The position numbers and the translations under genes are program-made. Below, piece after piece: positions 1 to 42,935 of a DNA stretch of 42,935 nucleotides. Under the pieces are notes generated by a model, which had not been told where the DNA came from, made no database searches, and worked only from the letters and a program-made list of their open reading frames with translations. The stretch is from Bacillota bacterium (lineage in GTDB: Bacteria > Bacillota > Dehalobacteriia > UBA4068): positions 1 to 42,935 of the forward strand of contig JAILCQ010000025.1 in assembly GCA_024679955.1 (NCBI GenBank), in the 5' to 3' direction. Numbering within the stretch: the first letter of the stretch is position 1; each line of letters opens with the position of its first letter.

Positions 1-930
1 GCGGCCTGCCGGGTGACGGTGGAGGATCCCACCCCCGTTTACTACACCGTCACCGTCATCGACGGCACGTCGGATAAGAGCGAAGCCAAGCCCGGCGAGA
101 CCGTGAGGATAAGCGCCAAGCTGGTCAGCGGCTACAACTTCGACAGCTGGCAGGTGCTATCCGGCGGAGCGGAGTTGGACAGCCTCTATTCGTCCAGAAC
201 CAGCTTCACCATGCCCGCGGCGGATGTGGTGATACGGGCCAATTATGTCAAGAAGAGCTACCCCAGCGGCAATGGCAGCCATCACAATAACAATAATAAT
301 AACAGCAACGACAACAATAACAGCAACAATAACAACAACGGCAGCGAGGGCAACAATAATAGTCAACCCAGCCAGCCCGGCCAAACCTATGCCGATGTAC
401 CGGCCAATGCCTGGTACGCGGAGGCGGTGGACTATGTGACGGAAAAAGGTCTGATGCAGGGCGTGGGCGCGAACCTGTTCGCTCCCAACAGTGCCACCAG
501 CCGGGCCATGATCGTCACCGTGCTCTATCGCTTGGCAGGCAGCCCCGCCGTCAGCGAAGCCAATCCCTTCAGCGACGTGGCGGAAGGCGCCTGGTATGCC
601 GACGCGGTGGCCTGGGCCAATGCCAACGGCATTGTGGAAGGCTACGGCAACGGCAAATTCGGCGCGGATGACAACATCACTCGCGAGCAGTTGGCTGCGA
701 TCCTCTATCGCTTCGCCAAGGCCCAGGGCTACGATTTGAGCCAGACCGCCGATCTTTCCGGCTATGGAGACGCCGGCCAGGTGGATGGCTGGGCCCAGCA
801 GGCCATGGCCTGGGCCTGCGGCTCCGGCCTGATCCAAGGCGACGAGCAGCACAATTTGCTGCCGGGCCAGGGGGCGACCCGGGCCCAGGTGGCAGCCATC
901 CTCATGCGCTTTGTGGAAAATGTAAAATAA
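1..930 (+). CDS. SLH-domain cell-surface protein, C-terminal part (5' end outside window)
   Basis: The reading frame is open from base 1, so the start lies upstream. Only the last ~309 residues are seen. The first ~75 resemble a 'bacterial repeat' beta domain (Flg_new/InlB-B-like: GETVRISA, FDSWQV, SFTMPAADVVIRANY). A low-complexity linker of almost pure Asn with a few Ser, Gly, Asp and His follows, then three S-layer homology repeats: YADVPANAWYAEAVDYV..., FSDVAEGAWYADAVAWA... and a more divergent third starting near YGDAGQVDGWAQQAMAW. Terminal SLH triplets anchor proteins non-covalently to pyruvylated secondary cell-wall polymers, so this is a wall-anchored exported protein. Its upstream function cannot be told. 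The stop is TAA, followed by a hairpin-rich spacer. The SLH assignment is firm; the beta-domain name is a family-level inference. Confidence 0.9.
   Translation, partial: AACRVTVEDPTPVYYTVTVIDGTSDKSEAKPGETVRISAKLVSGYNFDSWQVLSGGAELDSLYSSRTSFTMPAADVVIRANYVKKSYPSGNGSHHNNNNNNSNDNNNSNNNNNGSEGNNNSQPSQPGQTYADVPANAWYAEAVDYVTEKGLMQGVGANLFAPNSATSRAMIVTVLYRLAGSPAVSEANPFSDVAEGAWYADAVAWANANGIVEGYGNGKFGADDNITREQLAAILYRFAKAQGYDLSQTADLSGYGDAGQVDGWAQQAMAWACGSGLIQGDEQHNLLPGQGATRAQVAAILMRFVENVK
284..363 (+). repeat. AAT/AAC codon microsatellite encoding an Asn-rich linker
   Basis: About 26 codons are almost all AAY, broken by AGC, GAC and GGC. The tract separates the beta-repeat domain from the SLH triplet. Such near-repeats are prone to slippage and length variation. 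Confidence 0.8.
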
Positions 931-1105
931 CTGCGCCGATTCAGGCACATCTCCCATACCGGCCATATCCTATGGCCACATGCCAAAACCCGCCCCGGCC
1001 GCCGCCCACACGGCCGCCGGGACGGGCCCAGGCAGACTGAAATGCGCAAACAGGAAAGACGCGCCAAAGCGCGCCTCTCTTGAACCATAAAAACCATAGG
1101 TTGAA
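931..1105. other. Spacer with small hairpin
   Basis: No gene is seen. GGCCATA (961-967) and TATGGCC (971-977) form a perfect 7-bp stem with a 3-nt loop just after the SLH gene. No T-tract follows, so termination here is doubtful. Confidence 0.4.
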
Positions 1106-1130
1106 CAGGCGGGGACTCGTTCCCCGCCTG
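1106..1130 (+). terminator. Hairpin, probable terminator of SLH gene
   Basis: CAGGCGGGGA (1106-1115), loop CTCGT, TCCCCGCCTG (1121-1130): a perfect 10-bp GC-rich stem. The following sequence (CTTCCGTAT) is only weakly T-rich. It is the strongest stem downstream of the SLH gene. Confidence 0.55.
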
Positions 1131-1135
1131 CTTCC

Positions 1136-1250
1136 GTATCACCGGGGCTTCTCTGCGCATCCCTCCGTCGGCGGTCGCCTCGTCCCGCCCATCTTTGCGC
1201 ATCGCCGGGGGCCTTTCTTTTATGCGCCGCCGCTTTCCCCGCATCGCAAT
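1136..1250. repeat. GC-rich 'ATCGCCGGGG' repeat cluster, left copy
   Basis: Contains GTATCACCGGGG and GCATCGCCGGGG cores and a ~70-nt stretch (from 1155) that recurs almost identically from 2853 and from 2921. That stretch includes CATCCCTCCGTCGGCGG and CCATCTTTGCGCATCGCC. No protein is credible here. The copies lie on either side of the AAA_14 ATPase gene in the same orientation. Confidence 0.7.
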
Positions 1251-1253
1251 AAC

Positions 1254-1326
1254 GCAAAACCGCCTTTACCGGCAAAATCCGGTAAAGGCGATCGTTGTAT
1301 GCAGTATAATGTATACAGTTGTTCCG
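1254..1326. repeat. Dispersed terminator-linked element, copy 1
   Basis: Shares with 3945-4013 the order GCAAAACCGCCTTT, hairpin, AAAGGCG, TTGTTGT/TGTATGCAGT, ...CAGTTGTTCCG. Both copies lie just downstream of minus-strand genes (the ATPase here, the DtxR regulator at the other) and carry those genes' terminator stem. The flanking homology extends beyond the stem, so this is a repeated element and not chance similarity of terminators. Confidence 0.6.
1261..1290 (-). terminator. Terminator of AAA_14 ATPase
   Basis: CGCCTTTACCGG (1261-1272), 6-nt loop, CCGGTAAAGGCG (1279-1290): a perfect 12-bp stem. Read on the minus strand it is followed by GTTTTGCGTTATTG. It lies 80 nt past the stop of the minus-strand ATPase. 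Confidence 0.7.
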
Positions 1327-1369
1327 CCGCCGCTTCCGTATCGCAAAACCGCGGCTCTATAAAGCCGGC

Positions 1370-2623
1370 TTAAAGGTTCAGACTATTCTCATCCAATAGG
1401 AAATTGCGGATACCGACGGTCACGATACCCATATCATTCCTGCGCGCCTTGATATTGTCCCGTACAACGATGATTTTTTTGAAGGAATCGCCGATGGCGT
1501 TCAGGGGACGTTCCTCCTGGGCCTGCTTTTCGGGGGTGGACATGGAAAAAGCGGACTGAATATAATACTTTTCACTGCCGCGGGTGGCGACAAAGTCCAC
1601 CTCCAGTTGCTTCTTGACGGTCTTGCGCTCGCTGTTCCTGCCAAACTGGCCAACGATCCCCACGTCCACACGATAGCCGCGAATGCGCAGCTCGTTGTAG
1701 ATGATGTTCTCCATGATGTGGTTTTCTTCCATTTGCCGGAAGTTCAGCCTGGCGTTGCGCAGGCCCATATCCTCAAAGTAGTACTTTGCCGGCGAGCCGA
1801 TATACTTTCGCCCCTTGATATCGTAGCGCACGGCCCTACTCACCAAAAAGGCGTCCGTCAGATAGTCCATATACTTTTTCAGCGTCTTGTCGCTGACGGT
1901 CTTTTTTTTGACGGTTTTGAAGGTATTCGCCAGCTTCAGCGGATTGGTCAGCGAGCCCACAGCGGAAGCCAGAATATCTACCAGCTCGTCCAGCTCTTCC
2001 CGGTTGCGCACCTTGTGGCGGTCGACGATATCGCTGAGATACACCTTTTGGAACAGCGACAGGAGATAATCCGCCTTTTCCTCCGCCGTTTCGCGGGAAA
2101 GGATCAGCGGCAGGCCGCCGTAGGTGAAATAATCGTCCCATGCTTCGTCGGCGCTGCCCGCGTAGACGGAACAGTATTCCCGGAAGGAAAGGGGGTAGAT
2201 GCGGATTTCATCTCCGCGTCCGCGGAATTCCGTGATCAGATCAGAGGAGAGGAACTTGGAATTGCTGCCCGTCACGTAAACATCCGCGTTGCGGATATGC
2301 AAAAAGCTATTCAATACGTCCTCAAACTCCGCCAGAAGCTGCACCTCGTCCAAAATGATATAGTAGGTTTCCCTGTCGAGGATACGTTCTTTTACGTATT
2401 TCAGCATGTTATCGGGATCACGCAGTTCCTTGTTGCTCCGGTCATCCAGGGCAATTTCGATAATATGGTCTTCCTTCACGCCTTTATCCAGAAGATAGTT
2501 GTGATACAGGTTGAACAGAAGATAGGACTTGCCGCAGCGGCGAATGCCCGTCACGATCTTGATCAGCCCGTTCTTTTCCCGCCGGATCAGTCGATCCAGG
2601 TATATATCCCGTTTGATCTCCAT
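1370..2623 (-). CDS. AAA_14 / DUF4143 family ATPase
   Basis: A 417-residue protein of the widespread AAA-14 plus DUF4143 family, whose cellular role is not established. Walker A is GIRRCGKS (26-33). Walker B is YYIILDE (87-93). The VTGSNSKFLSS segment after a charged stretch fits sensor 1. The C-terminal half (from ~190) is DUF4143-like, with a LEVDFV segment typical of a restriction-endonuclease-like fold in this family. The ATG start is preceded by AGGAGGAAAA. A consensus promoter lies upstream at 2701-2673 and a strong terminator downstream. It stands alone on the minus strand and is flanked on both sides by the same GC-rich repeat family, which suggests a gene cassette carried or rearranged with those repeats. 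Family call is firm; function unknown. Confidence 0.9.
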   Translation of the reverse strand: MEIKRDIYLDRLIRREKNGLIKIVTGIRRCGKSYLLFNLYHNYLLDKGVKEDHIIEIALDDRSNKELRDPDNMLKYVKERILDRETYYIILDEVQLLAEFEDVLNSFLHIRNADVYVTGSNSKFLSSDLITEFRGRGDEIRIYPLSFREYCSVYAGSADEAWDDYFTYGGLPLILSRETAEEKADYLLSLFQKVYLSDIVDRHKVRNREELDELVDILASAVGSLTNPLKLANTFKTVKKKTVSDKTLKKYMDYLTDAFLVSRAVRYDIKGRKYIGSPAKYYFEDMGLRNARLNFRQMEENHIMENIIYNELRIRGYRVDVGIVGQFGRNSERKTVKKQLEVDFVATRGSEKYYIQSAFSMSTPEKQAQEERPLNAIGDSFKKIIVVRDNIKARRNDMGIVTVGIRNFLLDENSLNL

Positions 2624-2672
2624 TTTTCCTCCTATTTCTCAAATATGCGTATTGCCATATTTTTTCGTAATA

Positions 2673-2701
2673 ATTATATAGCGCGCCTCCGGGAAAGTCA
2701 A
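2673..2701 (-). promoter_or_regulatory. Sigma-A promoter of AAA_14 ATPase
   Basis: On the minus strand: TTGACT (2701-2696), 17-nt spacer, TATAAT (2678-2673), about 50 nt before the ATG. CCTCCG (2687-2692) and CGGAGG (2710-2715) form an inverted repeat around the -35 element. Confidence 0.75.
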
Positions 2702-2736
2702 GGATATCTCGGAGGTATTCGTAAATATATAAAGAA

Positions 2737-2768
2737 GCAGCGAGCAGATCCGTAAATGGACTCGCTGC
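2737..2768. other. Hairpin between ATPase promoter and repeat cluster
   Basis: GCAGCGAG (2737-2744) pairs with CTCGCTGC (2761-2768) across a 16-nt loop. Plus-strand reading is followed by ATTATTTTGC. It marks the left border of the right-hand repeat cluster. Confidence 0.4.
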
Positions 2769-2787
2769 ATTATTTTGCGCCGTCTTT

Positions 2788-3020
2788 TCCATATCGCCGG
2801 GGCTTTTCTTTTATGCGCTGCCGCTCTCTCGCATCGACGGGGCCTTTCTATCGCGCATCCCTCCGTCGGCGGTCGCCTCATCTCCGCCCCATCTTTGCGC
2901 ATCGCCGGGGCCTCTCTATCGCGCATCCCTCCGTCGGCGGTCGCCTCGTCCCGCCCCATCTTTGCGCATCGCCGGGGCCTTTCTATTATGCGCCGCCGCT
3001 TTCTCACATCGCCGGGGCAA
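2788..3020. repeat. GC-rich 'ATCGCCGGGG' repeat cluster, right copies
   Basis: The core A(T/C)ATCG(C/A)CGGGG recurs at about 2791, 2831, 2900, 2967 and 3007. A ~68-nt unit starting GCGCATCCCTCCGTCGGCGG occurs in tandem at 2853 and 2921 and also at 1155. Short open frames exist on both strands but they only translate the repeat (Arg/Pro/Gly-rich) and are not credible genes. The rest of the gene-free interval 2624-3150 holds the ATPase promoter, a hairpin and the terminator of the next gene. Confidence 0.75.
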
Positions 3021-3063
3021 AGCTTAGGCAAAATCGAGCGCAGAAAAGGCGGAACCAAGCGCA

Positions 3064-3098
3064 AAGAAGGCCTGCATGCTAAGCACACAGGCCTTCTT
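3064..3098 (-). terminator. Terminator of GyrI-like gene
   Basis: AAGAAGGCCTG (3064-3074) pairs with CAGGCCTTCTT (3088-3098), an 11-bp perfect stem, 52 nt past the stop of the minus-strand gene. The minus-strand tail is CTTCTTTGCGCTTGG. Confidence 0.6.
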
Positions 3099-3150
3099 GA
3101 TTTACATTTACTCGATATTCAGGCTATTTCTCCGCATTGCCGCGGGCTTT

Positions 3151-3636
3151 TCAGGCCTTTATCACCGGCACATAGATGGCCGCGACGTCGCCCTGATAAT
3201 ACTCGAACATGCATTTTTCCGCAGTGGCTTTGAGTTCATTTGTCTCATGGATCCACTGTAAAATGTCCTTCCAGGCTTTCTGCATGTTTTCATGCAGCCC
3301 GGCGGGATCCTTCGCCGCGGGGACGGTGAATACCGCATAGTCGGCCTCGGGAATGCTGATCTTTTCCATTCCCGCGGGGATCTGATTCACGCCCTCCATG
3401 ACCACGGGGCCAAAGTAGTAGCTGAATTTTTCCGTGTCGGCGTCCGCATCCAGCCAAACGCCGATCTCCGCGTCGCCGTGGGCGGCCAGGGACTGATAGT
3501 CCTCCTTGCTTACGGCAGAAAAGTCCTTCCCATACCAGTAGGCGCAGGAATCGCCAAACCAGAACCCGTTTTCCGGGGCGGCGAATTTATAGCATACCGC
3601 GCTGAAGGAATCCATGTGCTTCAGTTCATACTTCAT
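3151..3636 (-). CDS. GyrI-like small-molecule (effector) binding domain protein
   Basis: A 161-residue protein beginning MKYELKHMDSFSAVCYKF and ending CMFEYYQGDVAAIYVPVIKA, the typical end of the GyrI-like/AraC effector-binding fold. Such domains bind hydrophobic or cationic small molecules and usually sit behind an AraC or MerR DNA-binding domain. The start at 3636 is chosen because AGGAGGTAGAATCAAT directly precedes the ATG. The frame stays open upstream and there encodes GFAKALGNHDGMTPSQYKKG, the end of an AraC helix-turn-helix (see the adjoining pseudogene). The gene is therefore probably the surviving effector half of an AraC-GyrI regulator, now able to start on its own. A terminator lies at 3098-3064. 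Domain call is good; ligand unknown. Confidence 0.8.
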   Translation of the reverse strand: MKYELKHMDSFSAVCYKFAAPENGFWFGDSCAYWYGKDFSAVSKEDYQSLAAHGDAEIGVWLDADADTEKFSYYFGPVVMEGVNQIPAGMEKISIPEADYAVFTVPAAKDPAGLHENMQKAWKDILQWIHETNELKATAEKCMFEYYQGDVAAIYVPVIKA

Positions 3637-3802
3637 ATTGATTCTACCTCCTTTTTTATACTGACTTGGCGTCATGCCGTCATGATTGCCCAAAGCTTTG
3701 GCAAAGCCTGTGGGGCCCGAAGTCCCCTGCATACGCGGCCTGGGTGCAGCTGCCGCCGCTGAGAAGATCCTCCGCTGCCAGCTCCAGCCGCGTATCGTCC
3801 AT
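3637..3802 (-). pseudogene. Frameshifted remnant of AraC-type HTH in front of GyrI domain
   Basis: A minus-strand ATG at 3802, preceded by GGAGGGAAAGCCA, opens MDDTRLELAAEDLLSGGS and continues CTQAAYAGDFGPHR, like the start of the second AraC helix-turn-helix. This frame then runs into a stop, while another frame picks up TGFAKALGNHDGMTPSQYKK, the normal continuation, in frame with the GyrI protein. One frameshift near 3708-3720 explains both. The first AraC HTH is also missing: upstream residues do not resemble it. So the DNA-binding part is truncated and broken, or the base call here is wrong by one nucleotide. Confidence 0.65.
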
Positions 3803-3944
3803 TGGCTTTCCCTCCACTTGCTTCATTGTCAGTATACACCATCCCGGCCGGGCATTTCGCAGCCATTTTTGCGAACTTTTTCTCCGAATGCAGAAAATCC
3901 CCGGCCGCTTTTTCCGCATCGCCTTCTTTTCGCAGCGCGGCGAT

Positions 3945-4013
3945 GCAAAACCGCCTTTGCCCGATACCGGCAGGCAAAGGCGGTTGTTGTGTGCAGTTTA
4001 TGCAGTTGTTCCG
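3945..4013. repeat. Dispersed terminator-linked element, copy 2
   Basis: Homologous to 1254-1326: GCAAAACCGCCTTTG, hairpin, GGCAAAGGCGGTTGTTGT, GTGCAGTTTATGCAGTTG, TTCCG. Located downstream of the minus-strand DtxR gene. The rest of 3803-4068 shows no gene. Confidence 0.6.
3949..3985 (-). terminator. Terminator of DtxR/MntR gene
   Basis: AACCGCCTTTGCC (3949-3961) pairs perfectly with GGCAAAGGCGGTT (3973-3985) across an 11-nt loop. The minus-strand tail continues TTTTGC. Confidence 0.7.
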
Positions 4014-4068
4014 GCTTCGCAATGCGCCGGCTCTTGCCGGATAGAAATCGCCGGGATCTCTTGCAAAG

Positions 4069-4440
4069 CTAAGAGCCGTATTTTTCCATATGCGCTTTGA
4101 TTGCCGCAAAGGTTTTGTCGCTCATATAATGCTCGATACGGCAAGCGTCGTTGGCCGCGGTCTCCTCGTCGACGCCGAGCAGGATAAAAAGCTTCGTCAG
4201 CACGGTGTGGCGCTCATAAATATCCCTGGCTCTCTTTTCTCCTGCTTCGGTCAGCTTTATGTATCCCTGCTCATCTGTGAACACAAGGCCTTCATTTTTC
4301 AGAAGGCCGATGGCACGGCTGACGGAAGGCTTGGAAAAACCCATGTATTCGCCGACGTCGACCCCCCGGACAGACGAAGATTTCCGGGAAAGGATATAAA
4401 TCGTTTCCAGATACATTTCTCCGGATTCCAGCATAGCCAT
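4069..4440 (-). CDS. DtxR/MntR-family metal-dependent repressor, divergent from feo operon
   Basis: A 123-residue protein. The N-terminal winged helix (about 1-65: MLESGEMYLETIYILSRK, then SKPSVSRAIGLLKNEGLV) is followed by the DtxR dimerisation and metal-binding helices (ERHTVLTKLFILLGV, DACRIEHYMS). Length and the lack of an SH3-like tail match the MntR-type subclass. The start at 4440 is supported by GGAGAAACGCC just before the ATG; an earlier in-frame ATG has no such site. It is transcribed away from feoA-feoA-feoB, and four TTAGC-N4-GCTAA inverted repeats lie in that operon, so the likely job is Fe(II)-dependent repression of iron uptake (inference). A weaker site overlaps its own -10. 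Whether it senses Fe or Mn cannot be told from sequence. Confidence 0.9.
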   Translation of the reverse strand: MAMLESGEMYLETIYILSRKSSSVRGVDVGEYMGFSKPSVSRAIGLLKNEGLVFTDEQGYIKLTEAGEKRARDIYERHTVLTKLFILLGVDEETAANDACRIEHYMSDKTFAAIKAHMEKYGS

Positions 4441-4474
4441 TGGCGTTTCTCCATTCCATTTGAGAATTAGCAAT

Positions 4475-4503
4475 AGCGTACCACATTTCCCATCATTTTT
4501 CAA
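4475..4503 (-). promoter_or_regulatory. Putative promoter of DtxR gene with imperfect operator
   Basis: Minus strand: TTGAAA (4503-4498), 17-nt spacer, TACGCT (4480-4475), 35 nt before the ATG. TTAGC-AATA-GCGTA (4467-4480, plus strand) is a partial match to the feo operator and overlaps the -10, which would allow autoregulation. Confidence 0.45.
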
Positions 4504-4551
4504 CCGCATAATACGGGCAAAGGAGGGCGATAAAAAAAAATAAAAAAACTC

Positions 4552-4580
4552 TTGACAAGTAAGCCTATGCTAACTATAAT
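4552..4580 (+). promoter_or_regulatory. Consensus promoter of feo operon
   Basis: TTGACA (4552-4557), exactly 17 nt, TATAAT (4575-4580): a perfect sigma-A promoter preceded by an A-rich tract (4531-4548). One probable operator fills the spacer and a second covers the expected start of transcription. Confidence 0.85.
4560..4573. promoter_or_regulatory. Probable iron-regulator operator 1
   Basis: TAAGC-CTAT-GCTAA, a one-mismatch copy of the TTAGC-N4-GCTAA inverted repeat, between the -35 and -10 of the feo promoter. Confidence 0.65.
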
Positions 4581-4589
4581 GGATATCGG

Positions 4590-4603
4590 TTAGAGATCGC
4601 TAA
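4590..4603. promoter_or_regulatory. Probable iron-regulator operator 2
   Basis: TTAGA-GATC-GCTAA, one mismatch to TTAGC-N4-GCTAA, 30 bp from operator 1, beginning about 10 nt past the -10. Confidence 0.65.
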
Positions 4604-4625
4604 CTATGTTTTTTTGGACGTTCGG

Positions 4626-4639
4626 TTAGCAAATGCTAA
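4626..4639. promoter_or_regulatory. Probable iron-regulator operator 3
   Basis: TTAGC-AAAT-GCTAA, perfect half-sites, in the feoA leader 36 bp from operator 2. Confidence 0.7.
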
Positions 4640-4663
4640 TCAATTATGGCGGGAGGGAGACCC

Positions 4664-4876
4664 ATGATGCCACTTAGTTTTGCAGAAGTCGGCGCGCCGC
4701 AGATCATCAAAAGGATAGGCGGCAATCCGGAGACCAAAAAGCATTTGGAAGATCTTGGCTTCCATATCGGCGGAGAGATCAGCGTGGTCAATACGATCGG
4801 CGGAAATCTCATCGTCAACGTCATGGAATGCCGTGTCGCTGTCAGCCGCGAGCTGGCAAATAAAATCATGATCTGA
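4664..4876 (+). CDS. feoA: FeoA domain protein (first copy)
   Basis: A 70-residue SH3-like FeoA protein. It matches by GAPQIIKRIGGNPETKKHLEDLGFHIGGEISVV and the closing VSRELANKIMI beta strands. FeoA proteins are small cytosolic partners of the ferrous-iron transporter FeoB. The start at 4664 is taken because GGGAGGGA sits 5 nt upstream; an ATG at 4646 lies before that site, and a second ATG follows at 4667. It is the first gene after the feo promoter and its operators. Two consecutive FeoA genes before feoB is a common clostridial layout. Confidence 0.92.
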   Translation: MMPLSFAEVGAPQIIKRIGGNPETKKHLEDLGFHIGGEISVVNTIGGNLIVNVMECRVAVSRELANKIMI

Positions 4877-4890
4877 AGGGGGAACCTGCA

Positions 4891-5112
4891 TTGAAAACAC
4901 TCAGAGACGCCAAAATCGGAGAAACTGTGGTTGTCGCCAAAATCCACGGGGAGGGCGCGGTCAAGCGCCGTATCATGGACATGGGCATCACCAAAAATGT
5001 GGAGATCTATGTCCGCAAGGTCGCGCCTTTGGGCGATCCGGTGGAGCTCACCGTTCGCGGTTATGAGCTGAGTTTGCGCAAAGCAGACGCGGAAATGATC
5101 GAAATCAAATAG
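4891..5112 (+). CDS. feoA: FeoA domain protein (second copy)
   Basis: A 73-residue FeoA protein starting with TTG after AAGGGGG (4876-4882). It reads KTLRDAKIGETVVVAKIHGEG, then VKRRIMDMGITKNVEIYVRKVAPLGDP and the typical GYELSLRKADAEMIEI end. It begins 14 nt after the first feoA and precedes feoB. The two FeoA copies differ enough to be distinct paralogues, perhaps with different contacts to FeoB. Annotation is firm; the division of labour is unknown. Confidence 0.92.
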   Translation: MKTLRDAKIGETVVVAKIHGEGAVKRRIMDMGITKNVEIYVRKVAPLGDPVELTVRGYELSLRKADAEMIEIK

Positions 5113-5128
5113 TTTTTTTCATAGGCGG

Positions 5129-5142
5129 TTAGCAAAGGCTAA
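5129..5142. promoter_or_regulatory. Probable iron-regulator operator 4, inside the operon
   Basis: TTAGC-AAAG-GCTAA with perfect half-sites, between the second feoA stop and the feoB ribosome site. No clear -35/-10 pair accompanies it. Confidence 0.6.
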
Positions 5143-5181
5143 TCATTCAAAGCGCAAATGTGCAGAAAGGAAGAATCCAAC

Positions 5182-7467
5182 ATGACTTTGAAAATCGCTC
5201 TTGCGGGCAACCCCAACAGCGGCAAAACGACTTTGTTCAACGCCCTGACCGGTTCCACGCAGTTCGTGGGCAACTGGCCGGGCGTTACCGTGGAAAAAAA
5301 GGAAGGCCGGCTGAAAAAGCATGCCGACGTTTTTATCACGGACCTGCCGGGCATCTACTCTCTCTCCCCTTATACGCTGGAAGAGGTCGTCGCCAGGAAT
5401 TATCTGACCGGCGAGCGGCCTGACGCGATCCTGAATATCGTGGACGGCTCCAATCTGGAGCGGAACCTGTACCTGACCACGCAGCTCACAGAGCTGGGCA
5501 TCCCCGTGGTCGTGGCCATCAACATGATGGACGTGGTCAAAAAAAACGGGGACAAGATAGATTCCGCCCAGCTCAGCAAGGAGTTGGGCTGCCGGATCGT
5601 GGAGATCTCGGCACTGAAGGGCGAAGGCGTGCAAGAGGCCGCCGAAGCGGCCATCCAGGCGGCAAAAACGGGCAAAACCGTGCCGATGCACAGCTTCTCC
5701 GGACCGGTGGAGCATGTGCTGGCCCATATCGAAGAGCATGCCGTTTCCCATATGCCGGAGGAGCAGCAGCGCTGGTACGCCGTGAAACTCTTCGAGCGGG
5801 ACAGCAAAGCGCTGGAGCGGCTTGATCTATCCGTGGACGTGCAGAAGGATGTGGAGGCGCACATCGCCGAGGTGGAAAAAGAAATGGACGACGACGCCGA
5901 ATCCATCATCACCAATGAGCGCTATATCTGGATCGGCAACATCATTCGCTCCTCCTACAAGAGAAGAGCCACCGGAAAACTGACAGCCTCTGACAAAATC
6001 GACAAAATCATCACCAACCGCTGGCTGGCCCTGCCCATTTTTGCCGTAGTCATGTTCCTGGTTTACGCCCTGGCCATGGGCAAATCCATCACGGACGGCG
6101 GCATCGCCATCGGCACGTTCCTCACCGACTGGACCAACGACGTCTTCGGCACAGCCTGGCTGATCGACGGCTCCCGGGCCCTGCTGGAAGGCTGGGGCGC
6201 GGCGCCCTGGCTGGTGGGCCTGATCTCCGACGGTATCATCGCCGGCGTCGGCGCAGTGCTGGGCTTTGTCCCGCAAATGCTGGTGCTTTTCCTGATGCTG
6301 GCGATACTGGAGGACTGCGGCTATATGGCACGTATCGCTTTCATCATGGACCGTATCTTCCGCCGCTTCGGTTTGTCCGGCAAATCGTTCATCCCCATGC
6401 TGGTGGGCACCGGCTGCGGTATCCCCGGCGTTATGGCCTCCCGCACCATCGAAAACGAACGCGACCGCCGCATGACGATCACCACCACCTGCTTCATGCC
6501 CTGCGGCGCCAAAATGCCCATCATCGGCCTTATCGCCGGCGCGTTGTTCGGCGGCTCCTCCTGGATCGCCACCTCCGCCTATTTCATCGGCGTGGCCGCC
6601 ATCGTCATCTCCGGTATCATGCTGAAAAAGACCAAACGCTTTGCCGGCGATCCCGCGCCCTTCGTGATGGAGCTGCCGGCCTATCATGCCCCCACCGCCG
6701 GAAACGTCCTGCGGGCCATGTGGGAGCGGGGCTGGTCCTTCATCAAGAAGGCCGGCACCATCATCGTTTTGTCGACGATCGTCCTTTGGTTCCTACAGGG
6801 CTTCGGCTCCGTGGATGGCCACTTCGGCATGGTGGATGCGCTCTATGCGGATGAGAGCATCGTTACCGATGAATACATACAGCAGGTCGCCGACCGTATG
6901 GGTATCGAAACGGATGAGGTCAACCCCTCCGACGATTCCATTCTGGCCAGTATCGCCCAGCCCATTTCCGTTATCTTCAAGCCCCAGGGCTTCGGCTCCT
7001 GGAAACCTACGGTAGCCACCGTGACCGGCTTGATTGCCAAAGAAAACGTCGTAGGCACCTTTGGCGTGCTGTACAATTACGACGATCAGGAGGGCGAAGA
7101 AGAACTGGAAGAAAACGGCGACCAGATCTGGGAAAACGTGGCGACGGACTTCGACCGCTTCTCCGGCGGCCACGGCAGACTGGCGGCCTTCGCCTTCCTG
7201 CTGTTCAACCTGCTCTGCGCGCCGTGCTTTGCGGCCATGGGCGCGATCAAGCGGGAAATGAACAATGGCAAATGGACGGCCTTTGCCATCAGCTATATGT
7301 GTGTCTTCGCTTATGTCGTCTCCCTGATCGTCTTCCAGGTCGGTAAGATCTTCGCCGGCGGCGTGAACCCTGCGGGGCTGATCGTGGCCCTGGCCCTGTT
7401 GGCGGCGCTTTGCTGGCAACTGTTCAAGCCCTACAAAGAGAGCGCCACGCTGACGAAAGACATATAA
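5182..7467 (+). CDS. feoB: Ferrous iron transporter FeoB
   Basis: A 761-residue membrane transporter for Fe(II) with an N-terminal G domain: G1 GNPNSGKTT (9-17), a G2 region GNWPGVTVE, G3 DLPG (54-57) and G4 NMMD (114-117). A helical spacer (~165-270) follows, then the membrane domain with two Gate/core segments, including DCGYMARIAFIMDR, GLSGKSFIPMLVGTGCGIPG and the later CAPCFAAMGAIKREM. Full length for the family. The start at 5182 follows AAAGGAAG; an upstream in-frame ATG at 5158 would add nine residues before the G1 strand. It lies 69 nt after feoA2, with an operator-like repeat in the gap, and is followed at once by a small Cys-rich partner. Expected to be repressed when iron is plentiful by the divergent DtxR protein. 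Confidence 0.97.
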   Translation: MTLKIALAGNPNSGKTTLFNALTGSTQFVGNWPGVTVEKKEGRLKKHADVFITDLPGIYSLSPYTLEEVVARNYLTGERPDAILNIVDGSNLERNLYLTTQLTELGIPVVVAINMMDVVKKNGDKIDSAQLSKELGCRIVEISALKGEGVQEAAEAAIQAAKTGKTVPMHSFSGPVEHVLAHIEEHAVSHMPEEQQRWYAVKLFERDSKALERLDLSVDVQKDVEAHIAEVEKEMDDDAESIITNERYIWIGNIIRSSYKRRATGKLTASDKIDKIITNRWLALPIFAVVMFLVYALAMGKSITDGGIAIGTFLTDWTNDVFGTAWLIDGSRALLEGWGAAPWLVGLISDGIIAGVGAVLGFVPQMLVLFLMLAILEDCGYMARIAFIMDRIFRRFGLSGKSFIPMLVGTGCGIPGVMASRTIENERDRRMTITTTCFMPCGAKMPIIGLIAGALFGGSSWIATSAYFIGVAAIVISGIMLKKTKRFAGDPAPFVMELPAYHAPTAGNVLRAMWERGWSFIKKAGTIIVLSTIVLWFLQGFGSVDGHFGMVDALYADESIVTDEYIQQVADRMGIETDEVNPSDDSILASIAQPISVIFKPQGFGSWKPTVATVTGLIAKENVVGTFGVLYNYDDQEGEEELEENGDQIWENVATDFDRFSGGHGRLAAFAFLLFNLLCAPCFAAMGAIKREMNNGKWTAFAISYMCVFAYVVSLIVFQVGKIFAGGVNPAGLIVALALLAALCWQLFKPYKESATLTKDI

Positions 7468-7506
7468 ATCCGTAATCCACCTTTGTATGAGAGGAGCTGT
7501 CAAGAT

Positions 7507-7689
7507 ATGCTGGCCTGGCTGCAAACAAATTTGGGATCCGTCGTTGTCGTTTTGATCCTCCTGAGCATCGTTTCCTTGATTATACGTAAGCTGATCCTGG
7601 ATAAAAAGGCAGGCAAGCATATCTGCGGCGGCTCCTGTGGAGGCGGCTGTGCAGGCTGCCCCATGCAGGGAAAATGTAATAGTAAATAA
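7507..7689 (+). CDS. FeoB-associated Cys-rich small membrane protein
   Basis: A 60-residue protein: one membrane helix (about 9-33, LGSVVVVLILLSIVSLIIRKLI), a basic patch, then a short cytosolic tail HICGGSCGGGCAGCPMQGKC with five Cys. This matches the small proteins often found after feoB in Firmicutes and named 'FeoB-associated Cys-rich membrane protein'. The Cys tail could carry iron or an Fe-S cluster; its exact role is unproven. The start at 7507 is preceded by GAGGAGCT. It lies 39 nt behind feoB. Confidence 0.88.
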   Translation: MLAWLQTNLGSVVVVLILLSIVSLIIRKLILDKKAGKHICGGSCGGGCAGCPMQGKCNSK

Positions 7690-7732
7690 ACGGAAACGGG
7701 ACCCACGGGTGCGCCTGCGGGTCCACTTCCGT
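7690..7732 (+). other. Intra-operon hairpin
   Basis: ACGGAA (7690-7695) with TTCCGT (7727-7732) and GGACCC (7699-7704) with GGGTCC (7719-7724) make a two-part stem directly before the HMA gene. There is no T-tract, so it may protect mRNA ends or modulate readthrough from feoB. Confidence 0.5.
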
Positions 7733-7752
7733 CTATAAGGAGATCGTCAAAG

Positions 7753-8019
7753 ATGACGGAAAAGATATGGAAGACAACAATGAAGATAGATGGCATGATG
7801 TGCGGCATGTGCGAGGCGCATATCTGCGATACGATCCGCAAGGCGGTTCCCGCCGCAAAAAGGGTCGCCGCCTCCCGCCGCAAAAAAGAAGCCTGCTTCC
7901 TGTCGGAAGGACCTGTTGACAGCGGAAGCCTGAAAGCCGCCATCGACGCCACCGGCTACGCTTGCCTGGGCATAGAATCGGCGCCCTATGAAAAGAAAGG
8001 TTTATTCGCACGAAAATGA
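7753..8019 (+). CDS. Heavy-metal-associated (HMA) domain protein, putative metallochaperone
   Basis: An 88-residue protein with the CxxC metal site of the HMA fold: DGMMCGMCEAHICDTIRK, C17 and C20. A GYACLGIES strand follows near the end, as in CopZ-like domains. HMA proteins usually bind Cu(I), Zn(II) or similar soft metals. The middle (KRVAASRRKKEACFL) is unusually basic. SD AAGGAGAT precedes the ATG. The stop overlaps the next gene's start (ATGA at 8016-8019), so it is translationally coupled to the ZIP transporter. The fold is clear; the metal is not. Confidence 0.85.
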   Translation: MTEKIWKTTMKIDGMMCGMCEAHICDTIRKAVPAAKRVAASRRKKEACFLSEGPVDSGSLKAAIDATGYACLGIESAPYEKKGLFARK

Positions 8020-8804
8020 ATACGGTCATCTGGGGATTGCTGATCCCCTTTATCGGTACGGCAGCCGGTGCGGGCTGTGTATTCTTTTGGAAGAAAGACC
8101 TGAAAACCGGCATGCAACGGGCGCTGACCGGCTTCGCGGCCGGGGTGATGGCGGCGGCTTCTATCTGGAGCCTGATCGTTCCGGCGATCGAGCAGTCGGC
8201 GGAAAAAGGAAGGTGGGCCTTTCTTCCGGCTTTTACCGGTTTCTGGCTGGGCGTTCTGTTCCTGCTTTTGCTGGACCATGCTATACCCCATTTGCACAGG
8301 CGTATGGGTCAGGCCGATCAGGCAGAGGGCCCCAAAAGCAGGCTGGATCGAACGATGATGCTGGTGCTGGCCGTGACGCTGCACAATATCCCGGAGGGCA
8401 TGGCGGTAGGCGTGGTTTACGCGGGGCTGCTTTTCGGTTCGGGGGGCGTCACCGCCGGCGCGGCCCTGGCGCTGGCGCTGGGCATCGCCATACAGAATTT
8501 TCCGGAAGGCGCGATCATTTCTCTGCCCCTGTTTGCGGAAGGGAAAAGTAAAACAAAAGCCTTCCGCCTGGGCGTGCTCTCCGGCGCGGTAGAGCCGCTT
8601 TCCGGCGGGCTGACCGTCCTCATTGCCAGCCTGGTGGTTCCGGCGATGCCGTATTTCCTGTCCTTTGCAGCAGGGGCGATGCTGTACGTAGTGGTGGAGG
8701 AGCTGATCCCGGAAATGTCGGCAGGGAAGCATTCCAATATCGGCGTCATATTTTTTGCCGTCGGCTTTAGCCTGATGATGGCACTGGATGTGGCGCTGGG
8801 ATAA
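8016..8804 (+). CDS. ZIP-family metal transporter
   Basis: A 262-residue, roughly eight-helix ZIP permease of the ZupT/GufA kind. The metal-site motifs are HNIPEG (123-128) in one helix and NFPEG (161-165) in the next; a later GAVEPLSGG and VVEELIPE supply further acidic residues. A His-bearing loop (HAIPHLHRR) joins helices 3 and 4. ZIP proteins import divalent metals (Zn, Fe, Mn). It overlaps the HMA gene by 4 nt. Together with FeoB the operon would supply two routes for divalent metal uptake, under two DtxR proteins (inference). Confidence 0.92.
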   Translation: MNTVIWGLLIPFIGTAAGAGCVFFWKKDLKTGMQRALTGFAAGVMAAASIWSLIVPAIEQSAEKGRWAFLPAFTGFWLGVLFLLLLDHAIPHLHRRMGQADQAEGPKSRLDRTMMLVLAVTLHNIPEGMAVGVVYAGLLFGSGGVTAGAALALALGIAIQNFPEGAIISLPLFAEGKSKTKAFRLGVLSGAVEPLSGGLTVLIASLVVPAMPYFLSFAAGAMLYVVVEELIPEMSAGKHSNIGVIFFAVGFSLMMALDVALG

Positions 8805-8805
8805 G

Positions 8806-8848
8806 CGGTTTTGCCGCCTGCCCCTCCGGCAAGCATTGGCAAAAACGG
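8806..8848 (+). other. Hairpin between ZIP gene and second DtxR gene
   Basis: CGGTTTTGCC (8806-8815) pairs, with one bulge, with GGCAAAAACGG (8838-8848), followed by TCTTTAG. It could be a partial terminator inside the operon. Confidence 0.45.
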
Positions 8849-8875
8849 TCTTTAGAAAAAGCAAAGGAGCAACAG

Positions 8876-9346
8876 ATGGAGCTGAACAGGTCGCGGGAAG
8901 ATTATCTCAAAACCATGCTGGTTTTGCAGTGGGAAAAAGGCGAGATCCGTTCAACGGATGTGGCGGAATACCTGGATGTGACCAGACCCAGCGTAAGCCA
9001 TACGGTGCGCTTTCTGAAAGAGGGCGGTTTCCTGACGATGGACAAAAGCAAAAAGATATGCCTTACGCCTCTGGGCCGGCAGGTGGCGGGACAACTATAT
9101 GAAAGACATTGTATCATAAAAGAGTTTTTGCTTTTCCTGGGCGTAGAACCGGAGATCGCCGGGCAGGACGCCTGCCGTATAGAGCACGATATCAGCGGAC
9201 AGTCCTTCGAGAAACTGAAGGCGTATTGGGAAAAGCATAAGGGGAGCGCTTCTCGTCACAGGAGGGAGTTGTGCAAATCCTTTACCCGGAAATATACGGA
9301 TCCCGCCGCGCCGTCTGACGGCTATGCGGAGGATGACGATACCTAG
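8876..9346 (+). CDS. DtxR/MntR-family metal-dependent regulator (second copy)
   Basis: A 156-residue DtxR-family protein. The winged helix reads SREDYLKTMLVLQWEKGEIRS then TRPSVSHTVRFLKEGGFLTM; the metal and dimer helices include YERHCIIKEFLLFLGV and DACRIEHDIS. It carries a charged C-terminal tail (from ~125) absent from the first copy. SD AAAGGAGCAACAG precedes the ATG. It lies at the centre of the metal operon, 71 nt after the ZIP gene behind a hairpin. It may respond to another metal than the divergent DtxR, perhaps controlling the HMA-ZIP part (inference). No perfect TTAGC-N4-GCTAA site is seen next to it. Confidence 0.9.
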   Translation: MELNRSREDYLKTMLVLQWEKGEIRSTDVAEYLDVTRPSVSHTVRFLKEGGFLTMDKSKKICLTPLGRQVAGQLYERHCIIKEFLLFLGVEPEIAGQDACRIEHDISGQSFEKLKAYWEKHKGSASRHRRELCKSFTRKYTDPAAPSDGYAEDDDT

Positions 9347-9387
9347 GAAGGCGCAAGGAACAGGCCGCTGAGAAAGGTAGGCGCAGA

Positions 9388-10173
9388 ATGAAAGCGGATT
9401 ATAAAAACTGGATGCCCAAGGGCATGATATTTTTAAGTATAGGCATTACGGTTCTCTTTCTGATTTTGTTTATCGTGTTTGGTATGACGAACGTCACGGG
9501 CGGTGTCCTGAAAACCGTTCTGTTCATTGTTTTTCTGCTTGGCGCTATTATTGGCCTGTGCATTTCCGTGTGGATGATAGCCATGTATCGCGCCTTCTCC
9601 TATGAAGGCAAGCGGCAAATGTCCAAACAGATCATCGATGGCATCGCCGGATATGTGAAGCTGCCGGATGGTGGCAAAGGATTGGACGTAGGCTGCGGCA
9701 GCGGCGCGCTGGCCATCGCCTGCGCCAAGCGCAACCCCAAGGCTTCCTTCACCGGCATCGACCGCTGGGGCAAAGAATACGCCTCCTTCAACAAACCTCT
9801 CTGCGAAAAAAATGCCAAGGCCGAAGGGGTAAGCAATGTCCGCTTTGCCCAGGGCGACGCCACAAAGCTCGCCTTTCCCGACGGGAGCTTCGACGCGGTG
9901 ACCAGCAACTATGTGTACCACAACATCCCCGGCGACCGGCAGGCTCTCCTGCTGGAAACGCTGCGGGTGCTGAAAAAGGGCGGGACCTTTGCGCTCCATG
10001 ATATCTTCTCCCGATTGAAATACGGCGATATACAGGTGTTTTTGCAGAAGCTCCGGGATTTGGGCTATGAAAACGTAACGCTTATCGATACGACTGGCGG
10101 CAAATTCATGACCAAGAAAGAAGCTGCCTGGATGGGGTTATCCGGTTCAGCCCTGCTGGTAGGAAGAAAGTGA
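9388..10173 (+). CDS. Membrane-anchored class I SAM-dependent methyltransferase
   Basis: A 261-residue protein. Two membrane helices (about 13-32 and 42-66) precede a Rossmann methyltransferase domain with motif I GLDVGCGSG (98-106), an acidic SAM-binding end of strand 2 (FTGIDRWG), motif II-like QGDATKLAFPDGSFDAV and YHNIPG. Methylation substrate unknown; the anchor suggests a lipid, quinone or membrane-linked small molecule. It begins 41 nt after the second DtxR gene and 9 nt before another methyltransferase gene. Confidence 0.85.
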   Translation: MKADYKNWMPKGMIFLSIGITVLFLILFIVFGMTNVTGGVLKTVLFIVFLLGAIIGLCISVWMIAMYRAFSYEGKRQMSKQIIDGIAGYVKLPDGGKGLDVGCGSGALAIACAKRNPKASFTGIDRWGKEYASFNKPLCEKNAKAEGVSNVRFAQGDATKLAFPDGSFDAVTSNYVYHNIPGDRQALLLETLRVLKKGGTFALHDIFSRLKYGDIQVFLQKLRDLGYENVTLIDTTGGKFMTKKEAAWMGLSGSALLVGRK

Positions 10174-10182
10174 GGCGAAAAA

Positions 10183-10806
10183 ATGGGCTTGTACAAAGAT
10201 TTTTGCAATCAGACCCGCAAACCCGAAGGCTGGCTGGGAAAGTTGATGGTAGGGGGTATGAACAGCGGTCACGCAAAGCTGGCGGATTGGGGCATGTCGT
10301 TCCTGCATGACGTCAAGGCATCCCATATCGCCGAGCTGGGCTGCGGTGGCGGCAGGAATGCCGGAGAACTGTTGCAAAGGTATCCGCAGGCGTCTCTCAC
10401 GGCGGTGGACTATTCTGCGTTATCGGTGGAGAAAACGAAAGAATACAATAAGAAATGGATCGCGGAAGGAAGATGCAAAGCGATACGGGGGAACGTAGCC
10501 TCGCTCCCCTTGGCAGCGGGATCGTTCGATCTTGCCACCGCCTTTGAAACGGTTTATTTCTGGCCCGGGCTGGAGAAATGCTTCCTGGAAGTAAACCGCA
10601 TATTGAAGCCTGGCGCGTATTTCCTGATCTGCAACGAGTCGGACGGCACGGACAATACAGCCCTTAAGTTTGAAAAAATCATTGAGGGCATGAAATGCTA
10701 TACCGCAGAGCAGCTCACAGCGGCGTTGAGAACGGCAGGCTTTTCAGAAGTAAAAACCCACATTCATCCAAATAAGCCCTGGATCGCTGTTCTGGCGGGG
10801 AAGTGA
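10183..10806 (+). CDS. Class I SAM-dependent methyltransferase
   Basis: A 207-residue soluble methyltransferase (Methyltransf_11/25 type): motif I HIAELGCGGGRN (48-59), TAVDYSALSVEKTKE, NVASLPLAAGSFDLATAFETVYFW and a LKPGAYFLICNE strand. Substrate unknown. It is adjacent to the membrane-anchored methyltransferase, and the two could act in turn on one molecule. The next gene encodes an ECF-type substrate-binding membrane subunit, so a methylated small metabolite or chelator is conceivable (speculative). Confidence 0.85.
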   Translation: MGLYKDFCNQTRKPEGWLGKLMVGGMNSGHAKLADWGMSFLHDVKASHIAELGCGGGRNAGELLQRYPQASLTAVDYSALSVEKTKEYNKKWIAEGRCKAIRGNVASLPLAAGSFDLATAFETVYFWPGLEKCFLEVNRILKPGAYFLICNESDGTDNTALKFEKIIEGMKCYTAEQLTAALRTAGFSEVKTHIHPNKPWIAVLAGK

Positions 10807-10871
10807 GACCGGAATAAACGATGGATTTGCAACCGCGAATCTGTTTGGTCATTATAAAGGAGGTCGTAACG

Positions 10872-11447
10872 ATGTTTCAATGTTGGACAAAAAAAGAGGT
10901 TTTAAATTTTCTCCTGTGTTTTGCCGTATTTTTCGTTCTGGTATTGGCTACGCAGCTGCCGGGATTTTTGAGCCCGCTGTATTGGGCAATGTTTTCGGTA
11001 TTTGCGGCTTTTGTGGCCGCCGGTCCTTTGACCTGTGTCATGGATAGGAAGCGGGGCTTCGGCTCCACAGCCGCCATCCCTTTGCTGTGGTTCCTGGTTT
11101 ACCGCTGCATGGGCGAGCTGGGCATGCCTTTGATGTGGGTTTGGATCATAGCCCTGATCGTGGCCGGTGAGATTCTGCGCAAGTATATCGGTTATGAAAA
11201 GCTGCAAAGCATCCGTGTCTGCGTTCCTCTCATGAGTCTGGTCCCCATGGGAAACATAGCCCCGCTTTATCTGGCAAAGGACGCGTTTCTGCAGCGGGCC
11301 GCCGCAGAAATGGGCGCGGGATATGTGGCCGGACTGGATAAATACGGTACGTTCGGGATGTTTGTTCTGGTGCTGGTACTGTCCTTGGCGCTGGCGACTG
11401 TTTCGGAGCGGATCAGCGAAAAGATACTGAAGATCAATCAAAAATAA
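10872..11447 (+). CDS. MptD/Trep_Strep-like ECF transporter S component
   Basis: A 191-residue hydrophobic protein with about five or six membrane helices. The segment LAKDAFLQRAAAEMGAGYVAGLDKYGT near residue 140 resembles the conserved loop of the MptD (Trep_Strep) family of putative ECF S components, which capture vitamins or small substrates for shared ATPase/T modules. The start at 10872 follows AAAGGAGG; an upstream frame extension lacks such a site. No ECF ATPase or T subunit is in the window, so it would have to share one coded elsewhere. It ends the metal/methyltransferase gene run. Confidence 0.7.
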   Translation: MFQCWTKKEVLNFLLCFAVFFVLVLATQLPGFLSPLYWAMFSVFAAFVAAGPLTCVMDRKRGFGSTAAIPLLWFLVYRCMGELGMPLMWVWIIALIVAGEILRKYIGYEKLQSIRVCVPLMSLVPMGNIAPLYLAKDAFLQRAAAEMGAGYVAGLDKYGTFGMFVLVLVLSLALATVSERISEKILKINQK

Positions 11448-11475
11448 CGGTTAGGAAATCAGCTCGATATAAAGT

Positions 11476-11493
11476 TCAATAAAAATTTATTGA
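11476..11493. promoter_or_regulatory. AT-rich palindrome upstream of lipoprotein gene
   Basis: TCAATAAA (11476-11483), AA, TTTATTGA (11486-11493): perfect 8-bp arms 26 nt before the start codon. Candidate operator or small hairpin; no matching regulator is recognised. Confidence 0.4.
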
Positions 11494-11518
11494 TATAAAA
11501 ACTGGGAGGCTTGCGTTT

Positions 11519-12706
11519 ATGAAAAAAAGGCTTTATCTCTGTTTTTTTGTTGTGCTGTTGCTGTTTAGCTTTCTCAGCGGCTGCGGAAACGCAGGGTCAT
11601 CCGAACCGGTCGAAGAGGGCGCTGGGGCAGATATGCTCTTTGCCGGAGGCGCAGGCACGGCAGAAGATCCATGGCAGATCGCCACAGCCGAACAGCTGGA
11701 TCGCGTCCGTGACGATTTGACGGCGCATTATGTTTTGACCGGCGATATCGATCTTTCCGGCTATGAAAACTGGGAACCTATCGGCGCTTTTCAGCCTTTG
11801 TCCGACGCGCCGGAGGATGCAGAGGTTCCCCATCCCGATTTTGCGTTTACCGGCACGTTTGACGGCGGCGGGCATACCATTTCCCATCTGACGGTTTCCG
11901 GGGAAGCGCCGATGGGTGTGGGCCTTTTCGGCTGCGCGGCCGGTTCGGATACCGGCGCTGCCTATATTGGCCATTTCACGCTGAAGGATGTATATGTATC
12001 CGGGACTTATCTGGTGGGCGGCGCTGTCGGCCTGCAGTTTATGAATTGCCCGGTTGCGGACATCCATCTTGTGGGCGAAAACCATATTACCGGTATGCAG
12101 GGGATCGGGGGTATCGCCGGCACCGGTTTTGATCTGATTTCAGACTGCAGCGCCACGGCGGATATAACTGTGTCGGGTGACGGCGGGGCTTGCGCCGGAT
12201 TGATCGCCGGAGGAACGACCATGAGTTCCATCAGGAACTGCGTAGCGACCGGCGGCAGCATCACGGCAGACGGTAACGGCACCTGGGGCTTCGGCGCGCT
12301 CTGCGGCGCACCCTGGGGAGCGGCGGAAATCACGGATTGTAAGGCCGGCGGCACGGCGATCACCGTGAGCGGAGAAAACAACCGTTTGGTCGGAGGGCTG
12401 GTCGGATTCGGCGGCACGTATGAGCCGGCGGCGACGGCGCAGATCAGCGGATGCACGGTCGAAGATGTGACCATTACCGTCTCGGCAACGACGGATCAGG
12501 TCGGCGGCTTGATCGGCGCGGGAAAGGAGATGACGGAGGGTAGTGATGTACTGTCATCCTTCTTGATCAGCGACTGTTCTGTTTCCGGCAGCATCACAGG
12601 CGGTGGAAATCATGTGGATGCCGTTGTCGGGGACCCTGCCTGTGCGGCGTCTGTCGATTGCGAAGGCGGTATGACAATCTCTCCCGCGCCGGTTACGGCA
12701 GAATAG
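11519..12706 (+). CDS. Lipoprotein with GLUG-type beta-helix repeats
   Basis: A 395-residue exported lipoprotein. The signal peptide has a lipobox LSGC (Cys22) followed by a GNAGSSEP spacer. From about 45 on there is 'GTAEDPWQIATAEQLDRV' and 'YVLTGDIDLSGY', the entry typical of GLUG-containing surface proteins. Gly-rich turns follow (VGLFGCA, VGGAVGL, GIGGIAG, CAGLIAGG, VGGLVGF, VGGLIGAG), one per beta-helix coil. Such proteins are wall- or membrane-bound and often adhesive or polysaccharide-related, but no catalytic motif is visible. GGGAGG precedes the ATG. No functional link to the S-component gene before it is evident. Confidence 0.8.
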   Translation: MKKRLYLCFFVVLLLFSFLSGCGNAGSSEPVEEGAGADMLFAGGAGTAEDPWQIATAEQLDRVRDDLTAHYVLTGDIDLSGYENWEPIGAFQPLSDAPEDAEVPHPDFAFTGTFDGGGHTISHLTVSGEAPMGVGLFGCAAGSDTGAAYIGHFTLKDVYVSGTYLVGGAVGLQFMNCPVADIHLVGENHITGMQGIGGIAGTGFDLISDCSATADITVSGDGGACAGLIAGGTTMSSIRNCVATGGSITADGNGTWGFGALCGAPWGAAEITDCKAGGTAITVSGENNRLVGGLVGFGGTYEPAATAQISGCTVEDVTITVSATTDQVGGLIGAGKEMTEGSDVLSSFLISDCSVSGSITGGGNHVDAVVGDPACAASVDCEGGMTISPAPVTAE

Positions 12707-12780
12707 TCTTCCCGGGATCGATAGGGGAAAATGCGCGGCAACCGCCGCATGGCTTTTGAAGTTTTGTATGGGAACAAAGG

Positions 12781-12795
12781 CCGGGAAAATCCCGG
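12781..12795. other. Small hairpin in convergent spacer
   Basis: CCGGGA-AAA-TCCCGG, a perfect 6-bp stem between the lipoprotein gene and the hydrolase gene. Confidence 0.35.
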
Positions 12796-12816
12796 ATATG
12801 GATCATAGAACAGCAA

Positions 12817-12840
12817 AACCCCGCCCTTGCAGGCGGGGTT
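12817..12840. terminator. Bidirectional terminator
   Basis: AACCCCGCC (12817-12825), 6-nt loop, GGCGGGGTT (12832-12840), two bases from the hydrolase stop. The minus-strand tail is TTTTGC, so it serves mainly the hydrolase gene, and probably the plus-strand lipoprotein gene too. Confidence 0.8.
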
Positions 12841-12842
12841 GC

Positions 12843-13526
12843 TTATTGGCAGAGCAGGAAATCAAGCACGGCTTTGTTGAAGGCTTCGGGCTTTTTATGG
12901 GCAATGAAGTGATCCCCATGGATGAATATAAGCCGGCTGTTGGGTATATGTTCTGCAAGCAGACGGGTATGGGATTCCCGTATCATATCCTTTGTTCCGG
13001 CGATAACCAGCGTTTTGGCGCGTATCGCTTTCAGTTCTGCCGGAGTAATATTCGGCTCATTGACCATTAAACCGAGCATTTCCTCATGCAGTCTGGCAGA
13101 ATCACTCTTTTGGGAAAACCTTTTTGCAATCCGATAACCGACCTCAATCGGCAGCTGGGTGGATCGTCTTACCCCTTTGGGATTCAGGTTCGCTCCGTTC
13201 AGGATCAACCGGCCCACTCTGTCGGGATATTTCATAGCGAAAACCATCGCGGTATTCCCGCCGTCCGAAAAACCAAGCAGATGAGCCTTCTCCATATGAT
13301 GTTCATCCAGAAAAAACAGCAGGTCTTCCGCAAACTGTCTTATCGTAAAGGGTTTATTGCCTCTTGCCGTTTTCCCATGTCCACGCGTATCAATGGCATA
13401 TACATGATACCGTTTGGCAAAGGCTTCCATCTGTCCTTTAAAATAGCCGCAGTTCTCACCGTTTCCGTGGAGGAGAAGAATCGGCTCTCCGTTGCCGTCT
13501 TCTATATAATGATGCCGGATATCCAT
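12843..13526 (-). CDS. Alpha/beta-fold hydrolase
   Basis: A 227-residue serine hydrolase. The oxyanion-hole HGNGEN (20-25) is followed by DTRGHGKT, the nucleophile elbow GFSDGG (Ser87), then AGTKDMI with the catalytic Asp and IHGDHF with the catalytic His near the end. Closest in look to small esterases/lyases of the MhpC/PldB-like branch; substrate unknown. SD GAGGAAAA precedes the ATG. It follows a small AbrB-like gene by 16 nt on the same strand and ends at a strong terminator. Confidence 0.9.
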   Translation of the reverse strand: MDIRHHYIEDGNGEPILLLHGNGENCGYFKGQMEAFAKRYHVYAIDTRGHGKTARGNKPFTIRQFAEDLLFFLDEHHMEKAHLLGFSDGGNTAMVFAMKYPDRVGRLILNGANLNPKGVRRSTQLPIEVGYRIAKRFSQKSDSARLHEEMLGLMVNEPNITPAELKAIRAKTLVIAGTKDMIRESHTRLLAEHIPNSRLIFIHGDHFIAHKKPEAFNKAVLDFLLCQ

Positions 13527-13542
13527 AGAACGTTTTCCTCTT

Positions 13543-13863
13543 TCAAGTCCGGATGTACCGTCTGTACAGCGGGATATTATCCTCGTGCTTTATCGACTCA
13601 TCCACCAATGGGCAGTAAGCGCCCATTGTAAAGGCGATATTGCTGCTGCGTATGGACAGAAGCTTCATCCCTGCTTCGATTTTCAAAAAGGCCAGCATGT
13701 CCTCGATAAGAACGATCGTTCCGCATTCGGATATGCCGCACCATGTATACCATCGGTCTTTATACTGGAGGAAACGGCCCGGTTTTGAAGTATAGTCTTT
13801 CCCGCCTTTATGTATATGAGGCATTTTCCAGAGCGCCTTGATTATTCCGGCCGTAAAAACCAT
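13543..13863 (-). CDS. Small AbrB/SpoVT-like protein
   Basis: About 107 residues. A KMPHIHKGGK segment and the pattern ECGTIVLIEDMLAFLKIEAGMKLLSIRSSNIAFTMGA look like the swapped-hairpin fold of AbrB/SpoVT DNA-binding proteins in a variant common among clostridial small proteins. The usual positions of basic DNA-contact residues are weak, so it may be a diverged or ligand-sensing relative. The start is uncertain: ATGs at 13863 and 13824 and a TTG at 13878 all lack a clear SD. It reads into the hydrolase gene 16 nt on and so may regulate or accompany it. Function call is tentative. Confidence 0.5.
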   Translation of the reverse strand: MVFTAGIIKALWKMPHIHKGGKDYTSKPGRFLQYKDRWYTWCGISECGTIVLIEDMLAFLKIEAGMKLLSIRSSNIAFTMGAYCPLVDESIKHEDNIPLYRRYIRT

Positions 13864-13913
13864 CGCGGCAACAGGCAAATGTCGGCTGTGCCCGAATGAC
13901 CCCGCCGCCGGCC

Positions 13914-13944
13914 TGCCGTTCAGCCGAAGGCTTGTCAGACGGCA
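13914..13944 (-). other. Nested hairpin after radical SAM gene
   Basis: TGCCGT (13914-13919) pairs with ACGGCA (13939-13944), enclosing AGCC/GGCT (13922-13932). It lies just past the radical SAM stop with no T-tract; a weak terminator at best. Confidence 0.35.
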
Positions 13945-13949
13945 TCGGT

Positions 13950-15374
13950 TTACGCCTGATCCAGAGTGGCGATAATGGCCTGGGCGGCCTTTTCGCTGAG
14001 GCCGCTGGGATAGGCGCGCATGGCTTCCGCCAGATGGAAATACATCTGCAGAGCGCCGCCCGGCCAGGTGCGCCCCTTTTCCAGCAGCAGTTCCCGGTAG
14101 CGCCTTTTGTTGTAAAAGGCGTTCAGGGCCCGTTCCCCCCGATGCAGCTGCAGCAGATATTCCGGACTCATATCCGGCGTGTAGAGGATTTGATACGGGG
14201 GCCGGGGGCTGTAGCGCAGGCCGAAACCGGCGGCTTGCTCCGCCAGACGGGAGCCGGGCAGGATCTTCAAAAAGCCCAGCTGCAAATAGCCGGGGTTTAA
14301 TTCGTGCAGGGCCTGGAAGGCCTGGGCGAAGGTCTCCGGGGTCTCGTAGGGCAAACCGGCGATCAAATCTACATGCAAATCGCAGGCCGAGGCGGCCAGC
14401 GTCTGCAATGTGGGCTTGGCTTTATGCCAGTCGGCGGCCCGGCCCACCGCCCGCAGGGAGGCGGGATTGAGGCTTTGCACGCCGGCTTCCAGGTGGAAAT
14501 ACCCGGCGGGGGCGGCGGCGAACAGCCGGCATAATTCTTCCGGGCAGGAGGCGGGGGCCAATTCAAAATGCCAGCTTAATCCCGGCCGGTACAGGGCGGA
14601 TATGGTTTGGCATATGGCCAGGGCCCTTTGGGGATTGGCATTGAAGGTGCGGTCTATAAATTTGATTTGGCCGCCGGCAGCGGCCAGGCGAGGCAGATCC
14701 GCCAGCACCAAATCCAGATCCCGCTCCCGCAAGGGCTCCCGGGCGGAAGCGCAAAAGCTGCAGCCATAGGGGCAGCCCCGGCTGCTTTCGTAGTAAATCA
14801 CCCGTTTTTCCCGGGACAAAGTTTGCAAATCCTCCGGTGCATACAAAAAAGGCCGGCGGCGAAAATCGATGGGGGCGACGCTGGCGGGGATGGCGTCTTT
14901 GGCGGCGACGCCTGCCGGCCCCTCCGGCCCGGCGGCGGCTTGGATCAAACACCGCTGCCAGTTCTCGTCTTGCGCCGGGTCGAATTGGGCCGCCAAACGC
15001 AAAAAAGCGGGCCAGCTTTCTTCCCCTTCGCCCAAAAACAGCAGCTCCAACTGGGGCAACCGCTGAAAGATATCCTGGGGATGGCCGGTGGCTTCCGGTC
15101 CGCCGGCCACGAACAGGCAATGGGGCAATAAAAGCCGCAAATCCTTCAGCAGCCCGGCTGCAAAGTCCACGTTCCATATATACAGGGAAAAAGCCAGAAT
15201 ATCTGGCTTTTCCGCAAGTATTTGTTCATAAATCCACAACTCGGACATATTGATCGACCATTGTTTGTAGACCACGTCCAGATTGGGCTTAACCGGCGTT
15301 TCTCGGGACAGGGCAAACAAAGCCGGGTTGGTATGGATATACTGACTGTTGCAGGCAACCGCTAATACCTTCAT
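13950..15374 (-). CDS. B12-binding radical SAM protein with DUF4080 tail
   Basis: A 474-residue protein. The N-terminal cobalamin-binding-type Rossmann domain (1-~130) has LAFSLYIWNV and VAGGPEATGHP. The radical SAM barrel carries the cluster motif C201-PYG-C205-SF-C208; later FHLEAGVQSLNPASLRAVGR and HVDLIAGLPYETPETF are typical of this class. The tail (~400-474: ERALNAFYNKRRYRELLLE) matches DUF4080. The B12 domain lacks an obvious DxHxxG, so base-off cobalamin binding is not assured. Function unknown. The start at 15374 is supported by a 4-nt ATGA overlap with the preceding gene and GGAGG upstream. It is the last gene of a three-gene coupled operon. Confidence 0.88.
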   Translation of the reverse strand: MKVLAVACNSQYIHTNPALFALSRETPVKPNLDVVYKQWSINMSELWIYEQILAEKPDILAFSLYIWNVDFAAGLLKDLRLLLPHCLFVAGGPEATGHPQDIFQRLPQLELLFLGEGEESWPAFLRLAAQFDPAQDENWQRCLIQAAAGPEGPAGVAAKDAIPASVAPIDFRRRPFLYAPEDLQTLSREKRVIYYESSRGCPYGCSFCASAREPLRERDLDLVLADLPRLAAAGGQIKFIDRTFNANPQRALAICQTISALYRPGLSWHFELAPASCPEELCRLFAAAPAGYFHLEAGVQSLNPASLRAVGRAADWHKAKPTLQTLAASACDLHVDLIAGLPYETPETFAQAFQALHELNPGYLQLGFLKILPGSRLAEQAAGFGLRYSPRPPYQILYTPDMSPEYLLQLHRGERALNAFYNKRRYRELLLEKGRTWPGGALQMYFHLAEAMRAYPSGLSEKAAQAIIATLDQA

Positions 15375-15784
15375 CGGCAAGGTTCCTCCGCCGCTTTATC
15401 CGCCAAAAGATAATCGTTATCCATGCTCGATTCTTCCCATTTCAGCAACAATTGCGCCAGTTTACCGGCTAAATCCTGCACCTGCGGCGCTTCTTCCGCA
15501 GCAAAGGGAGCGGCCTGCAAGATCTGCACGGCGGCGCTGAAACGGTTGCTGAAAATATCCGAAGTGAAAAAATCGCCCACAAAAGGCCACATGCAGGAAA
15601 TGGTAAAATCGATGGCCGCAGTGGTCATGTCCAAACCGTCCGCGGAAGGATAGCCGAATTGATGTAAGGCCAGCAAATCTTGGGTATCGCTTACGGAATA
15701 TGTTTTTTCCTGCGCCAGATTGGCCGTGAGACGGGGAAACAGTTCCTGCAATTCGCCGCTCTTCCCCGTCAGGGGATTGCTCAT
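15371..15784 (-). CDS. Unrecognised 137-residue protein
   Basis: A mainly helical acidic protein of 137 residues, no signal peptide. The core ISCMWPFVGDFFTSDIFSNRFSAA carries one hydrophobic segment. No family is recognised. SD GGAAGGAGG lies just upstream. It overlaps the preceding TPK-like gene (ATGA, 15781-15784) and the following radical SAM gene (ATGA, 15371-15374), which strongly supports it as a real, translationally coupled gene and suggests it works with the radical SAM protein. Confidence 0.75.
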   Translation of the reverse strand: MSNPLTGKSGELQELFPRLTANLAQEKTYSVSDTQDLLALHQFGYPSADGLDMTTAAIDFTISCMWPFVGDFFTSDIFSNRFSAAVQILQAAPFAAEEAPQVQDLAGKLAQLLLKWEESSMDNDYLLADKAAEEPCR

Positions 15785-16461
15785 ACATCATCCTCCTTCC
15801 TGTAGTGGACCATCAGCAATTGTCCGTCTTTATAGGAGATCCGGGCCGGGGTTTCCGCTATGATATTGCTGACGGCCCGGCTGGAGCCGGCTTCCAGGGT
15901 ATAGCCGGTCAAAGGATAGACAAATCCGTTGATCGTAAGCTCAGTGACCTGCGGCGTCATGGCGATCAGGCTGATATGATCGCCGGCCCGGCCTTGGATC
16001 AAATCCTCGCCGGGCTGGATATAGCGCACCAGGGAATCATGGCCGAAGAAATAAAATTTGCGGGCTTGTTCCGGCCCAAACAGCAAAGGCGCGGTAAGGT
16101 TCAATATGGTGAAATCCAGTCTGCCGCCGAAAGCGCCGAATACAGCCACCGGCCCCGGATGGTTTTCCAGAGCCAAACGCATGGCCGCTTCCCCGTCGCC
16201 GAAATTCTTGGCCCGGGGAAAATCGATGCGCTGCACGCCTTTTTCCAGCAGCAGCTGTTTTTTGTCCTCATCCAGAGAATCGCCGTCGCCGATCAATATG
16301 TCCGGCCATATGTTTTGCGCCAGCAAAGCGCCGCCGCCGCCGTCGGCCGCGATGATTTGGGGGCGCGGCTTTTGTTGCGAAAGGGACCACAAAACCGCCG
16401 CCGCATAGCCCCGAGGAGGCGTCCCGTTTAATACGACCACAGAAGAGAAATGAAAAGGCAT
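15781..16461 (-). CDS. Divergent thiamine pyrophosphokinase-like protein
   Basis: A 226-residue protein with the overall TPK layout: AADGGGG (38-44), LIGDGDSLD (57-64), FPRAKNFGDGEAA (81-93), FGAFGGRLDF (108-117), and a late beta-domain GDHISLIAM...YTLEAGSSRAVSN. Canonical TPKs read GDFDS, KDxTDxE and GxxGGRxDH at these places. Here GDGDS, KNFGDGE and GRLDF change several residues that normally bind Mg and ATP or thiamine. It may therefore be a thiamine pyrophosphokinase with relaxed sequence or a homologue with another substrate. SD AAAGGGGGTATAAGC precedes the ATG. It overlaps the next gene. Confidence 0.72.
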   Translation of the reverse strand: MPFHFSSVVVLNGTPPRGYAAAVLWSLSQQKPRPQIIAADGGGGALLAQNIWPDILIGDGDSLDEDKKQLLLEKGVQRIDFPRAKNFGDGEAAMRLALENHPGPVAVFGAFGGRLDFTILNLTAPLLFGPEQARKFYFFGHDSLVRYIQPGEDLIQGRAGDHISLIAMTPQVTELTINGFVYPLTGYTLEAGSSRAVSNIIAETPARISYKDGQLLMVHYRKEDDV

Positions 16462-16661
16462 GCTTATACCCCCTTTTTATTTTTGTTCCAGGCGCGGGAA
16501 AATAGGTTTTTCCGGCTTGCCGCAGGGCGTGCCTTTTGGGAAAACGCAGGGGCTTTGCCCCCCCCGCAGGCGTTTCCTTGCGGCGCAAATCCGCTTTGTT
16601 CCAGCCGCCGCCCGGCTGATGTTGCTCCGCTCGCTGATTACATATATATTCTGTATGCGAT
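16462..16661. other. Gene-free spacer with GC-rich repeat-like sequence
   Basis: No convincing gene. A GC-rich stretch at about 16518-16585 contains GGGGC-TTT-GCCCC (16552-16564) and flanking GCAGG/CGTTT pieces that look like a dispersed intergenic element. The part nearest 16461 should contain the TPK operon promoter, but no good -35/-10 pair is seen. Confidence 0.4.
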
Positions 16662-16697
16662 AAAAAAAGCCTTTTCTTCCGGAACAAAGCAAAAGGC
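16662..16697 (-). terminator. Terminator of polysaccharide deacetylase gene
   Basis: Minus strand: GCCTTTT (16697-16691), loop, AAAAGGC (16675-16669), then seven T (16668-16662). A classical intrinsic terminator about 70 nt past the deacetylase stop. Confidence 0.8.
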
Positions 16698-16766
16698 AGG
16701 GCCGAACCCCGTTTATCCCGGAAAGCGATGAACGGCATATCCTGTTATGAAAGATTGCGGAACCGG

Positions 16767-17696
16767 TTATTTCAGGGTGGCCAGGCTGCCGCCCCGATAT
16801 ACTTTGCCGGGTTCCGGCGTGATCCCCAGATGCTTATACAGCTCGGGCAGGGTAACGAATTGCCAGCCTTCCGCCGTCAGCCGGTCCACTGCCTTCAGCG
16901 CGCCCTCCACCGAGGTGGCGTACAGATCATGCAAAAGGATGACCGCCCCGTCCTTGGCGGCGTCCACGATATTCTGGCAAACGATATCCGCGTCTTTCAC
17001 GTCCCAATCCCGGGTATCCACGGTCCACAGCATCATGGGATGGGGGATCCTGGCGGCGGTGGATTGGTCGATGGCGCCGTAAGGCGGCCGCACATAGGGC
17101 GGATAGCTTTCCGTGATTTGATAAATGATTTTCGCCGTGCGATCCAATTGATCCGCCAAGCCTTCGGCGGAAAGATTGGTGAACCGTTCTTTATGGTCAT
17201 AGCCATGGCTGCAAATGACATTGCCGGCGGCATGGGCTCTTTCGATAATGCCGGTGTTGGCTTGGGCCCGCACGCCCAGTACGAAAAAGGTGGCCCGGAT
17301 ATCCCGTTTTTGCAAGCCGTCCAATAATACGGGGGTGTTTTCCTTGCTGGGGCCGTCGTCAAAGGTCAGGGCCATCATACCGGGACTGTCCGTGGCCGGT
17401 TCCGCCGTTTCGTTTTCCCCGGCGGCGTCGTTTTCTCCGGTTTCGCCGTTGCCGTCCTTTTCTCCGGTCTGCGCACCATCGTTTTCCTGGCTATCCCCGC
17501 TATCCACGCTTTCCTGCGGTTGCTCCTCCGCCGGTTGTTGTTCCTCTATCTCGCCGGCGTCGATTCCGGCGGCATTCTCCTGATCCGGCGCGATCGTGTC
17601 TTGCGCCGTATCCGAGGCATGGTTGTTACATGCGGCGAAACAAGATATGAGAAGAACGCATGCGGTCAATATGGCGATGATAGTCATTTTTTTCAT
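16767..17696 (-). CDS. Polysaccharide deacetylase lipoprotein (NodB domain)
   Basis: A 309-residue exported enzyme. The signal peptide ends at FAAC (Cys23), so probably a lipoprotein. An acidic low-complexity linker (24-105, Glu/Gln/Asp/Gly-rich) precedes the CE4 NodB fold: TFDDGP (111-116; catalytic base and metal Asp), SHGYDH (163-168; metal His), RPPYG (203-207), WTVDTRDW and ILLHD. Such enzymes remove N-acetyl groups from peptidoglycan or other amino sugars, or cleave xylan acetyls. The start at 17696 has GAGGTGGATCGGAT upstream. Not obviously linked to the aldolase gene before it, from which it is separated by terminator hairpins. Confidence 0.92.
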   Translation of the reverse strand: MKKMTIIAILTACVLLISCFAACNNHASDTAQDTIAPDQENAAGIDAGEIEEQQPAEEQPQESVDSGDSQENDGAQTGEKDGNGETGENDAAGENETAEPATDSPGMMALTFDDGPSKENTPVLLDGLQKRDIRATFFVLGVRAQANTGIIERAHAAGNVICSHGYDHKERFTNLSAEGLADQLDRTAKIIYQITESYPPYVRPPYGAIDQSTAARIPHPMMLWTVDTRDWDVKDADIVCQNIVDAAKDGAVILLHDLYATSVEGALKAVDRLTAEGWQFVTLPELYKHLGITPEPGKVYRGGSLATLK

Positions 17697-17793
17697 ATCC
17701 GATCCACCTCGTTCTTTGGGTGTCCTGATTGGTGGAAGCTTGTTTCTCCGCCAACCGCAATAAAAGGATTTTTCGTTCGATACAAAAGTTCCC

Positions 17794-17843
17794 GCCGCCG
17801 TTAGCGGCGGCAGCAAAAATCTTCCCGGCGGCAAAAACGCCGG
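17794..17843 (-). terminator. Tandem hairpins after class II aldolase gene
   Basis: CCGGCG/CGCCGG (17825-17843) with minus-strand tail GGAAGATTTTTGC, then GCCGCCG/CGGCGGC (17794-17811) with tail GGGAACTTTTG. They lie just past the aldolase stop on the minus strand. Confidence 0.6.
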
Positions 17844-17861
17844 CCGTGCAGGTGTCCGCGT

Positions 17862-18437
17862 TTAGATTTCCCTTCGCAGCATTTGTCCGTAAAAACTGGT
17901 TTTGGCCACTTGCTCTATGGCTTCCATCAGGCATACCGCCGTTTCCAATTGCCTGTCCCAGGCCGCTGCGCCGTGATCGGCCAACAAAGCGCCGCGATAG
18001 GCGCGGGCGGCTTCTCCGGCCTGTTCCGCCAGGCGCAGCGTGCCGGCTTCGGCAAAGGGCAGCAGGGGGATCTTTCCCAGCATCAGCCGGGCTTCAACCA
18101 AATCCTGAGGCAAATCTTTGCCGGCCAGGGCATAGGCGGTAGCGAAGGGCGGATGGGCATGTACCACGGCCCCTACGTCGGGGCGGTTGCGGTATACATA
18201 AATATGCAGCGCCGCCTCGGAAGAGGGCTTGGCGCCGCAGGTCAAGGGGCGGCCGTCCAAATCCAGCGGTACGATGTCGGCGGCGGTCAGCCGGCCTTTG
18301 GAAACGCCGCTGGCGGTGATGAAAACCGTATCGCCGCAGCGCACGCTGATATTGCCGTCGGTGCCTGCGGTCAGCCCTCGTTGGTACAGGCAGCGGCCGG
18401 CGGCGATGATATCGTTGACAGCCTGTTCTGTAGTCAT
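17862..18437 (-). CDS. Class II aldolase/adducin family protein (L-fuculose-phosphate aldolase-like)
   Basis: A 191-residue Zn-dependent aldolase. It has GTDGNISVR (25-33), TASGVSKG (41-48), PSSEAALH with catalytic Glu74, HAHP with metal His93 and His95, and DHG with the third metal His155. Members cleave or epimerise sugar phosphates (fuculose-1-P, ribulose-5-P, or methylthioribulose-1-P dehydratase MtnB). The substrate cannot be fixed here. It lies 25 nt after the PgeF-like gene, third in the pgsA-led operon, and close to nucleoside-related functions, so a role in nucleoside or 5'-deoxy-sugar salvage is possible (inference). Confidence 0.88.
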   Translation of the reverse strand: MTTEQAVNDIIAAGRCLYQRGLTAGTDGNISVRCGDTVFITASGVSKGRLTAADIVPLDLDGRPLTCGAKPSSEAALHIYVYRNRPDVGAVVHAHPPFATAYALAGKDLPQDLVEARLMLGKIPLLPFAEAGTLRLAEQAGEAARAYRGALLADHGAAAWDRQLETAVCLMEAIEQVAKTSFYGQMLRREI

Positions 18438-18462
18438 TTGAATGCGCCTTCTTCCGTCCCGT

Positions 18463-19305
18463 TTATTTCAGCATCATCACCGCGCCCATAGCGCCTCTGG
18501 TCGGGCCTTGACGCCGGTGAGAATAGAAAACACCGTCGTGACATATGGTGCATAAACCGCTTAAGGTAATGTTTGCCGCGGGCACGCCGGCTTGCAGCAA
18601 AATCGCCCGGTTGGCCCGGGGGATATCCAGCCAGTACTTGCCCGGCGTTTGTTCCACAGGCCGGTAGACCAAGCCCTGTTCGTCCCGGCAATCCGCAAAG
18701 CTGGGGATCACCTCTTCCCCCACTTCATAGCAGCAGGGGCCGCCGGCCGGCCCCACTCCGGCAATGATCCGTTCCGCCTTGGCGCCCAAGCTTTCCAGGC
18801 GGCGCACCATGGCGGCGGCGATGCCCAAGGCGGTGCCCCGCCATCCGGCATGGGCCAAACCGATCAACGATGCCTGGGGATCATAAAAAAACAGGGAGGA
18901 ACAATCCGCATGATGGGTGATGATGGGCAAGCGGCTTTCGCCGGTGATCAGGCCGTCGATATCCCGGTAATCCCGTTCTTTGACGATGCCTTTGCCGGCG
19001 TCTTCCTGGGTGGCGACGCGTATATTGGCGGTATGGGTTTGCTGCGTGAACACCAGCCGCTGCGGATCAAAGCCCACCGCTTCCCCGAAGCGGCGGTAAT
19101 TCTCCCGCACATGGTCTACCTTGTCGCCCCGGCGCAGATCCAGATTGAGGCTGGCGGCCTCTCCCTGGCTGACGCCGCCCAGACGGCTGGAATAGGCGTG
19201 GAGCAAACGGTTTTCCCATCGGTCCAGGCTGGGAAAGGTATACCACAGCAAAGGGCCTTGCCAATGGGCCCGCATATTTCCTTGGGGATATATTTCCTTC
19301 ATCAT
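18463..19305 (-). CDS. pgeF: YfiH/PgeF-type purine nucleoside phosphorylase (laccase-domain, Cu_oxidase_4)
   Basis: A 280-residue protein of the former 'polyphenol oxidase/laccase domain' family. The catalytic metal site residues are visible: QQTH (His91), HADC (Cys135) and AHAGWRG (His152). The family includes zinc-dependent purine nucleoside phosphorylases/adenosine deaminases and FeoS/YlmD-like proteins; E. coli YfiH also edits peptidoglycan precursors. Which activity applies is not certain. It lies 24 nt after pgsA and 25 nt before the aldolase gene on the same strand. Confidence 0.9.
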   Translation of the reverse strand: MMKEIYPQGNMRAHWQGPLLWYTFPSLDRWENRLLHAYSSRLGGVSQGEAASLNLDLRRGDKVDHVRENYRRFGEAVGFDPQRLVFTQQTHTANIRVATQEDAGKGIVKERDYRDIDGLITGESRLPIITHHADCSSLFFYDPQASLIGLAHAGWRGTALGIAAAMVRRLESLGAKAERIIAGVGPAGGPCCYEVGEEVIPSFADCRDEQGLVYRPVEQTPGKYWLDIPRANRAILLQAGVPAANITLSGLCTICHDGVFYSHRRQGPTRGAMGAVMMLK

Positions 19306-19329
19306 GGGTTCCTCCTGCAGGCAGGTGGT

Positions 19330-19920
19330 TCAAGCGCGCTTCTGGAACAAGAGGATATAGCGGATCAGGGAATACAGCATCAATACGCATACCACGGCGC
19401 TCAACAGCCAAATCGTCCTATCCGGCAAATGATCGCCGCCCAAAAGAATGATCACCACCGCTGTGTAAAAGGAACCGGTGGCCAGTTTTCCCCACCATCT
19501 GGCGGATATCGGTTCCGCCCCGCCTTGCAGCAACAACACGCCCAACAAAAGCATGACCAGCTCTTTGATCCCCAAGATCACCACCAAAGGTATGGTTTGC
19601 CGGTAGGTGAAGCACAGGGCCACGGTAAAGATCAGTTGGGTCAATTTATCGGCCAAAGGATCCAAAATCTTTCCCAAAGGCGTGATCTGGTTGAAGTGGC
19701 GGGCGATGTAGCCGTCGGCCACGTCGGTAGCGAAAGAAAGGATCAATACCACGGCCGCCCAGGTATAGCGGTTTTTTAGGAATAAGTATACCATCAAGGG
19801 GATCAGCAATAAACGGATAATGGAAAGCAAATTGGGTATGGAGCGGTTTTGCGAAGGGCGAAACTGCTGCAGATCGATTTTATTCTCTTGTTCCCGAGGG
19901 GAAGTGGAATAGGAAGTCAT
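19330..19920 (-). CDS. pgsA: CDP-alcohol phosphatidyltransferase, probable phosphatidylglycerophosphate synthase
   Basis: A 196-residue membrane enzyme that transfers the phosphatidyl group of CDP-diacylglycerol to glycerol-3-phosphate for phosphatidylglycerol synthesis. The CDP-alcohol signature D66-x2-DG-x2-AR-x8-G-x3-D-x3-D91 is complete. About five or six membrane helices follow a 25-residue polar N-terminus. The start at 19920 has GAGG 6-9 nt upstream; an earlier in-frame start lacks it. It heads the pgsA-pgeF-aldolase gene run. Confidence 0.9.
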   Translation of the reverse strand: MTSYSTSPREQENKIDLQQFRPSQNRSIPNLLSIIRLLLIPLMVYLFLKNRYTWAAVVLILSFATDVADGYIARHFNQITPLGKILDPLADKLTQLIFTVALCFTYRQTIPLVVILGIKELVMLLLGVLLLQGGAEPISARWWGKLATGSFYTAVVIILLGGDHLPDRTIWLLSAVVCVLMLYSLIRYILLFQKRA

Positions 19921-19942
19921 AGAAACCTCGACATATTTCAAG

Positions 19943-19970
19943 ATTATGCCGCCGCTCGCCATATATTCAA
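19943..19970 (-). promoter_or_regulatory. Putative promoter of pgsA gene run
   Basis: Minus strand TTGAAT (19970-19965), 16-nt spacer, CATAAT (19948-19943), 22 nt before the pgsA start. Confidence 0.55.
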
Positions 19971-20160
19971 GGGGAAAGATGCAGGCCGAAAACGGCGCGA
20001 CAATTCTATTGCATCAAATTAAAAAATTTCGGCATAGCTTGTATTTTTTCCTGCCCTTTTTTCTTTTTTTACCGAGAAATCGAAAAAACCGGCTTCTGCC
20101 GTTTGGTCGGTCCGGCGGCGCTTCCGGCAAAAGACAAAGGGACGGATATTGGCAAAAGTA
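19971..20160. other. Gene-free part of divergent spacer
   Basis: An AT-rich stretch (T-runs at 20041-20070) then GC-rich sequence. No gene, riboswitch or clear repeat is recognised. Confidence 0.3.
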
Positions 20161-20189
20161 TTGGAAAAGCCCGCGCATCCATGTATAAT
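20161..20189 (+). promoter_or_regulatory. Promoter of aldehyde oxidoreductase gene
   Basis: TTGGAA (20161-20166), 17-nt spacer, TATAAT (20184-20189), about 66 nt before the ATG. The resulting leader is short. Confidence 0.65.
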
Positions 20190-20255
20190 ATAATAATACA
20201 GAGAGTGAACAAAAGATAGCGGCAGAAAAATAAATGCAGGGAAGGAGCGCCCGGG

Positions 20256-23027
20256 ATGACAGAAATATTGCAAATACGAAAAAAGACGTTAATCGTCAAT
20301 GGCATATCGAGAACGGTTTTGGCTTCGGATCATGATTCCTTGGCCGATGTGATTCGCCAACAGTTGGGATTATGGGGGACGAAAGTCGGCTGCCGCCTGA
20401 ATCAATGCGGCGTATGCTCGGTGATCCTCAATGACAAGCTGGTTCGTTCCTGTATGGTGAAAATGGCGAAAGTGGAAGACGGTTCCAGACTTTTGACCAT
20501 CGAGGGCGTCGGCACGCCGGAACATCTGCATCCGCTGCAAGCCGCCTGGATCAAATATGGCGGGGCGCAATGCGGTTTTTGCACGCCGGGCTTTATCGTC
20601 TCCGCCTATGCCCTGCTGCAGGAAAACCCCGCCCCCACCCGGGAAGAAGTGCGGGATTGGTTCCAAAAGAACCGCAACGCCTGTCGCTGCACCGGCTACA
20701 AAGTGCTGGTTGACGCGGTGATGGCTGCGGCCGCCGTGATGCGGGGAGAAAAACCGGAAAAGGATCTGTATTATACCATGGGCGAGGACGGCCGCATTTT
20801 CGGCACCGATTATCCCCGGCCCTCGGCGGTGGCCAAGGTGACGGGTACCTGTGAATACGGGGCGGATACCGGTCTGTTTTTGCCTCGGGAAACGCTGCGA
20901 TTGGCTTTGGTACAGGCCAAGGTCTCCCATGCCAATATCTTGCGCATCGATACCGCCGAAGCGGAAAAAATGCCGGGAGTGGCGGCCGTCATCACCCATA
21001 AAGACGTCAAAGGCAATAACCGCATCAACGGTTTCGTATTGTATTCCTGGAACAAGGGCGACGGCTTTGACCGGCCGATCTTATGCGACGAGAAAATATT
21101 CCAATATGGCGACGCTATCGCTATCGTTTGCGCCGATACCAAGGCCCATGCCGACGTGGCGGCGGCTGCGGTCAAAGTGGAAGTGGAGGAATTACCGGCT
21201 TATATGAACGCCAAGGAAGCGGTGGCCGCCGACGCGGTGGAGATCCACCCCGGCACCCCCAATCAATTTTTTGAGCAGACTCTGGCCAAAGGGGAGGACA
21301 GCAAAGCTTTGCTGGATAATTCCTATTTGGTCCTGGAACGGGAATACTACAGCCAGCGCCAGCCCCATCTGGTGATGGAGCCGGACGTGGGCTACGGCTA
21401 TTATGACGAAACCGGGCGCTTGACCATACACAGCAAAAGCGTGGGCGTCTACTGCCATGCGGATATGATCGCCGAAGGTTTGGGCCTCCAGCCGGAACAG
21501 GTGCGCATCATTCAGAACAATGCCGGCGGCACCTTCGGTTACAAGCTTTCCCCCACCTTGGAGGCGCTGATCGGCGTGGCGGTGATGCATACCGGCCGTC
21601 CCTGCTATTTGGAATTCAATATGCATCAGCAATTGACCTATACCGGCAAGCGCTCCCCCTTCTTCAGCAAGATCCGTTTGGGCTGTGACCGGGACGGCAA
21701 ACTGACGGCCATGGAAAACGAAGTGTTGGCCGATCACGGTGCGTATTCCGAATTCGGCGATTTATTGCTGGTAAAAAATATCGAATTTACCTGCGCCGGT
21801 TATCATATAGAAAGCATGCGGGGCAAAAACGCCATCACCTTTACCAATCATGCTTACGGCGCGGCCATGCGGGCCTACGGCTCTCCCCAGGCTTTCTTTG
21901 CCGGAGAAAGCATTGTGGACGAATTGGCCCGGGCCTACGGCATGGATCCTTTTGAGTTCCGCTATCAAAACGTCTACAAAGAAGATTCCACCACACCCAC
22001 GGGCTGCGCCCCGGACGTAGTGGTGATCCGCGGACTGTTGGATAAATTGCGTCCCGCCTATCAGCAGGCCCAGGCGGTAAAAGCCGTTTTCCCACCGGGA
22101 AAGATCAAGCGGGGCGTCGGCGTATCCCTGGGCATTTACAGCTGCGGCGACGATGGTTACGACAATTCCGAAGCCGCGGTGGAGCTGCAGCCGGACGGCA
22201 AGATTGCTGTGTACCTGACCTGGGAAGATCATGGCCAGGGCGGCGATATCGGCGCATTGGTCAGCGCCCATGAAGCCTTCCGCCAATTGGGCTGCCCCAA
22301 AGCGCCGGAAGATTTCATCATCGTCAACAACGATACCGGCCGCTGCCCCAACAGCGGCTATGCCGCCGGCAGCCGCAGCCAGGTGATGGTGGGCAACGCC
22401 ATTTGGGATGCGGCGGAAAATCTGATCCGCGCCATGCGCAAGGCGGACGGCTCCTTCCGCAGCTATGCGGAAATGCTGGCCGAGGATTTGCCGCTGTATT
22501 ATTTGGGCTCCTACAACACCTCGCCCTATGTTACCCCCACCGATGAAAAAGGGGCCCAGGGCAATCCCTTTGTGGCCTATATGTACGCCGCTTTTGTCTC
22601 CGAAGTGGAAGTGGATACGGAAACCGGCAAAACCAAAGTCAAAAAGATCACCGCCGCTTATGACGTGGGCAAGATCGCCAACCGTCTGGCGGTGGAAGGC
22701 CAGGCTTACGGCGGCCTGTCCCAAGGCATCGGCATGGCCTTGAGCGAGGATTTCGAGGACTTGCAGGCCCATACCACCTTGGTCAAAAGCGGCCTGCCCT
22801 ATATCGAAGACGTGCCGGACGACATCACCCTGATCTTCCAGGAAACCCCGCGGAAGCACAGCAAATTCGGCTGTTCCGGCGTGGGGGAGGCGGTGACCAC
22901 AGCGCCCCATGCTTCCATTATCAACGCCATCGACGACGCATGCGGCGCGCGGATCCGCCGCCTGCCGGCCTATCCGGAAAAGGTGCTGCAAGCCTTGAAA
23001 GAAAAAGAACTGGAAGAGAAAGAATAG
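20256..23027 (+). CDS. mop: Molybdenum-containing aldehyde oxidoreductase (Mop type)
   Basis: A 923-residue enzyme, co-linear with Desulfovibrio aldehyde oxidoreductase (~907 aa), of the xanthine oxidase family. The plant-type [2Fe-2S] domain has Cys46, 51, 54 and 66. The second [2Fe-2S] helical domain has Cys106, 109, 143 and 145 (QCGFC, NACRCTG). After the linker (KVTGTCEYGAD) come the molybdopterin-binding domains, with MRAYGSPQ and the closing GCSGVGEAVTT that holds the catalytic Glu. No FAD domain is present, so electrons must leave through the Fe-S clusters to a partner. It oxidises aldehydes to carboxylates in the Desulfovibrio enzyme; the substrate here is inferred. SD GAAGGAGCG precedes the ATG. 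The next gene is probably the electron-transfer partner. Confidence 0.93.
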   Translation: MTEILQIRKKTLIVNGISRTVLASDHDSLADVIRQQLGLWGTKVGCRLNQCGVCSVILNDKLVRSCMVKMAKVEDGSRLLTIEGVGTPEHLHPLQAAWIKYGGAQCGFCTPGFIVSAYALLQENPAPTREEVRDWFQKNRNACRCTGYKVLVDAVMAAAAVMRGEKPEKDLYYTMGEDGRIFGTDYPRPSAVAKVTGTCEYGADTGLFLPRETLRLALVQAKVSHANILRIDTAEAEKMPGVAAVITHKDVKGNNRINGFVLYSWNKGDGFDRPILCDEKIFQYGDAIAIVCADTKAHADVAAAAVKVEVEELPAYMNAKEAVAADAVEIHPGTPNQFFEQTLAKGEDSKALLDNSYLVLEREYYSQRQPHLVMEPDVGYGYYDETGRLTIHSKSVGVYCHADMIAEGLGLQPEQVRIIQNNAGGTFGYKLSPTLEALIGVAVMHTGRPCYLEFNMHQQLTYTGKRSPFFSKIRLGCDRDGKLTAMENEVLADHGAYSEFGDLLLVKNIEFTCAGYHIESMRGKNAITFTNHAYGAAMRAYGSPQAFFAGESIVDELARAYGMDPFEFRYQNVYKEDSTTPTGCAPDVVVIRGLLDKLRPAYQQAQAVKAVFPPGKIKRGVGVSLGIYSCGDDGYDNSEAAVELQPDGKIAVYLTWEDHGQGGDIGALVSAHEAFRQLGCPKAPEDFIIVNNDTGRCPNSGYAAGSRSQVMVGNAIWDAAENLIRAMRKADGSFRSYAEMLAEDLPLYYLGSYNTSPYVTPTDEKGAQGNPFVAYMYAAFVSEVEVDTETGKTKVKKITAAYDVGKIANRLAVEGQAYGGLSQGIGMALSEDFEDLQAHTTLVKSGLPYIEDVPDDITLIFQETPRKHSKFGCSGVGEAVTTAPHASIINAIDDACGARIRRLPAYPEKVLQALKEKELEEKE

Positions 23028-23046
23028 CGGTCTGAACAAAGGGAAC

Positions 23047-23076
23047 CCCGGGGCGTGTTTTGCGCCCCGGGCTTTT
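23047..23076 (+). terminator. Hairpin between mop and partner gene
   Basis: CCCGGGGCG (23047-23055), 7-nt loop, CGCCCCGGG (23063-23071), then CTTTTCG. A second small stem, GCGGC/GCCGC (23078-23093), follows. With only four T it may terminate partly, leaving the next gene at lower expression. Confidence 0.6.
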
Positions 23077-23115
23077 CGCGGCATTTGCGCCGCAGCGAAA
23101 CGACAGGAGAACGGA

Positions 23116-25428
23116 ATGAAACCACGGGAAATATTGAGCCGGGAACGGGATTGTATCGAGCAGCATGCCCCAGCCTGCCAGGCCGGTTGTCCTTTGCATA
23201 TCGATTGCCGGGCCGTAAACGCTTTGCTGCGGCAGGGGGAAACGGCGGCGGCCTGGCAGACCTTTGCCAAGGATGCGCTTTTGCCGCGGCTTTTGGCTTC
23301 GGCCTGTTCCGGGCCTTGCGGCGATTTTTGCCGGGAAAAGACAGGGCGGCCGCCGGTATCCATGCCGGCGATAGAAAGATGGCTGTTGCGACAGGTGGCC
23401 GCCGGTCAACCCCTGACGGTGCAGCCCTATATGCGTTTGTCGCAAAAAGCGGCGGTGATCGGCGGCGGCGCGGCCGGTTTGGCGGCGGCGGTGTTCCTCT
23501 ATGAAAAAGGCTTTTCCGTCACCGTGATCGATCAGGATACAGCCCTGGGCGGTTCCCTGCGCCGCGATCCGCGGATAGACGCCGCCCTGCTCCGGGAAGA
23601 AACGGATTTTTTCGCGGCCCATTGCCATTTGCGCCTGGGCTGCCGGGTGGGGCGGGATATGGCCTTAACCGATCTGGAACGGGAATTCGATGCGGTGCTG
23701 CTGGCCGTAGGCCAAAACCAGGTCCGGGAGGTTTGCGGCTGGGATCTGTCTTATGATCCGGAGACCCTGCAGGCCAATGCCTATCCCTGGTTGTTCTGCC
23801 TGTCCCGGCGGGGAGATTGGCCGGCGGATTCCCCCTGGCAGAGCTTGGCCGGCCGCCTGGCCCGGGGCAAACAGGGCGGCATATCCGCCGACCGGTTTCT
23901 CAAAAAGGTTTCTTTGACCGCCTCCCGCTGGCGGGCGGGGAGTTATGACAGCGAGTTACCTTTTACGCCGCCGGCGGAGGCAACGGAACAGCCCTTTGCG
24001 CCGGGGACGCTTTCTCCTCAGGAAGAGGCGGCCCGTTGTTTGGATTGCCATTGCCGGGAATGTACGCTGCATTGCCACGTTTTGCGCAAATACGGCAAAG
24101 CGCCCCGGCAGTATATCCGGGAGGTGGCCAACAATCTCATCATCACCCGGGGCCGGCGCAATGCCAACGCCATTATCAATTCCTGCACCTTATGCGGCCT
24201 GTGCGGCCAGGTTTGCGTCAACGGCCTGGACATGGGAGAGATTTTCCTGGCCGCCCGGGAAAATATGGTGGAAAAAGATGCGATGCCGCCGCGGGCCCAT
24301 GATTTCCCCCTGCGGGATATGCAGTTTTCCCTCAGCGAGCAATTCGATATGTGGCGGGAAGACCCTGCGGGCGGCTGCGGCTATCTGTTTTTCCCCGGCT
24401 GCCAGCTGGCGGCGGGCGCGCCCCAATATATCGCTCCCTTGTACCGGCATTTGCGCAAGATCGCCCCGGCCGGCGTAGGCTTGGCTTTGAGCTGCTGCGG
24501 CGCGCCGGCCTATTGGGCGGGGCAGCGGCAGACCGCGGAAGAAGTCCGGGCAAACATAGAAGCCCAATGGCGGCGTTTGGGCAGCCCGGTGATGATCACC
24601 GGCTGTACTACCTGCTATCAGGAGTTAGCGACCTTTCTGCCTGAGGAAAAGCTGCTCCCGCTTTGGCAGGCTTTGGATCGATGGGGCTTGCCGCCGCAGG
24701 CGGCTTCGCTGCAGGGAAAAAGCTTTTCCCTGCACGATCCCTGCACCGCCCGGCATATGACCGCCTGCCAGGACAGCGTGCGCCGCATCGCCGCCGCTTT
24801 ATCTGGTCAGGTCCGGGAAATGGCTCACAATCGGGATATGGCTCTGTGCTGCGGTTACGGCGGCCTAGCCATATTCGGCAACCCCCAATTGACCGGGGAA
24901 TTGCAAGTCCAGCGCCTGCAGGAAGCCCAGGGGGATATGCTGACCTATTGCTGGATGTGCCGGGATTATCTGGCGCAGGCGTCCGCCAAATACGGCATGG
25001 AAATTCAGGTTTATCATATGCTGGATCTGCTGTTCGGCGGGGGCCAGGCCGCGCCGGTTTTGGATATCAGCGAAAAAAGAGCCGCCCGCAGGCGGCTGAA
25101 GCAACAACTTTTGCAGGAGTTCTGGCAGGAAGGGGAGAACGCCCCGGAAGGAGAGGATTGGCGGCGCTACCGCCTGCAGCCCGGCGTGGCCGAAAAAATG
25201 GCGGAACGGCTGATTTTGCTGGAGGATGTGGCGGCGGTGATCGACGCGGCGGAAAGCAGCGGCCGGAAATTGCTGCGGCCGGGCGACGGCCATTATTTCG
25301 CCCATTTGCGCCGGGGCTTGGTCACCTATTGGGTGGAATACGGCAAAGAGGAAGACGGCTATACCGTGTATACCGCCTATTGCCATCGCCTGCAGATTTT
25401 GCCGGAGACGCCTGCCGCGAAAAAATAA
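23116..25428 (+). CDS. Flavin/Fe-S oxidoreductase with heterodisulfide-reductase-like CCG domains
   Basis: A 770-residue cytosolic multidomain protein. The N-terminal GltD-like Cys region (Cys13, 21, 25, 31, then 64, 68, 72) precedes an FAD Rossmann fold with IGGGAAGLAAA (115-125). Around 305-370 lie two ferredoxin-like clusters (CLDCHCRECTLHC; CTLCGLCGQVC). Two HdrB-like CCG modules follow: FFPGCQLA...LSCCGAP and HDPCTAR...ALCCGYGG. The end (~640-770) is an extra domain with GHYFAHLRRGLVTYWVEY. This matches my memory of the 'pyridine nucleotide-disulfide oxidoreductase/dicluster-binding' family that accompanies Mop-type or selenoenzyme genes. Likely role: accept electrons from the aldehyde oxidoreductase and pass them to NAD(P) or a carrier (inference). 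The GltD-type second nucleotide site is not complete to my eye. Confidence 0.85.
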   Translation: MKPREILSRERDCIEQHAPACQAGCPLHIDCRAVNALLRQGETAAAWQTFAKDALLPRLLASACSGPCGDFCREKTGRPPVSMPAIERWLLRQVAAGQPLTVQPYMRLSQKAAVIGGGAAGLAAAVFLYEKGFSVTVIDQDTALGGSLRRDPRIDAALLREETDFFAAHCHLRLGCRVGRDMALTDLEREFDAVLLAVGQNQVREVCGWDLSYDPETLQANAYPWLFCLSRRGDWPADSPWQSLAGRLARGKQGGISADRFLKKVSLTASRWRAGSYDSELPFTPPAEATEQPFAPGTLSPQEEAARCLDCHCRECTLHCHVLRKYGKAPRQYIREVANNLIITRGRRNANAIINSCTLCGLCGQVCVNGLDMGEIFLAARENMVEKDAMPPRAHDFPLRDMQFSLSEQFDMWREDPAGGCGYLFFPGCQLAAGAPQYIAPLYRHLRKIAPAGVGLALSCCGAPAYWAGQRQTAEEVRANIEAQWRRLGSPVMITGCTTCYQELATFLPEEKLLPLWQALDRWGLPPQAASLQGKSFSLHDPCTARHMTACQDSVRRIAAALSGQVREMAHNRDMALCCGYGGLAIFGNPQLTGELQVQRLQEAQGDMLTYCWMCRDYLAQASAKYGMEIQVYHMLDLLFGGGQAAPVLDISEKRAARRRLKQQLLQEFWQEGENAPEGEDWRRYRLQPGVAEKMAERLILLEDVAAVIDAAESSGRKLLRPGDGHYFAHLRRGLVTYWVEYGKEEDGYTVYTAYCHRLQILPETPAAKK

Positions 25429-25430
25429 AT

Positions 25431-25457
25431 AAAAAAGAGGCGGTCGATGGCCGCCTC
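25431..25457 (-). terminator. Terminator of minus-strand gene at 25461
   Basis: GAGGCGG (25437-25443), 7-nt loop, CCGCCTC (25451-25457). Read on the minus strand it is followed by TTTTTTATTTATTTTTT. An excellent intrinsic terminator, right after the stop and facing the plus-strand oxidoreductase. Confidence 0.85.
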
Positions 25458-25460
25458 CGC

Positions 25461-26204
25461 TTAGCCGGTATACGCTTGCAGGTTCTCTTTTACCAAGGTC
25501 AAGGCCTGCCCCAGGAAGTCGTGATACCGGGGCCGCAGGTCCTCCCGGATGTCCGTCAGCAAGCGGGCCATGGCGGGAACGTCCGCGTCTTTCACGTCAT
25601 GCCGCAGGGCGAAAGCTACGGCCTGCTTTTCCGCCAGCGTGAAAGGCGTCGTTTGCTGCAGGGCGAATATATCCGGCGTCCGCAAAAATATTTTTTCCGC
25701 CAGTGCCGGATCCACGCCGCAATAATCGCCGATGACGCCGCAGGCCTGTTCCATGGCGGAACGGTCGGCCAAAGCGTTTAGGATTTTCGTTTTGATCTCC
25801 GGCTGCTCTTCATCGATGAGCAGCTCGAAGCCGATTTCGATAAAATTGTGGGATTTCCACCATACTAAATTCTCGGGCAGATGGGAGGCTTTGGCCAAAG
25901 GTTCCATCCACCGTTTGCCCTCTTCAAAACACCAGCCTTTTTGGCAGCCGGGCCAGCTTTCGTCGGCATAGTGATCCATGCCGTGGGGATTTATGCCATG
26001 GGACAGAACGCCCCTGGCAAAATCCAGGGCCTGGGGCCTTTGGCTAAGGCAATACCGGTACAGTCCGTCTCCCATTTGATGGGCGGCGTCCCGCTGTACG
26101 CCCATGCCGGAGGCCAGATCGGGAAACAGCCCGCCCAGGGCCATCAAGGGGCTGACCCGGGAAAAAATATAGCCGTTTGCATAATAGTGAACGATTGGAA
26201 ACAT
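25461..26204 (-). CDS. Putative metal-dependent hydrolase (phospholipase C/ACP-phosphodiesterase-like)
   Basis: A 247-residue, all-helical protein. It opens HYYANGYIFSRVSPLMALGGLFPDLA, then LSHGINPHGMDHYADESW and WWKSHNFIEIGFELL. The pattern of early His, LFPD, HxxxPHGxDHxAD and a later HNFxE resembles zinc-dependent phospholipase C-like or ACP phosphodiesterase-like proteins, which bind metals through such His and Asp residues. I do not recognise a specific family with certainty. AGAGGTTCC precedes the ATG. Convergent with the large oxidoreductase, divergent from yitT. Confidence 0.55.
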   Translation of the reverse strand: MFPIVHYYANGYIFSRVSPLMALGGLFPDLASGMGVQRDAAHQMGDGLYRYCLSQRPQALDFARGVLSHGINPHGMDHYADESWPGCQKGWCFEEGKRWMEPLAKASHLPENLVWWKSHNFIEIGFELLIDEEQPEIKTKILNALADRSAMEQACGVIGDYCGVDPALAEKIFLRTPDIFALQQTTPFTLAEKQAVAFALRHDVKDADVPAMARLLTDIREDLRPRYHDFLGQALTLVKENLQAYTG

Positions 26205-26265
26205 ACGGAACCTCTGTGTACGCTGCAGGGCAGCTTTTTCTGCGTCTGTATGGATTCTATTTTTG

Positions 26266-26295
26266 ATTATATCTCATATGCGGCGTTTTTGCCAA
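26266..26295 (-). promoter_or_regulatory. Promoter of the minus-strand hydrolase-like gene
   Basis: Minus strand TTGGCA (26295-26290), 18-nt spacer, TATAAT (26271-26266), about 62 nt before the start. Confidence 0.6.
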
Positions 26296-26319
26296 TACTA
26301 TTTCAACGGAGCGATAAAA

Positions 26320-27282
26320 ATGGATCAAAAAAGAAAACCCTGGGTAGACAAAAGCGGCTACCCTTTCAGAAAACATGTGCGGAACCTGTTTTACCTGACC
26401 GTCGCCTCTCTGATTTGCTGCGCCGGTTATGTGATGTTTATCGGCCCCAACCGTTTATTGGCCGGCGGCGTATGGGGCATAGCCGGGCTGTTGAATCATT
26501 TTATTCCCCAGGCGCCGATGGGCGTTTTTTTGGTGCTTTTCAACGTGCCTTTGTTGATTTGGGGATGGAAAGAATTAAAAACCCGTTTTGCCGTTTATAC
26601 GATTTACGTGATTCTGTTGCAAAGCGTTTTGTTGTCGGTATTGGTTCCCTATATTCCGGTCTATGCCGATAATATACTGCTGGCCTGCCTGTTTGGGGGC
26701 GCCATCACCGGCGTGGGCGGCGGCTTGGTGGTGCGCTGGCACGGTTCCGGCGGCGGCGCGGATATCGTGGGCATACTGCTGAAAGAAAAATACGACTTCA
26801 GCATCGGCTCCATCGCCTTTGCCGTTAATGCGGTGGTGGTTTCCATGGCCGCCTGGGTTTACGGTTTTGAATTGGCCATGTATACCATTGTGGAACTGTT
26901 CGTTTGTTCCATGGTGTTCAATCGGGTGCTGGAAGGCGTGAACCTGAAGCGCAATGTGATGATTATCAGCGACCGCGGGGAGGAAATCGCTCATCGTCTG
27001 ATGAAAGAGGTGGGCCGGGGCGCTACCCTGCTGCCGGGGGAAGGGGCCTATACCCATACTTCCAAGGACGTGCTGTTCTGTGTGGTGGGCCGTTATGAGC
27101 TTTCCGCTTTGAAAGAAATCATCCGGGAAGTGGATGCGGACGCTTTCGTTTGCATCAGCGACGTTTATGAAGTAATGGGCCGGTTTTCCCGCCATGTGTT
27201 GGAAGAAAACGCCGCCCAGGCGCAATTGCTGCGGCAGGGATTGGCGGAAAAGAACGACCCCGGCGATATATATCGCCCGTAG
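26320..27282 (+). CDS. YitT family membrane protein with DUF2179 tail
   Basis: A 320-residue protein with five or so membrane helices (about 25-190: LFYLTVASLICCAGYVMFIGPNRLLAGGVWGIAGLL, then GGAITGVGGGLVVRWHGSGGGADIVG). A cytosolic C-terminal domain follows (from ~215: VMIISDRGEEIAHRLMKEVGRGATLLPGEGAYT...LFCVVGRYELSALKEIIREVD), the YitT plus DUF2179 arrangement. Proteins of this group are widespread in Bacillota and their transport substrate is unsettled. The start at 26320 has CGGAGCG upstream. Single gene with a terminator after it. Confidence 0.92.
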   Translation: MDQKRKPWVDKSGYPFRKHVRNLFYLTVASLICCAGYVMFIGPNRLLAGGVWGIAGLLNHFIPQAPMGVFLVLFNVPLLIWGWKELKTRFAVYTIYVILLQSVLLSVLVPYIPVYADNILLACLFGGAITGVGGGLVVRWHGSGGGADIVGILLKEKYDFSIGSIAFAVNAVVVSMAAWVYGFELAMYTIVELFVCSMVFNRVLEGVNLKRNVMIISDRGEEIAHRLMKEVGRGATLLPGEGAYTHTSKDVLFCVVGRYELSALKEIIREVDADAFVCISDVYEVMGRFSRHVLEENAAQAQLLRQGLAEKNDPGDIYRP

Positions 27283-27291
27283 CCGAAACGG

Positions 27292-27309
27292 GCCGCCGGC
27301 GGCGTTTTT
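27292..27309 (+). terminator. Terminator of yitT-like gene
   Basis: GCCG-CCGG-CGGC (27292-27303) then G and five T (27305-27309), 10 nt past the stop. Confidence 0.6.
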
Positions 27310-27468
27310 CGGGCATTTGCCGCGACTGCGGCGGTAAGAGCATATCCTAAACAAAACCCCGTCCGGACGGAGGCTGTCGCCAATGGCCGCCGGGGCGTTG
27401 CATGGCGGATAACATGGATCTTTGTAGGCTGAGAGTGATCCGTCGGGATCGTGTCCGGCGCGGCGGTC

Positions 27469-28152
27469 TTATTGCCGCAAAGTCGCCCACAATTCCGGGC
27501 TGACCAGAGCGCGTATGCGGGCTTGCCGGTATTGCTCCAGCCCCTGCAGGGGCGTGGGTGGATAATCCGCCGTATCCAGCAGCCTATTTAGCAGCCCGAT
27601 ATCCAAAGGCGGCGCGCCGGCGGCTTCTTCCGCCAGCAGCATATGGGTCAGTTGGTTTTCCCCCATATTGACGATTTCCTGGCGCAGCCAATCCACCCGC
27701 TGGGTTTTGGGTGGACAAAAATGACTGCGGCAGACGAAGGGACGCTGGGGATGTATGGTACAGAATTTGCCCGGAAGGTGGAGACAGCCGCAGCAGCTTT
27801 GTTCATCCCGGCGCAGCACGATATCGCTGACGCCGTCGGCGTCTACGGATACCTTGGCGAAAGCCCGGCAAACCTGATGGGCGGGGAAAGGATCCGGCGG
27901 CAGCAAAGAAGCCAGCGCCGGTATATCCAAGGAGATCAGCGGCGCTCGCTCATGGCAGCAGCCGTCGCAGCCTTTGCAATCGGCGAATTTTTTCTGGGCA
28001 TAAGCGGATAACGCGCATAAAAAGTCCTGCAGAGTGGCCTGTTCATCCAGGACTTGCACATCGTAGCCATATGTTTCGCCCAAAAGGGCGTCTGCAAACG
28101 TGCAGGTGCTGATGCGCACCTTGTCAGGGCTGTCGTTTCGCTTTTCCGTCAT
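27469..28152 (-). CDS. YkgJ-like Cys-cluster (zinc/iron-chelating) protein
   Basis: A 227-residue protein. The first Cys group is CKGCDGCC (59-66). The second is SCCGCLHLPGKFCTIHPQRPFVCRSHFC (Cys120, 121, 123, 131, 141, 146). This is the YkgJ/UPF0153 pattern (CxxCxxCC plus CxxHxxRPxxCR), thought to bind a metal or Fe-S cluster; biochemical role unknown. N- and C-terminal extensions (~55 and ~70 residues) are longer than in minimal YkgJ proteins. Alone on the minus strand; no clear terminator, only a short GATCC/GGATC stem (27437-27450). Confidence 0.85.
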   Translation of the reverse strand: MTEKRNDSPDKVRISTCTFADALLGETYGYDVQVLDEQATLQDFLCALSAYAQKKFADCKGCDGCCHERAPLISLDIPALASLLPPDPFPAHQVCRAFAKVSVDADGVSDIVLRRDEQSCCGCLHLPGKFCTIHPQRPFVCRSHFCPPKTQRVDWLRQEIVNMGENQLTHMLLAEEAAGAPPLDIGLLNRLLDTADYPPTPLQGLEQYRQARIRALVSPELWATLRQ

Positions 28153-28322
28153 GGGGCGCGCCTCCTTTGCGGGGGGTCATAGCGTATAGTTTTGCAGCCG
28201 ATGCGGACCGCTGTTTTGGTTTCGCCGCGGTAATAAAAAATCCTTTTTCCGGCCGTCGCAAACCGCCTGCCGCTAAATAGGCTTTTCTCAGAAATAAAAA
28301 TACATATATAATGTAGAAACAC

Positions 28323-30379
<2,057 letters not shown>

Positions 30380-30387
30380 GAGGTATT

Positions 30388-32829
30388 ATGGATTTTATAA
30401 ATGGTAAAATAATTACCAGAGAGATCGAGAAGGAGATGAAAGACTCCTATATCGACTATTCCATGAGCGTTATTGTGGGCCGGGCTTTGCCGGATGTGCG
30501 GGACGGTCTGAAGCCGGTGCATCGCCGGGTGCTGTATTCCATGTTCGAGCAGGGGATCACGCCGGATAAGGGCCATAAGAAATGCGCCCGTATCGTCGGC
30601 GATACCATGGGTAAATATCACCCCCACGGCGACAGCTCCATTTACGATACCCTGGTGCGGATGGCCCAGGATTTTTCCATGCGCTATATGCTGGTAGACG
30701 GCCACGGCAATTTCGGCTCCGTGGACGGGCACCGGGCGGCGGCCATGCGGTATACCGAGGCCCGGCTCCGGGGCTTCGCCATGGATATGATGGCGGATAT
30801 CAACAAGGATACCGTGGATTTTGTCGATAACTACGACGGCTTGGAAAAAGAACCTACGGTTTTGCCCGGCCGCTTGCCCAATTTGCTGGTGAACGGCTCC
30901 TCCGGTATCGCCGTGGGCATGGCCACCAATATCCCGCCCCATAATTTGAACGAGATCGTGGACGGCATCGATTTGCTGATCGACAATCCCCAGGCCAGCC
31001 TGGAACAGATCATGGAAAAAGTCCCCGGCCCGGATTTCCCCACCGGCGGCGTGATCTTGGGCAGGGATGGCATACGCAGCGCCTACGCCACCGGCAAAGG
31101 CGCGGTCAAGCTGCGGGCCAAAGCCAATATCGAGCAAATGAGCAATGGCAAACAGCGCATCGTGGTCAACGAATTGCCCTATACGGTGAACAAATCGGTG
31201 CTGGTAGAAAAAATCGCCGAATTGGTACGGGACAAAAAGCTGGACGGCGTCACCGCCCTGCGGGACGAAAGCGATAAAGAGGGCATGCGCATCGTCATCG
31301 AGGTGAAAAAAGAAAGCAATGCCTCGGTGCTGCTGAAACAGCTGTACAAGCATACCCAGATGCAGACCACCTTCGGCGTCAATATGCTGGCCCTGGTGGA
31401 CGGACAGCCCAAAGTATTGAACCTGAAAGAGATGATGGAAGCCTATATCCGTCATCAAAAAGAGGTCATCGTCCGCCGCTCCCGCTTCGATTTGGCCAAA
31501 GCCCAGGAACGGGCCCATATCGTGGAAGGCCTGCGCATCGCTTTGGATTATATCGACGAGGTCATCGCCACCATCCGCGCTTCCCACAGCGACGCCAAGG
31601 AACGGCTGATGGAACGCTTTCAACTTTCCGAGCGGCAGGCCCAGGCGATTTTGGATATGCAATTGCGCCGTCTGCAAGGGATGGAACGGGAAAAACTGGA
31701 CGCCGAGTATAAAGACTTGATCAAAACCATCGCCTATTTGACCGATGTTTTGGCCAATGAAAAACTGGTCATGTATATCGTCAAAGACGAATTGGCGGCT
31801 TTGAAAGAAAAATACGGCGACCCCCGCCGTACGCAGATCGTCAAGGACGACGACGATATCACCGCGGAGGATCTGATCGCCGAAGAAGATATGATGATCA
31901 CCATCACCCACAGCGGCTATATCAAACGCCTGTCCCCCAGCGTTTACCGGCAGCAGCGCCGGGGCGGCAAAGGGGTGACTGCCATGACCACCAAACAGGA
32001 AGATTTTGTGGAGCAGCTGTTCATCACCACCACCCACCACTATCTGATGGTATTTACGCAAAAGGGCCGGGCCTACCGGCTGAAAGTGCATGAGATACCG
32101 GAGGCGGGTCGCCAGGCCAAGGGTACGGCCATCGTCAATCTGCTGTCCCTGACCGGCGAAGACAGCATCACCGCGGTGATCCCGGTGCGGGAATACGGCC
32201 CGGACGACTATCTGTTTATGGCCACCCGCAAAGGCGTGGTGAAGAAGAGCCGCCTCAGCGAATACGACAGCTCCCGCCGGGACGGCCTGCAGGCCATCAA
32301 TCTGGACGAAGGGGATTCCCTGATCGGCGTCAAACTGACCAAGGGCCATGAAGAGATCGTGCTTTCCACCGCCCGCGGCATGGCGGTGCGCTTCAGCGAA
32401 GACGACGTGCGCTCGATGGGACGGGTTTCCCGGGGCGTGCGCGGCATCACCCTGGCTTATCAGGATTATGTGGTCAGCATGGACGCGGTGCAGGAAAACG
32501 GCGAGCTGCTGGTGCTCTCGGAACAGGGATACGGCAAGAGAACGCCGCTGCATGATTTCCGTACCACGCATCGGGGCGGCAAAGGGGTTTCCGCTCTCCG
32601 TTGCAATGACAAAACCGGCAATTTGACCGCCATCGAAGTGGTGCGCCCCGGCGACGAAATGATGATCATTTCCCGGGACGGCATCACCATCCGGGTCAAT
32701 GTGGATGATATTTCCGAACAAGGCCGCTACGCCCATGGCGTTCGGGTGATCAAGCTGGACGACGGCGACGCGGTGGTGGATATGGCGAAAGTGCTTTCCA
32801 AAGAAGATGAGGAAGAAGAACAGGCATAA
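30388..32829 (+). CDS. gyrA: DNA gyrase subunit A
   Basis: An 813-residue breakage-reunion subunit. The active-site Tyr122 is in AAAMRYTEARL. The quinolone region GDTMGKYHPHGDSSIYDTLVRMAQ keeps Ser83 and Asp87 in E. coli numbering, i.e. the susceptible form. The C-terminal beta-pinwheel carries the GyrA-box QQRRGGKG, which marks gyrase and not topoisomerase IV. The protein ends with an acidic tail (KEDEEEEQA). SD AGGAGG overlaps the gyrB stop. A strong terminator follows. Confidence 0.97.
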   Translation: MDFINGKIITREIEKEMKDSYIDYSMSVIVGRALPDVRDGLKPVHRRVLYSMFEQGITPDKGHKKCARIVGDTMGKYHPHGDSSIYDTLVRMAQDFSMRYMLVDGHGNFGSVDGHRAAAMRYTEARLRGFAMDMMADINKDTVDFVDNYDGLEKEPTVLPGRLPNLLVNGSSGIAVGMATNIPPHNLNEIVDGIDLLIDNPQASLEQIMEKVPGPDFPTGGVILGRDGIRSAYATGKGAVKLRAKANIEQMSNGKQRIVVNELPYTVNKSVLVEKIAELVRDKKLDGVTALRDESDKEGMRIVIEVKKESNASVLLKQLYKHTQMQTTFGVNMLALVDGQPKVLNLKEMMEAYIRHQKEVIVRRSRFDLAKAQERAHIVEGLRIALDYIDEVIATIRASHSDAKERLMERFQLSERQAQAILDMQLRRLQGMEREKLDAEYKDLIKTIAYLTDVLANEKLVMYIVKDELAALKEKYGDPRRTQIVKDDDDITAEDLIAEEDMMITITHSGYIKRLSPSVYRQQRRGGKGVTAMTTKQEDFVEQLFITTTHHYLMVFTQKGRAYRLKVHEIPEAGRQAKGTAIVNLLSLTGEDSITAVIPVREYGPDDYLFMATRKGVVKKSRLSEYDSSRRDGLQAINLDEGDSLIGVKLTKGHEEIVLSTARGMAVRFSEDDVRSMGRVSRGVRGITLAYQDYVVSMDAVQENGELLVLSEQGYGKRTPLHDFRTTHRGGKGVSALRCNDKTGNLTAIEVVRPGDEMMIISRDGITIRVNVDDISEQGRYAHGVRVIKLDDGDAVVDMAKVLSKEDEEEEQA

Positions 32830-32856
32830 GCCCGCTTTGCCCGGAAAATAAAACCT

Positions 32857-32897
32857 AAGAAAAATCCCGCAAACCAAGTTCGCGGGATTTTTCTTTT
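32857..32897 (+). terminator. Terminator of gyrB-gyrA
   Basis: GAAAAATCCCGC (32859-32870), 11-nt loop, GCGGGATTTTTC (32882-32893), followed by TTTT. Confidence 0.9.
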
Positions 32898-32904
32898 AAG
32901 AAAC

Positions 32905-32940
32905 TTGACAAATCGGTGGCAATGTATTAGACTAGGTCTA
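32905..32940 (+). promoter_or_regulatory. Promoter with operator-like palindrome for DUF5714-lipoyl genes
   Basis: TTGACA (32905-32910), 17-nt spacer, TAGACT (32928-32933). TAGAC-TAG-GTCTA (32928-32940) is an inverted repeat covering the -10, a good place for a repressor such as the nearby PadR protein (inference). Confidence 0.65.
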
Positions 32941-32974
32941 TCGGAGTTTGATTTGAGAAAAGAGGCAAATGGCT

Positions 32975-33574
32975 ATGTTGGATCCTTCCGTATATGAACC
33001 CTATTTCCCGCAAACGAAACAAATCTGTCTGGCGTCTTTTGCCGCTCCTCAGGAGGAAGGCCTGGCGGCCTTGTTGCAACGGCTGCTCTCCCAGGAAGGG
33101 ATGCCTACCCATTGCCCGGTGCATCACTATATCGTACCGGCGGCCCTGCTTACCGTTTGCCGCAAAAGGCAAGGGGAAAGCGTGGATTTGTTGGAAGCGG
33201 AATTGACCGAGGCCATGACCCGGGCCCGCAATGTGCCCGGCGGCTTTTGCGGTTTTTACGGCACTTGCGGCGCAGCCGTGGGTTTGGGCATTTTCTGGTC
33301 CATCATCACCGGTACCACGCCTTTGTCCGCCCAAACCTGGAGCTTCGGCAACCGGGCCAGCGGCGAAGCTTTGCTGAAGCTGGCGGAATACGGCGGCCCC
33401 CGTTGCTGCAAACGGGTGTCCTGGTTGACGGTCAGCGGGGCCATAGACCGCATCAATGAGGTTTTCGATTTGCATTTGCCGGCTTTGGACGAGATGACCT
33501 GCAGCTTTTATAAAAGCAATGGGGAATGCTTAAAGGATCATTGCCCGTATTATCCAAAGGAGACGGTCAAATGA
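32975..33574 (+). CDS. DUF5714 domain protein
   Basis: About 199 residues, DUF5714 family, function unknown. The conserved core is VPGGFCGFYGTCGAAVGLGIFWSIITGTTPLS, then GPRCCKRVSWLT. Cys are plentiful, also at both ends (LTVCRKRQ, GECLKDHCPYYP), so a metal or Fe-S cluster is likely. The start is either ATG 32969 or 32975; the latter gives better spacing from AGAGG. The stop overlaps the next gene (ATGA, 33571-33574), so it is coupled to the lipoyl-domain protein. Confidence 0.8.
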   Translation: MLDPSVYEPYFPQTKQICLASFAAPQEEGLAALLQRLLSQEGMPTHCPVHHYIVPAALLTVCRKRQGESVDLLEAELTEAMTRARNVPGGFCGFYGTCGAAVGLGIFWSIITGTTPLSAQTWSFGNRASGEALLKLAEYGGPRCCKRVSWLTVSGAIDRINEVFDLHLPALDEMTCSFYKSNGECLKDHCPYYPKETVK

Positions 33575-33861
33575 CGAAGACGCCCATAACGGTACCGGTT
33601 TCCATGCGGCCGGTGAAAAACGAAGACAGCCCCTGCAAAAACGGGCCGGTATATTTTCAGTACAAAACCGCGGTTTTGCTGTGGCTGAAAAGCGAAGGGG
33701 AAGCCGTTGTCCAGGACGAACCGGTTTGCCAGGGGGAAGTGGACAAAAAGATCGTGGAATTCTGCGCCCCTGTCAGCGGCATACTCAGCGAGATCTGTCT
33801 GGCGGATGGGGAAGAATGCAAGGCCGGCGATATCCTGGGATATGTTACCGCCGGCGCATAA
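33571..33861 (+). CDS. Stand-alone lipoyl/biotinyl-attachment domain protein
   Basis: A 96-residue protein with the lipoyl-domain beta barrel: VYFQYKTAVLLWLKSEGEAVVQDEPVCQGEVDKKIVEFCAPVSGILSEICLADGEECKAGDILGYV. The turn EVDK (56-59) with Lys59 corresponds to the ETDKA lipoylation site; CAPVSG replaces the usual SPVAG. Four Cys (22, 53, 65, 76, with a fifth at 83) are unusual for such a domain. No E2, GcvT or lipoate ligase is nearby. It follows the DUF5714 gene by overlap, so the two probably act together, with this protein as a swinging-arm carrier (inference). Confidence 0.78.
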   Translation: MTKTPITVPVSMRPVKNEDSPCKNGPVYFQYKTAVLLWLKSEGEAVVQDEPVCQGEVDKKIVEFCAPVSGILSEICLADGEECKAGDILGYVTAGA

Positions 33862-33901
33862 TGCTTTCGTCTATAACATAATATATGTGATTACTGACCA
33901 A

Positions 33902-33938
33902 GTAAAAAAGCGGACGCGGTATGCGTTCGCTTTTTTAC
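33902..33938. terminator. Bidirectional terminator between lipoyl and padR genes
   Basis: GTAAAAAAGCGGACGC (33902-33917), 5-nt loop, GCGTTCGCTTTTTTAC (33923-33938), with one G-T pair. T-rich in both directions. It overlaps the PadR stop codon. Confidence 0.85.
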
Positions 33939-34327
33939 CGTCCCGTTTCCTTTGGCGGCTGGGCCAAAGTATCGTCCATGGTTTGGATCAAAGCGCTCAA
34001 GTCGTCCCGATAGGCGATGATGGATTGCCGCCACTTTTTGAAGCATTCCCGTCCTTGCGGTGTGATCCAATACACCCGGCGGGAGGAGCTGTTTTGCCAA
34101 AGCTCCAAACGGGAGGCCAGCAAATCGTTGTTTTCCATTTTTTTCAGATAGCGGTACAAACCGGTAGGATCCGGCGTTTCGCCGTGAAACATGGGGGATT
34201 GCGCCACCCTTTGGATCAAAACGAAACCGTGCAGATTCTCATGATACAATTCGTTTAAAATCGCTACCTGCAGGAAACGGTCGAGGTTTTTGCCTGAGCA
34301 GGCGCAGTTTTCTTCCATCTGGGCCAT
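33935..34327 (-). CDS. PadR-family transcriptional regulator with CxC N-terminus
   Basis: A 130-residue PadR regulator. The winged helix covers NLDRFLQVAILNELYHENLHGFVLIQRVAQSPMFHG and DPTGLYRYLKKMENNDLL; the wing is SSRRVYWITPQGRECF, then a dimer helix. The N-terminus MAQMEENCACSGKN holds Cys8 and Cys10, which could sense redox or metal. The start at 34327 has GGAGGG upstream. It is convergent with the DUF5714-lipoyl genes and shares their terminator, and its own promoter contains a palindrome. It probably controls this small unit and itself (inference). Confidence 0.85.
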   Translation of the reverse strand: MAQMEENCACSGKNLDRFLQVAILNELYHENLHGFVLIQRVAQSPMFHGETPDPTGLYRYLKKMENNDLLASRLELWQNSSSRRVYWITPQGRECFKKWRQSIIAYRDDLSALIQTMDDTLAQPPKETGR

Positions 34328-34360
34328 GATATTCCCTCCATATATTCGAAATCCTACCGC

Positions 34361-34390
34361 TATGATATCATATAGGAAAATGGCTGTCAA
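34361..34390 (-). promoter_or_regulatory. padR promoter with palindromic site
   Basis: Minus strand TTGACA (34390-34385), 17-nt spacer, TATCAT (34367-34362). TATGATATCATA (34361-34372) is a perfect 12-bp palindrome covering the -10. Confidence 0.65.
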
Positions 34391-34552
34391 ATCCGGCGTT
34401 TGTGAATGGCTGGGGGCAGTTTTTATCCGGCGGTATCGTATAAAAAACGCCGTAAAAAAATAAATTCATAGCCGGGCAAGTATGGCATTGCAGGAAATAT
34501 ACTAATTTTACAGAAGTAAAATAAAACCCCCGGAATATAAAACTAAGGATAT

Positions 34553-35917
34553 GTGACGGCGCTTATGAATTTATTGAGAAAAACGGCTGAATATATACAG
34601 GAGAAAAAATTGATCCTGCCCAATCAATCGGTGGTGGCGGCTTTTTCCGCCGGGCAGGATTCACGGGTGCTGTTGGACATTCTTTGCAAACTCAGGGAAA
34701 CCTTGGGCTTCTCCGTGGCGGCGGCGCATTTCAACCATCAGCTGCGCCCGGAATCCCAGGAAGAACAGTTTTTTGCCCAAAGCGTGGCCAAAGAATACGG
34801 CGTGCCTTTCTTTTGCGGCACGGCCCAGATCTCGGCATTGGCCCAGGGCAAAAACCTGCAGGAGGTAGCGCGACGGGAGCGCTACGCCTTTTTGCGCCGC
34901 ACCGCCCGGCAAACCGGCGCGCAGTATGTGGCCACCGCCCATCACGCCGGCGACCAGGCGGAAACGGTATTGCTGCATTTGCTGCGGGGCGCCGGTTTAT
35001 CCGGCTTGTCGGCCATGCAGCCTTTGACGGAGGATGTGATCCGGCCTTTGCTCTTTGCCAGCCAGGCGGATATCGCCGCCTATGCGGCGGAAAACGGTCT
35101 GACCTTTTGCCAGGATCAAAGCAATTTTTCCGACAAATATTTGCGCAATCGCATCCGCTGGCAATTGCTGCCGGCGCTGAAAAACTATAATCCGCAAATC
35201 GTGGAAGCCTTGAACGCCACGGCGGATATTTGCGGCGAAGAAGACCGCCTGCTGGACGATATGGCGGAAAACGCCCTGGCGGAGCTGTGGCTGGTGGAGG
35301 ACACCGCCTTGTCCGGTCCGGAATTTGACCGTTTGCCCCGGGCCCTGCAAAGACGGGTTCTGCGCAAGGCCTTCTATATGTTTGCCGGGGAAAAGGCGGA
35401 GCTGTCCTTCGGCCAGACCCAGGCCATTATCGATCTGAAGGATGAGCAAAGGGTGGCCCTGCCCGGCGGCGCGGTGGCCTACCGCCGCCGGCATGTCTAT
35501 TTTGACCGGAAAATGCCGCCGCTGCCGGTTCATGCCCAAACCATCCCTTTGCAGGCGGATGACAAATGGCATGTCCTGGCCGATTGGGGCTGGCGCTACC
35601 GGGCCGTCCCGGCCAAGCTGTTGCCGGCCCGTTTGCCGGTGGATACCTTCTGGGCCTCCGCCTCGGAATGGCCGCAGCTTTGTTTCCGCACCCGGCGGCA
35701 GGGGGACGGCGTCCCTTCTCAGGGCAAAAAAGGCAAAAAGAAACTGAAAGACGTATTTATTGAAGCCAAATTGCCTGGCTATGTGAAAAACAGTTGGCCG
35801 CTGTTGACCAACGGGGACGGGGAGATCATTTGGGTGCCTTTTTTGTACCGTCGGGCAGCAGAGCCGCCGGCGGATATCATATTGATTAAAATCGCCAAAG
35901 ATGATATAATAAATTAA
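34553..35917 (+). CDS. tilS: tRNA(Ile)-lysidine synthase
   Basis: A 454-residue enzyme that adds lysine to C34 of tRNA-Ile(CAU) so it reads AUA. The PP-loop is SAGQDS (32-37), a variant of SGGxDS. Other landmarks are AAHFNHQLRPES, RYAFLRRTA, ATAHHAGDQAETVLLHLLRG and DQSNFSDKYLRNRIR, then the TilS C-terminal region with RRQGDGVPSQGKKGKKKLKDVFIEAKLP. The start is the GTG at 34553 with AAGGA 3 nt away, or the ATG at 34565; neither spacing is ideal. It precedes ftsH, as in many Firmicutes, but the usual hpt gene between them is missing. Confidence 0.93.
   Translation: MTALMNLLRKTAEYIQEKKLILPNQSVVAAFSAGQDSRVLLDILCKLRETLGFSVAAAHFNHQLRPESQEEQFFAQSVAKEYGVPFFCGTAQISALAQGKNLQEVARRERYAFLRRTARQTGAQYVATAHHAGDQAETVLLHLLRGAGLSGLSAMQPLTEDVIRPLLFASQADIAAYAAENGLTFCQDQSNFSDKYLRNRIRWQLLPALKNYNPQIVEALNATADICGEEDRLLDDMAENALAELWLVEDTALSGPEFDRLPRALQRRVLRKAFYMFAGEKAELSFGQTQAIIDLKDEQRVALPGGAVAYRRRHVYFDRKMPPLPVHAQTIPLQADDKWHVLADWGWRYRAVPAKLLPARLPVDTFWASASEWPQLCFRTRRQGDGVPSQGKKGKKKLKDVFIEAKLPGYVKNSWPLLTNGDGEIIWVPFLYRRAAEPPADIILIKIAKDDIIN
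35882..35910 (+). promoter_or_regulatory. Promoter for ftsH inside the end of tilS
   Basis: TTGATT (35882-35887), exactly 17 nt, TATAAT (35905-35910), 66 nt before the ftsH start. Confidence 0.6.
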
Positions 35918-35975
35918 TTGCAGGCTTTTTGTTTGTCCAGTTGCCTGACGGCGCCGTTGAGAAAGGAGACCCTTC

Positions 35976-37940
35976 TTGAACCGCTTGCTGAAGAATATCA
36001 CCATATTTATCCTACTGGTTTTGATTGCTTTGTCTTTTTACACCTGGGGCAATCCGTCGGAAATCATCGCTGATCTGAACTATAGCCAATTCCTGTCCGC
36101 CGTGGAGAATGGTCAGATCAAAGAGGTGAATATCGCCGCGGAGACGGACGCCGGACGCTATACGATCACCGGCCAGATGAGCGACGGGCAAAATTTCCAA
36201 ACCGTGGCTTTTCCCGATCCGGATATTGCGGAGTATCTGACCGAACGCAACGTGGCCATCAATTATGACGCGGTCACCACCTCCTGGTGGGGTTCTTTGC
36301 TGCTGAGCCTGATCCCCATGCTGCTGATCGTGGGCTTGTTCGTGTTCTTGATGCAGCAGGGGCAAGGCGGCGGTAAGGTGATGCAATTCGGCAAAACCAA
36401 GGCCAAGCTGTATGTGGATGACAAAAAGAAAGTCACCTTTGCCGATGTGGCCGGTGTGGACGAGGTGAAAGAAGAGCTCAACGAATTGGTGGAATTTTTG
36501 AAGGATCCCCGCCGCTTTACCGCCTTGGGAGCCCGCATCCCCAAGGGCGTGCTGCTGTACGGCCCTCCCGGCTGCGGTAAAACTTTACTGGCGAAAGCGG
36601 TGGCCGGCGAGGCGGGCGTGCCCTTCTTTTCCATTTCCGGCTCGGACTTTGTGGAGATGTTCGTGGGCGTAGGCGCCAGCCGGGTGCGGGATCTGTTCGA
36701 CCAGGCGAAAAAGCATAACCCCTGCATCATCTTTATCGATGAAATCGACGCGGTGGGACGCCAGCGGGGCGCCGGTTTAGGCGGCGGCCATGATGAGCGG
36801 GAACAAACCCTCAATCAATTGCTGGTGGAAATGGACGGCTTTTCCAATAACGAAGGCATTATCGTCATGGCGGCTACCAACCGTCCGGATATTCTGGATC
36901 CCGCTTTGCTGCGGCCCGGCCGCTTCGACCGGGAGATCACCGTGGATTCCCCGGACGTATTGGGACGCAAGGAAATACTGGAAGTGCACGCCAAAGGCAA
37001 ACCCTTGGCCGCCGAAGTGAAGCTGGACGTGATCGCCCGGCGCACCCCCGGCTTTACCGGCGCGGATCTGGCCAATGTGCTGAATGAAGCGGCTTTGCTG
37101 ACGGCCCGCCGGGGCAAGAAAAAGATCACCATGGACGAAATGGAACAGGCCGTGGAACGGGTGATCGCCGGTCCGGAGAAAAAATCCCGCATCATCAGCG
37201 ACCGGGAGAAAAAACTGGTGGCCTATCACGAGGCCGGCCATGCGGTGGTTTCCTACTTTTTGGTCAATTCCGATCCGCTGCATAAAATCTCCATCATCCC
37301 CCGGGGACGGGCCGGTGGCTATACCTTGCTGCTGCCCAAGGAAGACCGGCATTATCAAACCAAATCGCAAATGCTGGATTCTCTGGTGCTGCTTTTGGGC
37401 GGCCGTATGGCGGAAGCCCTGGTGCTGGAAGACGTGTCCACCGGGGCCCAGAACGATTTGGAGCGGGCCACCAATACGGCCCGGGAAATGATCACCCGCT
37501 ACGGCATGAGCGAGGAATTGGGGCCTTTGACTTTCGGCAAACAGCAGGATACCATTTTCCTGGGTAGGGAGTTTTCTCAGGAACGCAATTACAGCGAGGC
37601 CATCGCCTATGCCATAGACAAAGAGGCCAGGTCCTTTATGGAACAGGCCTATAAACGGGCGGAAGAGATTCTCAGCGCCCATTTGGACGAATTGCATCAA
37701 GTGGCCAAAACCCTCATGGAAAAAGAAACCATGGAGGCGGTGGAATTCTATCGTATTATGAAGGATCATGTTTCGCCCAGTCCGGTGATGCGGGAGGAAG
37801 CGGCCGCCGCTTTGGCCGCCGCGGACAAAGCGAACCAGGTTGCCGGAGAAACGGCGGAGATTCCCGGCAACGCCGGAGAAGAACCTCCCTCTTTCCCGCC
37901 GGACGCCGCAAAAGAGGACGGCGGTATTCCGCAAAGCTGA
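35976..37940 (+). CDS. ftsH: ATP-dependent zinc metalloprotease FtsH
   Basis: A 654-residue membrane AAA protease for membrane-protein quality control. Two membrane helices (about 7-23 and 106-126) flank an extracytoplasmic FtsH-ext domain. The AAA module has Walker A GPPGCGKT (196-203), Walker B IIFIDE (251-256), and the second region of homology [19 protein letters not shown]. The M41 peptidase has HEAGH (418-422). The usual Thr in Walker A is Cys here. The C-terminal ~60 residues are Ala/Pro/Glu-rich. TTG start with GAAAGGAG upstream. Confidence 0.97.
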
Positions 37941-37959
37941 TTTTCAGGCAAATATAAGA

Positions 37960-37983
37960 TAGGCGGGGGAGCTCCCCCGCCTA
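37960..37983. other. 24-bp perfect palindrome after ftsH
   Basis: TAGGCGGGGGAG and its exact complement abut with no loop (centre GAGCTC). It would fold into a strong stem but has no T-tract; terminator, mRNA-end stabiliser or cruciform. Confidence 0.55.
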
Positions 37984-38089
37984 CGGTATATCGAGAAGAA
38001 GAAATACGACGGCCGTTCGGAGGTAAGCGGCGGCGGGGTGGCCTTTGCGCCGCCTGCTTTGCGCCTCCGGCGAAAAGGAGGTTGCTGTT

Positions 38090-39292
38090 ATGACGCCTGT
38101 GATCCGCCTGCTGCCCAACGCCGGGCCGGCCGCGTTGCGGCGGGAAATGCAACAGATCGGCGTAAGCCCGGAGGGCATCGATTGGATGATGGACAAATGC
38201 GACGCTTTGCGCCTGCGTGTGGATGGTTTGGCCAATCCTGCTGTGCTGATCCTCAAACAAAAAATGCTGAGCCTGGGTGGCGAGGCGGCGGTTTCCCGCC
38301 AGGCTCTGGTGGGCGGCTCCGCCAAGGGGGCGGACAACGCCGCCTTGCTGATAGGCAGCCGCCGGCAGCTTCAGCTATTGATCCCCTATTTGCGGCAGCA
38401 GCCTTTTGCTTTGCCCGCCGTGGCGCAACAATTGAGCGATATCCTGGCCCGCCTGGGACAAACGCCGCCGCCGGTGACCTACGCCAATGGCTATATCCGC
38501 GGCAGCCTGCATTTTCAGCGCCCCTGTATCATGGGCATACTCAACGCCACCCCGGATTCCTTTTATGACGGCGGCCAATATACGGATGTAGACAAAGCTG
38601 CGGAACAGGCCCTGCGCCTGGTGGAAGACGGCGCGGATATCGTGGATATCGGCGGCGCTTCTTCCCGGCCCGGCTTTACGCCGGTGGACGCGGCAACGGA
38701 ACAGTCCCGCATCCTGCCGCTGATCCGGCAATTGGCTCCGCAGCTTGCCGTGCCCATGTCGGTAGATACGGATAAAGTGGACGTGGCGGAAGCGGCCCTT
38801 TCCGCCGGGGCCAGTATGATCAATTATACCGGCGACCCTCAGCCCGGCCTGTTCGCTTTGGCCGGACGGAGCCAAACGCCGCTGATCGTCATGCACAAAG
38901 GCGGCGGGCCCCGGGTGCTGGAAAACATCCATGATTTTTTCTATGAAGCCTGCGATATGGCCCGCCAGGCCGGGCTGGCGGAAGAACAGTTGATATTGGA
39001 TCCCGGTATCGGTTTTGACAAGGATCCGGAAGAAAACCTGACCATTTTGCAGAATTTAGAGCAGTTTTCGGTGTATGGACGGCCTTTGCTGCTGGGCATG
39101 TCCAATAAGCGCTTCCTGGGGGCCGTTACCGGTATGCCGGTGACGGAACGTACTTTGGCCGGCAGCGTGGCCGCCGCTTTGACTTGGGGACGGGGCGCTT
39201 CTATCTTTCGCGTACACGACGCGGCCGCAGCCCGCCAGGCTTTGGCGGTGGCGGAAGCCATAGGCAATGGTAAGATCAAGGAAAAAGAGTAA
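38090..39292 (+). CDS. folP: Dihydropteroate synthase with N-terminal extension
   Basis: A 400-residue protein. The catalytic TIM barrel starts near 145: MGILNATPDSFYDGG, then VDIGGASSRPGF, SVDTDKVDVAEAAL, NYTGDPQ, VMHKGG, LDPGIGFDKDPEENL and SIFRVHDAAA. It joins para-aminobenzoate to hydroxymethyl-dihydropterin diphosphate in folate synthesis. Residues 1-~135 form an extra domain (RLLPNAGPAALRREMQQIGV...GLANPAVLILKQKMLSLGGEAAVSRQAL) absent from the ~280-residue textbook enzymes but known in some clostridial homologues, role unknown. The start at 38090 has AAAAGGAGG upstream. It opens a folP-folB-folK operon. Confidence 0.95.
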   Translation: MTPVIRLLPNAGPAALRREMQQIGVSPEGIDWMMDKCDALRLRVDGLANPAVLILKQKMLSLGGEAAVSRQALVGGSAKGADNAALLIGSRRQLQLLIPYLRQQPFALPAVAQQLSDILARLGQTPPPVTYANGYIRGSLHFQRPCIMGILNATPDSFYDGGQYTDVDKAAEQALRLVEDGADIVDIGGASSRPGFTPVDAATEQSRILPLIRQLAPQLAVPMSVDTDKVDVAEAALSAGASMINYTGDPQPGLFALAGRSQTPLIVMHKGGGPRVLENIHDFFYEACDMARQAGLAEEQLILDPGIGFDKDPEENLTILQNLEQFSVYGRPLLLGMSNKRFLGAVTGMPVTERTLAGSVAAALTWGRGASIFRVHDAAAARQALAVAEAIGNGKIKEKE

Positions 39293-39315
39293 GAAATAAG
39301 TAGGAGGCGAAGCCT

Positions 39316-39672
39316 ATGGACAGTATTGTTTTGAAAGATTTGCATTTTTGGGGCCGGCATGGCGCAAACCCGGGAGAAAAGGAGCAGCCCCAGGAATTTG
39401 TGGTGGAATGCGAGATGTTCTTTTCTTTTGAAGAAGCCTCTCGCAGCGATGATTTGCGCTTTACGGTAGATTATGGCCGCGTATTCGCGGATTTGAAAAG
39501 GATCGTCGAAGAAGAAAGCTTTAATTTGCTGGAAACATTGGCACAAAGGTTGGCTGACGCCGCCTTGCAATATCCCCGGGTGCGCCAGGTGCGGCTGGAA
39601 GTGGAAAAATGCGCGGCAAAAGCTGGCCAGGCCTGCTTCCGTTCCGCCGTGCGCCTGGAAAGGGGGAATTAG
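39316..39672 (+). CDS. folB: Dihydroneopterin aldolase
   Basis: A 118-residue enzyme of folate synthesis that cleaves dihydroneopterin to hydroxymethyl-dihydropterin and glycolaldehyde. Recognised by the opening LKDLHFWGRHGANPGEKEQPQEF, the TVDYGRVFADLKRIVEEESFNLLETLAQRLAD segment and the VRLEVEKCAA strand. TAGGAGG precedes the ATG. The stop directly abuts the folK start. Confidence 0.93.
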   Translation: MDSIVLKDLHFWGRHGANPGEKEQPQEFVVECEMFFSFEEASRSDDLRFTVDYGRVFADLKRIVEEESFNLLETLAQRLADAALQYPRVRQVRLEVEKCAAKAGQACFRSAVRLERGN

Positions 39673-40176
39673 ATGGATACGCAAGTTTGGTTGAGCTTAG
39701 GCAGCAATCTGGGAGACAGAAAAGGACAATTGCAGTTTGCCGTGGCGGAATTGGCCGCCCATCCCCAAATCCGTTTGGGACGCAAGTCGGGCATCTATCA
39801 AACCGCCCCATGGGGAAACGTGCAGGAACAGGACGATTTTTATAATGCGGTGGCGGAGATATTCACCACATTGACGCCCTGGGAGCTGTTAAAAGAATTG
39901 CAGAAGATAGAGGCGGCCGCCGGCCGCCGGCGCATCGTGCATTGGGGCGCCAGAGAATTGGATATCGACATTTTGCTGTTCGGCGAGGCGCATATCGCCA
40001 CCGGCGAATTGCAGGTCCCCCATCCGTATATTCAGGACCGGTTGTTCGTGCTGCAGCCTTTGTCGGAAATCGCCGGCGATATGGATATCCCGGATAAAGG
40101 CAATTTGCAATTGATCATAAATAACCTGCAAGGCCAGCAGCGGGTGGAAAAGATTTGCGACGCTGAAGATTGGTAA
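39673..40176 (+). CDS. folK: 2-amino-4-hydroxy-6-hydroxymethyldihydropteridine pyrophosphokinase
   Basis: A 167-residue HPPK that diphosphorylates the pterin alcohol ahead of FolP. Hallmarks: WLSLGSNLGDRKGQL, SGIYQTAPWG, DDFYNAVAEI, and the metal-binding ARELDIDILLF followed by VPHPYIQDRLFVLQPLSEI. It starts at the base after the folB stop, so translation is coupled. No folE, pabA or folC gene is in the window. Confidence 0.95.
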   Translation: MDTQVWLSLGSNLGDRKGQLQFAVAELAAHPQIRLGRKSGIYQTAPWGNVQEQDDFYNAVAEIFTTLTPWELLKELQKIEAAAGRRRIVHWGARELDIDILLFGEAHIATGELQVPHPYIQDRLFVLQPLSEIAGDMDIPDKGNLQLIINNLQGQQRVEKICDAEDW

Positions 40177-40237
40177 AGCCGCGGATGGGGGCGGGCGGAG
40201 ATATCCGCTTTTTACCCTATAAACCTGCGGGTAAATC

Positions 40238-40275
40238 TTGACAAGACCGGCGCTTTGCCGTATACTATTCCTAGT
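40238..40275 (+). promoter_or_regulatory. Promoter of Rrf2-desulfurase genes
   Basis: TTGACA (40238-40243), 17-nt spacer, TATACT (40261-40266). ACTA-TTCC-TAGT (40264-40275) is a small inverted repeat overlapping the -10 and may be the Rrf2 operator. Confidence 0.7.
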
Positions 40276-40320
40276 AAAACGCTGTATATTAGTTGAGGAA
40301 AGAAGCATAAAGGAGCGGCA

Positions 40321-40737
40321 ATGCATATTTCAACCAAAGGAAGGTATGGCTTGCGAGCCATTTTGGACTTGGCAATACATTATCAGGACCGGCCGGTGAC
40401 CCTTTCGGCTATCGCCGCCCGGCAGCAGCTTTCCGAGGGCTATTTGGAGCAGTTGATGGCTCCGCTGAAAAAAGCCGGCTTGGTGGGCAGCAGCCGGGGC
40501 GCCCAGGGCGGCTATTATCTGACCCGCGCCCCGCAGGATATCAGCGTGGACGAGGTTTTTCGCGCCCTGGAGGGGCCTTTGAAATTGACCCCTTGTATTG
40601 CCGAAGATCAGGCGGGGGACTGCTTCCGCAAGGGCAATTGCGGCAGCGCTTTCATTTGGCAGGAAATTCAGGAGGCCATCAGCGGAATTTTGGAAAAGTA
40701 TACCTTGGCCGATTTGATGACCAAGGAAAACCGTTAA
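40321..40737 (+). CDS. Rrf2-family [2Fe-2S] regulator, IscR-like
   Basis: A 138-residue winged-helix regulator: HISTKGRYGLRAILDLA, then LSEGYLEQLMAPLKKAGLVGSSRGAQGGYYLTR, and a cluster region with Cys92, Cys101 and Cys107 (PCI...DCF...NCG). The three Cys match the IscR-type [2Fe-2S] site. It probably senses Fe-S status and controls itself and the adjoining cysteine desulfurase, 31 nt downstream. AAAGGAGCGGC precedes the ATG. Could equally be a CymR relative, but that clade lacks the three Cys. Confidence 0.88.
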   Translation: MHISTKGRYGLRAILDLAIHYQDRPVTLSAIAARQQLSEGYLEQLMAPLKKAGLVGSSRGAQGGYYLTRAPQDISVDEVFRALEGPLKLTPCIAEDQAGDCFRKGNCGSAFIWQEIQEAISGILEKYTLADLMTKENR

Positions 40738-40768
40738 TATAGCAAACAGAAGAGAGGCGCATACGTCA

Positions 40769-41929
40769 GTGGACAAGGTGTATTTGGATCATGCGGCGAC
40801 CACACCGGTTTTTCCGGAAGTGGCGGAGGCCATGTACGATATATTGCTTCATCACCATGGCAATCCTTCCAGCCCGCATTTTTGCGGCAGAGACGCCAAA
40901 GGCTATCTGGATGAGGCCCGGGGGCAGGTTGCGGCTTTGATCGGCGCGGCCCCGGAGGAGATTTTCTTTACTTCCGGCGGGACGGAGGCGGACAATATCG
41001 CCGTTTTCGGCAGCGCGGCGGCGGCCGGCGATAAAAAGCATGTGATCACTTCGGCGGTGGAACATCATGCCGTTTTGGACAGTTGTCAGGAATTGGCCCG
41101 GCTGGGCTACGATTTGACGGTATTGCCGGTGGATGCATACGGCCTGGTGCATGTGGAGGATTTGCAGGCGTCCCTGCGCCCGGATACTTTTTTGGTTTCC
41201 ATTATGCACGCCAATAATGAAGTGGGTTCGGTGAATCCCATCAAGGAATTGGCGGCGGCAGCCCATCAGGCGGGGGCCTTGTTCCATGTGGACGCGGTGC
41301 AAAGCGTGGGCAAGATCCCGGTGAATGTTACGGATCTGGATGTGGATATGCTGACTTATTCCTCCCATAAGATCAACGGGCCCAAAGGCGTAGGCGCTTT
41401 GTATAAAAGACAGGATGTGCCCATCTGCCGCCGGGTATTCGGCGGCGGCCAGGAACGGCAGCTGCGTTCCGGCACGGAGAATATGCCCGGTATCGTCGGC
41501 TTTGGCAAAGCGGCGGCTTTGACCGCCCAGCGTTGGCAGGCGGAGATGGCCGAATGCCGCCGTCTGCGGGATCTGTTGGTGGAATTGACGCTGACCCGCA
41601 TCCCCCACAGCCGTTTGAACGGCCATCCGACTCAGCGTTTGCCCCATAACGCCAATTTGAGCTTCGACTATATCGAGGGCGAAGCCCTGCTGCTGTATTT
41701 GGACTTGGCGGGGGTGGCCTGCTCCGCCGGCAGCGCCTGTTCTTCCGGCTCCAGCACCCCTTCCCATGTGCTGACCGCCATGGGCTTGGAGGACAGATGG
41801 CTTCACAGCGCCCTGCGTTTTTCCCTGGGCTATGGCGTGACCGAAGAGCAGATCCGCTATACGGCGCAGCTGCTGCAGGAAAAAGTGGAACAATTGCGTA
41901 TGGCCAGCCCGTTTTATCAAGGCAAATAA
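40769..41929 (+). CDS. Cysteine desulfurase (NifS/IscS family)
   Basis: A 386-residue PLP enzyme that takes sulfur from cysteine for Fe-S clusters and tRNA thiolation. It begins VYLDHAATTPVFPEV; the PLP region has TSGGTEADN and EHHAVLDSC; the PLP lysine is in SSHKINGPKG (Lys201). The mobile loop GSACSSGSSTPSHVL carries the catalytic Cys324. A GTG start is 9-10 nt after AGAGAGG. In many Firmicutes an iscU scaffold or mnmA would follow; neither is here, where rdgB comes instead. Confidence 0.95.
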   Translation: MDKVYLDHAATTPVFPEVAEAMYDILLHHHGNPSSPHFCGRDAKGYLDEARGQVAALIGAAPEEIFFTSGGTEADNIAVFGSAAAAGDKKHVITSAVEHHAVLDSCQELARLGYDLTVLPVDAYGLVHVEDLQASLRPDTFLVSIMHANNEVGSVNPIKELAAAAHQAGALFHVDAVQSVGKIPVNVTDLDVDMLTYSSHKINGPKGVGALYKRQDVPICRRVFGGGQERQLRSGTENMPGIVGFGKAAALTAQRWQAEMAECRRLRDLLVELTLTRIPHSRLNGHPTQRLPHNANLSFDYIEGEALLLYLDLAGVACSAGSACSSGSSTPSHVLTAMGLEDRWLHSALRFSLGYGVTEEQIRYTAQLLQEKVEQLRMASPFYQGK

Positions 41930-41947
41930 AGCGGCCGGGAGGAAATG

Positions 41948-42586
41948 ATGCTGGATGTGGTTGTGGCTACCGCCAATCGTCATAAAATAAAAGAGATCAA
42001 AGAAATCGCCGCGGCCGCCGGATATACGGACATTCGTTGGCATGATTTAAGCGAATTTCCGGCGTACCGGCCGCCGGAGGAAAACGGCTCCACTTTTGCG
42101 GAAAACGCCGGGATCAAGGCCAAAGCCGCCGCCGCCTATTGCGGCTGTTTGGCTTTGGCTGACGACAGCGGCCTGGCAGTGGACGCCTTGGACGGCGCGC
42201 CGGGGGTTTTGTCGGCCCGTTTTGCCGCCGCCCAGGGGGAGGATCATAACGACCGGGCCAATAATGACAAGCTGCTGTCCCTGCTGCGGGGCTTGCCCGC
42301 GGAAGCAAGGGGGGCGGCTTTTCACTGCGTGGCGGCCGTTGCCCGGCCGGACGGCTTTTGCCGCTGGGTGGAGGGCAGTTGTCCCGGCGTCATCGCCGAA
42401 GCCGCCGCCGGCAGCAGCGGGTTCGGTTACGACCCCCTGTTTTATCTGCCCCAATTTGGCTGTACCATGGCGGAATTGGACGAGGCGGGAAAAAACCGCA
42501 TCAGCCATCGGGGACAGGCCATGCGCCTGGCTTTGCCGCTGTTGCTGGCCGTGGCCAGGGGAGAGGAAACCGCGGACGCTCCGTGA
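41948..42586 (+). CDS. rdgB: XTP/dITP pyrophosphatase (RdgB/HAM1)
   Basis: A 212-residue house-cleaning nucleotidase that hydrolyses non-canonical purine triphosphates. Motifs: VVATANRHKIKEI, GSTFAENAGIKAKAAA, ADDSGLAVDALDGAPGVLSARFA, GSSGFGYDPLFYLP and the closing KNRISHRGQAM. ATGs at 41945 and 41948 are both possible; the second is better spaced from GGGAGG. It follows the desulfurase gene by 18 nt. Confidence 0.94.
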   Translation: MLDVVVATANRHKIKEIKEIAAAAGYTDIRWHDLSEFPAYRPPEENGSTFAENAGIKAKAAAAYCGCLALADDSGLAVDALDGAPGVLSARFAAAQGEDHNDRANNDKLLSLLRGLPAEARGAAFHCVAAVARPDGFCRWVEGSCPGVIAEAAAGSSGFGYDPLFYLPQFGCTMAELDEAGKNRISHRGQAMRLALPLLLAVARGEETADAP

Positions 42587-42663
42587 TACGGCCCTTACCG
42601 CCGGCTCTGCTTGCCGGCGGAAAAGTCTTTTGTGGAAAATCGCCAAGTTTGGAGGGAAAAATC

Positions 42664-42692
42664 TTGACAAACGGCGACGCATAGGATAAAAT
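42664..42692 (+). promoter_or_regulatory. Promoter of tRNA-Ala
   Basis: TTGACA (42664-42669), 17-nt spacer, TAAAAT (42687-42692), 31 nt before the tRNA. Confidence 0.8.
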
Positions 42693-42723
42693 ATAAAACT
42701 GTCAGCGTACAGTTTTTCATCCT

Positions 42724-42799
42724 GGGGGTGTGGCTCAGTTGGGAGAGCGCCTGCTTCGCATGCAGGAGGCCAGGGGTTCGAATCCCCTCATCTCCACCA
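42724..42799 (+). tRNA. tRNA-Ala (anticodon CGC)
   Basis: 76 nt including encoded CCA. The acceptor GGGGGTG pairs with CATCTCC (two G-U). The D-arm is GCTC/GAGC, the anticodon stem CCTGC/GCAGG with loop TTCGCAT and anticodon CGC (codon GCG), and the T-arm is AGGGG-TTCGAAT-CCCCT. Own promoter and terminator. Confidence 0.95.
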
Positions 42800-42802
42800 A
42801 AT

Positions 42803-42842
42803 AAGGTAGCAGATTTTGATAGAAAGTCTGCTACCTTTTTCT
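42803..42842 (+). terminator. Terminator of tRNA-Ala
   Basis: AAGGTAGCAGA (42803-42813) pairs with TCTGCTACCTT (42827-42837), then TTTCTTT. Confidence 0.85.
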
Positions 42843-42891
42843 TTGCAGTAAATGCCTTGAAATAAAAGGGTTTCGGGCTTCATACACTTAA

Positions 42892-42935
42892 AAGACGCCT
42901 TCCGGGGACCGTTCTGCGTGGTCTTCAGGAGGCGT
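42892..42935. other. Long hairpin at window end
   Basis: ACGCCT pairs with the final AGGCGT, with inner CC/GG and GACC/GGTC pairs. Probably a terminator serving a minus-strand gene beyond the window; the minus-strand tail is CTTTTAAG. Confidence 0.45.

Follow-up and report, generated by a model that had tools for sequence, protein, structure and literature searches.

A genus-specific operon pairing a DUF5714 protein with a free-standing lipoyl domain: a candidate dithiol redox cassette in Peptococcaceae

Very few kinds of lipoylated protein exist, and a free-standing lipoyl domain encoded directly beside a DUF5714 protein raises the question of what such a carrier would be used for. The gene pair lies in a 42,935-nucleotide stretch of DNA (hereafter the window) from the genome (1.92 Mb in 44 contigs, 96% complete) of an anaerobic bacterium of the Peptococcaceae. 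At 20256-25428 of the window, inspection by eye picked out a large gene whose N-terminal part is of the 2Fe-2S kind and resembles that of a molybdenum hydroxylase; a GltD-like oxidoreductase gene comes next. The cassette itself is positioned between gyrA and tilS and consists of the DUF5714 gene, the lipoyl open reading frame (ORF) and a convergent PadR gene. Its features are as follows, with L002 denoting the corresponding locus of the congener described below.

32905..32940, + strand: promoter of the DUF5714-lipoyl operon, TTGACA-17-TAGACT (promoter matches; conserved in L002)
32928-32940: dyad TAGAC-TAG-GTCTA (TAGACTnnGTCTA) over the -10 of the operon promoter (conserved in L002)
32969..33574, + strand: DUF5714 protein, 201 aa (PF18978, 184 bits)
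33571..33861, + strand: free-standing E2-type lipoyl domain, 96 aa, with Lys59 in EVDK (PF00364, 40.4 bits)
33904..33936, no strand assigned: bidirectional terminator AAAAAAGCGGACGC-GGTAT-GCGTTCGCTTTTTT, common to the operon and padR (from sequence; conserved in L002)
33935..34327, - strand: PadR-family regulator, 130 aa, with an N-terminal CxC (ENCACSGKNLDRF) (PF03551, 36.3 bits)
34361-34372: palindrome TATGATATCATA in the padR promoter (only partly conserved in the congener)
34361..34390, - strand: padR promoter TTGACA-17-TATCAT, extended TG (promoter matches)

The original prediction, which described these genes as a compact unit, was confirmed for the DUF5714 gene, the ATGA overlap, the lipoyl ORF with Lys59, the facing PadR gene and the common terminator, while its interpretation found partial support. 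The lipoyl ORF begins within the DUF5714 stop codon, producing an ATGA overlap at 33571-33574. The genus is sampled by two genomes, the window's own and that of one congener (an uncultured Peptococcaceae MAG), and in the congener all three genes stand at the corresponding position in unchanged order, with identities of 85% for DUF5714, 81% for the lipoyl protein and 79% for PadR. The ATGA overlap is present there as well (L002 5911-5914), and Lys59 is kept in both species. Nonsynonymous divergence (NG86 dN) was 0.10 for DUF5714, 0.10 for the lipoyl gene and 0.13 for padR, with dS of at least 1.1 for each, and tilS gave similar values. Together, conservation and the dN/dS figures show that all three are real genes under purifying selection, with synonymous sites near saturation, and the unit stands as a conserved, selected cassette within the genus.

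The lipoyl protein is a member of the lipoyl domain family (PF00364, 40.4 bits against a cut-off of 22.1), with the lipoyl fold and a lysine in the DK turn. Profile matches identified E2 lipoyl domains as its best named relatives, and Lys59 aligned with the lipoyl-bearing lysine in 15 E2-type domains. The AlphaFold model (pLDDT 80) matched solved lipoyl and biotinyl domains, with an insertion of ~15 residues near the N-terminus modeled at low confidence. Three extra cysteines (Cys53, Cys76 and Cys83), of a kind absent from 14 of the 15 E2 comparators, are conserved and would fit a thiol role. As a 96-aa single domain without a fused catalytic acyltransferase, the protein is not a 2-oxoacid dehydrogenase E2, and it scored 14.4 bits against the GCV_H cut-off of 22.2, the genuine GcvH being encoded on contig C30. 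Assignment of the gene as GcvH, as a biotin carrier or as an E2 with a catalytic partner was unsupported by profiles and genome contents.

A search of the genome for PF00364 domains returned three, namely an AccB-like biotin carrier, a second biotin carrier that adjoins a decarboxylase-type membrane subunit, and the lipoyl protein itself; no E2 lipoyl protein was found in this search. The genome encodes a lipoate-protein ligase, LplA (TIGR00545, 307 bits against 280), and contig C30 carries, alongside GcvH, other glycine cleavage system (GCS) genes and E3 (TIGR01350, 457.6 bits). Since LplA, GcvH, GCS and E3 are present and E2 is absent, the lipoyl domain is an orphan for which the genome provides machinery for charging and re-reduction, and with LplA and E3 at hand its lipoylation would be plausible and feasible. 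As a separate observation, L132:5547-6930 encodes two closely similar 219-aa proteins in tandem, a few kb upstream of the lplA gene.

The other protein of the operon belongs clearly to DUF5714, scoring 184 bits for PF18978 (cut-off 26.2) over profile positions 9-173 of 173. It falls into a short subfamily (clade support 99/98) in which HCPxHH replaces HGPEHH and the N-terminal zinc ribbon is absent. Across 43 homologues, R85, K148 and seven cysteines (C94, C100, C146, C147, C178, C187 and C192) were invariant, and H48 and H53 were nearly so. The AlphaFold model was all-alpha (pLDDT 91.6); a fold search of the PDB with this model gave no match at E <= 0.001, and assigning a function through similarity to solved structures was therefore dropped. 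No papers on DUF5714 were found in the open literature searched. The central Cys/Gly region showed weak but repeated profile similarity to C_GCAxxG_C_C (PF09719, "putative redox-active protein"), with 26 of the 43 homologues matching at E <= 1 (best 5e-5), although the window's protein, at 12.4 bits, remained below the gathering cut-off of 27. Judged from these profiles, the two families are likely distant kin. The window's protein also matched the central part (positions 106-269 of 468) of the double selenoprotein MbdU (NF045648), but at 78.3 bits it was well under the MbdU cut-off of 600. Unlike MbdU, it is a short single domain without selenocysteine, as its gene has no in-frame TGA ahead of the stop. 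A DUF5714 copy at G098:C1:473178-473728 contains TGA and TAA stops, is split between frames and may be a pseudogene or a selenoprotein. DUF5714 is probably a metal- or disulfide-containing protein.

Among the genomes sampled, DUF5714 was present in 7 of the 20 from the family, 12 of the 37 from the class and 50 of the 398 from the phylum. Its neighborhood was surveyed within genomes of this phylum by running the lipoyl HMM on all ORFs of at least 40 aa in the fetched DUF5714 loci, ~1.5 kb to either side, and no lipoyl ORF was found at any surveyed locus except those of the window and the congener. A profile of the lipoyl subfamily scored 211 and 209 bits in the two genomes of the genus and at most 39 bits for the next best match among the 398 genomes. 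These weaker matches mostly fell in long open frames, of a size expected for an E2 or a carboxylase, and nothing closely related to the lipoyl protein turned up in the phylum genomes outside the genus. As far as the sample shows, both the DUF5714-lipoyl pairing and the lipoyl subfamily are confined to the genus. A general DUF5714-lipoyl-PadR system, for which the original prediction proposed a co-occurrence search, was rejected by this survey, as DUF5714 in other genera has no adjacent lipoyl gene and the subfamily is absent from the other sampled genomes. The rarity of the pairing, which the prediction had itself named as evidence against it, thus speaks against a general system and leaves a genus-specific one standing. 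Sister genera do not share the region downstream of gyrA, which is very variable in the family; this lack of synteny marks the cassette as a local gain.

Thioredoxin (Trx) or Trx-TrxR fusion genes lay within 1.5 kb of DUF5714 in 10 of 42 other loci, compared with 0 of 47 PadR and gyrA control loci and 5 of 30 BPL/LplA control loci, the latter value arising because LplA often adjoins E3. On the tree, Trx-associated DUF5714 is found on two or more distinct branches. The Trx-TrxR fusion gene (~424 aa) adjoins DUF5714 at L106, L109, L110, L117, L118 and L120-L122, and in some of these genomes the locus also carries a second gene of the radical SAM type or a small DUF302-like one. TrsS/Tes-like radical SAM genes were adjacent to or fused with DUF5714 in four loci; at L040:1492-3510 and L043:1-2025, DUF5714 forms the C-terminal part of a fusion with a Tes/TrsS-like radical SAM protein. 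One cluster in another genome of the phylum (L131:250-6256) combines an E3 lipoamide dehydrogenase (477 bits, cut-off 409), two TrsS-type radical SAM genes (TrsS at 534 bits, cut-off 490), a DVU_1553-family ligase and DUF5714. The closest DUF5714 relative outside the genus (L039, 49% identity) has no lipoyl gene and is convergent to a glycine-reductase-type cluster containing Trx and TrxR. The Trx association is drawn from few, related lineages (four families), with most DUF5714 loci having no dithiol partner, and the association with Trx, radical SAM and E3 neighbors should therefore be read as suggestive.

On this evidence, we tentatively favor, at somewhat less than even confidence, a genus-specific two-gene redox operon in which the lipoyl protein would act as a dedicated dithiol carrier from E3 to DUF5714. 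We infer that LplA would lipoylate the free E2-type lipoyl protein on Lys59 and that the glycine-cleavage E3 (dihydrolipoyl dehydrogenase) would reduce the lipoyl arm, such that electrons would pass from NADH through E3 and lipoyl-Lys59 to DUF5714 and the swinging-arm dithiol would keep the Cys-rich DUF5714 reduced. The lipoyl protein would in this way replace the Trx/TrxR found alongside DUF5714 in some other Firmicutes, and the operon would be expressed from a promoter of its own that bears an operator-like dyad, under regulation by the convergent PadR. The conserved and selected trio, the LplA, GcvH and E3 genes, the Trx neighbors, the E3 cluster at L131, the seven cysteines, the PF09719 similarity, the extra cysteines of the lipoyl protein and the AhpD and Ohr/OsmC precedents count in favor of such a redox operon, whereas the occurrence of the pair in two genomes only, the missing lipoyl partner at L039, the few lineages with Trx, the BPL/LplA control and the lack of a solved DUF5714 relative count against it. 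That a free E2-type lipoyl protein, an orphan domain recruited where the genome lacks an E2, is dedicated to serving DUF5714 in a lipoyl-for-thioredoxin swap, amounting to a new lipoate-dependent system, is a possibility we regard as rather doubtful.

The original prediction instead had the lipoyl protein shuttling an intermediate to DUF5714, an idea that gained no direct support, as the neighbors of DUF5714 elsewhere point to dithiol redox partners. In its wider form, the lipoyl protein would carry a covalent intermediate (an acyl, aminomethyl or sulfur group) either to DUF5714 or away from it, as in the GCS, the E2 complexes and sHdr-LbpA, which we consider unlikely. The five classic lipoyl complexes all operate by substrate channeling, as has been proposed for LbpA too (PMC6067878); LbpA has extra conserved cysteines as the window's lipoyl protein does, and the genome contains GCS genes. 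However, no decarboxylase, E1-like, transferase or Hdr gene was found in the cassette or its conserved neighborhood, and DUF5714 has no recognized catalytic domain and is accompanied elsewhere by redox or radical SAM genes. It also seems improbable that the domain is in practice no lipoyl carrier, serving as an unmodified adaptor or being biotinylated: its model matched both biotinyl carriers and lipoyl domains in the fold search and the genome encodes a BirA-type ligase, but both species read EVDK rather than the MKM of biotin carriers, the best profile matches are E2 lipoyl domains, and LplA is present. About as improbable is that the two genes are accidental neighbors with unrelated functions, left by a small gain between gyrA and tilS, for although the pairing is absent outside the genus and the region after gyrA is so variable, the ATGA overlap in both species, the operon's own promoter and the strong purifying selection on both genes stand against it.

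Regulation of the proposed redox operon was considered from its promoters and from PadR itself. The operon and padR promoters were the two best of four matches in total, with 1.9 expected in shuffles. The congener's operon promoter also reads TTGACA-17-TAGACT, and its dyad (TAGACT-A-AGTCTA) is more perfect than that of the window. Dyads of the 5-3-5 type occur at ~1.7 per kb across the window, making the dyad alone weak evidence; its position over the -10 and its conservation carry the weight of a putative operator. As a regulon site the operator was not borne out within the window, where a scan returned a single mismatch-free match. The palindrome TATGATATCATA over the padR -10 reads CATGATATTATG in the congener and is weak because it is only partly kept; it may be nothing other than a -10 box. 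Of the two promoters originally described, each with a palindrome, both promoters and the conserved operon dyad thus held up, while the padR palindrome did so poorly. The terminator stem between the convergent genes is kept in the congener with a G-U to A-U change.

PadR matched the winged-helix profile PF03551 at 36.3 bits (cut-off 27), and its CxC (C-A-C near the N-terminus) is kept in the congener. As the CxC is also conserved in the closest PadR relatives (L135-L142), it marks a PadR subgroup and is nothing special to the cassette. These relatives mostly adjoin BioB/PylB-like genes, not DUF5714 or lipoyl genes, and in five genomes (L135-L139) the CxC PadR lies directly beside BioB/PylB-like radical SAM genes scoring well under the cut-offs of BioB, PylB, HydE and LipS1. 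A link to lipoate synthesis through LipS1 was rejected, the neighbor scoring 19.5 bits against 230. Judging by position alone, the convergent CxC PadR is the likeliest candidate for local regulator of the cassette and would act via the dyad, and redox or metal sensing by its CxC, through which the original prediction had PadR gate expression, is a reasonable, if putative, proposal.

If true, the redox operon would for the first time open DUF5714, which is Cys-rich and linked to radical SAM (TrsS/Tes-like) clusters, to biochemical study, and the DUF5714-lipoyl pair is small enough for direct expression and assay. To our knowledge, every new stand-alone lipoyl carrier (LbpA, GcvH-L) has revealed an unexpected use of lipoate. 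Among known systems, AhpD is reduced by lipoylated E2 and Lpd, and Ohr/OsmC by lipoyl systems (PMC8945050). In AhpD/AhpC (Mycobacterium) and Ohr/OsmC, E3 and a lipoylated protein feed electrons to a Cys-based protein, as is proposed here; there, however, the lipoyl domain is part of a metabolic E2, whereas here it is free and shares an operon with its presumed client DUF5714. LbpA of sHdr sulfur oxidation is likewise a single-domain lipoate-binding protein outside the classical complexes with extra conserved cysteines (PMC6067878), but it is GcvH-like and linked to hdr-like genes and its own LplA, whereas the window's carrier is E2-like and no hdr-like or lplA gene was found in the cassette or its near flanks. 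The GcvH-L/LplA2/SirTM/macrodomain operon similarly ties a dedicated extra lipoyl carrier to a redox response (PMC4518038), the likeness being the dedicated carrier; the window's cassette, in contrast, has no sirtuin, macrodomain or LplA2, and its carrier is E2-type. Overall, the cassette is a variant on the theme of stand-alone lipoyl carriers that is restricted to one genus and brings in a new partner family.
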